Shown here: positions 1-52,960 of the stretch, piece after piece | Layout of the letters: every line of letters begins with the position of its first letter | Numbering within the stretch: the stretch's first letter is position 1 | Source of the DNA: Lentisphaerales bacterium | GTDB taxonomy: Bacteria; Verrucomicrobiota; Kiritimatiellia; JAUXFM01 | Length of the DNA stretch: 52,960 nucleotides | Direction: 5' to 3' | Assembly (NCBI GenBank): GCA_030622955.1 | Contig: JAUXFM010000005.1 | Coordinates: 1-52,960 of the forward strand | Notes under the pieces: model-generated | Databases searched by the model: none | Seen by the model: the letters and a program-made list of their open reading frames with translations, nothing else | What the model was told of the DNA's origin: nothing | Made by a program: the position numbers and the translations under genes

Positions 1-2
1 CA

Positions 3-146
3 CAGAACGACATGGCTACGATCCGACTTAATGTCTTCCTGGATTGTAGTGATGCAGGCAGGTCCAAGCCGGAGTTGCGGTGGGTGTTCACTTTCAACCT
101 TGATGTATCAGGGCGTCTTGGTATTTCTCGACAGGCTGAGAATTGA
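3..146 (+). CDS. C-terminal end of an unidentified protein (partial)
   Basis: An open frame enters from the left edge and stops at a TGA just before the first glycosyltransferase. The roughly 47 visible residues (NDMATIRLN... to ...RQAEN) read like ordinary protein and are followed directly by the next gene. No domain can be recognised from so little. Frame 1 is also open almost as far, so the frame choice is a judgement. The position suggests the last part of another polysaccharide-locus gene. Confidence 0.35.
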   Translation, partial: QNDMATIRLNVFLDCSDAGRSKPELRWVFTFNLDVSGRLGISRQAEN

Positions 147-166
147 ACATTAATGAAGGCCGCAGT

Positions 167-859
167 ATGAGTAAGTTGCCCCCCATATCGATCATCGTTG
201 CTGTGAAGAACGATAAGGATCATATTCGAAGCACAATCGACAGTGTAGCTTCTCTTGGCAGTGTTAGGCCTCAACTAATCGTGGTTGACGGGGCATCGTC
301 TGACGGCACTCTCGAGATTGTTAAGACCAGCGAACATGTGGATCATTGGGTCAGCGAGCCTGATACCGGAGTGTTCGATGCGATGAATAAGGGGTGGCTC
401 TTGGCAAATCCAGACTCATACGTGTTGTTTCTTGGTGCCGGAGACAGGATCATTTCGCTTCCGCAGGAGCCCGATGACTATGCGGGGCGGGACGTCCTTT
501 ACGGTGACGTGGCGCTTGAGAAGAGGGGGGTCTTCAGGTCGAGTGTTGGTGCAAAACTGCGATTTGCCAATACATTGCACCATCAGGGTCTGATGGTGCG
601 CAAAGCGATTCATCCTGAACCACCATTCGACTGTCGTTATCCTATTTATGCAGACTTCGATTTCAATCAGAGGTTGTACAAGATAGGCGCAGTATTTGCG
701 CATTCGACATTGTTGCGTGGCAGCATGATGGATGGGGGGCAATCGCAGAAGGTGCATATTATGGAGATGAGCCGGATTGCCTTTCAAAATTACGGGTGGT
801 TTTGGGGTGCCCTGTCTTGCCTGCACGGGGTTGCGGTGAGGGTGAAACATGCATTCTGA
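167..859 (+). CDS. GT2 glycosyltransferase, WcaE-like
   Basis: Family 2 (GT-A fold) glycosyltransferase, probably adding a sugar to a lipid-linked surface polysaccharide repeat on the cytoplasmic face. The N-terminus has the family pattern SIIVAVKNDKDHI, then VVDGASSDGT as the nucleotide-sugar/metal region, and PDTGVFDAMNKG, which is typical of WcaE-type colanic-acid transferases. There is no membrane segment. The ORF track starts at TTG 143; I prefer ATG 167, preceded by GAAGG, because conserved sequence begins directly after it. The stop overlaps the next gene by 11 bp, so translation is probably coupled. The acceptor and donor cannot be told from sequence. Confidence 0.85.
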   Translation: MSKLPPISIIVAVKNDKDHIRSTIDSVASLGSVRPQLIVVDGASSDGTLEIVKTSEHVDHWVSEPDTGVFDAMNKGWLLANPDSYVLFLGAGDRIISLPQEPDDYAGRDVLYGDVALEKRGVFRSSVGAKLRFANTLHHQGLMVRKAIHPEPPFDCRYPIYADFDFNQRLYKIGAVFAHSTLLRGSMMDGGQSQKVHIMEMSRIAFQNYGWFWGALSCLHGVAVRVKHAF

Positions 860-1733
860 GCTTCTCCATAGTTTTTTGGAAGAGACTCTGTTTGTTGTTG
901 TGCTGTACCGAGCAGCTCTTTCAGAGACTCAGGCCTATAGCTCGCTTTCCGTGGGTATTGCAGGCCGTGAAGCCGATCTCTTTGCCTTTGATAATTCGCC
1001 TGATCCAGAATCTGCTCCGCGATCCGAAGGTGGCTGGAGAATGCAGTATGTGAGTGATCCATTGAATCCCGGCGTTTCTGTTGCGTACAACAGGGCATGC
1101 CAGGCTGCGAGGGAGATGGGGAAGACGAGGATTTTTCTGAGCGATCAAGACACGAGCTTTGCGGCCGATGCTCTTGATCGGTACGCATCTGCAGTCGCAC
1201 AGAATCCCTCGGTGCATCTGTTCGCTCCTATTCTGCGCGTCAGAGATGAAACTGTCTCGCCCTGTCGTTTTCGTTTTGGCAGAGGTTCCCTGATCCAGAA
1301 TCTGAGGCCGGGATTGAGGAATCTTGAAGGTATGGCTGTCTTCAATAGTGGAATGTTGATCGATATCGCAACATTTCGCATGGTCGGAGGATATGATGAA
1401 CGCTTCCCATTGGATTACAGCGATTTTGCATTTCTCGATAGGATCAGATCTACCGTCAATGAGTGCTGTATTGTAGATACAGTCTGTAAGCATGGCCAAT
1501 CCGACAGATGTAATGACGACCGAGGAGAAGCACTTGAGCGTTTTGGTCGGTATTGCAGAGCCAGGCGCCTCTATTCAACTGTAGCTCGCAACGGGGTTGC
1601 TGGGCCACTGGTCGCAATGTGCAAAGCGATCAAACTGGCATTTCGGTTCAGCGATCTGAGTTTCCTGTCAGTCTGTCTTGGGACATGGGTCGGCAAATCG
1701 CACAATGTGGAGTGCGGAAAGGCCATGAAATGA
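849..1733 (+). CDS. GT2 glycosyltransferase, rhamnosyltransferase-like
   Basis: Second family 2 glycosyltransferase of the cluster, 294 residues. The layout resembles RfbF/WbbL-like rhamnosyltransferases: a short N-terminal strand (LFVVVLYRAALSET), then NPGVSVAYNRACQAA, then a metal-binding-like FLSDQDTSF and, toward the middle, FNSGMLIDIATFRMVGGYDERFPLDYSDFAFLDR. This probably transfers a deoxyhexose in the cytoplasm during repeat-unit assembly. It overlaps the previous gene by 11 bp and the next by the ATGA motif at 1730-1733, so the three transferases form one transcription unit. Rhamnose as donor is only an inference from family resemblance. Confidence 0.8.
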   Translation: MHSELLHSFLEETLFVVVLYRAALSETQAYSSLSVGIAGREADLFAFDNSPDPESAPRSEGGWRMQYVSDPLNPGVSVAYNRACQAAREMGKTRIFLSDQDTSFAADALDRYASAVAQNPSVHLFAPILRVRDETVSPCRFRFGRGSLIQNLRPGLRNLEGMAVFNSGMLIDIATFRMVGGYDERFPLDYSDFAFLDRIRSTVNECCIVDTVCKHGQSDRCNDDRGEALERFGRYCRARRLYSTVARNGVAGPLVAMCKAIKLAFRFSDLSFLSVCLGTWVGKSHNVECGKAMK

Positions 1734-2875
1734 AGATAGCGTTTCTTGGCTCACGTGGTATACCGGCCTGTTACAGTGGATTCGAGACATTCTATGAGCA
1801 ATTGGCGACGCGTCTGGTGCGCCGTGGCCACAGTGTCACCGTCTACAGTCGCTCGCACTTCACGAAATATGCCGCTCGTGAGTACAAAGGCGTTTGTATT
1901 GTGCGACTTCCCTGCATTCATTCAAAGCACCTGGAAACAATAAGTCACACCTTCCTGTCGACAATACATGCTTTGTTTCAGCGGTACGATATTGCCTATT
2001 ACAGCATTGTCGGCAATGCGCCGCTTGCCTGTCTGCCGCGACTTGTCGGCACGCGGACATTGCTCAATGTCGATGGCGAAGATTGGGCGCGCGAGAAATG
2101 GACCGGATTTGCCAAGTCATACTTGCGCTGGTGCGAGCGCCTTTCTTCAAAGACTGCGAACGTGCTCATCTCTGACGCACACAGGGTCCAGGATCGATAC
2201 AGTGAAGTTTACGGCGTCCAGACGGTGTTTGCGCCGTATGGTGCGAATATCCAGTCGGATGAGCGAATTGGTGCTCTGACCAAAAGGGGCCTGAAAGAGC
2301 GTGACTACATTCTCTTTGTTGGTCGGCTTGTTCCAGAGAATGCGGCAGATCTTCTGATCGAAGCCTTTGGGCGGGTGAAGACCAACATGAAACTCGTGAT
2401 TGTGGGCGATGCTCCCTATGTTGACGCTTACAAGGATCGGATCCATGCAATGGCAGGCGATCGGGTTGTTTTCACCGGGTATGTTTTTGGCGAGGAATAT
2501 GTGCAACTCAGCTCACATGCCTATCTCTACGTTCAACCTTCCGGCGTCGATGGAACCAGGCCTGCATTGCTCGATCAGCTTGGAATGGGGAACTGCGTGC
2601 TGGTGCGTGACAGTGCGGTGAATATGGAGGTGGTGGGCGATTGCGGAGTGACATTCGACAGGAGCTGCATGCAGACTTCGCTTGTCGAAAAGCTGCAGGA
2701 ACTCGTTGATTCACCGGATGTTATTGAATCCTGTCGCAGCAAAGCTCGATCCCGCATTGAGAAGTACTACAATTGGGAATGGATCACTGACTTCTATGAG
2801 GACCTCTTTAAGCGAATGCTCACGAAGCAGCCCATCCATAGCTACGACGATTTCCTCGCCGCTCGTAGAGCCTAG
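1730..2875 (+). CDS. GT4 glycosyltransferase (DUF1972/rhamnosyltransferase type)
   Basis: GT-B fold, family 4 glycosyltransferase of 381 residues. The N-terminus IAFLGSRGIPACYSGFETF is the signature of DUF1972-type transferases (WsaC/RfbF-like, first-domain acceptor site). The C-terminal half has FVGRLVPENAADLLIEAF and the nucleotide-sugar region YVQPSGVDGTRPALLDQLGMGN. The ORF track extends to 1553, but those 59 residues lie in another frame of the preceding gene. The ATG at 1730 overlaps the previous stop as ATGA, so I take it as the start. It completes a three-gene transferase operon for a surface glycan. Confidence 0.85.
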   Translation: MKIAFLGSRGIPACYSGFETFYEQLATRLVRRGHSVTVYSRSHFTKYAAREYKGVCIVRLPCIHSKHLETISHTFLSTIHALFQRYDIAYYSIVGNAPLACLPRLVGTRTLLNVDGEDWAREKWTGFAKSYLRWCERLSSKTANVLISDAHRVQDRYSEVYGVQTVFAPYGANIQSDERIGALTKRGLKERDYILFVGRLVPENAADLLIEAFGRVKTNMKLVIVGDAPYVDAYKDRIHAMAGDRVVFTGYVFGEEYVQLSSHAYLYVQPSGVDGTRPALLDQLGMGNCVLVRDSAVNMEVVGDCGVTFDRSCMQTSLVEKLQELVDSPDVIESCRSKARSRIEKYYNWEWITDFYEDLFKRMLTKQPIHSYDDFLAARRA

Positions 2876-2880
2876 TCGCG

Positions 2881-3111
2881 ATGGCTCGCCGGGCCGTCCG
2901 CAAAGAGTTCATTCACCACTATGAATCCTGTATTGGGCAGGGATGGCGCTCCGAGCTGCTTCTCTCTATGTGTGGCGTTGCGCTTGCATTCTATGCTTTC
3001 TCGCTAATTGCGGAGTCAGATATGCAGGAATATATTCGCAAAGCTGCCTCAATGTCGTACACTTTTCTCCTGTCGGTGTTGCAGATCCCCGAACTCTCCT
3101 TTCTGGCTTAG
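2881..3111 (+). CDS. Small possible membrane protein
   Basis: A 76-codon frame begins 5 bp after the GT4 stop and contains one hydrophobic stretch (LLLSMCGVALAFYAFSLIA) after a basic, hydrophilic N-terminus. No family is recognised and there is no clear ribosome binding site beyond the end of the preceding gene. Its position right behind a transferase operon and before a membrane sugar transferase makes a real small gene possible. An accidental frame is equally possible. The remaining bases up to 3183 show nothing else. Confidence 0.3.
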   Translation: MARRAVRKEFIHHYESCIGQGWRSELLLSMCGVALAFYAFSLIAESDMQEYIRKAASMSYTFLLSVLQIPELSFLA

Positions 3112-3183
3112 ACACTGTTAAGGAAAGCTTAATCTGTAACCCGATCATTTATAAAGTTCTTATCAATTCCTTATGGGGTGACG

Positions 3184-4410
3184 GTGAAAACGTTTCTGAA
3201 ATTTGTGTCAGCTCGCGAGTGGTGGATTGCAGCAATTATGCTTACAGTCTATTTTGTGCTTTGTATCTTCTATGCCGTACACCTTGGTGATCGTGTCAGG
3301 TATCCTGATGAAAAAGATTATATAACCATCGCCGAACATCTGACAGTTGGTCATGGGTATACATTAGATGGCAACAACCCAACAGCATACCGTGCACCTG
3401 GATTCACCCTGTTGGTGGCTACAGGATTGAGCGGAGGTGGGATCCTGGCTGCAAGAATCCTGAATATGATTTGTTTTACCGGCTGCCTGGGATGTGTCTT
3501 TATACTTGCTCGCCGCATAGCGGGATCACTAGGGGGAATTTGTGCAATTATGGCAGGTATGCTCTATCCTGTAATGTTCTATACAGCCGGCACACTTTAT
3601 CCACAAACGCTCGGATCTCTTTTACTGCTTTGCTCTACGAGTATTATTTTCGGAAAACCGTTAACAGTTATGCGGGCTGTGCTATGTGGTTTGATCGGAA
3701 GCTTGCTCATGCTGACAATTCCCTCAATGATATTCTTCTGGGGTTGCCTGATGCTGTCATCCCTGTTTCCCATCAAACGACATAACGTTAATATGATTGT
3801 ATTAACAGGAATATGTTCTCTACTTTTGTTGAGTGTGTGGTTTGCCAGAAACTACAGGCAATTTGATAGCTGTTTCTTTGTATCAACCAATAGCGGTATA
3901 AATCTGTTGCTTGGTAACTCAGAAAACACCACGCCTAACGCTGGCGTAAATGTTGACCTTAGTGAATACAGCTCAGACTTAAATGAAATTCAAAAAGATC
4001 GGCATTATCGCTCCAGTGCCATTCAATACATGCGAGCGAACCCCCTCCACTCCATGAAACTATATTGTCTAAAATTTCTTAACTATTTCAACTATCGCAA
4101 CAAACTATTCGTGGCATCCGAAGGTAGTCAGATGCGCGATATTGCCATGTTAATTACCTACGGGGGGCTATTGCTGTTTTCCATCATAAGATTAGTGCTA
4201 ATAAAGCGAATACCCTTGTCACGGTTTGAACTGTTCGCATTTTGTGCCTATGTCATGAATGGCGCTTTCGCAGCTGTGTTTTTCACAAGAATTAGGTTCA
4301 GACTTCCATTTGACTGGTTGCTTGTTTGTATCGCAGGAATTGCACTATCACATTTAGTTCACGCAATCTCAGAAAGTCGGTGGTCTCTGTTCAAAAAGAA
4401 AGAGACATAG
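3184..4410 (+). CDS. GT39/ArnT-like integral membrane glycosyltransferase
   Basis: Polytopic membrane protein of about 408 residues with 9-10 hydrophobic segments. After the first segment comes RYPDEKDYITIAEHL, the acidic motif expected in the first extracytoplasmic loop of GT-C transferases of the PMT/ArnT type, followed by AYRAPGFTLLVA. Such enzymes use polyprenyl-phosphate sugars outside the cytoplasmic membrane. The track starts at GTG 3178; GTG 3184 has GGGG just upstream and is equally likely. The gene is clearly richer in A+T than its neighbours and ends one base before an IS3 orfA remnant, so it may be acquired. The exact sugar and acceptor are unknown. Confidence 0.65.
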   Translation: MKTFLKFVSAREWWIAAIMLTVYFVLCIFYAVHLGDRVRYPDEKDYITIAEHLTVGHGYTLDGNNPTAYRAPGFTLLVATGLSGGGILAARILNMICFTGCLGCVFILARRIAGSLGGICAIMAGMLYPVMFYTAGTLYPQTLGSLLLLCSTSIIFGKPLTVMRAVLCGLIGSLLMLTIPSMIFFWGCLMLSSLFPIKRHNVNMIVLTGICSLLLLSVWFARNYRQFDSCFFVSTNSGINLLLGNSENTTPNAGVNVDLSEYSSDLNEIQKDRHYRSSAIQYMRANPLHSMKLYCLKFLNYFNYRNKLFVASEGSQMRDIAMLITYGGLLLFSIIRLVLIKRIPLSRFELFAFCAYVMNGAFAAVFFTRIRFRLPFDWLLVCIAGIALSHLVHAISESRWSLFKKKET

Positions 4411-4473
4411 ATGAGCAAGAAGAGACGCAAGCATAGTGCGGAGTTCAATGCGAAGGTGCAACTTGCAGTATGA
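4411..4473 (+). pseudogene. IS3-family transposase orfA remnant (N-terminal 20 codons)
   Basis: Directly after the preceding stop, ATGAGCAAGAAGAGACGC... translates to MSKKRRKHSAEFNAKVQLAV and then a stop. MSKKRRKHSAEFKAKVAL is the standard beginning of OrfA (helix-turn-helix subunit) of many IS3-group elements. Nothing of the rest of orfA or orfB follows, so this is the stub of an eroded or truncated insertion. The sequence from 4474 to 4586 shows no further recognisable part of the element. Confidence 0.7.
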
Positions 4474-4586
4474 GCGGCACCATTATCGCGGGCGCAGGCA
4501 TTTTGGCAGTCAATAGGATCGGGTCAGCTTGAGGAGTTTCGAATTACGCTCTTGAATCTGTATTTTCGGTACAAGAAGCATATTAC

Positions 4587-5507
4587 ATGAATTCTAGGAA
4601 GACAACAGTTCTCGTTGGCCTGATAATCGCCATGTTCCTGCTCCTTTTCGGGTTCCAGGGCAATGCGCAGGAAGTGGCCATCAATAGTCGCTCGGCGATC
4701 CTGTGGATGGTCAAGCGGTGGCTCTGGGCCGATGGCTACTCCGCGCATTGCTGGCTTATCCCTATTGTTAGTGGAGTGATTATCTGGCGGCAGCGCGATG
4801 AGCTGCGTTCAGCCTGTGGTGCGCCCAGCCTGATGGGGTTGCTGTTCGTGATCGGGTCATTGTTACTGCATTGGGGCGGGGTGCGTGCCCAGCTTACGCG
4901 CGTTTCGTTGTTCTCGATGATCTGCCTGATGTGGTCTATTCCTTATTATCTCTGTGGTAGGCGCGTCGGAGTGATGTTGCTGTTCCCCTGCGCTTATCTT
5001 ATCTTTTGTATACCGCTCACATTTCTCGATCCCGTTACATTCAAGCTCAGGATGTTTGCTACGGCTACGTCTGCACAGATTCTGAATGGGTTGGGTGTCA
5101 CTGTTGTGAGGACGGGTACGATCATTGAGGTGTTGACCAAAGAGAGCTTCAAGCTCGATGTTGCTGCTCCATGCAGTGGTCTGAAATCTCTGTTGGCGCT
5201 AATGGCATTGGCGGCGCCCTATGCCTGGTTCACACAGAAGACCCAAGTGAAGAAATGGGTTCTTTTTGTTTCTTCTGTGCCATTGGCCATAGCTGGCAAC
5301 GTTGTCAGGATACTCGTCGTGGCATCGCTTGGCCTGCTGGTAGGGAAACGATGGGCGTTCGGGTTCAGCCATTATTGTTCGGGTTTAATTGTTTTCGCAG
5401 TTGCTGTATGTCTTATGTTCTGGGTGGGGCATTTATTGAAGATCAACTACAGGGAGAAATTTGAGCGATGGAAAAAGCATGCACAAAGCATTGCCTGCTC
5501 GTCATAG
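4587..5507 (+). CDS. xrt: Exosortase/archaeosortase family transpeptidase
   Basis: Integral membrane cysteine transpeptidase of 306 residues with about eight membrane segments. Exosortases cleave C-terminal sorting signals of the PEP-CTERM type and pass the protein to a surface anchor. The three catalytic residues are visible: Cys196 in APCSGLKSL, Arg241 in GNVVRIL and His262 in FSHYCSG. The gene overlaps the EpsI-type gene by 40 bp, the usual pairing, and sits among glycosyltransferases, the usual setting for exosortases. The subtype cannot be fixed, and no protein in the window shows a matching sorting tail. Confidence 0.9.
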   Translation: MNSRKTTVLVGLIIAMFLLLFGFQGNAQEVAINSRSAILWMVKRWLWADGYSAHCWLIPIVSGVIIWRQRDELRSACGAPSLMGLLFVIGSLLLHWGGVRAQLTRVSLFSMICLMWSIPYYLCGRRVGVMLLFPCAYLIFCIPLTFLDPVTFKLRMFATATSAQILNGLGVTVVRTGTIIEVLTKESFKLDVAAPCSGLKSLLALMALAAPYAWFTQKTQVKKWVLFVSSVPLAIAGNVVRILVVASLGLLVGKRWAFGFSHYCSGLIVFAVAVCLMFWVGHLLKINYREKFERWKKHAQSIACSS

Positions 5508-6208
5508 TGCTGATGGCTGTGACGGGCGTGGTGCTTCTCTGCACTACTCGTAGTACTGCTGTCGGGGAAGCAGGCGTAAGCACGGTATTGCCCGAGATGG
5601 TCGGCCAATACAGGGGGATTGATGTGCGGTTCTGTCAGCGCGAAGAATGCATGGCAGAATTCACAGTGGACGCGCTGGAAGGCAAGGCCTTCTGTTTGTC
5701 TTGCGGAGGTCCGCTGGATGACCGATCAGTGGCCGAGAAACGGATACTGCCTTCTGATACTTTGATTGCCAAGAAGCAGTATGTTGATGATAAGGGGAAC
5801 GTGATCTTTGTGTCGGTTGTTCTGAGCGGCAAGGAGCAGCGCAGTATACACAGGGCGCAGCGTTGTCTGCCTGCCCAGGGCTATGCTATTGAGGAATCCA
5901 GCTCTGTTTCTGTGCCACTTGCAGATGGTGGGGCAATTGACGTCGCGTTGCTCAATTTGCGGCATGGCTCAGCGCCGGGGCAGGTGCGCCTATCGTCTTA
6001 TGCCTATTGGTTTGTCGGTAAAGACAAGGCCACGTCGTCGCATTTCGAGCGGCTGCGCCTGATGGCAGTTGACAGGATAGTCCATAACGTCTCGCATCGT
6101 TGGGCATACATAGCTGTTTCAACGCGGCGTGAGCCAGGCGGCGGCGAGGATGTTGAACGTCTCAAGGAGTTAATTTCTGTGCTGTACCCGGCGATAAAGA
6201 AGAAGTAG
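5468..6208 (+). CDS. epsI: EpsI-domain exosortase-associated protein with a zinc-ribbon-like insert
   Basis: 246-residue partner of the exosortase (DUF3485/EpsI). One N-terminal membrane segment (residues about 9-25) precedes an extracytoplasmic domain. The EpsI hallmark is HRAQRCLPAQGY near residue 125, followed by a YWFVGKDK segment. Unusually, residues 56-79 form C-x4-C-x14-C-x2-C (CQREEC ... CLSCGG), which looks like a small metal-binding ribbon. It overlaps the exosortase frame by 40 bp, implying coupled expression. Its 3' end is only 6 bp from the 3' end of the converging radical SAM gene. The biochemical role of EpsI proteins is not settled. Confidence 0.85.
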   Translation: MEKACTKHCLLVIVLMAVTGVVLLCTTRSTAVGEAGVSTVLPEMVGQYRGIDVRFCQREECMAEFTVDALEGKAFCLSCGGPLDDRSVAEKRILPSDTLIAKKQYVDDKGNVIFVSVVLSGKEQRSIHRAQRCLPAQGYAIEESSSVSVPLADGGAIDVALLNLRHGSAPGQVRLSSYAYWFVGKDKATSSHFERLRLMAVDRIVHNVSHRWAYIAVSTRREPGGGEDVERLKELISVLYPAIKKK

Positions 6209-6214
6209 CTGGAT

Positions 6215-7708
6215 CTAATTGTTGCGCATCTTTAGCCAGTAGGGGAGAGCCCAGAGAAAAGCTCGACTCGCCATTGGGCTGGAAGAGATGTAGTTTCTTA
6301 ATGTCTTCCGTAACCGGAATCCCAGCGATCTCGTGCCCTTGTAGATGTGCCAGTCGAACATGCGGTAGGCATGTTGGATCTGTCGTTTGCTGAATGAGGG
6401 CAGGTCAAGTGAAGCTTCCCTTCTTTCATACATGTCTTCCGCCATGTTTGCCGGTAGCAACTGCTGCGATTGGCAGTATTCATGCAGTTTGGTGCCGGGG
6501 TATGGGTAGAAGATGGACGTGAGAGAGCGATCAGGGCTCACTTGCTGGTTGATCTTTATGGTCTCAGCGTGATCAGCTATCGTCTCCTCGGGCAGGCCGA
6601 TCATGTTATACACATTCACTTGCATGCCCTGATTCCTTGCAAGTGATACCGTCTCAACGAAGTCACTGTTGGAGTAGTCGCGCTTGAGGACTCTCTTGCG
6701 CAATGACTCGCTTCCTGATTCGAGGCCGATTTCTATTGTCAACACTCCAGCTTCTACCAACCTTGCGAAAATTTCGGGGTCCTGGCTTTGACGGCAGACG
6801 CGTAGATTGCAGGCAAAATGCAAAGGGGTGCGCGAGGCCTCGTTCAGCATCTTCAACTTGTCACACAGCTTGAAGAGCCAGGCTTTGTCCAGGAGAATGG
6901 TTTCTGCCTGGAGATATATTTCGCTGCAGGCAGGGAACTGTTCCTTTAACTGCTGTATCTCCTTTACGATCTTTCCGGGATCGCGGTAGCGGACATATTG
7001 TCCACTTGCCAGTGTCCGAAGTGCGTGGTTGCAACAGTAGGCACAACCATATGGGCATCCCCTGCTGAGCAAGACGACATGGCTAGAGCAATCAGGATCA
7101 CGTATCCATGGGTGCCACATGGCGCGCAGGGGTGGGGTGAGTGCATCGAGTTCATCAAGAAACTTCCTTGTTGGATTCCTTTCTATTTCGCCCGACTTGT
7201 TCTTGAACCACATATTTCTGATGTTTCGTGGGTTCTCGCCATGATGTAGCTGGTTGGCCAGTTCTGCGAGGGGCTGCTCGCCTTCGCCGATGCACAACGC
7301 GTCGAACGGGCCCTCGATGACTTGCTCGGGACAGAGTGAGGCATGGGTGCCGCCGATTACCTGAAAGAGCTCGGGGCATGTTGCACGGGCATGAGCGGCC
7401 AGCATCCTGACGAAGGGATACTGGGTCGAGACGGCGGTGAACGCGAGAACGGCGGGCGCAAAGTCTTGCAGCTCTCTTGCGAGGTGGCGGCGCCCTTCCT
7501 TCTTATCGAAAGAAGGAAGTGTCAGAAGCCGGACGTCGCGTCCTTGTTTCTTTAGATGTGCCGCGACATACGATATGCCGATGTGCATGTCCTGAAAAGA
7601 AAAGAGAGGATGATCGCGCGTATGTGTGTCGATCAGCGTGTATATGAACAGAACCTTCAGCGGTTGCTGTGGGAGCGACCCCGCCTCTGCTCTCTTCCCA
7701 TTGACCAT
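6215..7708 (-). CDS. B12-binding-domain radical SAM protein
   Basis: 497 residues. The N-terminal half (about 18-150) is a cobalamin-binding-like Rossmann domain (PLKVLFIYTL ... VIGGTHASLCPE), followed by a radical SAM barrel with Cys218, Cys222 and Cys225 in RGCPYGCAYC, which would hold the 4Fe-4S cluster. Later motifs (IEIGLESGSE, NMIGLPEET) are standard for the BchE/HpnJ-like branch. Members methylate or rearrange unreactive carbons, often in lipids or natural products. It is read 18 bp after the sugar transferase on the same strand, so the two are probably co-transcribed and the substrate may be a surface lipid or sugar. That substrate link is inference. Confidence 0.88.
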   Translation of the reverse strand: MVNGKRAEAGSLPQQPLKVLFIYTLIDTHTRDHPLFSFQDMHIGISYVAAHLKKQGRDVRLLTLPSFDKKEGRRHLARELQDFAPAVLAFTAVSTQYPFVRMLAAHARATCPELFQVIGGTHASLCPEQVIEGPFDALCIGEGEQPLAELANQLHHGENPRNIRNMWFKNKSGEIERNPTRKFLDELDALTPPLRAMWHPWIRDPDCSSHVVLLSRGCPYGCAYCCNHALRTLASGQYVRYRDPGKIVKEIQQLKEQFPACSEIYLQAETILLDKAWLFKLCDKLKMLNEASRTPLHFACNLRVCRQSQDPEIFARLVEAGVLTIEIGLESGSESLRKRVLKRDYSNSDFVETVSLARNQGMQVNVYNMIGLPEETIADHAETIKINQQVSPDRSLTSIFYPYPGTKLHEYCQSQQLLPANMAEDMYERREASLDLPSFSKRQIQHAYRMFDWHIYKGTRSLGFRLRKTLRNYISSSPMASRAFLWALPYWLKMRNN

Positions 7709-7726
7709 TAGGCATGAACCATTCTT

Positions 7727-9196
7727 CTAGTAAGCGCCCTTTGCGAAGAGAACGACCAGAACGGTGCGGAGCATCATCTTGATGTCCAGCATGATCGTCT
7801 GGTTGCGTAGGTAGTAGACGTCAAGGATGCACATATTGTGAAAATCAATGTCGCTGCGGCCTGAAACTTGCCAGAGACAGGTCAGGCCTGGTAGCCCGCC
7901 ATGCCTCGTGTAATGCCAGTCCTCATAGTAATTCTCGTAATCTCGTCGTGGCAAGGGGCGGGGGCCAACGATTGTCATCTCGCCCTTGATGACGTTGATC
8001 AGCTGTGGCAGCTCATCAAGGCTGAATCGACGCAAGAACCTGCCTATAGGCGTTACACGAGGATCCTTGCGGATCTTGAAGAGCCCCGTCCCTGATTCAT
8101 TGAACTCTTCCACCTGCGCCTGTGTTTCATCTGCACGGTGATGCATGGTTCGGAATTTCAGCATCTTGAACGGCTGGCGGTTGATGCCGATCCGCTCTTG
8201 GATAAATAGAACCGAACCATGGCTGGTGATGCGAATCAGCAGCGCGATCAGAAGCAGGAACGGGGCAGCGATTATCAGCAGCAGCGCAGCCAGCATTGTC
8301 GACCATGCCCGCTTGAATAACAGATACAGCCGGGAATTCGATGATGCAGAGAAGTGGACAAGCGGGATGCCGCGTATCATGTCGGTCGGGATCCGGGCAT
8401 GTTTGGTCAGGACATCAATTTTATTTGACAGGATCTTGGTTGCGACCTGATTCTCGTCACAGAACTTCAGGATTTGCATGAGCTGGGAAACAGAAAGTTG
8501 TTTATCGGCGCAGATCACCATGGAGGCATCCTGTTGCTTCATGCAGGTTGCCAGCCTTCGGAGCAGGTCCTCTATGGGTTCACCCGCTTTTACCTCCACC
8601 CTGTCAACGATGAGGAGTCCATGCGGCCTTACCATCGAAATGAGATCCTCAATCAACGATGCTTCCTTGTCATGCGTGCCGATCAGGATTGTCGAACAGC
8701 GCTCAAGGCTGAATCTGGTCCTCAGGAGATGAAGGGCTTTGTGGACGAAGTGACGTAACGCCAGGCAGTAAACGATGTTCAAGAAGAGCATTGTTCCGAA
8801 CAAGCTGCGCGGATGGAAATGGTTCCGCGTCAGATACCAGTACCCATAGTAGATAAATAGTGCGTAGATATTTACTTTGACGATGTTCCATGCCTCGAAA
8901 TGCTTCTGGATGAAACGTCGACCGACATAGAGGCCGAAGAAGCTATAGAGGAAGCATATGCTCATGGAGAGGAAGAAGATAATGCGAAGTGCACTGACCA
9001 GATAGAACTGTTCAAAATCGCAATTGGCGGCAAATTGCGATTTGACGTTCAGAATTGCGTTTATTGAATCATAAACTCTGTCGCCGAAGTGGCTGTGGAA
9101 GCGTATTAGCAGCGTGGTGTAATATGCTGCCGCAATGGCGGCTATGTCGGAGACAAGGCAGGGGATCCAGAGCCGGCTTATGAATTTCTTTGCCAT
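7727..9196 (-). CDS. Undecaprenyl-phosphate sugar phosphotransferase (WbaP/EpsL type)
   Basis: Initiating enzyme for polysaccharide repeat units: it transfers a sugar-1-phosphate from a nucleotide sugar to undecaprenyl phosphate. Four or five N-terminal membrane segments are followed by a degenerate nucleotide-binding-like domain (about 165-270). A re-entrant helix comes next and then the bacterial sugar-transferase domain, with FIQERIGINRQPFKMLKFRTM, LRRFSLDELPQLINV and IVGPRPLPRRDY. The length of 489 fits polyprenyl glycosylphosphotransferases. The gene starts 131 bp from the divergent DUF1638 gene. The sugar (glucose, galactose or other) cannot be assigned. Confidence 0.92.
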   Translation of the reverse strand: MAKKFISRLWIPCLVSDIAAIAAAYYTTLLIRFHSHFGDRVYDSINAILNVKSQFAANCDFEQFYLVSALRIIFFLSMSICFLYSFFGLYVGRRFIQKHFEAWNIVKVNIYALFIYYGYWYLTRNHFHPRSLFGTMLFLNIVYCLALRHFVHKALHLLRTRFSLERCSTILIGTHDKEASLIEDLISMVRPHGLLIVDRVEVKAGEPIEDLLRRLATCMKQQDASMVICADKQLSVSQLMQILKFCDENQVATKILSNKIDVLTKHARIPTDMIRGIPLVHFSASSNSRLYLLFKRAWSTMLAALLLIIAAPFLLLIALLIRITSHGSVLFIQERIGINRQPFKMLKFRTMHHRADETQAQVEEFNESGTGLFKIRKDPRVTPIGRFLRRFSLDELPQLINVIKGEMTIVGPRPLPRRDYENYYEDWHYTRHGGLPGLTCLWQVSGRSDIDFHNMCILDVYYLRNQTIMLDIKMMLRTVLVVLFAKGAY

Positions 9197-9327
9197 ATAC
9201 TCGAATTATACGCTTCCGTCCTGCGAGGACAAGGACAGATCATGCCGGTAGATCCATCATTTGTTGCGTTCGGCCGGGCCTGCAGATATAGTTGCCTGAG
9301 CAGGAAATCCAGTAACAGCGGGGAAGA

Positions 9328-10077
9328 ATGACGGAACAGAAGAGATTCATGCTTATAGCATGTGCAGTGCTTTATCGTGAATGCTATTACTGTGCAGCAC
9401 AGTGCAGGAACATCGTGGATATCCAGTTGTGCGAAAAGAGCCTGCACGATATTGGCGCCGAGAAGATGTCTGCACGATTGCAGGTTGAGATCGATAAGGT
9501 TCCATCTGGTCAGTACGACGCAATCCTGCTGGCATACGGGCTTTGCAATAACGGAACCATGGGATTGCGAGCTGATATTCCCATTGTGCTGCCGCGTGCA
9601 CACGACTGTATCACGCTGCTGATGGGGTCGAAGGAGAAATACCGGAACTACTTCGATCAGAATCCCGGCACCTACTTTCAGTCTAGTGGTTGGCTCGAAC
9701 GAGAAGAATCCTGTATGGAAAACCCCGAAAGTACTGTTTCAAGGATGGGGATCAGCACCTACGATGAATATGTGCGGCAATACGGGGAAGAGAATGCAAA
9801 ATTCATCATGGAAACCATGGGCGGCGGCCTCGAGAATTACACAAAGATGGCCTTCATTGATACGGGAGTAGGGGACAGTGAGAGCTACAGGCATGTTGTG
9901 CCGAAGCTGGCTGCCGAGAAAAGCTGGGCCTACGAGGAGATAAAGGGCAGTACGAACCTGCTCATAAAATTGCTTGAAGGTGACTGGGATGAAGCAGATT
10001 TCCTCGTAATCCCTGCAGGTGAGAACGCCGAGCCAAGCCACGATGATGGTATTGTTCGTATAAAGCCCGGCGGATGA
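9328..10077 (+). CDS. DUF1638 family protein
   Basis: 249-residue cytoplasmic protein with the DUF1638 features: an N-terminal ACAVLYRECYYCAAQC, then ILLAYGLCNNGTMGL, the block LPRAHDCITLLMGS and PGTYFQSSGWL. Several conserved Cys and His residues suggest a metal or cofactor site. Family members are often found beside corrinoid-dependent methyltransferases, but no such gene is nearby here. The reaction is unknown. It is transcribed divergently from the sugar transferase; its C-terminus (EADFLVIPAGE) looks complete. An open frame continuing beyond 10096 in another register lies mostly antisense to the next gene. Confidence 0.8.
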   Translation: MTEQKRFMLIACAVLYRECYYCAAQCRNIVDIQLCEKSLHDIGAEKMSARLQVEIDKVPSGQYDAILLAYGLCNNGTMGLRADIPIVLPRAHDCITLLMGSKEKYRNYFDQNPGTYFQSSGWLEREESCMENPESTVSRMGISTYDEYVRQYGEENAKFIMETMGGGLENYTKMAFIDTGVGDSESYRHVVPKLAAEKSWAYEEIKGSTNLLIKLLEGDWDEADFLVIPAGENAEPSHDDGIVRIKPGG

Positions 10078-10155
10078 CATCCTGACTCAATAGTCTTGGT
10101 GATCCCCAACTATGACAACCCCGACCTTGTGTCTATGCGGCCATCTCTCGCAGGA

Positions 10156-11037
10156 TCAACCTTTACGGCCGAAGAATTCAAAGACATCGTAAACGTCTGC
10201 CTTCTCGAGCGAGTCTTCCCTGATATCTGCATGATCGACTCCTGCAGGGCCTACGCCGACAGAACCCATCTTTCCTGCAATGGCCGCATCAACACCGGCC
10301 GGCGCATCCTCGAAGACCAGGCAGTCAGAAGGAGCGGCATTTACCCGCTTCGCAGCCATCAGGAAGACGGCTGGGTCAGGCTTTGCAATCGAGGTGTCAG
10401 TGCCGTCGGCAATGGCATCGAAATAGCCGTCTATCATTCCGATATTCCGAAGTATGGTCTTTGCATTCCTGCTGGCGGAAGCGAGCGCAATCTTCAAGCC
10501 TGCCCGCCTCAGCTTCTTTAGGAATTCTCTAGCGCCGGGGAGTAGCAGCGACATTCCGGCAGTGGCGATCATGCCTTTATAGATCTCGTTCTTCTCGGTC
10601 ATGCATTTCTCTATGTCTTCTTCGGACAGCTCAACCTGTCCATCGGCCATGATCTCGAGAGAACGTCTCCGTGAGACACCGCGGAGCAGGTGGTTCTTCT
10701 CCTCGTCGAATTCTATGCCGAGCTTGTCGGCGATGGCCTTCCATGCCCGATAGTGGCATGGTGCGCTGTCGGCCACAACGCCATCAAGATCGAAGATGCA
10801 TGCGCGTGGTCTGAGTTCAATGCGGTGAGTTCCGGCTTCGGCAGGGATGCTGAAGAGGACGCCGCCCATAACTATCTCGATCGGTTCACCAGCAACTACT
10901 TCAACAGACGCGCTGCTATCTTCGATGCGGAAGGTGCATTGTCGACCTTTGTAGGTAATCTCATTGCCCGCACTGTCCCTGTCGGGGTTGAAGAGAAGTG
11001 CACGTTCGTCTCCGGAAAGAGCTTCTTCTTTACTCAT
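10156..11037 (-). CDS. pgmB: Beta-phosphoglucomutase with an N-terminal GH65 C-domain remnant
   Basis: HAD-superfamily enzyme converting beta-glucose-1-phosphate to glucose-6-phosphate. The catalytic block is IFDLDGVVADSAPCHYRAW with Asp83 (nucleophile) and Asp85, followed by a helical cap, LASASRN (motif II) and VFEDAPAGVDAA (motif IV). Unusually about 75 residues precede the HAD domain. Their ITYKGRQCTFRIED and VEVVAGEPIEIVMGG match the C-terminal beta-domain of GH65 phosphorylases, including the GH65 gene at 37645-39927 (FYKGRRCEFSIRKD, STGEPIELVING). This looks like the leftover of a GH65-PGM fusion. Start ATG 11037 has AAAGGA 11 bases upstream. Functional link: the phosphorylase yields beta-Glc-1-P, the substrate of this enzyme. 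Confidence 0.88.
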   Translation of the reverse strand: MSKEEALSGDERALLFNPDRDSAGNEITYKGRQCTFRIEDSSASVEVVAGEPIEIVMGGVLFSIPAEAGTHRIELRPRACIFDLDGVVADSAPCHYRAWKAIADKLGIEFDEEKNHLLRGVSRRRSLEIMADGQVELSEEDIEKCMTEKNEIYKGMIATAGMSLLLPGAREFLKKLRRAGLKIALASASRNAKTILRNIGMIDGYFDAIADGTDTSIAKPDPAVFLMAAKRVNAAPSDCLVFEDAPAGVDAAIAGKMGSVGVGPAGVDHADIREDSLEKADVYDVFEFFGRKG

Positions 11038-11220
11038 TGTTGCCTGGTTCCTTTCGGTCTGATCAATTGGCGGGACAGTCTATAGCAGGTAATGCGGGCG
11101 GACAATAATAATAGGGTTGCCAAGCTGATCTTTACGCGTTGACTTGGAGTGGACTGCCGAGTAGATTAACTTCCTGTTTCTGGCAGTAATGGCCGCAAAA
11201 CACAAGCGAGGAGAGCGGAA

Positions 11221-11901
11221 ATGGCAGGTAACTTGGTAGAAAAGATCGACGGCCCGGTGAAGGTTCAGCATGTGTTGGCGAGTGTCTCTGATAAGACGGG
11301 GCTTGAACAGCTTGTGCCGGCATTGGTAAAGGCAAATCCGGAAGTCATGATCTATTCAACGGGCGGCACACACAAGAAAATAGCCGAGATCCTTGGTGAT
11401 CAAGCTGAGAAGAATCTTATGACCGTTTCCGAGTACACCGGCCAGCCGGAAATGCAGGGCGGCCTGGTCAAGACACTCGATTTCAAGATCTATCTCGGGC
11501 TCTTGAGCGAGACCTATAACCAGGCACATGTGGATGACATCAAGCGCGTAAGCGGTGTAAATATCGATATGGTTGTTGCGAACCTTTATCCATTCAAAGA
11601 GACGATCGCCAAGCCGGGCGCCACGATCGAAATGGCCCGAGCCAACATCGACATAGGCGGCCCATGTATGGTGCGCGCTTCGGCCAAGAACTACCTGCGT
11701 GTTGCATCGGTCACCGATCCATCGGATTATGGCTCGATAGTAGAGGAACTCGAGCGCACAGGCGGGAACCTGTCTCTCGAAACACGGTTCAAGCTCGCGG
11801 TCAAGGCGTTTACGCATACCGCAGAGTATGACGCGGCAATTTCCGGCTACCTTAGTCAGAGATCTGACGGCGATGTCAAGGGGTGCTACGAGATCGTGTA
11901 A
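11221..11901 (+). CDS. Stand-alone IMP cyclohydrolase (PurH N-terminal domain only)
   Basis: Catalyses ring closure of FAICAR to IMP, the last step of purine synthesis. The 226 residues cover only the MGS-like IMPCH half of bifunctional PurH (normally about 520 residues): VLASVSDKTGLE, MIYSTGGTHKKIAE, the GRVKTL-like region GGLVKTLDFKIYLGLL and NIDIGGPCMVRASAKN. It ends cleanly in a stop, with no AICAR transformylase domain downstream, so that activity must be encoded elsewhere. A GAGGAG site precedes ATG 11221. It lies upstream of queD and could be co-transcribed with the queuosine genes, an 86-bp gap separating them. Confidence 0.85.
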   Translation: MAGNLVEKIDGPVKVQHVLASVSDKTGLEQLVPALVKANPEVMIYSTGGTHKKIAEILGDQAEKNLMTVSEYTGQPEMQGGLVKTLDFKIYLGLLSETYNQAHVDDIKRVSGVNIDMVVANLYPFKETIAKPGATIEMARANIDIGGPCMVRASAKNYLRVASVTDPSDYGSIVEELERTGGNLSLETRFKLAVKAFTHTAEYDAAISGYLSQRSDGDVKGCYEIV

Positions 11902-11951
11902 CCATTTCGAATCCGGGGCACTTCGCACTCGTGGCTACGAAGGACACGTTT

Positions 11952-11986
11952 TGGAGCTGGGATTCAGGATTGGAGATCGGATGAGG
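11952..11986 (+). repeat. Degenerate heptamer repeat before queD (5 units)
   Basis: The spacer reads in 7-base steps: tggagct, gggattc, aggattg, gagatcg, gatgagg. The last unit provides the GAGG ribosome binding site just before the ATG at 11988. Similar 7-base periodicity occurs at three other spacers in the window. Confidence 0.5.
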
Positions 11987-11987
11987 T

Positions 11988-12371
11988 ATGTTTGAGCTTT
12001 CTGTAAAGACTCATTTCTCGGCAGCCCACAGGCTTGTCGGACATGAAGGAGACTGCGCCGATCTGCATGGTCACAACTGGGATGTTGAGATCTTTATTCG
12101 CGGCGAGAACCTGAACGACATCGGGATCCTCATGGATTTTCGTGAGGTGAAGGATGCTGTGAAATCTGCGCTTTCTGAGATCGACCACAAGGATCTGAAC
12201 AAGCTGCCTGCGTTCGGCAGTAATAATCCGACATCGGAAAACATTGCGCGCTTTCTTTATGAGCGCCTGTCCGGTGCGGTGAACTGCGATACCTGTGCAA
12301 TTCACAAAGTGACCGTCTATGAAACGCCCGGAAGCGGAATGAGTTATTGGGAAGAAAAGCCTGTAGTCTGA
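11988..12371 (+). CDS. queD: 6-carboxy-5,6,7,8-tetrahydropterin synthase
   Basis: Second step of preQ0/queuosine synthesis: converts 7,8-dihydroneopterin triphosphate to 6-carboxytetrahydropterin. The 127-residue length is normal. Zinc-binding histidines are in HFSAAHRL and LHGHNW, and the catalytic Cys is in GDCADLHGH. NPTSENIARFLYERL and VTVYETPG complete the family pattern. Start ATG 11988 follows GAGG immediately. It begins the order queD-queE-queC, all on the same strand with 19-88 bp gaps. No GTP cyclohydrolase I, queF or tgt gene is in the window, so the rest of the pathway must lie elsewhere. Confidence 0.95.
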   Translation: MFELSVKTHFSAAHRLVGHEGDCADLHGHNWDVEIFIRGENLNDIGILMDFREVKDAVKSALSEIDHKDLNKLPAFGSNNPTSENIARFLYERLSGAVNCDTCAIHKVTVYETPGSGMSYWEEKPVV

Positions 12372-12389
12372 AGACTGTAGGCTGTAGGA
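12362..12389 (+). repeat. Degenerate heptamer repeat between queD and queE (4 units)
   Basis: Units tgtagtc, tgaagac, tgtaggc, tgtagga follow each other exactly. The first two overlap the queD stop codon and the last supplies the AGGA in front of queE's ATG at 12391, so this repeat forms the whole junction between the genes. Confidence 0.55.
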
Positions 12390-12390
12390 A

Positions 12391-13044
12391 ATGGCACGCG
12401 ACACTCAAAACTCTGTACTCGAAATCTGCGAGACGTTTACATCTATACAGGGCGAGTCCACCCATGCGGGGTTAAGTTGTTTCTTTATTCGGCTGGCTGG
12501 CTGCAATCTGCGGTGCAGCTATTGTGACACAACTTATGCCTATGAAGGTGGCAAGCCGATGCAGATAGATGAGCTCATTGAAATTGCCGTTGCCGGCAAT
12601 GCACAGATCATTGAGATTACCGGCGGCGAACCCCTCATGCAGGCGGGATTCAGGACATTGGCCGAGGAATTACGCGACAGGACGGCCAGACCAGTGCTCG
12701 TTGAGACCAATGGAAGCATGGACATAAGCGTTATACCTGAGGGCGTTATTGCCGTGATGGATATCAAGTGCCCGGGCAGCGGAGTGGCTGATGCCATGGA
12801 TATGACCAATATTGGTCGGCTCAGATCGCAAGATGAAGTGAAATTCGTGATCTCTGATCATGACGATTACAAATGGGCTGCAGGCCTGGTCCGGGATGAG
12901 GACCTGGCATCAAAGTGTAATGCCGTTCTGTTCAGCCCGCTCTTCGGAGAACTCGAAGGAGCGGAGCTTGGCCGCTGGATCGTTGAGGATGGCTTGCCCG
13001 CCCGCTTGCAGGCGCAGCTTCATAAGATCATGAGGATTCGCTGA
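12391..13044 (+). CDS. queE: 7-carboxy-7-deazaguanine synthase
   Basis: Radical SAM enzyme that contracts 6-carboxytetrahydropterin to 7-carboxy-7-deazaguanine, third step toward preQ0. The cluster motif CNLRCSYC (C-x3-C-x2-C) is near residue 31, preceded by SIQGESTHAG and followed by EITGGEPLMQ and VLVETNGS. The 217-residue length is normal for QueE. The ATG at 12391 follows AGGA contributed by the preceding heptamer repeat. It lies between queD and queC and works between them in the pathway. Confidence 0.95.
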   Translation: MARDTQNSVLEICETFTSIQGESTHAGLSCFFIRLAGCNLRCSYCDTTYAYEGGKPMQIDELIEIAVAGNAQIIEITGGEPLMQAGFRTLAEELRDRTARPVLVETNGSMDISVIPEGVIAVMDIKCPGSGVADAMDMTNIGRLRSQDEVKFVISDHDDYKWAAGLVRDEDLASKCNAVLFSPLFGELEGAELGRWIVEDGLPARLQAQLHKIMRIR

Positions 13045-13132
13045 GGAATTGAACATCGAACTCTTGAAGTACCTGTCGAGCCGGATCCGTATGCGGAGCA
13101 TGACTAATTGATTGGGCGAAAGCGAGAAGACC

Positions 13133-13798
13133 ATGAATAAGACATCTGGAGCTGTGGTTTTGCTATCCGGTGGCGTGGATTCCACGACACTGCTTCACTT
13201 TGTGAAAAAGGAACTGGGTGTATCGCCTGTTCATGCCCTGTCGTTTCTCTATGGCCAGAAACATGTGAAAGAGCTCGATATGGCTTGTGAGCAAGCAAAG
13301 CTCGCCGGTGCTGAAACGCATGAGGTGATCGATATCTCCTTTATGGCAGCTATCATAGGATCTGCGTCTGTGCTGACCCGGGAAGGTGGCGAGGTGCCGG
13401 ATCTTGATCAGATTGCTGAATCCGACCGAAGCCAACCGCCGACCTACGTGCCGAACCGCAATATGCTATTCCTTTCACTAGCAGCGTCTTATGCCGAATC
13501 CAGGGGTATTCCAGACCTGTTCTACGGTGCCCAGGCTCAGGATGAGTATGGCTACTGGGATTGCACAAACGATTTCCTTTCGGCGATTAATGCGGTTCTT
13601 GCTTTGAATCGCGATCTGCCGGTCATGGTCAAAGCCCCCTTTATTGCCATGAGGAAGGTTGATGTCTTGAAAAAAGGGTTGGAACTAGGTATTGATTACT
13701 CTCGTACTTGGACCTGCTATCGTGGCGATACTTCCCCGTGTGGTACTTGTCCGAGTTGTGTCGAGAGAAAGACGGCATTTGAAGAACTCGAAGAATAG
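13133..13798 (+). CDS. queC: 7-cyano-7-deazaguanine (preQ0) synthase
   Basis: ATP-dependent conversion of 7-carboxy-7-deazaguanine to preQ0. The PP-loop LLSGGVDSTT is at the N-terminus, YVPNRNMLFLSLAASYAE lies in the middle, and a zinc site CYRGDTSPCGTCPSCVER is at the C-terminus. The track starts at TTG 13112; ATG 13133 is preferred, with GAGAAG upstream and the conserved sequence starting 7 residues later. It ends the queDEC group. preQ0 feeds queuosine in tRNA; in some bacteria it also feeds DNA deazaguanine modification, but no dpd-type gene is seen here. Confidence 0.95.
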   Translation: MNKTSGAVVLLSGGVDSTTLLHFVKKELGVSPVHALSFLYGQKHVKELDMACEQAKLAGAETHEVIDISFMAAIIGSASVLTREGGEVPDLDQIAESDRSQPPTYVPNRNMLFLSLAASYAESRGIPDLFYGAQAQDEYGYWDCTNDFLSAINAVLALNRDLPVMVKAPFIAMRKVDVLKKGLELGIDYSRTWTCYRGDTSPCGTCPSCVERKTAFEELEE

Positions 13799-13891
13799 GG
13801 TAAAAGCTGAATTTTGGACCCGGAGCAACGTGATAGCCGATCTTCTGGATTACATTGGCTAAGTTGTGTTCTGGAATCAATGAATACACTA

Positions 13892-13920
13892 ATGGAGGGC
13901 GAGCGTCCCTGCGAGCCGCG
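13892..13920 (+). repeat. Dispersed GC-rich spacer repeat, copy 1
   Basis: Sequence tggagggcgagcgtccctgc followed by gagccgcg in the queC-aminotransferase spacer. A related copy at 17237-17262 (tggagggcgagactccgtcgagccg) lies before cdsA. The two share TGGAGGGCGAG, then TCC and CGAGCCG. It may be a small dispersed repeat family; its role is unknown. Confidence 0.4.
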
Positions 13921-13968
13921 TGTGCAGCGCTCGTTATGCTCTTGCTCTCGGACAATTGTCGGAGAATT

Positions 13969-15129
13969 ATGAAAGTGCCGTTGCTTGATCTTAAAGCGCA
14001 GTATGCGCCAATCAGAGACGATATCCGTGCAGCGATCGATGAGGTTTGCGATGCGCAGTACTTTATTCTAGGTGGCAAGGTCAGCGCCCTCGAAGAGAAA
14101 ATTGCCGCCTATTGCGGCACGAGTGGCGCAATTGGGGTCACATCCGGTAGCGATGCTCTGTTGATTGCATTGATGGCCATGGACGTGGGGCCCGGTGATG
14201 CGGTCATTACGACTCCTTACACGTTCTTCGCTACGGTGGGTTCCATAGTACGCCTGGGCGCCACGCCGGTATTCGCTGATATTGATCCGGTGTCATATAA
14301 CATCGATCCCGGATCGGTCCGTGCCCTCCTCGAAAATTGGCCAGCGCGGTTCAAGGAATCCAGACCCAAGGTCCTGTTGCCGGTACACCTTTACGGGCAA
14401 TGTGCGGACATGGCGCCGCTGCTGGATCTCGCATCTGAGCATGGGCTGAAGGTTGTAGAAGACGCTGCCCAGGCGATAGGCTCTGAGTATCCGCATGAGG
14501 GGTCGGCACGCAAGGCGGGTGCAATGGGGGACGTCGGATGCTTCAGCTTCTTCCCGTCAAAGAATCTTGGCGGATTCGGCGATGGCGGCATGGTGACAAC
14601 TAATGATCCTGCCCTCGAAGAGAAAATTAAGATGCTGCGTAATCATGGCTCCAGCCCGAAGTACTATCACGGTCTGGTTGGCGGGAATTTCAGGCTGGAT
14701 GCTATCCAGGCAGCAGTACTCGATGTCAAGTTGCAGCATCTTGAGACATGGCACGAGGCCAGGCGTAAGAATGCCAGGCGATACAACGAGGCTTTTGCGG
14801 GTTCGCCGATTGTCGCGCCACAAGCCGCCTATGAAGATGCGGGTGTGCGTAACTATCATATTTATAACCAGTACATCGTGCGTGTGCCGCAACGTGATGC
14901 AATGCGCGAGGGGCTGCTATCTCGTAACGTTGGTTGCGAGATATACTATCCGTTGCCACTCCATATGCAGGAGTGCTTTGAGACGCTCGGATATCAAAAA
15001 GGCGAATTCCCGGAAAGCGAGAAAGCTGCAGCTGAAACGTTGGCTCTGCCGATCTATCCTGAGTTGACAGATGAGATGCAGGATTATGTGGCCGACAGCC
15101 TGTGCGAACTGGTTGCAGCCGGGGTCTGA
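13969..15129 (+). CDS. DegT/DnrJ/EryC1/StrS-family PLP aminotransferase
   Basis: Fold-type I PLP enzyme of 386 residues that usually aminates keto-sugar nucleotides for surface glycans. Motifs: VPLLDLKAQYAPIRDDI at the start, GVTSGSDALLIALMA, LLPVHLYGQCADM, VVEDAAQAIGSEY, and the PLP lysine in FFPSKNLGGFGDGGM. The C-terminal CEIYYPLPLHMQECF block is typical of the WecE/ArnB-like group. The ORF track extends upstream to 13855, but ATG 13969 follows GGAG and the family's start is MKVPLLDLK. No sugar dehydratase is adjacent, so its substrate is not fixed by context. Confidence 0.9.
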   Translation: MKVPLLDLKAQYAPIRDDIRAAIDEVCDAQYFILGGKVSALEEKIAAYCGTSGAIGVTSGSDALLIALMAMDVGPGDAVITTPYTFFATVGSIVRLGATPVFADIDPVSYNIDPGSVRALLENWPARFKESRPKVLLPVHLYGQCADMAPLLDLASEHGLKVVEDAAQAIGSEYPHEGSARKAGAMGDVGCFSFFPSKNLGGFGDGGMVTTNDPALEEKIKMLRNHGSSPKYYHGLVGGNFRLDAIQAAVLDVKLQHLETWHEARRKNARRYNEAFAGSPIVAPQAAYEDAGVRNYHIYNQYIVRVPQRDAMREGLLSRNVGCEIYYPLPLHMQECFETLGYQKGEFPESEKAAAETLALPIYPELTDEMQDYVADSLCELVAAGV

Positions 15130-15149
15130 TGAGTGTTTTGGTCGGATAA

Positions 15150-17185
<2,036 letters not shown>

Positions 17186-17192
17186 GCCGCCA

Positions 17193-17220
17193 GTTATCGG
17201 TTGTTAGTTGTTGGTTATCG
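17193..17220 (+). repeat. Degenerate heptamer repeat between uppS and cdsA (4 units)
   Basis: Units gttatcg, gttgtta, gttgttg, gttatcg occur in exact succession, with the first and last identical. They lie 8 bp after the uppS stop, just before the GC-rich spacer repeat at 17237. Confidence 0.5.
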
Positions 17221-17236
17221 GGTCGCATGACCGCCC

Positions 17237-17262
17237 TGGAGGGCGAGACTCCGTCGAGCCGA
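17237..17262 (+). repeat. Dispersed GC-rich spacer repeat, copy 2
   Basis: Sequence tggagggcgagactccgtcg then agccg in the uppS-cdsA spacer, related to the copy at 13892-13920. Both copies sit in short gaps between same-strand housekeeping genes. Confidence 0.4.
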
Positions 17263-17306
17263 AGAAGAGAGCTGATCGATTGTGAAGGAAAGGAAGAATT
17301 GCACAG

Positions 17307-18182
17307 TTGCTTAAGAAACGAATAGTCAGTGGCATATTGCTAGGCTCGGCTGTTCCCCTGCTAGGCTTTTTTCTGCCTTCCGTCTGCATATGGATCGTGC
17401 TCGTTGCTGTATCCACCATTGCGATGTTCGAGTTCTATCGGATGGTCAACATGGCAGGAGTACCTGCATTCCGCATGGTGGGAGCGGGGGTGGGCGGCCT
17501 GATCATAACTGTTACGTTCTTTTCACTTGGACCCGAGGTAGAGCGAGTAAACGTTGCTTATCATTGGGAAAGCATGATTCTGTTTGTGGCGACGGCCGCC
17601 ATCCTGATCCGCCAGTTCCCGCAGAAGCACAACAAGAAACCGCTCTCAACAGTAGCCGGCACCCTGTTGGGCATTCTCTATATTCCGTTCTTACTGAATT
17701 TTGCGACGAAACTTTTGCTCGAATGGGACTCCACGCAGTTACTCAAGCCGGTCAGTGTGACTGGTGTTCTCCTGGTGTTTTACATGGTTACGGTTGTCAA
17801 GGCGTCGGATATCGGAGCGTTCTTTGTGGGGAAATTTCTGGGACGCCACAAGCTGTTTCCACGTCTTTCCCCCAAGAAGACATGGGAAGGACTGTTTGGC
17901 GGATTATTCCTTGGTGTGGCCGGCAGCCTGATATATTGGAAGATAGTCGACGGCAATTTCGGGGTAGTAACGATGACGCTGAAAGATGTGCTTTTCCTTG
18001 GTGTGTTTCTATCGCTGGTGGGTATGGTGGGTGACCTGGCGGAATCACTGATAAAGCGTGCGGCGAACGTTAAGGATTCAGGCGACTCGATCGGTGGGTT
18101 CGGCGGCCTGCTGGATGTGCTGGACAGTCTGCTGTTCGCTGCGCCAGCTTTCTATTTCTACCTGAGGTTCTTTGCCGAATGA
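17307..18182 (+). CDS. cdsA: Phosphatidate cytidylyltransferase
   Basis: Makes CDP-diacylglycerol from phosphatidate and CTP for phospholipid synthesis. 291 residues with about eight membrane segments. The late conserved region reads SPKKTWEGLFGG and then SLIKRAANVKDSGDSIGGFG followed by GLLDVLDS. In the usual signature this last part is P-G-H-G-G-x-x-D-R-x-D, so His and Arg positions are replaced here by Phe and Val. The start is TTG 17307 with AAGGAAG upstream; no ATG in frame fits better. It overlaps dxr by 4 bp (ATGA). Confidence 0.9.
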   Translation: MLKKRIVSGILLGSAVPLLGFFLPSVCIWIVLVAVSTIAMFEFYRMVNMAGVPAFRMVGAGVGGLIITVTFFSLGPEVERVNVAYHWESMILFVATAAILIRQFPQKHNKKPLSTVAGTLLGILYIPFLLNFATKLLLEWDSTQLLKPVSVTGVLLVFYMVTVVKASDIGAFFVGKFLGRHKLFPRLSPKKTWEGLFGGLFLGVAGSLIYWKIVDGNFGVVTMTLKDVLFLGVFLSLVGMVGDLAESLIKRAANVKDSGDSIGGFGGLLDVLDSLLFAAPAFYFYLRFFAE

Positions 18183-19327
18183 AGAAGGTAACGATACTGG
18201 GAAGCTCCGGCTCGATCGGGGAGAATGTTCTTCGCGTTATAGAGCAGTTTCCTGACAAGTACGAAATAGTCGGGCTGGCTGTACGCAGCAACGCGGAGCG
18301 CGTGCTGGAGCAGGCACGACAATTTAACGTCGAACGTGTTGTCGTCGTTGATGATGCTGCCGCCAGGGATTGCGCCGACAAGGCCGGGGGAATTGCGGTG
18401 AGGTCCGGCGAGAAGGCACTTGCCGACCTGGCAGGGGCAGGTGAGGCTGATCTCGTTTTCTGTGCTGTTGTCGGGATGGCTGGGCTCAAGCCGGTGATGG
18501 CGGCCATTGAGGCTGGTGCCGACATTGCGCTGGCGACAAAAGAGGTGCTCGTGGCGGCAGGGCAGGTGGTCATGGATGCGGCCGCGGAGCGGGGTGTCAG
18601 AATCCTGCCGGTCGACAGTGAGCACAGCGCTTTGTTCCAGTGCCTCGAGGGCAAGCCCATTGAGACTGTTCGGAGGATCATCCTTACTGCGTCGGGCGGC
18701 CCGTTCGCCGCAAACAAGGAGATCGATCTTGCGAATGTTACCGTGGAGCAGGTCTTGAATCATCCCCGCTGGGACATGGGGCGTAAGGTCACAGTCGATT
18801 CCGCGACGTTGATGAACAAGGGATTTGAGATTATGGAGGCGCGATGGCTGTTCGATATAGAGCTTCCGAAGATAGATGTGGTCATTCATCCCGAAAGCAT
18901 TGTTCATTCACTTGTGGAGTTTGTTGATGGCTCGACGATTGCCCAGTTGAGTCTGCCCGATATGCGATATCCTATCCAATACGCGTTGACGTATCCTGGT
19001 CGGTTTGATGGCGCGTTGGCGGGCCTGAATCTGCCAGAGATAGGAGCGCTCCATTTTGATGAACCTGACGAAGAACGTTTTTCCTGTTTACGGCTTGCGC
19101 GCGAAGCGGCGCAGGTAGGTGGGACAATGCCTGCGGTTCTGAATGCGGCCAACGAAGTGGCGGTTCAGAGCTTTCTTGATGGTAAGATGGGCTTTTCCAG
19201 GATATGGTGTGTCCTCGAAGAAGTTATGAGTAAACACGACCTCGTAACGCGGCCGACGCTTGATTCAGCTATTGAGGCCGATAGTTGGGCAAGAGAAGCT
19301 GCGTACGGTTATTGCGCGAGTTGCTGA
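18179..19327 (+). CDS. dxr: 1-deoxy-D-xylulose 5-phosphate reductoisomerase
   Basis: Second enzyme of the MEP isoprenoid pathway, NADPH-dependent, cytoplasmic. VTILGSSGSIGENVLRVI is the dinucleotide-binding N-terminus. LATKEVLVAAG, LPVDSEHSALFQCLEG and LTASGGPF carry metal and substrate residues. VNHPRWDMG-like LNHPRWDMGRKVTVDSATLMNKGFE is also complete. The 382 residues are near normal length. It is coupled to cdsA by an ATGA overlap and followed 31 bp later by rseP. The pathway's ispG is at the end of the same run. Confidence 0.97.
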   Translation: MKKVTILGSSGSIGENVLRVIEQFPDKYEIVGLAVRSNAERVLEQARQFNVERVVVVDDAAARDCADKAGGIAVRSGEKALADLAGAGEADLVFCAVVGMAGLKPVMAAIEAGADIALATKEVLVAAGQVVMDAAAERGVRILPVDSEHSALFQCLEGKPIETVRRIILTASGGPFAANKEIDLANVTVEQVLNHPRWDMGRKVTVDSATLMNKGFEIMEARWLFDIELPKIDVVIHPESIVHSLVEFVDGSTIAQLSLPDMRYPIQYALTYPGRFDGALAGLNLPEIGALHFDEPDEERFSCLRLAREAAQVGGTMPAVLNAANEVAVQSFLDGKMGFSRIWCVLEEVMSKHDLVTRPTLDSAIEADSWAREAAYGYCASC

Positions 19328-19358
19328 TTAATAGCGAATGCAGATAGGAGTTCTCTAA

Positions 19359-20807
19359 ATGCTTGGTGCGGTATATGGGGTTGTCATTCTGGTCCTCTTG
19401 CTCGGTGTTACCATATTTGCCCATGAGTTGGGTCATTTCCTGGTTGCCCGCGCTTGTGGGATGGTGGTCGATGTTTTTTCGATAGGGTTTGGCCCGGCGC
19501 TCTGGAAGAAGAAGGCGGGTGGAATCACCTACAAGATAGGGTGTATCCCGTTTGGTGGCTATGTGGCGCTTCCACAGCTTGATCCCAACGCCATGTCCGG
19601 CATCCAGGGCACCTCCGAAAGTGAGGGTGGGGACAAACCCCCTGTAGATGTCCCGCCGCCACGCAACCTTCCTCATGTCGCGCCCTGGAAGAAGATTCTC
19701 GTTTCTTTGGCCGGTGGCGCGGGCAACGTTATCTTTGCGGTGCTGATCGCCTGTTTTGTGTATGTCTTTGGAAGGCCGGCAACTCCTGCGGATACTTCGT
19801 CTGAGGTCGGCTATATTGATGAAGATTCTGCCCTTTACAATGCCGGTGTGCGGATCGGTGACAAAATCATTACGATCAATGAGATCCGGGTGAGGAACTG
19901 GAGCGAGGTCGTCAGCGCTGGGTTTCTCGAAAAAGAGGTGCGCATAGTCGCTGAATCGGCTGAAGGCAAGCCTAAGAAGATAGTCTTTCCTGTTGAGAAG
20001 GGAACGGTCTTCTTTGCCAGTATGGATGGTGTGCGCCTCTCAATGGTCGGGTCGCTCATGGAGGGTATGAGTGCCGAGAAGATAGGGATTCAGCCGGGTG
20101 ATGTAATCACTCATTTTGATGGCGTGAGGCTCCGGCATCGGTACCAGCTCCAGAACCTCGTCTGGAAGAGCAGTAGGGATAATATTCCCATTATCATTGA
20201 CCGGCGAGGCGAGATTCTTGAATTCAATATCACGCCCACCATTGACGAAGAAATCGGCAGGAGACTGATGGGGATCAGCTTCATCGATCGGCTTGCGTTC
20301 GATCGCGAGGTCATCATTCATCCTACCCCCTGGTATCAGTTGAAGGGCCACGCATCGATGATATTCAAGGCTCTGAGGGGATTGGTGACACCTAGAACTT
20401 CGGGCATGGTTGCGGGCAAGTTGAGCGGGCCTGTTGGTATTATGGGTACCTACTGGATCCTGATCAAAAGCAGTTTCATGTATGCCTTATGGTTTACCGG
20501 GCTCCTGAACATCAACCTTGCGATAATCAACCTGTTGCCCATCCCCGTCCTCGATGGCGGCCATATCGTATTCTTCTCGTGGGAACTGATCATGCGCAGA
20601 CCGATTCCGCCCAAGATTGTTAATGCGCTTGTTCAGTTCTTTGCAGTGCTCCTGATAATCGGGGTCATTCTGTTGACCTTCAAGGACTGCAGGGCGGTTG
20701 AGCGCATCAAGCTGCTGTTTGGCAGCAAAGATGCCCGACCGGCGCCCGAACAGGTCGAGGCAGTGAAGCCGGAGAGCACGAATGCACCGGTGCTGCAGCC
20801 GGAATAG
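19359..20807 (+). CDS. rseP: RseP-type site-2 zinc metalloprotease
   Basis: Membrane-embedded S2P protease that cuts transmembrane substrates such as anti-sigma factors or leftover signal peptides. HELGH (His22, Glu23, His26) lies in the first membrane helix. The third zinc ligand region NLLPIPVLDGGHIVFF is near the C-terminus. Two PDZ-like domains lie between (around 150-215 and 220-300; SALYNAGVRIGDKIITIN and AEKIGIQPGDVITHFDG). The 482 residues end in a Pro/Glu-rich tail. Found in many bacteria between dxr and other envelope genes. The ECF/anti-sigma pair at 46.1 kb is a possible target, but that is speculation. Confidence 0.93.
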   Translation: MLGAVYGVVILVLLLGVTIFAHELGHFLVARACGMVVDVFSIGFGPALWKKKAGGITYKIGCIPFGGYVALPQLDPNAMSGIQGTSESEGGDKPPVDVPPPRNLPHVAPWKKILVSLAGGAGNVIFAVLIACFVYVFGRPATPADTSSEVGYIDEDSALYNAGVRIGDKIITINEIRVRNWSEVVSAGFLEKEVRIVAESAEGKPKKIVFPVEKGTVFFASMDGVRLSMVGSLMEGMSAEKIGIQPGDVITHFDGVRLRHRYQLQNLVWKSSRDNIPIIIDRRGEILEFNITPTIDEEIGRRLMGISFIDRLAFDREVIIHPTPWYQLKGHASMIFKALRGLVTPRTSGMVAGKLSGPVGIMGTYWILIKSSFMYALWFTGLLNINLAIINLLPIPVLDGGHIVFFSWELIMRRPIPPKIVNALVQFFAVLLIIGVILLTFKDCRAVERIKLLFGSKDARPAPEQVEAVKPESTNAPVLQPE

Positions 20808-20815
20808 AGGGGCAC

Positions 20816-21907
20816 ATGATCGAAGGGCTGGCCATATCTCGGCGTAAGACCCGGCAGATCCATATCGGACAGCTGCCCGTAGGTGGCGATGCGCCTGTCT
20901 CCGTGCAGACCATGACCAAGACCGATACCCATGATGTTGGCAAGACGGTCGGTCAGATCAACGAGGCATCGACGCTGGGATGCGACATTGTCCGGCTGGC
21001 GGTGGTCGATGAGTCGGCAGCCAGGACTCTTTCTGAAATCCGCGGCGAAGTGACCGTGCCGCTTGTTGCCGATATTCATTTCGATCATAAGCTGGCGCTC
21101 CTGGCTATCGAGGCGGGTGTCGATGGGTTGAGAATCAACCCAGGTAATATCGGCGGCGTTGAGAATGTTCGCGAGCTCATCAATGCCGCGAAAGAGCGGA
21201 AGATTGCTGTAAGGGTAGGGGTCAACAGTGGCTCGCTCGAAAAGGAATTGCTCGAGAAGCACGGCTCGGCAACGCCTGAGGCCCTGGTGGAAAGCGCACT
21301 GGGCCATGTGAAGATGATAGAGGATCTGGGGCATGACCAAATCAAGATTTCGGCCAAGACAACGTCCGTGCAGGATACGCTGGCTACATACAGGTTGTTG
21401 TCGGGTAAGACGGATTACCCGTTGCATCTCGGCGTGACTGAGGCGGGAACGATGGTTGCTGGCACTGCACGATCCTGTGTCGCGATCGGCATCCTTCTCT
21501 CCGAAGGGATCGGTGACACAATACGTGTTTCACTGACCGATTCATCGGCGAATGAAGTGCTTGTGGGTCTGGAACTTCTGCGCGCGTTGGGATTGAGAGA
21601 GCCCGGCGCTTCCGTGATATCCTGTCCAACCTGTGGTCGTGTCCAGGTCGACGTTGTGCGGGTGGCGCGGGAAGTCGAGCATGAGCTTGCCCGCTACTAT
21701 GCCGAGAGCCCTGATGTAGCCAAGCCGGTGGTGGCCGTCATGGGATGCGTTGTCAATGGTCCCGGCGAGGCCCGCGAAGCCGATATTGCTGTTGCCGGCG
21801 GCAAGGGCAAGTTTGCGCTATACGTTGGTGGTGATCAGATTGCGACAATTCCTGAAGCGGATGTTGTCCCGGCAATAATCGAACAAGTCCGGGCCTTCAA
21901 AATCTGA
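20816..21907 (+). CDS. ispG: 4-hydroxy-3-methylbut-2-en-1-yl diphosphate synthase
   Basis: Iron-sulfur enzyme of the MEP pathway that reduces MEcPP to HMBPP. N-terminal SRRKTRQIHIGQLPVGG and SVQTMTKTDTHDV, a barrel with LVADIHFDHKLAL and GLRINPGNIGG, then the cluster ligands in ISCPTCGR and VMGCVVNGPGEA. The 363-residue length matches the short bacterial form. GAGGGG precedes ATG 20816, 8 bp after rseP. It is the last gene of the purA-uppS-cdsA-dxr-rseP-ispG run. Confidence 0.97.
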   Translation: MIEGLAISRRKTRQIHIGQLPVGGDAPVSVQTMTKTDTHDVGKTVGQINEASTLGCDIVRLAVVDESAARTLSEIRGEVTVPLVADIHFDHKLALLAIEAGVDGLRINPGNIGGVENVRELINAAKERKIAVRVGVNSGSLEKELLEKHGSATPEALVESALGHVKMIEDLGHDQIKISAKTTSVQDTLATYRLLSGKTDYPLHLGVTEAGTMVAGTARSCVAIGILLSEGIGDTIRVSLTDSSANEVLVGLELLRALGLREPGASVISCPTCGRVQVDVVRVAREVEHELARYYAESPDVAKPVVAVMGCVVNGPGEAREADIAVAGGKGKFALYVGGDQIATIPEADVVPAIIEQVRAFKI

Positions 21908-22058
21908 CAAGGTGAAACTGGTCTGACCCTGCCCCGCCTCAAAAACTGGACCGTTTATTCTGTACAGCCTTCCAATTGGCGAGTGTTTGATTGGTTTTGG
22001 ACTTGTTGCTTTGACGAATATGTTGCGTCATGCGCTGGGCCTTGGGTATGGTTGTTTT

Positions 22059-23327
22059 ATGAAATGTCTGTTTGTGTGTTTGATGTTGGTGTGTGCAGGT
22101 TCGCTTTTTGCTGATACAGATGAAATGCGAACATGGACATCTTCAGGTGGTTCAACTATCCAAGCAAAGCTGGTTAACCATAATAGTGTCTCTGTTGTGC
22201 TTGAGAAAGCAACCGGCGAAAAATTAAAGATAGCACTTTATAAACTTTCCGGGGCAGATAGAAAATACATCCAGATGCTCGCCGTCCGGAAATATGAAGA
22301 CGAGCCGCCGCCGGCAAATGACTATAGCATTTCCCTGAATAAGATCAGTCAGGAGATCAAGTGTGACCAGCTCCCTGAATGGTCATATTATATCTATTTG
22401 CCTCCAAATTTCAATCTGACACGAAAGTGGCCCGTGCTGTTCATTATGAGCCCTGGCGGCGGACGCCCAAAAACTGCCGAGCGATACATTAAAGGGGCAA
22501 GAAAGAACGGCTGGATACTCGCTGTTTCCAAACAATCAAAAAACGGGTTTGCGCGTTCCATGACAGCTGTAATGGCAATGATCGAAGATGTACAAGCCAA
22601 ACATCCGGTGGATGAACGGCGGATGTATTCGTCTGGCTTCTCAGGTGGAGCAAGGATGGCATTCTCAGTTGCTGAAATCTTGAAAGATATACCGATGGCG
22701 GGGGTATTGCCCTGTGGTGCCGGAGGGCTTGGCGTGAAGTTGTCCCGCAAGACAGTCATTTACGGTATATGTGGGTCGAATTGTTTTAACAGGTGGGACA
22801 TGGCCTGCACAATGAAGGAAATAAAGAATAAAACATCACAACTCTGGTTTTTCGCTGGTGCTCATAAATGGGCTAATGAGCCCGAACTGTTAGACGGAAT
22901 AAACTGGCTGAACGGTTGTTACCTGAAAAAGGGTAGAGGCACCAATAAGCTGTTGTGCGGCGAAAAGCATAGATACGCGAAAATGATGCTGGAACACTTG
23001 AGATCTCTTGTAGATGCGGATCCGGAACGTGCTTACAGAACAGGCGTTTTCATGGAGCAATTTGGAATACAGCCCTATTTTCGGTCAGATCTGAAAGAGA
23101 TCATGACTGATTTGAGGAAGCGGCCAAACATACAAAAATATATCAAGGCCGAAAAAAGCATGTATGCCCTGGTTAATAAGTATTACGCAACTGATGTAAT
23201 GGATTATCGTAACAACAACTGCCCTCCGGCTCTGACGCGGGAGGCTGGTGCACTCGCCACCAAATACGAAGGTCTAGCGTTGGCAAGACTGTTGAAGCAA
23301 ATGGGCCGCCCCACAAAGAAACCGTAA
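22059..23327 (+). CDS. Secreted SHD1-domain protein with an esterase-like alpha/beta hydrolase domain
   Basis: About 422 residues from ATG 22059, where a signal peptide starts (CLFVCLMLVCAGSLFAD). Residues about 25-75 (RTWTSSGGSTIQAKLVNHN ... YKLSGADRKYI) match the SHD1 domain common in secreted PVC proteins. The rest resembles a PHB-depolymerase/feruloyl-esterase-like hydrolase: YYIYLPPNFN, a nucleophile elbow SSGFSGGARM (G-x-S-x-G) and a possible histidine in GAHKWANEPELL. The track's earlier start at 21987 would put hydrophobic sequence before the signal peptide and is less likely. Natural substrate unknown. The gene is somewhat AT-richer than the ispG run. Confidence 0.75.
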   Translation: MKCLFVCLMLVCAGSLFADTDEMRTWTSSGGSTIQAKLVNHNSVSVVLEKATGEKLKIALYKLSGADRKYIQMLAVRKYEDEPPPANDYSISLNKISQEIKCDQLPEWSYYIYLPPNFNLTRKWPVLFIMSPGGGRPKTAERYIKGARKNGWILAVSKQSKNGFARSMTAVMAMIEDVQAKHPVDERRMYSSGFSGGARMAFSVAEILKDIPMAGVLPCGAGGLGVKLSRKTVIYGICGSNCFNRWDMACTMKEIKNKTSQLWFFAGAHKWANEPELLDGINWLNGCYLKKGRGTNKLLCGEKHRYAKMMLEHLRSLVDADPERAYRTGVFMEQFGIQPYFRSDLKEIMTDLRKRPNIQKYIKAEKSMYALVNKYYATDVMDYRNNNCPPALTREAGALATKYEGLALARLLKQMGRPTKKP

Positions 23328-23470
23328 TAGACAATCCGTCTCAGGCAACCTGGTCAGACGTCAACGGCCTGTTGCCTAAATATCACGACCCTGCGAGGAG
23401 GCTATTCTAGCGGAATAGCGGAATAGGCAAGCGGAATAGGGGTCACGTCTCGACATGCGACATTTGATTC

Positions 23471-23498
23471 TTGACAAAGACCGGGCGGCGTGTATTTA
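23471..23498 (+). promoter_or_regulatory. Candidate sigma-70 promoter of the transposase
   Basis: A perfect -35 TTGACA (23471-23476) begins 4 bases inside the left inverted repeat's end; 16 bases later comes TATTTA as a weak -10. The ATG at 23507 is close to the predicted start of transcription, giving a very short or absent leader. Confidence 0.4.
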
Positions 23499-23506
23499 GT
23501 GGGGGC

Positions 23507-24541
23507 ATGGCAAGGCCTCTGAGGATTGATGTTGAAGGCGGATGGTATCACATCACTGCCCGTGGCATTGAGCGGAGAGCGATCTTCTGTGGCAAGAGTT
23601 ACTATTGCCATTTCATTGAACTACTTGAAGAAATGAGCACCCGCTCTGCCGTAGAAGTGCACGCGTACTGCTTGCTCTCCAACCACTACCATCTGATCAT
23701 TCGTACGCCACATGCCAACGCCAGTCAGGCTATCCAGTGGCTCAATGTTAGCCATAGTGCTTGGTTCAACGCTAGGCAGGGTCGAGTCGGACACCTGTTC
23801 CAGGGGCGGTTTAAGAGCAGCCTGATAGACGGTAACGGCTCATGGCTGCGCCTATCGAGCGAGTACCTTCATCTCAATCCCGTTAGAACAAAAGCAATGG
23901 GACTAGGCAAGCGAGACAACAAGATCGAGAGCAGGGGGCTGAGAGAGCCAAGTAGTCAGCAAATCAAGCAGAGGCTTGAAAAGCTTCGCAAGTACCAGTG
24001 GAGCTCGTACGGTGCTTATGCTGGATATGCGCCCAAACCGAAATGGCTCTATACAGGGACGATTCTGAAGAGGAGCGGCGATCGCAAGAAATACCGGCGA
24101 GGGGTTCAAAGACATCTTGCCCAAGGAGCAGATGCTGGAGAGTTCGAATGCCTGGGGGGCAGAGTGGCTATAGGAACGCGGACATTTGTGGAAGAAGCAA
24201 AGACGCTTATAGGTGAAGCGACAAAGGAACAGCCGGACAGAACATTCCTCGTAAGGCGAGAAACTATCGAAAGGATCATAAAGGTTGTTGAGAAGGAGAA
24301 GAAGGAGAAATGGGAAGCGTTCAGGAATCGGCATGGTGACTGGGGGCGAGATCTGGTATTGTATCTTGCAAGGAAGCGAAGCGGTTTAACGTTGCGTGAG
24401 ATTGGGGGAAAGATTGGCGGGGTGGATTACAAGACAATTGGAAAGGCTGTGCAACGACTCACCCAAAGACTCAAAAACGATAAACGCCTTAGGGTGATTG
24501 CGCAAAGATGCCTTGCTCAAATGTCGCATGTCGAGACGTGA
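23507..24541 (+). CDS. REP-associated tyrosine transposase (Y1_Tnp) with a DnaA-like C-terminal helix-turn-helix
   Basis: 344-residue HUH single-strand transposase. N-terminal PLRIDVEGGWYHITARG is the family start. The HUH metal motif is SNHYHLIIRTP, and the likely catalytic Tyr is in SEYLHLNPVR. The C-terminal 70 residues (DLVLYLARKRSGLTLREIGG ... DYKTIGKAVQRL) resemble the DnaA domain IV helix-turn-helix and probably bind the repeat ends. Start ATG 23507 is chosen over TTG 23471, which is the -35 region. The last residues MSHVET are encoded by the right inverted repeat, so the end of the protein and the DNA end are locked together. It looks intact. Confidence 0.85.
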   Translation: MARPLRIDVEGGWYHITARGIERRAIFCGKSYYCHFIELLEEMSTRSAVEVHAYCLLSNHYHLIIRTPHANASQAIQWLNVSHSAWFNARQGRVGHLFQGRFKSSLIDGNGSWLRLSSEYLHLNPVRTKAMGLGKRDNKIESRGLREPSSQQIKQRLEKLRKYQWSSYGAYAGYAPKPKWLYTGTILKRSGDRKKYRRGVQRHLAQGADAGEFECLGGRVAIGTRTFVEEAKTLIGEATKEQPDRTFLVRRETIERIIKVVEKEKKEKWEAFRNRHGDWGRDLVLYLARKRSGLTLREIGGKIGGVDYKTIGKAVQRLTQRLKNDKRLRVIAQRCLAQMSHVET

Positions 24542-24556
24542 CCCCTATTTCTTTTG

Positions 24557-25873
24557 CTATTGCGGCTCAATAACATAGACGCCGGTCGTGATTGCCCAGG
24601 CGTCTTCCATATTCATTCGCTTCAATTCATGACCAGGGCCCCAGGAATCTGAACAGAGTATTTGTTTTGATTTCTTGTTATAGCCGATTATGAGGCGCAT
24701 ATGTCCGCCGCCGCCCCGGATCGATGGCTTCTCAGGGATGATCCCGAGCATGACGGACCAGCATATGGGAATGCCGCGGGTGATGTACTTGTCCAGGTAG
24801 CGTTCGAAGTTCTTGTAGTCGCCCTTCATTTCCAATCTGGTCTTCTTGAGCGTTTCAGGATCCATCCGTGAATAAACGGCGGTCACATTTATGGCACGTC
24901 CAAGCGTGATCTTTGGTTGTTTGTTCTTCTTCGCAGCCTTGTTGTATCTGGCCACAAGGCGCTGAAAGTTCTTCAAATTGAACGATTCGAGCACTGTCGA
25001 TCTGCATCTGAGTTTGGAGCCGATATCGTGCAGTGCCTCGAACATGGCGCTGGGGCTGGTGCCTCCACCAATGTAGGTATTGGCCATTTGTGCAAGTTCG
25101 TGTTGATCGATGGATCTTCCGTAATAGCGAAGAATGCGTTCTGCAGTAGCGACTGCGCAATAGCCCTTATGGCCCTGATCGACCATAGGGACGCCGTCGA
25201 TATAGATGTCCCCGTCAGCTTCTCTTTTTACATTCCTGCGACGATCAGCAGGGCTGAGCGAATTCTTCTTCTCTGTCGAAGAGCTTGCCAGAGCGCTTGA
25301 GAGATCGGTGTTCTTGTCGTAACGCATGCAGAGCACGCGGATATACTCACCCAGGAAGTCCTGGCCTTGCGCTCTGTCTCCGGTCGAGTAGCTGTATTCG
25401 AGGGCAACCTGGTTCGGGCGCTTGGTCCAGACCTTGCGGAGCTCGTGGATATCCGAGGATATGCGTCCGAGATTCACTTCCTTGCCATCGGATCCGGCCC
25501 ATTTAGAAAGGCTTGCCGTGATTCTGGCGAGTGAAGCTTCAAATCGGTTCTGTGGTATAGGTCCGAGGTCACCGCGGTTATAGATGATAATATTTAACTG
25601 GTATATCGTGTTTCCTTTGAACTTCACAATTGACTCTACGGCATTGTGGCCGAGAAAAGATTGGCGAACCTTGTAAGCACGTGCGGCATCCTTCTCGTTA
25701 GAGACCCAGCGGAAGCCGTTTCTGGCGTTGGCCGTCATGAAATCCATGGACTTCATTGCCCAGATCTTGCCGTCTTCCGTGAGCATATTAGCCAGCTCAA
25801 TAGCCAGAACAGTGGTCGAAGAGACTATCAAAGACAGGATTATCACAAGTACGTGGCGCAGCTTCATTGGCAT
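24557..25873 (-). CDS. Secreted C39-like papain-fold cysteine protease
   Basis: 438 residues from ATG 25873, beginning with a signal peptide (LRHVLVIILSLIVSSTTVLA). The N-terminal half is of unknown fold. The C-terminal half (about 245-438) is a Peptidase_C39-like domain: VPMVDQGHKGYCAVATAERIL with the catalytic Cys, GGGGHMRLIIGY with the His, and CSDSWGPGHE with the Asp/Asn. There is no ABC transporter domain, so it is not a bacteriocin exporter; it is probably an exported peptidase or amidase. The ORF track's extra 135 N-terminal residues overlap the promoter and are rejected. The stop lies only 8 bp from the transposase right repeat. Confidence 0.75.
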   Translation of the reverse strand: MPMKLRHVLVIILSLIVSSTTVLAIELANMLTEDGKIWAMKSMDFMTANARNGFRWVSNEKDAARAYKVRQSFLGHNAVESIVKFKGNTIYQLNIIIYNRGDLGPIPQNRFEASLARITASLSKWAGSDGKEVNLGRISSDIHELRKVWTKRPNQVALEYSYSTGDRAQGQDFLGEYIRVLCMRYDKNTDLSSALASSSTEKKNSLSPADRRRNVKREADGDIYIDGVPMVDQGHKGYCAVATAERILRYYGRSIDQHELAQMANTYIGGGTSPSAMFEALHDIGSKLRCRSTVLESFNLKNFQRLVARYNKAAKKNKQPKITLGRAINVTAVYSRMDPETLKKTRLEMKGDYKNFERYLDKYITRGIPICWSVMLGIIPEKPSIRGGGGHMRLIIGYNKKSKQILCSDSWGPGHELKRMNMEDAWAITTGVYVIEPQ

Positions 25874-25922
25874 GTGGATGCGGCCTTTATGTTGTCCCTC
25901 TTGTCTTGTGGGGTCGTTCCAA

Positions 25923-25951
25923 TCTATACATGGCCCTGTGGCAGATGACAA
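25923..25951 (-). promoter_or_regulatory. Candidate promoter of the C39-like protease gene
   Basis: On the minus strand TTGTCA and TATAGA are separated by 17 bases, about 50 bases upstream of the chosen ATG at 25873. The match is 5/6 and 4/6 to sigma-70 consensus. It supports the shorter gene start. Confidence 0.5.
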
Positions 25952-25968
25952 GGGGGAATGGTGAGGCC

Positions 25969-26003
25969 TGGAATCTGAAGCTTGGAGTTTGGAGACTGAA
26001 CAC
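25969..26003 (+). repeat. Degenerate heptamer repeat before the lipoprotein gene (5 units)
   Basis: Units tggaatc, tgaagct, tggagtt, tggagac, tgaacac run without interruption. This is the fourth spacer in the window with 7-base periodicity and closely resembles the units near queD and queE. Confidence 0.5.
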
Positions 26004-26039
26004 TTGTCTGTCCTGTGGCGCAAGCGTATATTGAAAGGC

Positions 26040-26369
26040 ATGAAGAAGCTAGCTTCAGCCATTATGATTATCAGCGTTCTGTTCATAGCAGGTTGCACTA
26101 GCACGCTTTTCAGGAACCCTGCATGGAAGAAGTTTGTCGACAACTCAAGGATCGTCAGTGTGGCCAAGCGATCATACCAGATGGGGCACAATGTAGAGAT
26201 TGGTACGGTGATAACCTGGGAAGATCTTACATTCTGCCTGCCGGCCAAGTGGAAGCCTGTCTGCTTGTCAGGCGGCAAGCTTGAGCCTGGGGCTATAGGC
26301 GAACAGATGAAATGCTCGGTGCATGGTCAGCTCGCGGATCTATCGACCAGGCTGCGACAGGCCCGGTAA
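26040..26369 (+). CDS. Small lipoprotein of unknown function
   Basis: 109 residues from ATG 26040 (AAAGG just upstream). A lipoprotein signal is clear: MKKLASAIMIISVLFIAGC with the lipobox Cys at 19. The mature part (TVITWEDLTFCLPAKWKPVCLSGGKL ... KCSVHGQL) has three further Cys and reads like a short competence-pilin-like or ComGC-tail motif, in which a sequence such as CPxGG is followed by KCSVHG. That resemblance is weak. It is followed 18 bp later by the SprT-like gene on the same strand. Confidence 0.65.
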   Translation: MKKLASAIMIISVLFIAGCTSTLFRNPAWKKFVDNSRIVSVAKRSYQMGHNVEIGTVITWEDLTFCLPAKWKPVCLSGGKLEPGAIGEQMKCSVHGQLADLSTRLRQAR

Positions 26370-26387
26370 TCTCAAGTTGGATTAGGA

Positions 26388-27092
26388 ATGATCAAACAGG
26401 AGCAGATTGAGATCGCTTTTGAAGCGCCATCACTTACGCGCTCGGAGTTTGGTGCTTTTCTTAATGATGGGGCAAGAGCCCCGATATCTGTGAAGTTCAC
26501 CAGGAATCGAGTGACAATGCTCTCCGCTTCTTTTGCAGTCGATGGTATCGATCTTAGATTGCACCAGTCATTTCTTGCGGCGCCCCTGGCGATTCGAAAG
26601 GCCCTGCGCACCTATCTGCGCACAAGGCGCAAGGCGGCATGGCGTGAGGTCTCGGCTTTCGCCGATTGCATTGATTCGGAAAGGAGCCGTCCGGGTAGAC
26701 GACTGAGGTCTGCAGGTAAGGTGTTTAACCTGGAGCAGATCAGGAAAGAGATCAACATGGAGTTCTTCAATGATCGTGTGAAGTGCCAAGTGGGGTGGGG
26801 TAAGCGTGCGCCTCGCCGACAAAGGTGGCGCCGACGAAAATCGATAAGCTACGGCTCGTGGAATGCTGCTACGAGAACGGTCCGAGTCAATCCTCTGCTT
26901 GACAGTGAGTCAATTCCCGTTGAATTCATCAGATACATTGTTTTTCACGAGATGCTGCATTCTGTTGTACCTGACGAGAGGACGAGGAGCAGGATTAACT
27001 ACCATACGGCACAGTTCAGAAAACTGGAGCACGCCTTCCCCGATCTTTCCCGCATGCGGGCGCTGGGCGACAGACTGATCAATGTGCTCTAG
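26388..27092 (+). CDS. SprT-like zinc metalloprotease
   Basis: 234 residues. The C-terminal half carries YIVFHEMLHSVVPDERT with the HExxH zinc motif and a downstream YHTAQFRKLEHAFPD that supplies a third histidine, the pattern of SprT/WLM-type gluzincins. The family includes DNA-protein crosslink proteases and many uncharacterised bacterial proteins. The N-terminal region is basic (RKAAWREVSAFAD, APRRQRWRRRKS), which would suit DNA binding. No signal peptide. It may be co-transcribed with the lipoprotein in front. It converges on the MFS gene, 63 bp away. Confidence 0.75.
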   Translation: MIKQEQIEIAFEAPSLTRSEFGAFLNDGARAPISVKFTRNRVTMLSASFAVDGIDLRLHQSFLAAPLAIRKALRTYLRTRRKAAWREVSAFADCIDSERSRPGRRLRSAGKVFNLEQIRKEINMEFFNDRVKCQVGWGKRAPRRQRWRRRKSISYGSWNAATRTVRVNPLLDSESIPVEFIRYIVFHEMLHSVVPDERTRSRINYHTAQFRKLEHAFPDLSRMRALGDRLINVL

Positions 27093-27155
27093 AACGATGC
27101 TTCCAGATCGGACCGCTCTTCTTTTCTGAAACCCGCGCGGCCAAACTCCTTCAGC

Positions 27156-28490
27156 CTACGATCTGCAGTCCACAGCCTTCCTTCCCCTCGGGTCTTTTAC
27201 GCGTGAGACGATGACGGCTGAGAGCAGGATGGACGCACAGCTGGCGAGAGCCATGGCAGTGAAGCTATTCACCTGTTTCGAGAAATCTGCACCGATGACC
27301 GTGGCCGCGAACGAGTCCCAGTATTTTAGAAGCGTTGCACTGATCGTGCCGGCAGCGATTAAGCCGGGCGCGCTGGTGAACATTATGATTGCCAGGCAGG
27401 TTGATCGCTTCTGGAATGGCACGATCTCGGTACTGAACGCCATGTGCGCGACACGCAGACCATAAGTGGAAGCACCGAGCAGGAAGAAAATGGCAGTGAA
27501 CTCCCATGTATCTCTTGCGAACACGACCCAGATACACATGGCAGCCATGAGAATGCGGCTGCCTATGAGTGCAGGTTTTGCGCCGACCTTATCGCCGGCC
27601 AAGCCGGAAACGATATTGCCGAGTATTGCCCCGATCATTTGTGACAGTACCAGGACTCCGAGATATGAGTTCTCTCGACCAGTAACGGCGAGCGCATGTG
27701 GTGACAGGAAGGGCACGATCATGTAGAAACCGCAAGCAGTGAAGACTGCAGCAATGTAGTTCCTGATTTGTTTGTTCGCCATGATTATCCCCGGAATACC
27801 GCGAAGGTTGCCGGACAGGGACGTATGCTGTGCCGTATCACGTGCCGGTTGATGAGTCTCTCGGATCATGGCAAAGAAGATATACGAGAGAACGAGCAAC
27901 CCGAAACAGACCAGATGGAGAATGCCGAATCCGTATACGCCTGGAAACGCGCCGAGCAGGAATGCTATGAACCATCCGGCCAGAATCCCGATGACACCGC
28001 TGATGATGTTCCTGATCGCGAACATTGATGCACGACGTTCGGCAGGCACTGTCTTTACGATGAGCTCTTGCCATCCCGTCAGCGTCGAACCACCGATGAG
28101 GCCGGAGATGAGCTGGGCCAGGATCACGGCATAGAGCGCGAGCATGCCCCGCCCGGCAGAGCAAAGGAGCATGATGCCTGCGACCAGGTATGGCAATCGT
28201 TGAAAAATGCCGGTAAGCAGAAGCAGCGGCTTGACCCGCACGAGTCGCTCTATGAAATGAGCGGTGAAGGGGCCAGGAATAGAGAATCCGATAATGAGGA
28301 GAGTGGGCGCAAGAGACTTGATCCAGATTGGTGCGTCCAACATTTCCACGAGTTTTGGGAGTATTGTTGTCGCAAGGACGAAGGTGAGCCCACCCAAATA
28401 CAGGCCGCCCACGAGGCAGTGCATGACGTAGTTCCATGTGAATACGCTGCCCTGATTCGGGAGCTTAGTGGTTTGGGATCCTTGTGGCAT
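27156..28490 (-). CDS. MFS transporter
   Basis: 444 residues with about 12 membrane helices and the two-bundle layout of the major facilitator superfamily. A motif-A-like region (AHFIERLVRVKPLLLL) and a second-half counterpart (SGLAGDKVGAKPALIGSR, G-x3-D-x-x-G) are visible. Substrate cannot be assigned. It is read 65 bp downstream of the outer-membrane barrel gene on the same strand, so it may be the distal gene of the operon 34553-28556, although the gap is larger than elsewhere in that operon. Confidence 0.85.
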   Translation of the reverse strand: MPQGSQTTKLPNQGSVFTWNYVMHCLVGGLYLGGLTFVLATTILPKLVEMLDAPIWIKSLAPTLLIIGFSIPGPFTAHFIERLVRVKPLLLLTGIFQRLPYLVAGIMLLCSAGRGMLALYAVILAQLISGLIGGSTLTGWQELIVKTVPAERRASMFAIRNIISGVIGILAGWFIAFLLGAFPGVYGFGILHLVCFGLLVLSYIFFAMIRETHQPARDTAQHTSLSGNLRGIPGIIMANKQIRNYIAAVFTACGFYMIVPFLSPHALAVTGRENSYLGVLVLSQMIGAILGNIVSGLAGDKVGAKPALIGSRILMAAMCIWVVFARDTWEFTAIFFLLGASTYGLRVAHMAFSTEIVPFQKRSTCLAIIMFTSAPGLIAAGTISATLLKYWDSFAATVIGADFSKQVNSFTAMALASCASILLSAVIVSRVKDPRGRKAVDCRS

Positions 28491-28555
28491 GGGCGAGATT
28501 GTCAGGGAGAGCGGGCTGAACGGTCAAGTGAGAACCGGCATGCAATAGGTAAGAG

Positions 28556-29734
28556 TCAGAATCTATGGAATGCCGAGATGCTGTGAGCACGGCGAAAGAG
28601 TTCTTCTTCGCGTGTCTCATACGTCCAGCCAAGATAGATGCCCGTTGCGTGGGTAAAATAGTAACTCACTCTTATGCTGATAGTGTCAACATCCTCGTTT
28701 AGGAAGTCGAAATCGTCCGCACCTATCGGGATCTCGATAGTTTCTTCGGCATCGGTATAGGTTGCGGAGATCGAATATCTCAGCTCCTTTTCGTAGCCGA
28801 GGCTGAAGGAGTGGGTTTCGACGTCTTCGTCCTTACTGTCTGTGCCCCAGCTGTATTTGTATCTTCCGAAGAAGTTTCCCGCAGTCTGCCGGGCTTCGAG
28901 GATGTAACGCTCTGACCAGTCATTGCCATAGTTCTTGAAGCTGATGCCTGCACCGAGTCGAGCACGTTTGAACAGTTTGCGGCGTGCCATGACCTTGTGT
29001 TTCTGGTCGGCCAGGAATCCACCTTTGTCGGAGAAAGCTCCATCGTAGCTAAGCGATGTCCTGTAACTGTGGCGATATGATGCTCCAAACCTGGCCGACC
29101 AGTCTGTCTTGCCGTAGCGCCACCAGTTCTTGAATCCGACCGAGAGCGATGCGTCGGGGCGAGGTTTATGCGAGAGTTTTGCCCCGAGCGAATGCCAATC
29201 ATCTCTGTTGCGTGTCAGATTGTGGTAGCTGTAACTTGTCGAAACCCGTGATGGGCGGCTAAGAATTTCTCGACCCTTCTCAGGCGGGTTCTCTTCATCC
29301 AGCCTTCTTGCCAGTATGAACTGGCTCTCACGCCAGGCTGTGATCGCGAGGTAGCGAAGTCGGCTGGGGTTGTTTGCGTTGGCCTTCTCGCATTTCAGGA
29401 GGATCTGCCCTGCTTCGTCCCACTTGCCCTGTCGTCGCAGAACCGTTGCGGCCCCGATGTAAGCGTCGATATAAGTTGGTGTCAGTACGATAGCTTTTTC
29501 AAAGTCCGTGAGTGCATGGTCGAGTGTTTCGGAATCACGCGTGTAGCAATAGCCCCGTCCTACCAGGGCGTCGACGTCGCGATGGCTCTTTTCGAGCATG
29601 GCATTGTATATTGTCAATGCTTCTTCAACGTGGCCCTCGATCCGGAGTCTTCTTGCACGCTCGAGCCGGTCTCTATAACTCTCAGGCTTCTCGATTTGGG
29701 CAAGTGAGTTCCCGACGAGGAAGAGCAGCACCAT
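28556..29734 (-). CDS. TPR plus YaiO-type outer-membrane beta-barrel protein
   Basis: 392 residues. A signal peptide is followed by TPR-like helices (about 25-130: LRIEGHVEEALTIYNAMLEKS, DALTDFEKAIVLTPTYIDAY). The remainder alternates polar and hydrophobic residues as in a beta-barrel and ends in Phe (SISAFHRF), the usual outer-membrane insertion signal. This matches the YaiO family, found next to polysaccharide synthases and resembling TPR-barrel export ports such as PgaA/AlgK-E. The ATG at 29734 gives a signal peptide lacking a basic start; a CTG at 29761, overlapping the synthase stop and preceded by GAGGGAG, would add KTRFITGI and make a classical one. Confidence 0.8.
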   Translation of the reverse strand: MVLLFLVGNSLAQIEKPESYRDRLERARRLRIEGHVEEALTIYNAMLEKSHRDVDALVGRGYCYTRDSETLDHALTDFEKAIVLTPTYIDAYIGAATVLRRQGKWDEAGQILLKCEKANANNPSRLRYLAITAWRESQFILARRLDEENPPEKGREILSRPSRVSTSYSYHNLTRNRDDWHSLGAKLSHKPRPDASLSVGFKNWWRYGKTDWSARFGASYRHSYRTSLSYDGAFSDKGGFLADQKHKVMARRKLFKRARLGAGISFKNYGNDWSERYILEARQTAGNFFGRYKYSWGTDSKDEDVETHSFSLGYEKELRYSISATYTDAEETIEIPIGADDFDFLNEDVDTISIRVSYYFTHATGIYLGWTYETREEELFRRAHSISAFHRF

Positions 29735-29757
29735 TATTCCTGTTATGAACCTGGTCT

Positions 29758-31188
29758 TCAGTGTTCTCCCTCGTTCCTGTGGCTGTGTTCAAATCGGTAT
29801 CTGTGCACTTCGCCCCAGTCGGCTTTCTTCCCGAAGATGTAGCGGATCATGCCCTTGAACCGCCAGTAGGCGTGTAGCTGGCGGTATCCAAAGTTCTCAT
29901 AAAGGGCCGCCTGAAGCAGTTGCCACAAAGCCTTACGGCCCGGGTATCGCTTGTAGGAAAGTTCCGCAAGTGTGAGTGAAGTGACAGATATGCAGAGCCC
30001 CCAGACCAGCGCCACGGCAATAAAGAGCAGGAAGAACCGGAGGTCAATGATTCCCAGGATGAAGCTCATTATAACGAGTGGGTATCCGATGAATTCTATG
30101 ACAGCTCCCAGCAGCTCAAAGATGAAGTAGTACGGATATCCTATCATTCCTATATTGCGGTACTTCAAGTTGAAGAACATGTTGATGTTCTTGGTCAGGC
30201 ATTGCGTTAGCGCGCGTTGCCAGCGATCGCGTTGGATTGAGAGTAGTCCGAGTGTTGAAGGAGCCTGTGTCCAGCATACGGGATCGGGGGCGAAAATGAT
30301 CTTCAAGCGGTTGTTCGTCTGGGAAACGAGTTTCTGCATGTGAACCACAAGTTCCATATCCTCGCCAATGGCCTTCCTGTTCCAACCCTTGATCTGCTCG
30401 AGTATGTCTTGGCGGAAGACTCCGAATGCGCCGGAAATGATCAGGAGGACATTCAGGCGCGAGAAACCCACACGTCCAAACAGGAATGCACGGAAGTACT
30501 CTACTATTTGTATGCGCTCAACCATATTCCTCGGCATGCCCAGTTCTCGAATTTGGCCCTTCTCAAGTTTTGCGCCATTGGCAAGCCTGACAACCCCGCC
30601 GACGGCAACGGAGCCGGGTACAGCAACAAAGCCATGCATCAGCTTGGTCATGCTGTCGCGAGCGAGCAGAGAATCGGCATCTACGGAGCAGATGTATGGA
30701 TACCGTGAGAAGCAGGCCGCGGTATTCAGTGCGTCCGGCTTACCCCTGTTCTCCTTGTCGATCACGACCAGTTTCGGATCCTTCCTCGAGAAATAGACGG
30801 CTTTGACCGGACCGCATGGATACCTGTCCATCTTCTCGACCTCCACCTTTTCAAGCGTAAAATGCTCTTTCAGCAGATCGAGCGTCTTATCGGTAGAGCC
30901 ATCATTGCAGACGAGTACCTCGAATTCAGGATAGTCGAGCTGGAGCAGTGCGGTAACCGAATCGATAATTGCGAGCTCCTCGTTGAATGCGGGCATTATG
31001 ACGGAGAAAGGTTTCATGAATTCCGGCGGCAGGGCGACGCCACGCTCGATTCTTCGCTCTTCGTTGTATTCGTACATTGCTTTAGCCGCTATCCCGAGAA
31101 GGATCATGTATATCGCGTTCAAGGCGACGAAGTACCAGAATACGAATACGTCACTGGCGTACAGGACGCTATGGAATACTGTTAGCAT
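29758..31188 (-). CDS. Processive GT2 glycan synthase (cellulose/PNAG synthase-like)
   Basis: Inner-membrane synthase of 476 residues. One N-terminal helix is followed by a GT2 domain with VCNDGSTD (about 94-101), SVDADS (168-173), GED (275-277) and QRDRW (319-323), the D,D,D,QxxRW set of processive beta-glycosyltransferases. Three or four C-terminal helices would form the polymer channel. The track's start at 31221 is replaced by ATG 31188, which has a perfect GGAGG 7 bases upstream; this overlaps the HEAT gene by 20 bp. The polymer cannot be named; resemblance is to PgaC/HasA/NodC-like enzymes. Confidence 0.88.
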   Translation of the reverse strand: MLTVFHSVLYASDVFVFWYFVALNAIYMILLGIAAKAMYEYNEERRIERGVALPPEFMKPFSVIMPAFNEELAIIDSVTALLQLDYPEFEVLVCNDGSTDKTLDLLKEHFTLEKVEVEKMDRYPCGPVKAVYFSRKDPKLVVIDKENRGKPDALNTAACFSRYPYICSVDADSLLARDSMTKLMHGFVAVPGSVAVGGVVRLANGAKLEKGQIRELGMPRNMVERIQIVEYFRAFLFGRVGFSRLNVLLIISGAFGVFRQDILEQIKGWNRKAIGEDMELVVHMQKLVSQTNNRLKIIFAPDPVCWTQAPSTLGLLSIQRDRWQRALTQCLTKNINMFFNLKYRNIGMIGYPYYFIFELLGAVIEFIGYPLVIMSFILGIIDLRFFLLFIAVALVWGLCISVTSLTLAELSYKRYPGRKALWQLLQAALYENFGYRQLHAYWRFKGMIRYIFGKKADWGEVHRYRFEHSHRNEGEH

Positions 31189-32302
31189 AGCGATACCTCC
31201 ACCGTATTCTTCCAAATTCACGTTCAGCGATTACCATCTTGGCCGCCAAGCGTTTTCGCTCATTGCGATCGTGTGCGAGTGCCTTGAGCCGCGCCAAGCC
31301 ATCAGGGCCCATGCGTGATATTGCCTCCGCCGCGTTCCGGGTAACCCATGGGCTCTCGTCATTCATCAGTTGTTCAGCTTCATCGAGGTATCGGGAACCA
31401 GCGAGTCGCTCAAGAGCATTAATGGCCTTCAGGCGCATGCGGAAATCGCTATCTTTAAGGTATGGTAGCAGCACTTCGCAGTCCTTCTCGGATCCTATCT
31501 TTTCAAGCGCCTCCATGAAATGGATGGCTGCTTCCTTGTCGGTGGCGTGCTTGAGAAGCTTCAGAATAGTTGGCAGGGCAGGGCGGTGCTTCAGCGTTCC
31601 CAGGAAGTCCACGATCACTCCCTGGACTGCGGGTACCAGTTCTGCCGAGGCAAGGACCTTGTTCATGGCATCGGCGCCTTTGTTTCCGTAGGCAAGCAGC
31701 GTGGATAGGACCATATCTCTGTTGGAAGGTGTTTCCACGTACAGTTTCCTGAGCACTGCTTCCAGTGACTCGGTATCACCGCAGAGGCCGAGTCCGAGCG
31801 CAGCGGCAAAGATGGCGTGCTTGAAGCGATCTGTCTCAAGGATTGACCGGAATAGTTCGATATCTCTGCTGTTTCTCAAGTAAGAAAGTGAGCGAAGCGC
31901 AAGTGCACGTTTCCAGCCACCGTGTTTTTGTATCCGTTTGCGTAAGTGGTCGGCAAAGCCGGACTTCTCCGCAATCGTGGATTCCACTGATGCATCGACA
32001 TTGCCGGTTCCTGCGAGACGGTGTTCGATATAGCGTGCGAAATAGGGGAACGCAGCAGGTGGAAGGACTCGGCGTATTTCAGCATCATCAGATGTGTTCG
32101 CAGCAACCTTCTCGATCAGTTCATCGAACTCTGGGGTCTTCTTTTTCATATGGATCCGCACGCTTTCGTTAGCGTGTCGCCTGTTGAAGAGGTGGATGAC
32201 GATGACTATCAGGTATATCGAGAGGATTGCCCAGACCCAGGCAGCGGCGAAGACGCCGTATCCGCCGATGGACTCAACAAAACTGTTCAATGCGTCGGTC
32301 AT
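31169..32302 (-). CDS. Membrane-anchored HEAT-repeat protein
   Basis: 377 residues. One membrane helix (about 17-39) is followed by a basic segment and roughly seven helical repeats of HEAT type: RDIELFRSILETDRFKHAIFAAAL, DSDFRMRLKAINALERLAG, DESPWVTRNAAEAISRMG. HEAT solenoids are protein-binding scaffolds. The gene lies between a phosphatase/kinase fusion and a glycan synthase with 1-bp and overlapping junctions, so it probably brings operon partners together. Its ribosome binding site GGGAGG is formed by the last codons of the upstream gene. There is no catalytic motif. Confidence 0.8.
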   Translation of the reverse strand: MTDALNSFVESIGGYGVFAAAWVWAILSIYLIVIVIHLFNRRHANESVRIHMKKKTPEFDELIEKVAANTSDDAEIRRVLPPAAFPYFARYIEHRLAGTGNVDASVESTIAEKSGFADHLRKRIQKHGGWKRALALRSLSYLRNSRDIELFRSILETDRFKHAIFAAALGLGLCGDTESLEAVLRKLYVETPSNRDMVLSTLLAYGNKGADAMNKVLASAELVPAVQGVIVDFLGTLKHRPALPTILKLLKHATDKEAAIHFMEALEKIGSEKDCEVLLPYLKDSDFRMRLKAINALERLAGSRYLDEAEQLMNDESPWVTRNAAEAISRMGPDGLARLKALAHDRNERKRLAAKMVIAEREFGRIRWRYRYANSIP

Positions 32303-32303
32303 C

Positions 32304-34553
32304 TTAACCTCCCAGCATCCATGCTGCGACTCCGGCAGCAGTCACCTGGATGGTCAGGTTGTCCAAACCGTGAGTACTTACAGATTCAACAAGAGCACCG
32401 GCAACGGCGCAGAGCGCGGCACATGCCAGTGCAGAAGGCAGCGCAAAACCACCGAGGGTCAGGCCGAGTACAGCGGCGAGGAAGCTGACAGAGAACACGG
32501 CGAGGGAGCCCTCGAGGCTCCTCGTTGCATTGACTCCGAGAAGTGACGGGACTTTGTAGCGATGCTTGCCCCATCGGCTGCCTACCGGCTCGCCTATAGC
32601 GTCCCCCCAGCCACCGACCAGGTAGCCTATGTAAGCGAACTTTATGAAGAACAGGTTCGATATGACGCCACCCAGTGCAGTTGTTAGCAGGGGGACCAGT
32701 ATATAGAACGATCGATGCGGCTCATCCGTCGGCCGCGCCATGGCTTCGTAGAATGGGAAACCTTGACCACGCATTACTGCATAGAGTACGCAGAGTGCGG
32801 TAACTGAGCCAAAGATCATTACCCCGGCCAGCCCCGCCGTCAGTTGCACGACACTTGCCATTGTGAAAATGAGAAAATGGAAGATTTTACGCGTATAGGG
32901 GGTACGTACCTCGTTGATTTTCTTGAGGCGGCCAACATACATTGCCGCGAGGAGCGCATAGAAGAAAGAAAGGGGAACGAGGATTATTGTGAGTTTAGCC
33001 GATGGCAGCGCTCTTTCGATGAATGACATGCCTTTTGCGATCAGTCCCTCAGGTTTCTTCTCGACAGGTTCGACAGTCGCTATCTCCTGGACTGCGCCAA
33101 GCAAGATGGCCGGATTGAAGGTCACATTAGTGGGCATCGCGGGGCCATATGTTTCAGCGATGTCATGACGTAATCGTGCAAGCCCGGAACCATAGACGTA
33201 CCATGGTCCATCACCGTTCAGGATTTTCAATGCGGTTTTCTTTTTTTCCTGCACGCGCCAGTCGAACCTGGCGACTCTTGTGAATTCTTCATCACGTAAG
33301 CCTTCGGGTGATTCAGGATCGCCGATAAAGAGGTATTTCCTGATCCCACGCTTCTCGAGTTCCTTGAACTCACCAAGTGCAGTTGGGCGAGGCCCCACAG
33401 CGATGTGTGGTGCGATGATTGTTACCTTTCCCACGCGTAGTGGCTCATCAAAAAGGCTGGGCGGTAACGGTGCGCGATTGCTTAGAAAGGCTTGTATGAA
33501 GGCATCTGTCCGCGGTGAGGGGCTGTGGAAACTGTGCACAACGAGGGGGCGCGGCATGCGCCAGGCCTTCTGGGCGGCAGCAAGGGCTAGCTTGGGATTG
33601 TACTCCTCGATCGAGATGGGAATATGATGGAAATTTACGTGGTACTGCTCGAGCAATCTGTGCTCCCGCGCAGCAAGTCTCTCAGAGTCGAGCAGGCTGA
33701 TCACATTACGTACGTCGTCTACCAAGATAGCGACCAGGTATTCCTCATCCGTGGGATGGGGCGTTACATGAAGTCCCTTGTCGGGCGAAAGAATAGGCCC
33801 GCGTTCGAACTTCTTGCGATCCGCCAGGTGTCTATGCCTGCTTGTATATTTGCCATGGCCGGCTTTTATATTTCCTCCTGCCGCCTTTATCACATTCCTG
33901 GCGACGTTCACGCGGTCCTTGCCGAGGTAGCAGTGGATGTAGTATCGGCCTTTACCCGACCTGGCCAGCTCACTCATTTGCTCAAGTGCTTCCTTGTTTT
34001 CGCTGATCCATGGCAGCATGGGCATATGGATGAGTTCCAGCCCTGCTTCACTGACCGCTTTTTGCTCGTCGGCAAGAAGCTTTGGTTCGAAGGGGACAAC
34101 AGCCGGATGAAGCAGGGAGATCACGGAGGTATAGCCTCTTCTTTTGAGCTCACGCAGTCGTTTTTTGTCCGGATATGAACCTACGGTGAATTGATACTTC
34201 GAAGAATCCTGGAGAATGTCGGGTTTGTTCAGCATGCCCGGGGTCAGCCACATATAGAGTGTGCCGGCGAAGAAGAGCATGAGTAGCAATGGTAGACCCA
34301 GCTTAATGTGTTTCTTCCTGCTGTTGACAATGATCGAGGTGAGCAGTAATCCCACGATAAAGGTCAGGACGACGAGGGCTACCATGAAGGCTCGCACGAG
34401 GGAATCTTCGGTATTGGGGGTCCAGCCACGTTCCCGCGCCAATCCCGCAGCCCATTGGATTGGCCCAAGTAATGTTCCTGTCCCGAGCACGAACCCCGCG
34501 AGTAAGCCGATGAAGGCCAAGAGCATCAGGTTCTTTATTGTGGGTCTGAACAT
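32304..34553 (-). CDS. Membrane fusion of tyrosine/dual-specificity phosphatase-like domains and a polyprenol/phytol-kinase-like domain
   Basis: 749 residues. Three N-terminal membrane helices (about 8-105) are followed by three successive segments, each beginning like a DSP fold (FTVGSYPDKKRLRELKRRGYTSVISLL; LHVTPHPTDEEYLVAIL; VTIIAPHIAVGPRPTALGEF). The first has an intact phosphatase loop HCYLGKDR (Cys208, Arg214). The second (HSFHSPSPR) and third (YGSGLAR) lack the Cys and look degenerate. Residues 520-749 form a multi-helix domain with RKIFHF, GGWGDAIGEPVGSRWGKHRY and TRSLEGSLAVF, matching CTP-dependent dolichol/phytol kinases. A role in phosphorylating or recycling a prenyl carrier for the glycan synthase is inference. 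First gene of the operon. Confidence 0.75.
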   Translation of the reverse strand: MFRPTIKNLMLLAFIGLLAGFVLGTGTLLGPIQWAAGLARERGWTPNTEDSLVRAFMVALVVLTFIVGLLLTSIIVNSRKKHIKLGLPLLLMLFFAGTLYMWLTPGMLNKPDILQDSSKYQFTVGSYPDKKRLRELKRRGYTSVISLLHPAVVPFEPKLLADEQKAVSEAGLELIHMPMLPWISENKEALEQMSELARSGKGRYYIHCYLGKDRVNVARNVIKAAGGNIKAGHGKYTSRHRHLADRKKFERGPILSPDKGLHVTPHPTDEEYLVAILVDDVRNVISLLDSERLAAREHRLLEQYHVNFHHIPISIEEYNPKLALAAAQKAWRMPRPLVVHSFHSPSPRTDAFIQAFLSNRAPLPPSLFDEPLRVGKVTIIAPHIAVGPRPTALGEFKELEKRGIRKYLFIGDPESPEGLRDEEFTRVARFDWRVQEKKKTALKILNGDGPWYVYGSGLARLRHDIAETYGPAMPTNVTFNPAILLGAVQEIATVEPVEKKPEGLIAKGMSFIERALPSAKLTIILVPLSFFYALLAAMYVGRLKKINEVRTPYTRKIFHFLIFTMASVVQLTAGLAGVMIFGSVTALCVLYAVMRGQGFPFYEAMARPTDEPHRSFYILVPLLTTALGGVISNLFFIKFAYIGYLVGGWGDAIGEPVGSRWGKHRYKVPSLLGVNATRSLEGSLAVFSVSFLAAVLGLTLGGFALPSALACAALCAVAGALVESVSTHGLDNLTIQVTAAGVAAWMLGG

Positions 34554-34569
34554 CTTTTAGAGCATCCCA

Positions 34570-34599
34570 ATTAGAGGTTCTTCATCCATTGCCGTTCAA
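34570..34599 (-). promoter_or_regulatory. Candidate promoter of the glycan-synthase operon
   Basis: Minus strand TTGAAC, 18 bases, TCTAAT. Transcription would start about 10 bases before the ATG at 34553, where no Shine-Dalgarno sequence is visible, so the first gene may be translated from a nearly leaderless message. Confidence 0.35.
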
Positions 34600-34779
34600 C
34601 ATCGCACTATCCGTGCCAAGGAGGAAGAAAAATGTGCCAGATGCTCATCAAGCTGGCAAATGAGCGCTATTCTATGTCAATTGCTGATGCAGGGAGTCCT
34701 GGATCGATCGGGAGAAGCCATCCAATGAGACAAAAGCTGTATCATGACAGCTTGGATGGGACAGGCACAAAAAATCACA

Positions 34780-34799
34780 GGAGGGCCGAGAGGCCCTCC
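34780..34799 (-). terminator. Rho-independent terminator of the Cys-rich lipoprotein gene
   Basis: A perfect 8-bp stem, ggagggcc-gaga-ggccctcc, reads on the minus strand into a T-rich run (TGTGATTTTTTG; the A-run is at 34769-34774 on the plus strand). It lies 27 bp after the stop codon of the lipoprotein gene. Confidence 0.8.
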
Positions 34800-34826
34800 G
34801 GTGATTCGCATTCCAGAAAATCGTTA

Positions 34827-35051
34827 CTACTTCTGCGGTGCCGCATCTTCTTTCGGCTTCGCATTACATGTACCGGCGGATTCGCCCTCTGTTTCGCAGG
34901 AACCTGTGGAAGTTTTCTTCGCTTCAGATTCGCATGTTTCCTTGCTGGGACAGCCACAGGTTAGAGGTTTGCTCTCTGCTGTTTCAGCGCCGCAACCGGC
35001 AAATGCCAGTGGCAGGGCCAAGAGTACTGCGAGTATGATTGCTTTCTTCAT
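34827..35051 (-). CDS. Small cysteine-rich lipoprotein
   Basis: 74 residues. Lipoprotein signal MKKAIILAVLLALPLAFAGC with lipobox LAFAGC. The mature part holds five more Cys (LTCGCPSKETCE, GSCETE, GTCNAK) in a charged, Ala/Lys/Glu-rich chain. GGAGG is placed 7 bases before the ATG, and a strong terminator follows the gene, so it is an independent transcription unit. No family is recognised. The Cys spacing could bind metal or form disulfides. The neighbouring 226 bp up to the operon start at 34553 hold no other gene. Confidence 0.75.
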   Translation of the reverse strand: MKKAIILAVLLALPLAFAGCGAETAESKPLTCGCPSKETCESEAKKTSTGSCETEGESAGTCNAKPKEDAAPQK

Positions 35052-35246
35052 TCTGATCCTCCAACTTTAGGGTTTCGTACGAGGATTGCAGGGAATCCCT
35101 GATAGATCAAGACAATAGAACGGGCTTACAACCTACCAGCAAGATTGTCTGGCCTTGATGTCTACCCATTATGTATGCTTTGGGTATAGCAGCTTAAATG
35201 CGTACCGTTTGTTTATGATCAGTGGATGTTGTGAGGTGGGCTTAAG

Positions 35247-35627
35247 ATGAGGTTAGGAACAAAGATCCTTCACATTGACGATGATGCAGGTGTCGCGCGG
35301 GCGATCTCCGGTTTGCTTGGCCAGGCCGGATACCAGGTTACCTCTGCGAGCAATGCTCAAGATGGGATCAGAAAGATAAAGAACAAGCAGTTCGATCTCG
35401 TGATTCTTGACATGAACATGCCGGGCATGCCCGGCAGCATGGTGTTGAACCGCTTGACGGGTGACGATGGTCGTACGACCGTGCCGGTCCTCGTTTTTAG
35501 TGCTTATGCACAGCTTGTGCCTGACGACGTCAAGGAGAAGGCTGCCGGAGTCTTGATCAAACCCGCAGAATCCGAAACGATGCTCGCCGAGATTGACCGC
35601 ATTCTTGACGAGTGGCAGGAGCAGTAA
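35247..35627 (+). CDS. Single-domain response regulator (CheY-like receiver)
   Basis: 126 residues, receiver domain only. Acidic pair in ILHIDDDAG, phosphorylated Asp in LVILDMNMPG, a conserved Ser in LVFSAYAQ and Lys in VLIKPAES, all in the standard order. There is no output domain, so it would act through protein contact or as a phosphorelay intermediate. No histidine kinase is adjacent. It is divergent from the Cys-rich lipoprotein with a 195-bp gap. Downstream 35628-35949 (322 bp) shows a hairpin at 35776-35804 but no gene I can support. Confidence 0.88.
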   Translation: MRLGTKILHIDDDAGVARAISGLLGQAGYQVTSASNAQDGIRKIKNKQFDLVILDMNMPGMPGSMVLNRLTGDDGRTTVPVLVFSAYAQLVPDDVKEKAAGVLIKPAESETMLAEIDRILDEWQEQ

Positions 35628-35775
35628 CTTTTTCCGATCTCTTGCGCACTGTTCTCTGCAGCGCGCATTCTTCTTAAGTGCGGTTGTGTCGTTCACGATA
35701 TATAGGCGACAGCCTTATGTCGGCTCGTCATTATGGAGATAACATGGCGATCGAAGTGGCCGCAAGTGTAGTGGA

Positions 35776-35804
35776 CAGCGTCGATCAGATGATGATTGAC
35801 GCTG
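35776..35804 (+). other. Long hairpin in a gene-poor spacer
   Basis: cagcgtcgatca and tgattgacgctg pair over 12 bases with one G-T pair around a 5-base loop. No T-run follows, so it is not a standard terminator. It lies in the 322-bp gap between the response regulator and the DUF3524 gene; function unknown. Confidence 0.4.
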
Positions 35805-35949
35805 TGAGTAGGGCCATAGACCACGATAGGCGTATGCTTGCCGGGCGTGGCGGACGAGCAGGAAGGTACACCTCAGCGTTCTGTAGGAATCGGCGAGCTG
35901 ATTGTCCTGATCACGTAGTGGACTCTTTTTTGGATAGGGCCAATAGGCC

Positions 35950-37095
35950 CTATGGCGAAGAGAGGAGAGCTTTCTTCGCGCTCACGATCTTGTTGATCTC
36001 ATCATCCCACGTTTGGGATTTGTTCTGCCACAGGTATTTCTGTGCAATACGAGCGCCGCGTTGGGGATCTCCCTGCCACAGATCATTCTTTGCGTGCCGA
36101 GCAGCCAGTTCCTGTATTCGTGCTGCAAGTTCTTTCGCCCCGCCCTTGAAGAAGAATGTATCGCTGTTCGGTGCGGGATCTTCCGCGAGTACTTCCGGGT
36201 ATGCGAGACGATCTGGCACGAGCGGATAGGCGCCTGCGGCAACGGCTTCCAGGATGCCGATTCCGAAGAACTCGTGCTGTGCGGTGGAGACGATCACGTC
36301 AGCATCGGAAAGAACGGCTTCGTATTCGCTCCTTGCCGGCAGGTAGCCCCAGTTTCTGATGGCGTCTGAAAAACGTTGTCGCGCTTTCTCGAATACCGGC
36401 AATGGCTTGTTGCCGCCGTCGCCGCCGATGACGCTGAGCTGGAATTCCGTTCCATTTGATCGGACGATATCCAGTGCATCAAAGAAGATGGTTGGCACCT
36501 TGTCGTATTCCCAGCGTGCTGCCCAGAGCAGGTGGATAGGCAGGCCCGACTGCCTGTTGGGGGTCAGGTCCAAATGGATGCCAGGATACCGTATCAGAGA
36601 TTTGTTCTCGATCATGGGGATTATTTCGAGTGGTTGCTGGTCGGGCATACGTTCGAGGAAATCCCTGGCACCTGAAAGGAAGGATTGGCGATGGAAATCG
36701 GAGTTGAACCAGACGCTATCCGCAGCAAGGGCAGTCGTCATGTTCGTGAAAGCGAAATGGTAATCGTATTCTTTTTCGTGTTCTACGGGGTATGTGATCT
36801 GGTTTTCATGGAAGTATGCAATTGAGGGAAGATTGCGGATTGGTTCGGCGGCGACCCCTTTGAACTCGGCGAGGTTGAGCATGTCGGAGCAGAAGAGCAG
36901 ATCCCAGGATCGGTCTGTGGCAAGTAGGTCAGCGACTTGTTGGTTGAACGTTATGGCGGCGTGGCGCATGCGCCATTTCCATTTGTTAGGAGGCAGGGTG
37001 AGGACAGTCCAGTTGTGGCGGCTGCATTCGCGCCAGCCATCAAGGAATGCCTTGTGACTCCCCCCATAATATGGTTCCAGTGCCAGTATCTTCAT
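35950..37095 (-). CDS. DUF3524 glycosyltransferase, tRNA-queuosine mannosyltransferase family
   Basis: 381 residues, GT-B fold. The N-terminus ILALEPYYGGSHKAFLDGW and the segments PPNKWKWRMRHAA, DLLFCSDMLNLAEF and AYFHENQITYPV are the DUF3524 hallmark. The C-terminal half is a GT4-like donor domain (LLWAARWEYDKVPTIFF, STAQHEFFGIGILEAVAAG). The animal member GTDC1/QTMAN adds mannose to queuosine in tRNA-Asp, so this bacterial relative may do the same. queD, queE and queC lie 22 kb away in this window, consistent with queuosine being made. Activity here is inferred from family only. Confidence 0.8.
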   Translation of the reverse strand: MKILALEPYYGGSHKAFLDGWRECSRHNWTVLTLPPNKWKWRMRHAAITFNQQVADLLATDRSWDLLFCSDMLNLAEFKGVAAEPIRNLPSIAYFHENQITYPVEHEKEYDYHFAFTNMTTALAADSVWFNSDFHRQSFLSGARDFLERMPDQQPLEIIPMIENKSLIRYPGIHLDLTPNRQSGLPIHLLWAARWEYDKVPTIFFDALDIVRSNGTEFQLSVIGGDGGNKPLPVFEKARQRFSDAIRNWGYLPARSEYEAVLSDADVIVSTAQHEFFGIGILEAVAAGAYPLVPDRLAYPEVLAEDPAPNSDTFFFKGGAKELAARIQELAARHAKNDLWQGDPQRGARIAQKYLWQNKSQTWDDEINKIVSAKKALLSSP

Positions 37096-37359
37096 GTGAG
37101 CTACGATACTGTCTCTTGCCCTCGCTGTCCATCTGATGTTGGGCCCTGTGTGGGTGTGACGGGTCGTTTGTTCATGCCGTGGCTTTCTTTCGGAAATTGG
37201 GCAGCCATTTCGCGGCTATCTTTTGTGTTGATGTGCGCGGAAGGAGATCGTTGCGGCATCTGATATTCATTAGAGCAGAACATCTGTTGTCAAGTGTTGC
37301 GTCCGCGATGCCATTGTTCTAAAGTGTGTGTATTGTATCCGAAGGACTGGAGGAGCGGA

Positions 37360-37596
37360 ATGATGGTTTCTAGCGGGATTGGGTTATTAATCGTGCTTCT
37401 GGGGATGGGCCTGGTGATTGTCTTAGCCCTTGTGCTTGCCGTGATGGGGTTGCTCAGCCTGCGCAGGCGCCCCATGGACGAGGTTCCGCGTTTTCTGTGG
37501 GTCCTCTTTATCACTCTACTGCCCTTACTTGGCGCGATTGTTTACTTCATGGTGCATCCCGGCTCCCTCGATCGGGTTGAACGCGAATCCGTCTAG
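37360..37596 (+). CDS. PLDc_N-type two-helix membrane protein
   Basis: 78 residues from ATG 37360, preceded by GGAGGAG. Two membrane helices (SGIGLLIVLLGMGLVIVLALVLAVMGL and VPRFLWVLFITLLPLLGAIVYFM) are separated by RRRPMDE, and the end is HPGS. This matches the PLDc_N (phospholipase D N-terminal / DUF1145-like) small proteins, whose role is unknown. The track's earlier start at 37294 adds a Cys-rich stretch with no ribosome site. It converges on the GH65 gene with 48 bp between stops. Confidence 0.7.
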   Translation: MMVSSGIGLLIVLLGMGLVIVLALVLAVMGLLSLRRRPMDEVPRFLWVLFITLLPLLGAIVYFMVHPGSLDRVERESV

Positions 37597-37644
37597 CCCG
37601 TCTATTGCCCGGAATGCAGGGTCTGAAATCGTGCAATACACCAG

Positions 37645-39927
37645 CTAATTGGTTGAGACATTGACGGTTTCCTCATCTGTTACGGTTTTGCTCGTGCCGT
37701 TGATCACCAGTTCGATGGGCTCTCCTGTAGAGATATCAACCGATACACGATCCTTCCTGATGCTGAATTCGCAGCGTCTTCCTTTATAGAAGATCCCGAA
37801 CTCGAGCGAGTTCCAGTGTTCGGGGAGTCGTGGGTTGCATATCAGTGAATCATCATCGACGTTCACGCCGGCGAACCCCTGAACGGCGCCAGCCCAGGCG
37901 TTGCCCGCATTGGCTGCATGCACACCACCCTGTGTGTGATACCTGTTGCCCGTGAATTTAAGATCCGTATCAAGCACCATCCTGTAATGATGCCAGGCTT
38001 CCTCATCGCGTCCGAGAATCGCTCCGACGACGGCATGGCTGCCCTCGCTGAGAGATGAATCGTGAGCGGTGCGTGGCACGTAGTAGTCCCAGCATTTCTG
38101 CATCATCTCCCTGTCGAATGTTGACGGGAATGCCCTGAAGTATGCGATCAGATCGGCCTGCTTGATCACCTGGTGAGCCGCCAGTTCTTTTGAGGTGCAC
38201 TGGCGATACAGGTATGTGGCGTTGGAATACTTGCCGAAATCGAATTCCGGCAGATCGCAGAAACCTTCTGCCTGGTCGAGAATGCCGAGACGCTCGCACA
38301 TTGGTACGCGCATGCCCTTGATGATCCGCTTCCACTCCTCGATCTCTGCAGGAGTTATTTTGCTCGATGTTTCCAGCTCGCACCGTTGCTCAGACGTTAC
38401 CGTCTCCAGCAGTTCAACCGCCTTCTCCATGTTCCATCGTGCGGTCATGTTCGTGTAGAGATTATTGTCGACGGGGTAATGATACTCATCGGGGCACATG
38501 ACGCCCTTGATGACAAAAGCGTCGCCTTCCCATTCGCCCCAATCGGCCCAGAACCTTGCACATTGCAGGATCACCGGTGCTGCAGGACCGTGCCAAAAAC
38601 CCATGTTGCCACTGATTATGCAGTACTGGTTGAGGCCATAGACGACGGCTGAATTGACATGGAGTTGAATCCGGCCGTAGGGGGTCAGGTACTCTTTACC
38701 GTTCTCGTCATAGTCTTTATCTGGTACGTTCTCCTCCTTGCCGGATGGATCTGCTTCCCATGGATAGAACGCGCCTTTGAATCCGAGGCGCTTGGCCTTG
38801 GCGAGTGCGCCGTGAAGTGAGTATGCGCGGTACTTGACAAGATTGTGGCCTGCCTCTGGCATTGTATAAAGGAAGAAGGGCAGGCTGTAGAGTTCTGTGT
38901 CCCAGAAGTAGTGACCACCGTATTCGTCACCGGTCATCAGTTTCGCGTCAAGATTGATGCGGTCGTCATCGCCGCGCAGGCTTTGCATGAGCTGAAAGAT
39001 ATGCCAGCGGATATCGCGCTGCGCGCTGTTGTCGCCGCCGATACGTACGTCGCAGTCTTGCCACTTCCTTGCCCAGGCACTCTTGTTTTCCGCGCGCAAT
39101 TGATCCCAACTGAGCGCCATGACCGTTGCCAGCTCTTCAGAAGCACGGACATCAGGTGCCGGTCCCGCAGGCGTGGGATTATCTCGTGTTGTGTTCTCGA
39201 AGTCGGTGCAGACGGCAATCAATCTTTCGCACGTGAACTCCTTGCCCTGTTCGACAGCGAAAGATGTTGCGCGGCTAACGACGAGGTCGCTCTTGCGTTC
39301 CAGTTCTGACTCGGCGCAGCTGCCGCTTGGTTTGAGGGCCGTTTTGATGCTCACACGGAGATCCGTGCGTATGGCTTTTATTGTCATCTCTATACCGCTG
39401 TTGTCTGTTGCTGCGGTGCTGATCGGCTCGACGATACATTCCCCGTTCGTTTTGCATGCGCCGTCCATGTTTTGCGTAAGCAGGAGTTCTCCATTCCAGT
39501 TCAGGGGTTTTGCTGTGAGCTTCTGCGCCATTATGTGGCGCCGGTCCCATGAGAGGAGCATATGAAATGTGAGCTCTGTTTCCTTGCCGGACGGTGAGGT
39601 CCATTTGAAGGTGCGGATAAGTGAACCGTCGCGCATGTCAAATGTACGTGTGTAGCTCTTGACGGATTTCTCGGAGAGGAGCAGTCCTTCGCCGGCCAGT
39701 GTGAGCGAGTATGCCTGCCACGTGGGGAGCGCGGCTGCACAGATGTTCTGGCTCTTGTGCCAGCCGTATAGTCCTGCAATGGTTTGATAGCGGCTTGATT
39801 CAGGGTGCTCACTGCCTTCTTCCGGGCCACTGCGCATCATTACGTAGCCATTGCCCAGTGAGAAAATTACTTCCCAGTTGGCTGCGTCTTCGGGTTGGTA
39901 TCCATCTTCAACGATAGTCCATGTCAT
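37645..39927 (-). CDS. GH65 disaccharide phosphorylase (maltose/kojibiose/trehalose phosphorylase family)
   Basis: 760 residues, normal for GH65. These inverting enzymes split alpha-glucosides with phosphate, giving beta-glucose-1-phosphate. Domain order: an N-terminal beta-sandwich (SLGNGYVMMR), an (alpha/alpha)6 barrel with YFWDTELYSLPFF and the general acid Glu in VMCPDEYHYPVDNN, then C-terminal beta sheets (GRRCEFSIRKDRVSVDI). AGGAG precedes ATG 39927. The beta-PGM gene at 10156-11037, which itself carries a GH65 C-terminal fragment, could process the product. Substrate linkage cannot be assigned from sequence alone. Confidence 0.9.
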   Translation of the reverse strand: MTWTIVEDGYQPEDAANWEVIFSLGNGYVMMRSGPEEGSEHPESSRYQTIAGLYGWHKSQNICAAALPTWQAYSLTLAGEGLLLSEKSVKSYTRTFDMRDGSLIRTFKWTSPSGKETELTFHMLLSWDRRHIMAQKLTAKPLNWNGELLLTQNMDGACKTNGECIVEPISTAATDNSGIEMTIKAIRTDLRVSIKTALKPSGSCAESELERKSDLVVSRATSFAVEQGKEFTCERLIAVCTDFENTTRDNPTPAGPAPDVRASEELATVMALSWDQLRAENKSAWARKWQDCDVRIGGDNSAQRDIRWHIFQLMQSLRGDDDRINLDAKLMTGDEYGGHYFWDTELYSLPFFLYTMPEAGHNLVKYRAYSLHGALAKAKRLGFKGAFYPWEADPSGKEENVPDKDYDENGKEYLTPYGRIQLHVNSAVVYGLNQYCIISGNMGFWHGPAAPVILQCARFWADWGEWEGDAFVIKGVMCPDEYHYPVDNNLYTNMTARWNMEKAVELLETVTSEQRCELETSSKITPAEIEEWKRIIKGMRVPMCERLGILDQAEGFCDLPEFDFGKYSNATYLYRQCTSKELAAHQVIKQADLIAYFRAFPSTFDREMMQKCWDYYVPRTAHDSSLSEGSHAVVGAILGRDEEAWHHYRMVLDTDLKFTGNRYHTQGGVHAANAGNAWAGAVQGFAGVNVDDDSLICNPRLPEHWNSLEFGIFYKGRRCEFSIRKDRVSVDISTGEPIELVINGTSKTVTDEETVNVSTN

Positions 39928-40269
39928 ATCGGCATCTCCTCAAATGCTGTAAACCGGCAAATTACTCATAAGTGGTAATCCTGTCACCTTCTTTCTGTGC
40001 TTTGTTCTTGCGCATCGCTCGGGGCTGCGAGTGGCGTCCTGAATCTGTTCTACAGGAGATGCCTTGATGAAGTCGATGATGCCTACATCGGGGGCGCTGA
40101 GCAGGATGTTCGTAGCCAACAGCTTGATGAGGAAACGGTGTTGATGTTGCAAACGCGCGGAGTCTTGCCCCGATTCGCGTTCCTCGCCCCCAATTGGAAA
40201 GCGGTGCTCGTGAAGCCAAACAACTTGCTTTTGCTTTTTTTGTTCCCATGCTCTGCCGGTCGAATTATC

Positions 40270-41268
40270 ATGCTAACCGATATGAATGGATCCACTAACA
40301 GTCTGGCAATATCGCGTAAGAGATCAAAACGGGCTTTTTTTATCAGTATCTTGCTAATGCTCGGATTGATCGGTCTCGCGATGTATTTACTGAACAACAG
40401 CTTTGGCATATTCGGCAATCCACTTCGGCGCATGACGCATGTGCTCGTTCTGGCTCCCGTCCCGGATGTCGGTTTCACCAACAGTGTGGCATTGCTGGAT
40501 GATGCAAAGGACATAATCAACGCCCGGCTTGAGATTGCTGGAGTGCCCTGTGAGGTTATCACGGGGAGTGATCGAATAGAGGTCATGTTCTGTGCTTCTG
40601 GTAATTGTAGTGCGGAGGATGTTGAATGGATGCTGACAAGAAGGGGTGAGTTGGAGTTCAGGCTCGTGCATAGTGACAGCGAAGCGTTGGTTTATGAGAT
40701 GCTGGCGAACAATGTTGCTCCTGAGAACTTCTCAGTTGTCATAGTTGATGGAGGGGTGTTCTTCAAGTTGGATCCATCACTTGTGGGCAAGGCGGAAGGG
40801 GACGTGCAATTGGCGCAGGCCCGCAGGTTTCGCGAGATCGAGGGGTATGAACTCCTGTTGTTGCCTGTAAGCAGCAAGGGCAAGGGTTTGTTTGAGCCTT
40901 ACTATGTCAATCTGGAGGTGGAACTGACAGGAGCTGATCTGGAGTGGGCACGGTACGAAGTGGATGTTCTGGCGAGACCGCTAGTGACTGTGAAAATGAC
41001 CGCAGATGGGACGGCCAGGTTTGCAGCGCTCACCTCCGATTATGCGCCTGGTGGTCGGGAGAACAACCCGCCAGACGGCTTCGAGATACTGGCAATGGTA
41101 TTTGATGGGGAGATATGGAGTGCGCCCCGTATTATGGAACCTGTACTTGGTGGTAAGGCCCGTATAAATGGGGAATATTCTTTTCAACAGGCGCGGTTGA
41201 TTTCGTATATTCTGTCTGCCGGTGAATTGCCGTTCTCGCTGGAAGTGGTCGAATCACGCGCACTTTAG
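40270..41268 (+). CDS. SecD P1-domain-like membrane-anchored protein without the channel
   Basis: About 332 residues from ATG 40270 (or ATG 40282); the ORF track starts at 39997 but its first 91 codons look non-coding and the spacer 39928-40269 shows nothing I recognise. One N-terminal helix (AFFISILLMLGLIGLAMYLL) anchors an extracytoplasmic domain that follows SecD's P1 region: DDAKDIINARLEIAGVPCEV, a TRRGELEFRLV block, VTVKMTADGTARFAALT, MVFDGEIWSAPRI and the end ISYILSAGELPFSLEVVESR. The six-helix SecD translocase part is missing and the gene ends in a normal stop. Its role is unknown. Confidence 0.7.
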   Translation: MLTDMNGSTNSLAISRKRSKRAFFISILLMLGLIGLAMYLLNNSFGIFGNPLRRMTHVLVLAPVPDVGFTNSVALLDDAKDIINARLEIAGVPCEVITGSDRIEVMFCASGNCSAEDVEWMLTRRGELEFRLVHSDSEALVYEMLANNVAPENFSVVIVDGGVFFKLDPSLVGKAEGDVQLAQARRFREIEGYELLLLPVSSKGKGLFEPYYVNLEVELTGADLEWARYEVDVLARPLVTVKMTADGTARFAALTSDYAPGGRENNPPDGFEILAMVFDGEIWSAPRIMEPVLGGKARINGEYSFQQARLISYILSAGELPFSLEVVESRAL

Positions 41269-41389
41269 ATATCCTGCTGCAAAAAGATTGAGGAATACCC
41301 AATTTTCCGCTTATGACAAGCCATTACACATACAGGGAAGAGGATACCGCAGGCCTAATGTCTGTTATCGAATTGTATGGGAGGATGAG

Positions 41390-42451
41390 ATGACGTTGAA
41401 AAGGATATCAGCTCTTGTTCTTGCGCTGGTCTATATCGTTGTGGCGGGTGTGGACGTACGCGCGAACGAAGAACATAGCGTTGCCGGTATAGATGGCCTG
41501 AAGCTTATTGAGACCGACCATTACAGGGTCTATTACAAGAACGAGAAGCCGTCCATGCATGCCGAGGCGCTGGAAGCTGCCTGGGACGACACGGCTGAAC
41601 TGCTGCCAAGAATCCCCGCTATATTCGAGACCGGCAATCTCGATGCTGAGCCTGTGCAGAAAGCGCCGAAGGATAAGTGGGCGAAGAAGACCAGTCGCTT
41701 CGCGAAGAAAGACGATGTCGAAAAGACTGTATCCGATGATACGTTCAAGCTGACGGTGTTGTTTCTCAATCGTGCAGATTACAGGCAGTCGGCAAAGAAG
41801 CTCGCACTTCCTTCTCTGCCGGTAGAGGAGCATCTGGCCTTCATGGAATCACTGGATCAATCTTCGACTTACACGAGCGCAGACGGTTTGACTCGTGTGT
41901 ATGTTGCTGACGCTGTGTTTATGAAATCCAAGTCGAGCTACGTCGGCGTGGCTCATACTGCGGGTACAGATTTGATGGGGCTTGTCTGCGGCATGAAGAA
42001 CCGGCCCTTCTGGCTGAACTCGGGTTATGGCTATTATATGGAATTCAAGTCTCACAAGATGTCGGTCACCAGCTATGTGGATTACGATGCGTATTATGCA
42101 GAGAACAAGACTACTGTTGATGTGAAGGAAACGCTCGGGGTAGGGCAGCCCTGGGCCGCTATCCTACGGAAGATGGCCCAAAAGGCTGACACTGTTGATC
42201 TGTTCACTCTGTTGTACGCGAACACCACAAACCTGACGCCGGCCAAGTGTGGGTACATCTATGCGTTGATGAGCTATCTTGTGAGCACTGAAAACAGGCG
42301 TACCCAGTTCCTCGTTTTTCTCGACAAGTTCCGAACAGAGGACGACCAGGAGAATATGGAAAAACTGCTGGTCGAGTCCTACGGCTTCGATACTATCGAG
42401 GCGATGGAGAAGGATTTCTATCGCTACGTCAAGAGCTCGAAGTTTAAATGA
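41390..42451 (+). CDS. Secreted protein resembling a peptidase MA-like (gluzincin) protein with a lost zinc site
   Basis: 353 residues from ATG 41390 (GGGAGG upstream), with a signal peptide (LKRISALVLALVYIVVAGVDVRA). The middle reads GVAHTAGTDLMGL ... NRPFWLNSGYGYYMEF. In MA-like secreted peptidases of PVC bacteria the equivalent is HExxH ... LPxWLxEGLAxYxE. Here His is kept but the rest of HExxH and the downstream Glu are not, suggesting a catalytically dead relative. The tail TFLVFLDKFR-like region (TQFLVFLDKFRTEDDQENMEKLL) also fits that family. The homology is judged by pattern only. Confidence 0.6.
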   Translation: MTLKRISALVLALVYIVVAGVDVRANEEHSVAGIDGLKLIETDHYRVYYKNEKPSMHAEALEAAWDDTAELLPRIPAIFETGNLDAEPVQKAPKDKWAKKTSRFAKKDDVEKTVSDDTFKLTVLFLNRADYRQSAKKLALPSLPVEEHLAFMESLDQSSTYTSADGLTRVYVADAVFMKSKSSYVGVAHTAGTDLMGLVCGMKNRPFWLNSGYGYYMEFKSHKMSVTSYVDYDAYYAENKTTVDVKETLGVGQPWAAILRKMAQKADTVDLFTLLYANTTNLTPAKCGYIYALMSYLVSTENRRTQFLVFLDKFRTEDDQENMEKLLVESYGFDTIEAMEKDFYRYVKSSKFK

Positions 42452-42465
42452 TTCGGCTCTTGCGA

Positions 42466-42619
42466 TTCTCTGACCGCACTGGCTGTTGCTGAGTTCGATG
42501 AGGATGCCGAGGTAGCGTGCCTTGCGCAGGACCTGTTGAAGATCGAAGTCGTACATTCGGTTGTCCAGATGTGTAATGATGTCGACATAGGGATCGGCCT
42601 CCAACGTCTTCAACATCAT
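42466..42619 (-). pseudogene. Remnant of a PHP-domain phosphoesterase (YcdX/HisJ-like)
   Basis: On the minus strand a short stretch reads ADPYVDIITHLDNRMYDFDL then QQVLRKARYLGILIELSNSQ, matching the PHP-domain pattern NPYVDIIGHPDN...DYEAVLKAAKE..VLLEINNSS. The H-P of the usual GHP motif is H-L here. No start, no complete domain and no other half of the gene are present. A second short frame just upstream on the same strand (WLEMQQNIQYELGREL, stop) may be a separate relic. The gap 42452-42698 therefore holds decayed gene pieces. Confidence 0.5.
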
Positions 42620-42698
42620 GTTCGTTTAGAGCTCGCGGCCGAGCTCGTACTGGATGTTCTGTTGCATCTCCAGCCAGCAGCTCACAGATGTCGCTCTG

Positions 42699-43598
42699 TC
42701 ACTTGAGGAACAGCAGTGCTAATCCTGTAAAGGCTATGATCGCTCCTATCACTGCACGTATGCTGACATGTTCCTTGTAGATCACTACAGTGAAAGGGAT
42801 GACAAGGACTGGTGTCAGCGAGGTGAACGTCATTGTCATGCCCGTCGATATGTGCTGAAAAGAGAACATCAAAAGAGCGACTCCTATGCAAGGGCCGAGA
42901 ACTGTGCCGGTTGTCAGGATGGCCATTGTTCGCACGTTCTTCAGTGCGGGTACGAACTTGTGCCATTTGCGCAGCAGGAACATCAGGATGATGTAGCACG
43001 CCAAGCCGCCGATCAGTCGGATTTCCGTCGCTGCAACGGCTGAATCCATTTGATTCAGGCCTACCTTGGACATGACCGCTGCGGCAGATTGAGAGAGCAT
43101 GGCGATAAATGCGAGGAGGCCGCCCTTCCAGTTGAAGGAAAAGATGCGTTTGTTGCAGCGTGGCCGTGGCGCCTCGAGTACGACCCAGATCACACCGGTC
43201 AGAGCGATGATCATGCCAAGAAAGTTCCAGCCGGCAAGTTGTTCATTAAGTCCCAGCCATCCGATGAGAGATGTAGCCAATGGCGACAGCGAGAAGATCA
43301 GGAGCGTGAGCCGCGGGCCCATCAGCAGGAATGCCTTGAACAGGCATAGATCGCAGAGGAAGAAGCCAACCAGGCCCGACAGCAGGAGCCATATCCAGGC
43401 ATTTAGCGGTGCGGATAGTGGCAGCATCGCGCCGAGCACAAAGTGGCCATAGAGCATGAACAGTGGTACTGCGATGAACATGCGAATTGCGCTGACCACC
43501 AATGAGCCGACACGTTCACCAGCAGATGTCCAACACACAGCGCTGATGCTCCAGCACAAAGCTGCACCCAATGCGGTGATTTCTCCGATGTAATTCAT
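42699..43598 (-). CDS. EamA/DMT-family transporter
   Basis: 299 residues with ten membrane helices in two EamA repeats: ALGAALCWSISAVCWTSAG ... FSLSPLATSLIGWLGLNEQL and ... FSFQHISTGMTMTFTSLTPVLVIPF ... ALLFLK. The substrate of this drug/metabolite family cannot be predicted; exporters of amino acids and nucleotide sugars belong here. A TATGAT -10-like element ends about 9 bases before the ATG, so a leaderless message is possible. The 254 bp from 43599 to 43852 contain nothing I can support. Confidence 0.9.
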   Translation of the reverse strand: MNYIGEITALGAALCWSISAVCWTSAGERVGSLVVSAIRMFIAVPLFMLYGHFVLGAMLPLSAPLNAWIWLLLSGLVGFFLCDLCLFKAFLLMGPRLTLLIFSLSPLATSLIGWLGLNEQLAGWNFLGMIIALTGVIWVVLEAPRPRCNKRIFSFNWKGGLLAFIAMLSQSAAAVMSKVGLNQMDSAVAATEIRLIGGLACYIILMFLLRKWHKFVPALKNVRTMAILTTGTVLGPCIGVALLMFSFQHISTGMTMTFTSLTPVLVIPFTVVIYKEHVSIRAVIGAIIAFTGLALLFLK

Positions 43599-43852
43599 GG
43601 CGGGTGATCATAGCAGTACCCGATCGCAAGAGGAAACTTTTTGAGAGTGTTAGTTTGGGTGTGGTGAAGCAGTTGCTCGGCCGGTGGTGAGCCGCCCTAT
43701 GTTTATGGATTCGCGCACACATCGATCTTAGAGCGAAGAGTAGAGGTTGTGCCGCGCGAACCAACAAGGCTTCTGCCGGCCAGAGAGATCAGTAGTCAGT
43801 CTTCATGGGGCGCAGTGATCCCATACGTCACATCGAGTGAAAAGGAATGCTT

Positions 43853-44755
43853 CTATTGTCCGGTCAGCTCCTCCAGCTTCAGGAATACGGCGTCGTCGGA
43901 TGACGTATCGTCCATCTTGTGAAGGCTCCATGTCTCCCAGTGGTCGAGCCTGCCGTCAGGCTCTATCTTTGTCAGCGGCGATAGAGTCTCGATTTCGAGG
44001 AAGTCGGGCATTGTGAAGAATTCGGAGTTACACCCGTGATCGGGATAGGCTGCGCCTTCGATGCAATCGTATCCTTTCAGAAACACTTCGCCATTGAGGA
44101 GATAGGCGGCCCAGCCCTTCGTGTTGAGCACGCCGAACTTCTGTTTTGTCTTCTGCTTATCGTCTTGAGATAAACCGATGTATTTCTCGTTCCAATCGAA
44201 GCGTGGATCGCGCATGTTTGTGAAATGCCAGAGCACGAGTGGACGCGCAGGGAGGAAGTGGTCTGGGTGGGGCCGAAACTCCTCCTGCGGTACGTAGGCT
44301 TTGCCACCGGGCGCCATGACGCTGAGGCACCAGACGGAGAGCTCGATGTCCCACGGTGCTCTGTTGAAAATGGTGTGATTAAGTTTCACGCTCGTACCGG
44401 TTTCTGCTAGTTCGATCTCTATGAGCTTCTCTACTTGGTTTACTTTCTCTGCCGGTGGCCTGAGCTTGAGTACTTTGCCGTCCCAATCGTATTCGACCTT
44501 TTCGTTATCGGGATAATAGGTGCGCGGTGCAATCTCGGGCGAGTGCCAGAGGCGATGCCCGCCATAGTTCTGCCATTCATTCGGCTTGATATTTGACAGT
44601 TGGTCGTCAAAGTTGGCAAAGAAATCCTGACCGCCTGAGAAACCATAGAAGAGAACGCGCGGCCCTATGTCTGTTGTAATTACCAGGTCCACTGTGCCGT
44701 TCGAGATCTTCAGGCAGTTGTTCAATCCTTTGTAAGAAATAGTGCTGAGTTCCAT
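43853..44755 (-). CDS. DUF4380/aldose-epimerase-fold protein
   Basis: 300 residues from ATG 44755, which has AAAGGAG seven bases upstream; the track's extra 64 residues are upstream of the promoter. Cytoplasmic, beta-rich. VDLVITTDIGPRVLFYGFSGGQDFF, GGHRLWHSPE and FNRAPWDIELSVWCLSVMAPGG follow the DUF4380 / galactose-mutarotase-like fold, where the second His in GHRLWH is conserved. Family members sit near carbohydrate genes, and the GH65 phosphorylase is 4 kb away. No enzymatic activity is established for the family. Confidence 0.7.
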   Translation of the reverse strand: MELSTISYKGLNNCLKISNGTVDLVITTDIGPRVLFYGFSGGQDFFANFDDQLSNIKPNEWQNYGGHRLWHSPEIAPRTYYPDNEKVEYDWDGKVLKLRPPAEKVNQVEKLIEIELAETGTSVKLNHTIFNRAPWDIELSVWCLSVMAPGGKAYVPQEEFRPHPDHFLPARPLVLWHFTNMRDPRFDWNEKYIGLSQDDKQKTKQKFGVLNTKGWAAYLLNGEVFLKGYDCIEGAAYPDHGCNSEFFTMPDFLEIETLSPLTKIEPDGRLDHWETWSLHKMDDTSSDDAVFLKLEELTGQ

Positions 44756-44795
44756 GTTTGAGCTCCTTTGATTGCTGCTGTGATGCTGATATTGA

Positions 44796-44824
44796 AATAT
44801 AGGGAAGAGCGGGGGTACGATCAA
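44796..44824 (-). promoter_or_regulatory. Promoter of the DUF4380-like gene
   Basis: Minus strand TTGATC, 17 bases, TATATT (5/6 to TATAAT), about 40 bases before ATG 44755. The position rules out the longer ORF beginning at 44947. Confidence 0.55.
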
Positions 44825-44834
44825 CTTCATACAG

Positions 44835-45152
44835 GTGGAAACAAAGAAGGCCACTGTCCCAGCGGTTGGTGGCGGAAGAGCCATGTATAGGTACACATTC
44901 AAGTTGAGGAACAATTCGAGCAACATTGCTACAGTCAAAGGCGGCATGGCGCTGACCCTTTACCGCTCGCCCGGCAAGATTGCTGCAATGGACGAATTCA
45001 ATGTTCCACTGCCCAAAGGCAAGAGCGGCGACTACCATGTGAGCAGTAATTCTGGCCTTGGTGCAGTGCGGCCCAAGGGCTGGATTCAATACTGTATGAA
45101 GTTCTGGAACGGCAAGTTTATCGAGGAAAAGGAAGCATATAGGAAGCCGTGA
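44835..45152 (+). CDS. Short beta-rich protein or gene fragment
   Basis: A 105-codon frame starting at GTG 44835. The segment MYRYTFKLRNNSSNIATVKGG and the ending WIQYCMKFWNGKFIEEKEAY look like part of a beta-sandwich from a secreted protein (a common pattern in PVC genomes is an N-terminal region that ends in such a domain). No signal peptide or ribosome site is present, so the upstream half is probably missing. It overlaps the promoter of the divergent gene. It may be a decayed gene. Confidence 0.4.
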   Translation: METKKATVPAVGGGRAMYRYTFKLRNNSSNIATVKGGMALTLYRSPGKIAAMDEFNVPLPKGKSGDYHVSSNSGLGAVRPKGWIQYCMKFWNGKFIEEKEAYRKP

Positions 45153-45193
45153 TTGCATCGTGGCGGATGGCCGCTGTCGGCCGATCTTTGATT

Positions 45194-45222
45194 TTGGCAT
45201 GTTTCTGGAACAAGGTGACAAT
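45194..45222 (+). promoter_or_regulatory. Candidate promoter of the EF-hand gene
   Basis: TTGGCA (5/6), 17 bases, GACAAT (4/6), about 78 bases before ATG 45301. Confidence 0.4.
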
Positions 45223-45300
45223 ATTTCTGCCGGCAGCACGTTTTGTGTGCAGAAAACAGGGGATGAAGAAAGTGATCATGAAAACGAAAGGAGAAGGAAG

Positions 45301-45966
45301 ATGAAGAGACCTTGGCAAGTGACGATGGTGGTGGTAACGATTGTTTTAGGGACGCTCCTCAACGCGGAGGCCGAACCGAGCCGGGCCGCGAAGAAGCAGC
45401 ATGCTGACACGAATAACGATGGCAAAGTCAGTGTCAAGGAGTTCAAGGTCGAGCAGGAGTTCACACGTGCGAAGCGCGCAGAAGTCGACAAGGCATGGGA
45501 GAAGAAAGCCGACAAGAATGATAATGGCACTGTAGATCCGGGCGAGCGCGCGATTGCTGCACGAAAGAAGTACCTTGCAGAGAGATCTGAAGTCGACAAA
45601 GCCTGGGAAGAGAAGGCCGACAAGAACGATGATGGTACCGTGGGCAAGATGGAGCTTAAACAGCATCGCGCAAAAGTCATGGACAAGAATGGCGATGGCA
45701 CTGTTGACAAGGTGGAGCGCAAGGCCTGGTGGAAGAAGCGCAGGTCGAAGGCCAATACGGCGCTGGAAAAGAAGTTTGACGCAGATGGCGATGGCTACAT
45801 CAATGGAGATGAGGCCAAGACGCTGCTGCGAGCGAAGCTGCGCAGAATCAATGCCAGTGGCAAGGCCAGGGTTGATTCAGATATAGAAGAGGAATTTGAC
45901 GCCAATGGCGATGGCTACCTGTCTCGCGAGGAAGCCAAGGCGATGAAAGAAGCCATGGGAGAGTGA
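45301..45966 (+). CDS. Secreted EF-hand calcium-binding protein
   Basis: 221 residues from ATG 45301 (AAAGGAGAAGGAAG upstream). Signal peptide WQVTMVVVTIVLGTLLNAEAE, then six EF-hand-like loops: DTNNDGKVSVKE, DKNDNGTVDPGE, DKNDDGTVGKME, DKNGDGTVDKVE, DADGDGYINGDE and DANGDGYLSREE. Loops 2 and 3 are embedded in near-identical units (EVDKAWEKKADKND / EVDKAWEEKADKND), pointing to recent internal duplication. Linkers are Lys/Ala/Glu-rich helices. A good terminator follows, so it is a single-gene unit. It should bind calcium outside the cytoplasm; partner unknown. Confidence 0.85.
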   Translation: MKRPWQVTMVVVTIVLGTLLNAEAEPSRAAKKQHADTNNDGKVSVKEFKVEQEFTRAKRAEVDKAWEKKADKNDNGTVDPGERAIAARKKYLAERSEVDKAWEEKADKNDDGTVGKMELKQHRAKVMDKNGDGTVDKVERKAWWKKRRSKANTALEKKFDADGDGYINGDEAKTLLRAKLRRINASGKARVDSDIEEEFDANGDGYLSREEAKAMKEAMGE

Positions 45967-45986
45967 TCCACAATTCGTCGTTTAAG

Positions 45987-46024
45987 GCCCGGGGGGCGTA
46001 ATGCTCGCCGGGCTTTTCTTTTTT
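45987..46024 (+). terminator. Rho-independent terminator after the EF-hand gene
   Basis: Stem gcccgg ... ccgggc (with an inner gcg/cgc part) around a taatgct-centred loop, followed by ttttcttttttc. It lies 20 bp after the stop codon. Confidence 0.75.
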
Positions 46025-46114
46025 CTGCTTGCAGTGCAAACAAATTGACCCGCGCGTGACGTTATTCCAATGAGAACGTGAAAAAAGGGGACTGGCGGGC
46101 TAAACTGCTACTTA

Positions 46115-46615
46115 ATGGATTGGACACCATTACTTGAGAAACATGGTTCGTCCCTTGTTTTGTACGCTCGCCAGTGGACGGGGAGTCATGCAGACGCTGA
46201 GGAGGCCGTCCAGGACGGCTTCATCAGGGCCTGGCGTCGGAAGCAGGATGAAAGGGACGTGGATCGAATTGTGCCGTATCTCTTCAGGGCCGTGAAATCG
46301 GCGGCATTAGACGGTTGGCGCAAAAGGACAAGGCGTAAGAAACGTGAGATCAAGGCAAGCGATGATTCTTATGGTAGGCAGCCGGTATTTGAGACGAGGC
46401 TCGAAGATCAGGAGCGCAATGCCGAAATCCAGGCCTGTCTTGAGCGGATACCGGCAGCGCAGAGAGAGGTCATTGTAATGAAGATATGGGGAGATCTGAC
46501 ATTCAAACAGATTGCTAAATCGTTGAATGTGCCACAAAACACTGCCTCGTCGCGCTACCGCCGGGCCCTTGATAACTTGAAGAAGCTAGTTGGAAAGGAT
46601 CTTTTCCATGGTTGA
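46115..46615 (+). CDS. ECF-type RNA polymerase sigma factor
   Basis: 166 residues. Region 2: HGSSLVLYARQWTGSHADAEEAVQDGFIRAWRR, with the helix that binds the -10 element. Region 4: LERIPAAQREVIVMKIWGDLTFKQIAKSLNVPQNTASSRYRRALDNL, the helix-turn-helix for the -35 element. Regions 1.2 and 3 are absent, as expected for group 4 sigma factors. It overlaps the next gene by 8 bp; the pair would be sigma and anti-sigma. A poor match to a housekeeping promoter upstream would fit autoregulation. Confidence 0.9.
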   Translation: MDWTPLLEKHGSSLVLYARQWTGSHADAEEAVQDGFIRAWRRKQDERDVDRIVPYLFRAVKSAALDGWRKRTRRKKREIKASDDSYGRQPVFETRLEDQERNAEIQACLERIPAAQREVIVMKIWGDLTFKQIAKSLNVPQNTASSRYRRALDNLKKLVGKDLFHG

Positions 46616-47117
46616 TCATGATGGCCGGCTAGAAGAGAAGCTCCGTGGATTGAAGCCCAGATCCTTGACGCCAATGGCGCGGCAGAGAATTCTCGACCGG
46701 ATGGATAGGGAGCGCTCTGAGTCTCGGTTCTCTTTCGTTCAGAAACCCGTCTATGCAACAGTGGCTGCGGCCCTTCTTCTTGGGATAACCTTCTGGGTGT
46801 TTCAGTTTGGTTCTGGTCCTGAGACGAGGTCAGATGCCTCGTTGGTTACAGTTGAGAAGCTTGCCAGGGAAGAAGATGCCGGACGGGCGAAGGTGGCAAA
46901 GAAATCTGTTGCGGCCCGGGTTGAACCTATTGAGATCGATAGTATCCTCGTGAACAGGAGAGATGAGGGCATTGCGGTTCACAATGGCAAGCCGGTTCGT
47001 GTGGTGAGGAGCGAATACGTGGATCGTGTCGGGTGGCAGAATGCGGAGGACGGCAAGCGCTATCAGGTGCTGCGGCCCCGCGATGAAGTTGTTATGGCAT
47101 CAATGAGAATGTATTAA
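46608..47117 (+). CDS. Probable anti-sigma factor
   Basis: 169 residues from ATG 46608, preceded by AAAGGA. A cytoplasmic N-terminal part (LEEKLRGLKPRSLTPMARQRILDRMD) is followed by one membrane helix (PVYATVAAALLLGITFWVFQFG) and an extracytoplasmic tail ending in RYQVLRPRDEVVMASMRMY. No zinc-binding HxxxCxxC is seen. The 8-bp overlap with the sigma gene is the basis for the assignment; sequence alone would only say single-pass membrane protein. RseP at 19.4 kb could act on such a protein, but this is not shown. Confidence 0.65.
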   Translation: MVDHDGRLEEKLRGLKPRSLTPMARQRILDRMDRERSESRFSFVQKPVYATVAAALLLGITFWVFQFGSGPETRSDASLVTVEKLAREEDAGRAKVAKKSVAARVEPIEIDSILVNRRDEGIAVHNGKPVRVVRSEYVDRVGWQNAEDGKRYQVLRPRDEVVMASMRMY

Positions 47118-47138
47118 CGGAGTGAAGGAGCAATAGAG

Positions 47139-48149
47139 ATGAGGAACGAAGCGCAGCAACTGGTAGTAGGAATGGTGGCATTATTGCTATGTCTGTCTAC
47201 GGCGATTGGCCAAAACAATATTGCCGAAGAAGAGAAGAATATGGCATACCTCGGTGTCGCGGCGGTACCGATCGATGAAGCGATGACCAAGCAGCTAGGG
47301 CTGTCGGAGGGAGTCGGGCTGGTTGTGACATTTCTGGATCAGAATGGACCTTCCGCCGAAATTCTTGAGCCTCACGACGTTATCTACAAGCTGAACGACC
47401 AGGTCTTGGTTTCACCGCGACAGCTTGCAGTTACTGTCCGCATGCTTGAGCCTGACGATATTGTCAAGCTGCAGATCATCCGCGAAGGCAAGCGGCTAGA
47501 GATAGAAACGGAACTTGGCGAGACGGATTACAGGCCGCTGGTTGGTAGTTCCAGTCAGCCCTACTTGGGACGCCGAAGCCTGATGCCTATGCGAGTCACC
47601 GCTGATGATCGGCCGAACTGGCAAATGCGGCATGGTTCGGAAACTGTGAGCTTGGAAGAGCTGCAGGGAACTATCAGTGGCGTGATCGAAGGTGTGATGG
47701 GAGAACTGCGCCAACCAGGCTCTGGCGTAGATGAAAAAGGGCTGGCAGTCCTTCTCGAGAATCTCCGAGCATTTGAGGGAGGCGGAAAGGGCGGAACGTT
47801 AGTGACAGGAGCAGCCCCCGGTGAGGCGAAGGTCGTAACAACGCCCGGTAAGAACGTGCAGATGTCGACCTCGGTCTTGATGAATGGGCGTCAAGCCTTC
47901 TCAAGCATCGATGATGATGGCGTAATGACCCTCACGATCGGAGGGGATGGCAAGAAGTCGTTCACGGCGAAGGATAAGGCCGGCAAAGTGCTCTTCAGCG
48001 GACCTATTGATAGCGAGGAAGATCAGGAGTCGGTGCCAGCGCATCTGATTGAGCGGCTTGATGAACTTAAGAAAAGACTTCCAAAGGAAGATGAGAATAA
48101 GGAAAAACCTGTGGCGTTTGTGTCGGGTGCGACCGATCCTGTGTTATAG
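47139..48149 (+). CDS. Secreted PDZ-domain protein
   Basis: 336 residues. Signal peptide QLVVGMVALLLCLSTAIG, then a PDZ domain (about 35-125: YLGVAAVPIDEAMTKQLGLSEGVGLVVT, NGPSAEILEPHDVIYKLNDQVL) with HtrA/CtpA-like layout but no protease domain. The rest is low-complexity with charged residues. GAAGGAG precedes the ATG. It is 21 bp after the anti-sigma gene, so the three form a sigma-anti-sigma-PDZ operon that probably senses or handles unfolded envelope proteins. This role is inferred from the arrangement. Confidence 0.75.
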   Translation: MRNEAQQLVVGMVALLLCLSTAIGQNNIAEEEKNMAYLGVAAVPIDEAMTKQLGLSEGVGLVVTFLDQNGPSAEILEPHDVIYKLNDQVLVSPRQLAVTVRMLEPDDIVKLQIIREGKRLEIETELGETDYRPLVGSSSQPYLGRRSLMPMRVTADDRPNWQMRHGSETVSLEELQGTISGVIEGVMGELRQPGSGVDEKGLAVLLENLRAFEGGGKGGTLVTGAAPGEAKVVTTPGKNVQMSTSVLMNGRQAFSSIDDDGVMTLTIGGDGKKSFTAKDKAGKVLFSGPIDSEEDQESVPAHLIERLDELKKRLPKEDENKEKPVAFVSGATDPVL

Positions 48150-48171
48150 TTTTCTTCTTCACTGCCTTCAA

Positions 48172-48215
48172 GAGGGACAGGGCGAACGTGAGTTCCTGTG
48201 CCCCCTCAATTTTGT
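48172..48215 (+). terminator. Possible terminator after the sigma/anti-sigma/PDZ operon
   Basis: gagggacagg pairs with cctgt-gcc-ccctc (three-base bulge) and is followed by aattttgttt. The remainder of the gap to 48448 holds an open frame with no supporting motif. Confidence 0.35.
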
Positions 48216-48448
48216 TTGTGGGTGGAAACAGGAAAACTTTTTCAAGTTGAAGCAAGAGCGTGAATCGTCTGATCCTGACCTTGGCCTGTTCCTGATCGGT
48301 CGTCCCGATGACCTGAACATGAGCTGGATAGAATTATTCCCTTCCAGGAGTGAATTCTCGAGCACAGGTAATTCTTTCTCGTGGGCGATTGTGCGAGAGC
48401 CGCATGAGCGCCACGATCACTGCGTAGCAGATGCCTCAGAATCGGCGA

Positions 48449-49639
48449 CTACTTCTCGCAACGATTCTTTGAAATAGCTTTCAGGATGGCACTGCTTACG
48501 GGTGGGCAGCCGGTGACGAATATTCCGCTGTTCTTATGTTTGGCCGTGCAATTGCCGATACAGAGCGTATTGGGTGCGATGTCTTCATGCCCTTTGCCTA
48601 TGGCAATCCTGACAGGCAGTTCTTTGCCAAAGTAATCGAACAGTTCCTTGCTGTGCTTTTGCAGGAATAGAAGCACTGTGGACTGACAGCCACTGCAGGA
48701 ATTGCGGTCGAGTATCGTGACGTCAGGAAACTCGATTGACAGGTTCGTGGGCGCTGGTGTGAATGGTTGCGCCCATTGCTGCCATTCGGGCGGGGTTATG
48801 TCGAGCTGCTTCACTTCGATGAGGCCCAGGCCTCGGTCCGCACCCATGCGGAGATGGGGAATGTCACGAGGTGACAGGCCCATCAGCCGGCATCCGGTGG
48901 AATCCACAGCAAAGGCGTCCGGCCCTGCGATGACCACGCCAAGTTGTCTGGGTTCCCCGGCACTCGGGCCAAGTCCTTCCATGCCCACGGTACCGTCTAG
49001 TATCGAGAAATGCGGCCGAAGCACGCTTGCCATATCTGCAATAGCCACGTCCAGGGATTTCTCGCCATCTTCAGTTTCCGGCAGCATGTGCAGTTCAACC
49101 TTGCTCCGCCGCCAGAGGCAGCCCTTCATGTTCTTGACGGCGAGGGTAACACCAGTATGCATGTGCATCTTCATTACCGGTATAGAAACAACAAGATCAT
49201 GTTCCAACACATCAGCACACACCAGCAGTGTGTTGATGGCTCGGCCTTCAGGGATGTCGACTGCAACAGGATCGCGCTCATCGAGATCAACAACAGGACA
49301 ATCGCGATCCCGTGCCACGCCGGCAATTCCGGTTGCCTCCAGGGCATACATTGTCCTGACTCCTGTGATCGGGCTCTCACCAACGGTAACGATCGCTCCC
49401 GCTTCCTTGAACGCATCAATAGCTGCAGCGACAACCTGTGGATCTGTTGTTATGCCGGATCCCGGCTTAGCGATGCGGCCCGCATTGGGTTTCAGGAGGA
49501 CTCGTTTTTCTTCGGCTGCGGACAAGTCGAATACTGAGAGGGCAGACATCGTGTTGGTATAAGCGTCCTGTCCGCCGGCAACATTGACAGTTGCCGGCGA
49601 TGTGCCCCAAAAACCATCCTCTATGTCCTGTGATTTCAT
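48449..49639 (-). CDS. DUF362 family protein
   Basis: 396 residues. N-terminal DUF362 features: VLLKPNAGRIAKPGSGITTDPQVV, LVVSIPVMKMHMHTGVTLAVKNMKG and the LDGTVGMEGLGPSAG block with VIAGPDAFAVDSTGCRLMG. The C-terminal part has CSGCQ, CIGNC and a GCPP motif; such Cys groups are often Fe-S or metal sites. The family's function is unknown, with suggestions of iron-sulfur redox or maturation roles. A minus-strand single gene with no clear operon partner; 49640-49843 (about 200 bp) shows nothing. Confidence 0.85.
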   Translation of the reverse strand: MKSQDIEDGFWGTSPATVNVAGGQDAYTNTMSALSVFDLSAAEEKRVLLKPNAGRIAKPGSGITTDPQVVAAAIDAFKEAGAIVTVGESPITGVRTMYALEATGIAGVARDRDCPVVDLDERDPVAVDIPEGRAINTLLVCADVLEHDLVVSIPVMKMHMHTGVTLAVKNMKGCLWRRSKVELHMLPETEDGEKSLDVAIADMASVLRPHFSILDGTVGMEGLGPSAGEPRQLGVVIAGPDAFAVDSTGCRLMGLSPRDIPHLRMGADRGLGLIEVKQLDITPPEWQQWAQPFTPAPTNLSIEFPDVTILDRNSCSGCQSTVLLFLQKHSKELFDYFGKELPVRIAIGKGHEDIAPNTLCIGNCTAKHKNSGIFVTGCPPVSSAILKAISKNRCEK

Positions 49640-49843
49640 TCTTCAGCCTTTGCACCATCCTATAAGAAGAGCGCGTCGAGTGTCGAGAGGAAGGAAAAGA
49701 AGGGTATTGCCATACCGATGGTGAAGGCGGTGGAGCAGATTGCAAGGGACTGAGGTCATTTCAGGCGATGGCGTAACTTGCAGGTATAAGAGCAACAGGC
49801 CGGCGAGTGTTATTCCTTCTTGCTGAAACCCGAACCCTTGCAT

Positions 49844-50677
49844 TTACCATTGGGATGCGTTAATGCGGCGGATTGTGGCAGCGTGGGGTTTGAAAGGGAG
49901 TTTTGGCGCTTTGGGGATGGGGACACGATCCTTCGAATTGTATGGCATGGTGCTCAGTTTCATGTTGTAAGCCACCGGCATGAGGTATGCAAGGTTGACC
50001 ACATCGGTTATGTTATATGCTAATAGTGTTTCAAGTGCCTTGCTATTCCCATTCCGCTTGTAATCGTCCCACAAGAGGACTGCAAAGAATCCATCGACCC
50101 CTGCGAGTTCTTCGCGATCGAGGTTGAATTGTCGCTCACACTCTTTGAGGCCGCCCTTGTAGCCAAGGCTTGCGAGAACGTATCGCATGTCGATGTGTGC
50201 CTGATTGATGTCAACATCGAGGCTCCTGCGGAGAAACGGAATGTCAAAAGTTTTGCCGTTGTAGGTGACGATCAGTTTGTAGCGGGCAATATCGCGTCTG
50301 AAGTTGACGAGATTTACACCATTCACGTAGTGGCGGATTTTCTTTCCGTCATACAGGGCGATAGTAGTCACGTAATCTCTGCCGGGTGTCAAGCCGGTTG
50401 TTTCTATGTCCAGGTAAGCGACCGAATCGGCAAAGTCAGCGAAGAGCCGCCAATGTTCCTTTGAGGGGAGCAGGTCGTAGAAGTGACGTGCGTTGCCTGA
50501 TGACAGTTTTTTCACGGACTCTTCTACATGTTGCTGTAGGCCAGCAGATTTGCGGGGGCTGAAGCCCTTCTTTTGTGCATTGCATACATCTGCCCAGGAG
50601 CATATGCCAGCATCCCACAGTTTTTGCTCGGATCCCGCGCCAATGCCGGGTATATGACAGAAAGTGCGCTTTAGCAT
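49844..50677 (-). CDS. YprB-like RNase H-fold 3'-5' exonuclease
   Basis: 277 residues. An N-terminal helix-hairpin-helix-like part (FCHIPGIGAGSEQKLWDAGI) precedes an RNase_H_2-type exonuclease domain: YLDIETTGLTP (two acidic metal ligands), IVTYNGKTFDIPFLRR, then ECERQFNLDREEL and YNITDVVNLAYLM with the last Asp. It would cut single-stranded nucleic acid ends with two metals. YprB-like proteins are widespread but poorly studied; many are paired with a helicase elsewhere, which is not seen here. The 421-bp spacer up to 51098 is non-coding apart from the kinase promoter. Confidence 0.85.
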   Translation of the reverse strand: MLKRTFCHIPGIGAGSEQKLWDAGICSWADVCNAQKKGFSPRKSAGLQQHVEESVKKLSSGNARHFYDLLPSKEHWRLFADFADSVAYLDIETTGLTPGRDYVTTIALYDGKKIRHYVNGVNLVNFRRDIARYKLIVTYNGKTFDIPFLRRSLDVDINQAHIDMRYVLASLGYKGGLKECERQFNLDREELAGVDGFFAVLLWDDYKRNGNSKALETLLAYNITDVVNLAYLMPVAYNMKLSTMPYNSKDRVPIPKAPKLPFKPHAATIRRINASQW

Positions 50678-51015
50678 GGCTCAATTATGCCTGTTATGGG
50701 CTATCCAGCACCAGCATAGTGACTCAGTTTCTTTTGATTGCATGATATTTGGGCCGTTCCTGACGTATATTGCCATTGGCGAAGAAAGCGCTCATTCTCC
50801 TTTACAGTTTCACATGAGTGCCGCGCCGCTGAGATCGAAATGGCAGTATTGCAGGAAGTGATGCAGCAAGCTGTGACGAAGTGTTTGTACAGCAGATGCA
50901 GGCAGAGATGTGGGTGTGTGGGATATGGGATCTTCGCTGCTGGCCGTTTCTGATATGTTCGAGTTTATTATGCCGGAACTTACTGCTCGCGCTGGCCTTG
51001 CAAATCGCCGAAGTA

Positions 51016-51044
51016 TTGCAATCGGCGCGCCATCCCCTTACAAT
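51016..51044 (+). promoter_or_regulatory. Promoter of the Ser/Thr kinase gene
   Basis: TTGCAA (4/6), exactly 17 bases, TACAAT (5/6 to TATAAT). Transcription would start about 50 bases before ATG 51099. Between them is a small hairpin (gctgat-gttc-atcagc, 51061-51076) just ahead of the GGAGG at 51084-51088, which could affect ribosome access. Confidence 0.6.
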
Positions 51045-51098
51045 ACGCCCGTAAAGTGCGGCTGATGTTCATCAGCTCATCCTGGAGGGCGGGCATTA

Positions 51099-52928
51099 AT
51101 GATCGGTTCGACCATAGGTGGATACGAGTTAACTGAGAAACTTGGCAGTAACCTGGTTTCGACCACTTACAAGGCCAGGGTCACCGCCACGGACATGCCT
51201 GCGATCGTAAAAATCCTGCTTCCCCAGGTTGTTGGCAACGAGATCGATCTCGAGCGATTCAAAACAAAAGCCGGCAACGCCATGCATCTTGATCATCCGG
51301 ACATTGTGAAGGTCATCGATGCGGGCCAGAAAGGGACAGATTGGTTCGTCGCGATGGAGTATGTTGAAGGGTACAGTGTGGAGGATTGGATCCTTCGCTC
51401 CGGAAAGATCGTTGAGGATCAGGCGCTCATGGTCATTCAGCATGCTGCTGTTGCACTGGCATATGCCTGGGACGATTGTGGGATCACGCATCGTGATCTG
51501 AAGCCTTCTGACATTATGATAGCCGCCGACGGTTCGGTGAAGGTGACCGATCTGGGAATGATCAAACTTATAGAAACCGATGCGGGCAGGATGATGACCA
51601 GTGAGATAGGAATCACCCCTTATTACTGTTCACCCGAAGTTGCAAAAGGAGAACGCAAGCCGGGGTTCAGGAGCGATCTCTATTCGCTGGGCGCGATACT
51701 TTATCATATGGTCACCGGAAAGGTGCCTTTTGGTGATGCAGGGGGTGCCGGTGCCCTGGTTAAGCAGGTTACTGATAAACTCCAGAATCCGAGAGAGCTC
51801 AATCCGGATCTCAGTGATCACACCATTGAGTTGATTAGCCATATGATGGCCAAGGCGCCCGAGCATCGACACAAGAGCTGGACCATGCTGGTTGATGACA
51901 TCAAGGGCATTTGTCGTGGCGAAAAGCCTGAGTCATTGCCCGCCAAAGCTGCGAGCAGTGTTTCATTACCTTCCAGGAATCATGATAAGGGGAAAGCGAA
52001 GATTCAGGCAAAACTGGTGGTCGGACCCAAAAAGAAGATCGCAAGAGGTGCCATGGATGTGTTGCGGACAACACAGATGCTTGAATCCGACATGAAGCCG
52101 GCCAGGAGATCGTATGGTGGGTTGATAGCTGTTGCATCATTACTCCTCGTGCTGGTCGGTAGCGTTGCTTTCGGAATCCATTTTCTGAAGAAGCAGCAGA
52201 GGGATGCTGCAATGTATCGTGCAGATCTGGAGCGCCAGGCTGAGGAGGCGCGCCGAATCCAGGAACAGGAATTGGTGTCGGGTGGATTGGAGGCGGACGC
52301 TAGCTTCAGCAACGAACCGGAACCTGCTGACACAGAGGCATTGCCGGCCAGAGTTGCGGCTACGCCACGCTCGCCGCGAATACCTTACCTCGAAGCACCA
52401 CGCCAGGTCACGAACCCGGAGCCAGAACCTGAACAGCCCGCAACGACAACGCCAGCGGTGAAGCCGGAACCCGGGCAGCCACAGGATGAGAGGTTGCCGG
52501 ACGAATTTATCGAGGCAAGAACTCAATTTGAGCAGCAACAGCGTCAGACAGATGTCCAATACACCATTAATATCAAAAAAGTCAACAAGCAGTATCTTGG
52601 CGCCCTGGAGAAGCTGCGTCAGGCAGTGCAGAAACAGGGCGAGCTTGAGCAGGTTATGGCCATTAAGAGTGAGGAGGCTCGATTCAAGCAGGAGGAGACT
52701 GTGCCTTTCACGGCGTCAGCCGACCTTCCCATGAAGGTGCGGGAATTCCAGGCAACATTTTCGAAGCTGGAGCGGCAGTATCAGCGCGACAGAACCGCAA
52801 AGAAGAAATCCGCGGCAGTGACCTATCTGAGAGATTTGGCGATATTGAAGAAGCTTCTTACCCAGAAGAAACGGATCGAGGATGCCATCCTTGTTGATAA
52901 GCAGATGAAAGCCTTCACGATGCCCTGA
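51099..52928 (+). CDS. Membrane Ser/Thr protein kinase with a C-terminal coiled coil
   Basis: 609 residues. Hanks-type kinase domain (about 8-275) with the glycine loop KLGSNLVSTTYKA, Lys38 in AIVKIL, HRDLKPSD (131-138) where the usual Asn is Asp138, DLG (151-153) and SPEVAKGERKPGFRSDLYSLG. A juxtamembrane segment is followed by a helix (GLIAVASLLLVLVGSVAFGIHF, about 335-357), a Pro/Glu-rich linker and a long coiled coil (about 440-605) with ALEKLRQAVQKQGELEQVM and a Lys-rich end. Such kinases with helical exterior tails are frequent in PVC bacteria. Ligand and target are unknown. GGAGGGCG precedes the start. Confidence 0.88.
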   Translation: MIGSTIGGYELTEKLGSNLVSTTYKARVTATDMPAIVKILLPQVVGNEIDLERFKTKAGNAMHLDHPDIVKVIDAGQKGTDWFVAMEYVEGYSVEDWILRSGKIVEDQALMVIQHAAVALAYAWDDCGITHRDLKPSDIMIAADGSVKVTDLGMIKLIETDAGRMMTSEIGITPYYCSPEVAKGERKPGFRSDLYSLGAILYHMVTGKVPFGDAGGAGALVKQVTDKLQNPRELNPDLSDHTIELISHMMAKAPEHRHKSWTMLVDDIKGICRGEKPESLPAKAASSVSLPSRNHDKGKAKIQAKLVVGPKKKIARGAMDVLRTTQMLESDMKPARRSYGGLIAVASLLLVLVGSVAFGIHFLKKQQRDAAMYRADLERQAEEARRIQEQELVSGGLEADASFSNEPEPADTEALPARVAATPRSPRIPYLEAPRQVTNPEPEPEQPATTTPAVKPEPGQPQDERLPDEFIEARTQFEQQQRQTDVQYTINIKKVNKQYLGALEKLRQAVQKQGELEQVMAIKSEEARFKQEETVPFTASADLPMKVREFQATFSKLERQYQRDRTAKKKSAAVTYLRDLAILKKLLTQKKRIEDAILVDKQMKAFTMP

Positions 52929-52960
52929 TCAATACTTGCCGCGCAACTGCAACCGAGGAC

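Follow-up and report, generated by a model that had tools for sequence, protein, structure and literature searches.

What would an operon make that joins a phosphatase/kinase-like fusion protein, a HEAT-repeat protein, a GT2 synthase and an outer-membrane barrel, and do these four genes belong together at all? The question is raised by a stretch of 52,960 nucleotides from a Lentisphaerales bacterium (the window), in which the four genes, here A-B-C-D, occupy 28556-34553 on the minus strand, as the original prediction had placed them. The features are as follows.

34553-32304, minus strand: gene A, 749 aa
32304..34553, minus strand: predicted domains of A, namely an N-terminal TM region, three tandem DSP-like phosphatase domains and a C-terminal CdsA-fold / lipid-kinase-like membrane domain
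33912..33935, minus strand: catalytic loop HCYLGKDR of the first phosphatase domain of A (residues 207-214), invariant in 5/5 homologs
33144..33791, minus strand: second and third phosphatase-fold domains of A, without the Cys/Arg loop (VHSF..., YVYG...), from AF2 secondary structure and a comparison of homolog loops
32307..33041, minus strand: kinase-like membrane domain of A (residues 505-749), with motifs TRK..H, GDA.GEP.G...G, RS.EGS and E..S.HG.DN
32302-31169, minus strand: gene B, 377 aa, beginning 1 nt past A
31188-29758, minus strand: gene C, 476 aa counted from the ATG, stop at 29758
31169..31188, minus strand: B/C overlap of 20 nt, putative translational coupling
30220..30234, minus strand: QRDRW motif of C
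29761 (CTG) or 29734 (ATG) to 28556, minus strand: gene D
34780..34799, minus strand: terminator-like hairpin (consensus match only) that would split the operon from an upstream small lipoprotein gene
35247..35627, plus strand: CheY-like response regulator, recognised by sequence, divergent from the operon

Four same-strand genes joined by 1-bp gaps or overlaps had been described and are present, and the gene order that was to be sought elsewhere is kept, strand included, in four other genomes, giving five carriers in all. The operon is confirmed as real and beyond chance by this conservation, by the overlap between B and C, which is exactly 20 nt in 5/5 operons, and by the co-occurrence of full-length A with an ortholog of C: the same 5 of 346 genomes of the class hold both, and none holds only one. 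Full-length A is confined to the four-gene operon among these 346 genomes. Gene C very probably starts at the ATG at 31188 and not at the GTG upstream at 31221, since the ATG is preceded by a GGAGG, and this start produces the overlap with B. At the following junction, a CTG start of D at 29761 would give a CTGA overlap with the stop of C and restore a normal signal peptide; among relatives, ATGA is found at the same point in one and TTGA is possible in another. There are no Rfam matches or tRNAs in the window. Two neighbours were considered as additional members and rejected: a response regulator, which none of the four relatives has close to its operon, and an MFS gene, for which the gene lists of the relatives show no copy next to the operon. 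Regulation of the operon by the CheY-like protein at 35247..35627 is possible and unproven.

The synthase-type signature expected of gene C is there: the motifs NDG, DAD, GED and QRDRW, together with membrane helices, were found as proposed for a processive-type GT2, and the motifs are conserved across 58 family members. Its sequence makes C a membrane GT2 synthase whose closest known relative is PgaC, yet far under the PgaC cut-off. The best NCBIfam match is TIGR03937 (PgaC/IcaA), with 128.3 bits against a cut-off of 422.3 that is not reached, and the closest E. coli protein is PgaC with 122 bits. PgaABCD/IcaA, the poly-beta-1,6-GlcNAc system, thus offers the nearest characterised GT2 type and shares a TPR-barrel exporter and, in one relative (locus L074), a polysaccharide deacetylase; unlike it, the operon has neither PgaD nor PgaB and has a HEAT partner and gene A. 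BcsABC cellulose secretion also has an exporter with TPRs and a barrel; here C scores 39 bits on TIGR03030 (BcsA) against a cut-off of 699, no PilZ domain was matched and BcsB is absent from the operon.

Gene D has a signal peptide, about four TPRs, a predicted 14-strand outer-membrane barrel and a C-terminal Phe. It passes the cut-offs of TIGR04390 (46 bits, cut-off 32) and PF19413 (28.3, cut-off 23.9), and its AF2 model (pLDDT 86.7) has BcsC as the closest fold, with PgaA also among the matches. Profiles and structure prediction therefore uphold the proposed TPR-bearing barrel ending in Phe and place D among predicted YaiO-type outer-membrane barrels. Of the suggested YaiO/YaiP-type pair, the YaiO half stands and the YaiP half falls: with 32 bits to YaiP, where family members score at least 457, C as a YaiP-like protein is ruled out, and the YaiO/YaiP/YaiS locus of E. 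coli also differs in having no annotated HEAT gene.

Gene B consists of one N-terminal TM helix and a HEAT-repeat solenoid (PF13646, E 1.5e-20), the latter predicted to be cytoplasmic. The pairing with a HEAT protein had been regarded as a novelty of this operon, and this is ruled out: a HEAT protein accompanies this synthase family throughout, in bacteria as in archaea, at 67/67 loci spanning about ten phyla plus haloarchaea (adjoining in 65, fused in 2), against 0/22 control GT2 loci. In the first sample (n=57) it was adjacent in 55 and fused in 2, the initial HEAT profile having caught the partner in 44/57 loci and an iterated profile from these same loci the remainder; in the second sample it was found in 10/10 loci, three haloarchaea among them. 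The window follows this pattern, with the HEAT gene directly upstream of C on the same strand. A response regulator lies near the synthase in 33/57 family loci, and phosphorelay genes are common around synthases of this family. A defence system was also considered and dropped, PADLOC giving generic HEAT matches only. Whether the synthase occurs elsewhere without the other three genes, which had been named as a count against the operon, has a divided answer: it is widespread without A, and often lacks D, but not the HEAT protein. Because the family is common without A, yet has HEAT at every locus examined, the core unit on sequence comparison is HEAT plus GT2, often with a CheY-like regulator, and A and D are additions.

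The addition that needs explaining is gene A. The predicted fusion of a phosphatase loop to a kinase-like domain is borne out for the phosphatase by structure prediction, with the amendment that A has three such domains, of which two are loopless; only the first carries an active-site loop, of the CX5R type (HCYLGKDRV). Bacterial atypical lipid phosphatases of the MptpB family have the motif HCXXGKDR, in which the P-loop Asp is catalytic (PMC3091653). In all five homologs the loop of A fits this motif, with its Cys, Lys, Asp and Arg, and no WPD-type acid was seen in A. However, the loop continues as HCYLGKDRV(N/T/S) and has V where the atypical lipid phosphatases have [TA]G, and for this reason, A is not filed among them; it also differs in its DUF442/SIW14-like fold and in the fused membrane domain. 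We would say that the A phosphatase may work like an atypical lipid phosphatase without being a member.

The membrane domain of A has a predicted CdsA-like fold (4q2g, E 0.017, probability 0.96; this is the best of its weak Foldseek E-values, from a model with pTM 0.39 and a domain pLDDT mostly of 75-89 and poor at 660-680). This predicted fold and motifs of the types RK..H, GD..., EGS and E...DN recall CdsA and CTP-dependent lipid kinases (dolichol/phytol kinase), whereas no Pfam or NCBIfam model matches it, PF01148 included; a search of PDB sequences with the kinase-domain profile gave nothing, and annotated plasmid records hold no named relative. Elsewhere in the class and phylum, homologs of the domain occur as stand-alone proteins, with no GT2 homologous to C in the neighbourhoods retrieved for them. 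A CTP-dependent lipid kinase would agree with the predicted fold and with the motifs, so the polyprenol-kinase-like domain first proposed is retained as lipid-kinase-like, with prenol as only one candidate substrate. From hydropathy and the distribution of positive charges, the phosphatase is predicted to lie outside and the loops of the kinase inside, and A looks able both to phosphorylate a lipid and to dephosphorylate it.

Taken as a unit, the four genes very probably build and export a sugar polymer, and the processive-type GT2, the YaiO-type barrel, the membrane HEAT protein and the phosphatase/kinase-like fusion lend support to the synthase-dependent polymer-export operon of the original prediction. 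From a nucleotide sugar, the sugar probably being an amino sugar, C would build a chain at the inner membrane and thread it outward, where the periplasmic TPRs of D would hold it and the 14-strand barrel pass it out. B, tethered by one helix, would set its HEAT solenoid on C as an obligate assembly or control subunit, which in many lineages presumably docks a CheY-like regulator. The classic synthases known for cellulose, PNAG and hyaluronan work without a lipid carrier, so that the role of A is not implied by the rest of the operon. A may act on a membrane lipid used by the polymer pathway. Facing the cytoplasm, its kinase-like domain would phosphorylate a lipid alcohol, either polyprenol or diacylglycerol; in the periplasm, the first of its phosphatase domains would strip off a phosphate, and the lipid could thereby be recycled. 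We regard a synthase-dependent exopolysaccharide secretion operon with such an added lipid-phosphate cycle as the probable reading.

Gene neighbourhoods in relatives bear on what else A might do. OpgB/LtaS-like enzymes within HEAT-GT2-YaiO operons of gammaproteobacteria (loci L078 and L080), and also in Emticicia, suggest that A could serve polymer decoration: a phosphoglycerol or phosphoethanolamine head group would be moved to the polymer outside, leaving diacylglycerol (here the lipid in place of polyprenol) for the A kinase to re-phosphorylate as a DgkA substitute, with the phosphatase trimming lipid phosphate. DgkA is absent from 5/5 operon genomes and found in 0/13 genomes of the class that have the kinase domain, compared with 38/193 (P = 0.052, a borderline exclusion that ignores phylogeny), but the class's own operons have no head-group transferase, and we consider this role unlikely, if credible. 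That C is non-processive and the operon yields a glycolipid or envelope modification is improbable: a predicted lipid-active enzyme does sit in the operon, but the QRDRW-type motifs of C, the BcsC-like fold of the TPR-barrel porin D, and the deacetylase and a hydrolase-like lipoprotein in the synthase context of relatives argue for secretion. The secretion reading with its lipid-phosphate cycle also draws on the OpgB/LtaS-like enzymes as polysaccharide context, on a Halosolutus locus that has glmS and a sugar-phosphate nucleotidyltransferase, and on a Nitrospirae MAG in which TPR-barrel, HEAT and GT2 genes are followed by a separate phosphatase gene.

The structural matches of A admit two other interpretations. 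A regulator, with the phosphatase acting on a phosphoprotein or phosphoglycan and the membrane domain as sensor or anchor, would agree with the phosphoglucan phosphatase LSF2 as closest solved structure by profile (E 0.0099), with P. aeruginosa TpbA among the fold matches and with the phosphorelay genes frequent near the synthase family; it is rather improbable, given that the membrane domain keeps its active-site-like motifs whether it is fused or stands alone, and a plain anchor would need none. A CdsA-like cytidylyltransferase making CDP-lipid instead of lipid phosphate has the top fold match, a CDP-DAG synthase, on its side, and is highly improbable in view of RS.EGS and HG.DN, which we take to resemble dolichol/phytol kinase motifs, of a CdsA signature that is presumably missing, and of the lack of a PF01148 match.

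Returning to the secretion operon with a lipid-phosphate cycle, the openly accessible literature that was searched on HEAT proteins with glycosyltransferases/EPS, on YaiO and on prenol kinases with EPS yielded no description of this pairing. We tentatively propose, as a serious possibility, that HEAT plus GT2, which a CheY-like receiver frequently joins, forms a distinct and as yet unnamed class of glycan-synthase machine, widespread and common to bacteria and archaea. The HEAT solenoid would be its activating subunit, in the place that PilZ or PgaD-type parts fill in other systems, and this lineage would have added to it a lipid kinase/phosphatase cycling lipid phosphate across the inner membrane. 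Synthase-dependent polysaccharides make biofilm matrices, and c-di-GMP switches on several such synthases. A synthase family that extends from haloarchaea to Exiguobacterium, tied to HEAT and in many cases also to a free-standing response regulator, points to a phosphorelay-linked switch, unlike c-di-GMP. We know of no earlier sign of such a synthase having its own lipid-phosphate enzyme, and the putative fused lipid kinase/phosphatase of this Verrucomicrobiota/Lentisphaerota operon would be the first.

The four genes lie where the original prediction placed them, at 28556-34553 on the minus strand: gene A (749 aa, phosphatase-fold domains and a kinase-like membrane domain), gene B (a HEAT-repeat protein), gene C (a membrane GT2 synthase) and gene D (TPR and a YaiO-type outer-membrane barrel). 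The start of gene C is very probably ATG 31188, preceded by GGAGG, and not the GTG of the ORF finder; from this ATG the gene overlaps gene B by 20 nt, and the overlap has this length in all five operon-bearing genomes. For gene D the probable start is CTG 29761, in a CTGA overlapping the gene C stop, which gives back a signal peptide (MKTRFITGIMVLLFLVGNSLAQ, reading from CTG); this junction is ATGA in one relative and possibly TTGA in another. A strong terminator-like hairpin follows the small lipoprotein gene upstream. The neighbouring genes in the window are:

24560-26143, minus strand: C39-like peptidase protein, downstream of the operon
26388-27092, plus strand: SprT-like metallopeptidase, downstream
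27159-28490, minus strand: MFS transporter, downstream
34827-35051, minus strand: small Cys-rich lipoprotein, 74 aa, upstream
35950-37095, minus strand: tRNA-queuosine mannosyltransferase-like gene (PF12038, E 3.9e-62), upstream
37648-39927, minus strand: GH65 gene, upstream

Searching the class Kiritimatiellia with gene A identified full-length homologs in three genomes (G059, G075 and G188) and one divided between two contigs in G079. The A-B-C-D order and strand are unchanged in all four, the G079 contig ending inside gene D. High-scoring gene C (881-898 bits) occurs in 5 of 346 class genomes, exactly the five with full-length gene A; the odds of one specific five-genome set by chance are 2.5e-11, ignoring relatedness, and the five genomes represent four family labels. 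Among 388 sampled genomes from the phylum, none outside the class has a full-length gene A.

A single scan with gene C over 85,462 species genomes yielded 80 loci; the HEAT search covered the 57 distinct ones whose GT2 is family-grade (E < 1e-60). A first HEAT profile, built from the five operons, detected a HEAT gene in 44 of these; the iterated profile, whose training set included the 57 loci, located one in 55, as the next gene upstream and in the same orientation. In the remaining two, the GT2 carries a HEAT segment fused at its N-terminus (L113, E 4e-6; the L098 segment aligns with that of L113, E 1e-23). The HEAT gene is absent from 22 of the 23 other loci, which have weaker GT2 matches; the twenty-third (L124), where it is present, is a family member cut off at a contig edge. 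Because the iterated profile had been trained on the same loci, a second sample was drawn from plasmid records by tblastn. The gene upstream of the GT2 is annotated 'HEAT repeat domain-containing protein' in eight of nine annotated records (Halosolutus, Haloarcula, Salinirubellus, Mesorhizobium, Erythrobacter, Deinococcus, Planococcus and Bacteroides). In the ninth, Emticicia, it is 'hypothetical' and matches the HEAT profile (1.3e-5), as does that of an unannotated Paenibacillus record (7.5e-52). A HEAT gene is likewise present in the divergent class genomes G095 and G157. Taken together, the pair spans bacteria and haloarchaea. The pairing is constant in the loci examined, and HEAT plus GT2 is the core of the machine.

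In 33 of the 57 loci there is a CheY-like receiver no more than 6 kb away, in many cases as the gene just upstream of the HEAT gene or of the TPR/barrel gene preceding it. On a Planococcus maritimus plasmid (L188 1-7416), polyphosphate-polymerase-domain, DUF4956 and CotH-kinase genes precede the pair, and a Qat defence gene is nearby.

The NDG, DAD, GED and QRDRW motifs of gene C, a GT2, are kept across the family. PgaC/IcaA is its best NCBIfam model, at 128 bits where the cut-off is 422; E. coli PgaC, YaiP and BcsA score 122, 32 and 12 bits against the family profile, and no family member scores below 457. The substrate may be an amino sugar, as suggested by the glmS and sugar-phosphate nucleotidyltransferase genes adjoining the synthase in Halosolutus and by a polysaccharide deacetylase in a Burkholderiales locus. 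Gene D exceeds both cut-offs for the YaiO barrel domain, and its AlphaFold model (pLDDT 86.7) has eight TPR helices and 14 strands. E. coli BcsC is the best PDB match of the model; OmpG and 4y25, the barrel of a polysaccharide exporter, are among the further matches. Outside the class, YaiO barrels adjoin the pair at six proteobacterial loci and at one locus of a Nitrospirae MAG, seven in all, and also in Mesorhizobium and Emticicia.

OpgB/LtaS-like sulfatase-fold transferases within HEAT-GT2-YaiO operons hint at polymer decoration of the phosphoglycerol type. A hydrolase-like family also recurs beside HEAT-GT2 operons of unrelated lineages; it has no Pfam matches, and its PDB sequence match is a 'putative GH97' protein (10yv, E 4e-8).

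L078 12717-15098: OpgB/LtaS-like transferase
L080 12678-15158: OpgB/LtaS-like transferase
L185 8637-10604: OpgB/LtaS-like transferase, Emticicia plasmid
L036 8025-8963: hydrolase-like, right upstream of gene A in G079
L078 15091-16047: hydrolase-like
L080 15151-16137: hydrolase-like
L081 about 15236-16090: hydrolase-like
L074 3917-5626, minus strand: hydrolase-like

The gene A model (pLDDT 73 overall, mostly 80-90 in the phosphatase part) comprises three alpha/beta repeats, at about residues 113-475, and a helical membrane domain. By Foldseek, with weak E-values (best 0.017), the repeats group with DUF442, SIW14 and other DSP-like phosphatases (rmsd 2.6 A over 106 columns with DUF442), and the membrane domain resembles the CDP-DAG synthase CdsA fold. 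Hydropathy and charge suggest an inside N-terminus, three helices, phosphatase repeats outside and then kinase loops inside. The membrane domain matched no Pfam or NCBIfam model; its motifs (TRK..H, GDA.GEP.G...G, RS.EGS and E..S.HG.DN), which resemble those of dolichol/phytol kinases, recur in eight stand-alone class proteins. The CX5R loop is confined to the first repeat, as HCYLGKDR in 5/5 homologs, its Cys and Arg being lost from repeats two and three. Bacterial atypical lipid phosphatases have the motif HCXXGKDR, with its loop Asp acting in catalysis and its Lys in substrate binding (PMC3091653); they continue with [TA], gene A with V. In a Nitrospirae MAG, a stand-alone phosphatase gene encoding HCYLGRHRT comes after TPR-barrel, HEAT and GT2 genes, which independently associates this type of phosphatase with the machine.

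DgkA occurs in none of 13 class genomes with the kinase-like domain, against 38 of 193 overall (P = 0.052), a suggestive absence only, and the stand-alone domain is possibly a non-orthologous replacement for DgkA. The eight genomes with stand-alone homologs (L037-L044) all lack DgkA. Four of the five operon genomes have UppP.

The operon, its conservation, its motifs, its predicted folds and the constancy of the HEAT-GT2 pairing are the established parts of the mechanism. Gene C would polymerise and translocate the polymer with gene B as its cytoplasmic partner, gene D would export it, and gene A would cycle a lipid phosphate. Candidates for this lipid are a polyprenol, as originally proposed, and diacylglycerol, to which the OpgB/LtaS-like head-group transferases in related operons of gammaproteobacteria and Emticicia point; known relatives of these transferases release diacylglycerol. 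The open-access literature searched held no description of the constant HEAT partner or of the fused lipid kinase/phosphatase, an absence that does not prove the novelty of either. We rate the operon as a variant of synthase-dependent exopolysaccharide secretion, with parts of known kinds.
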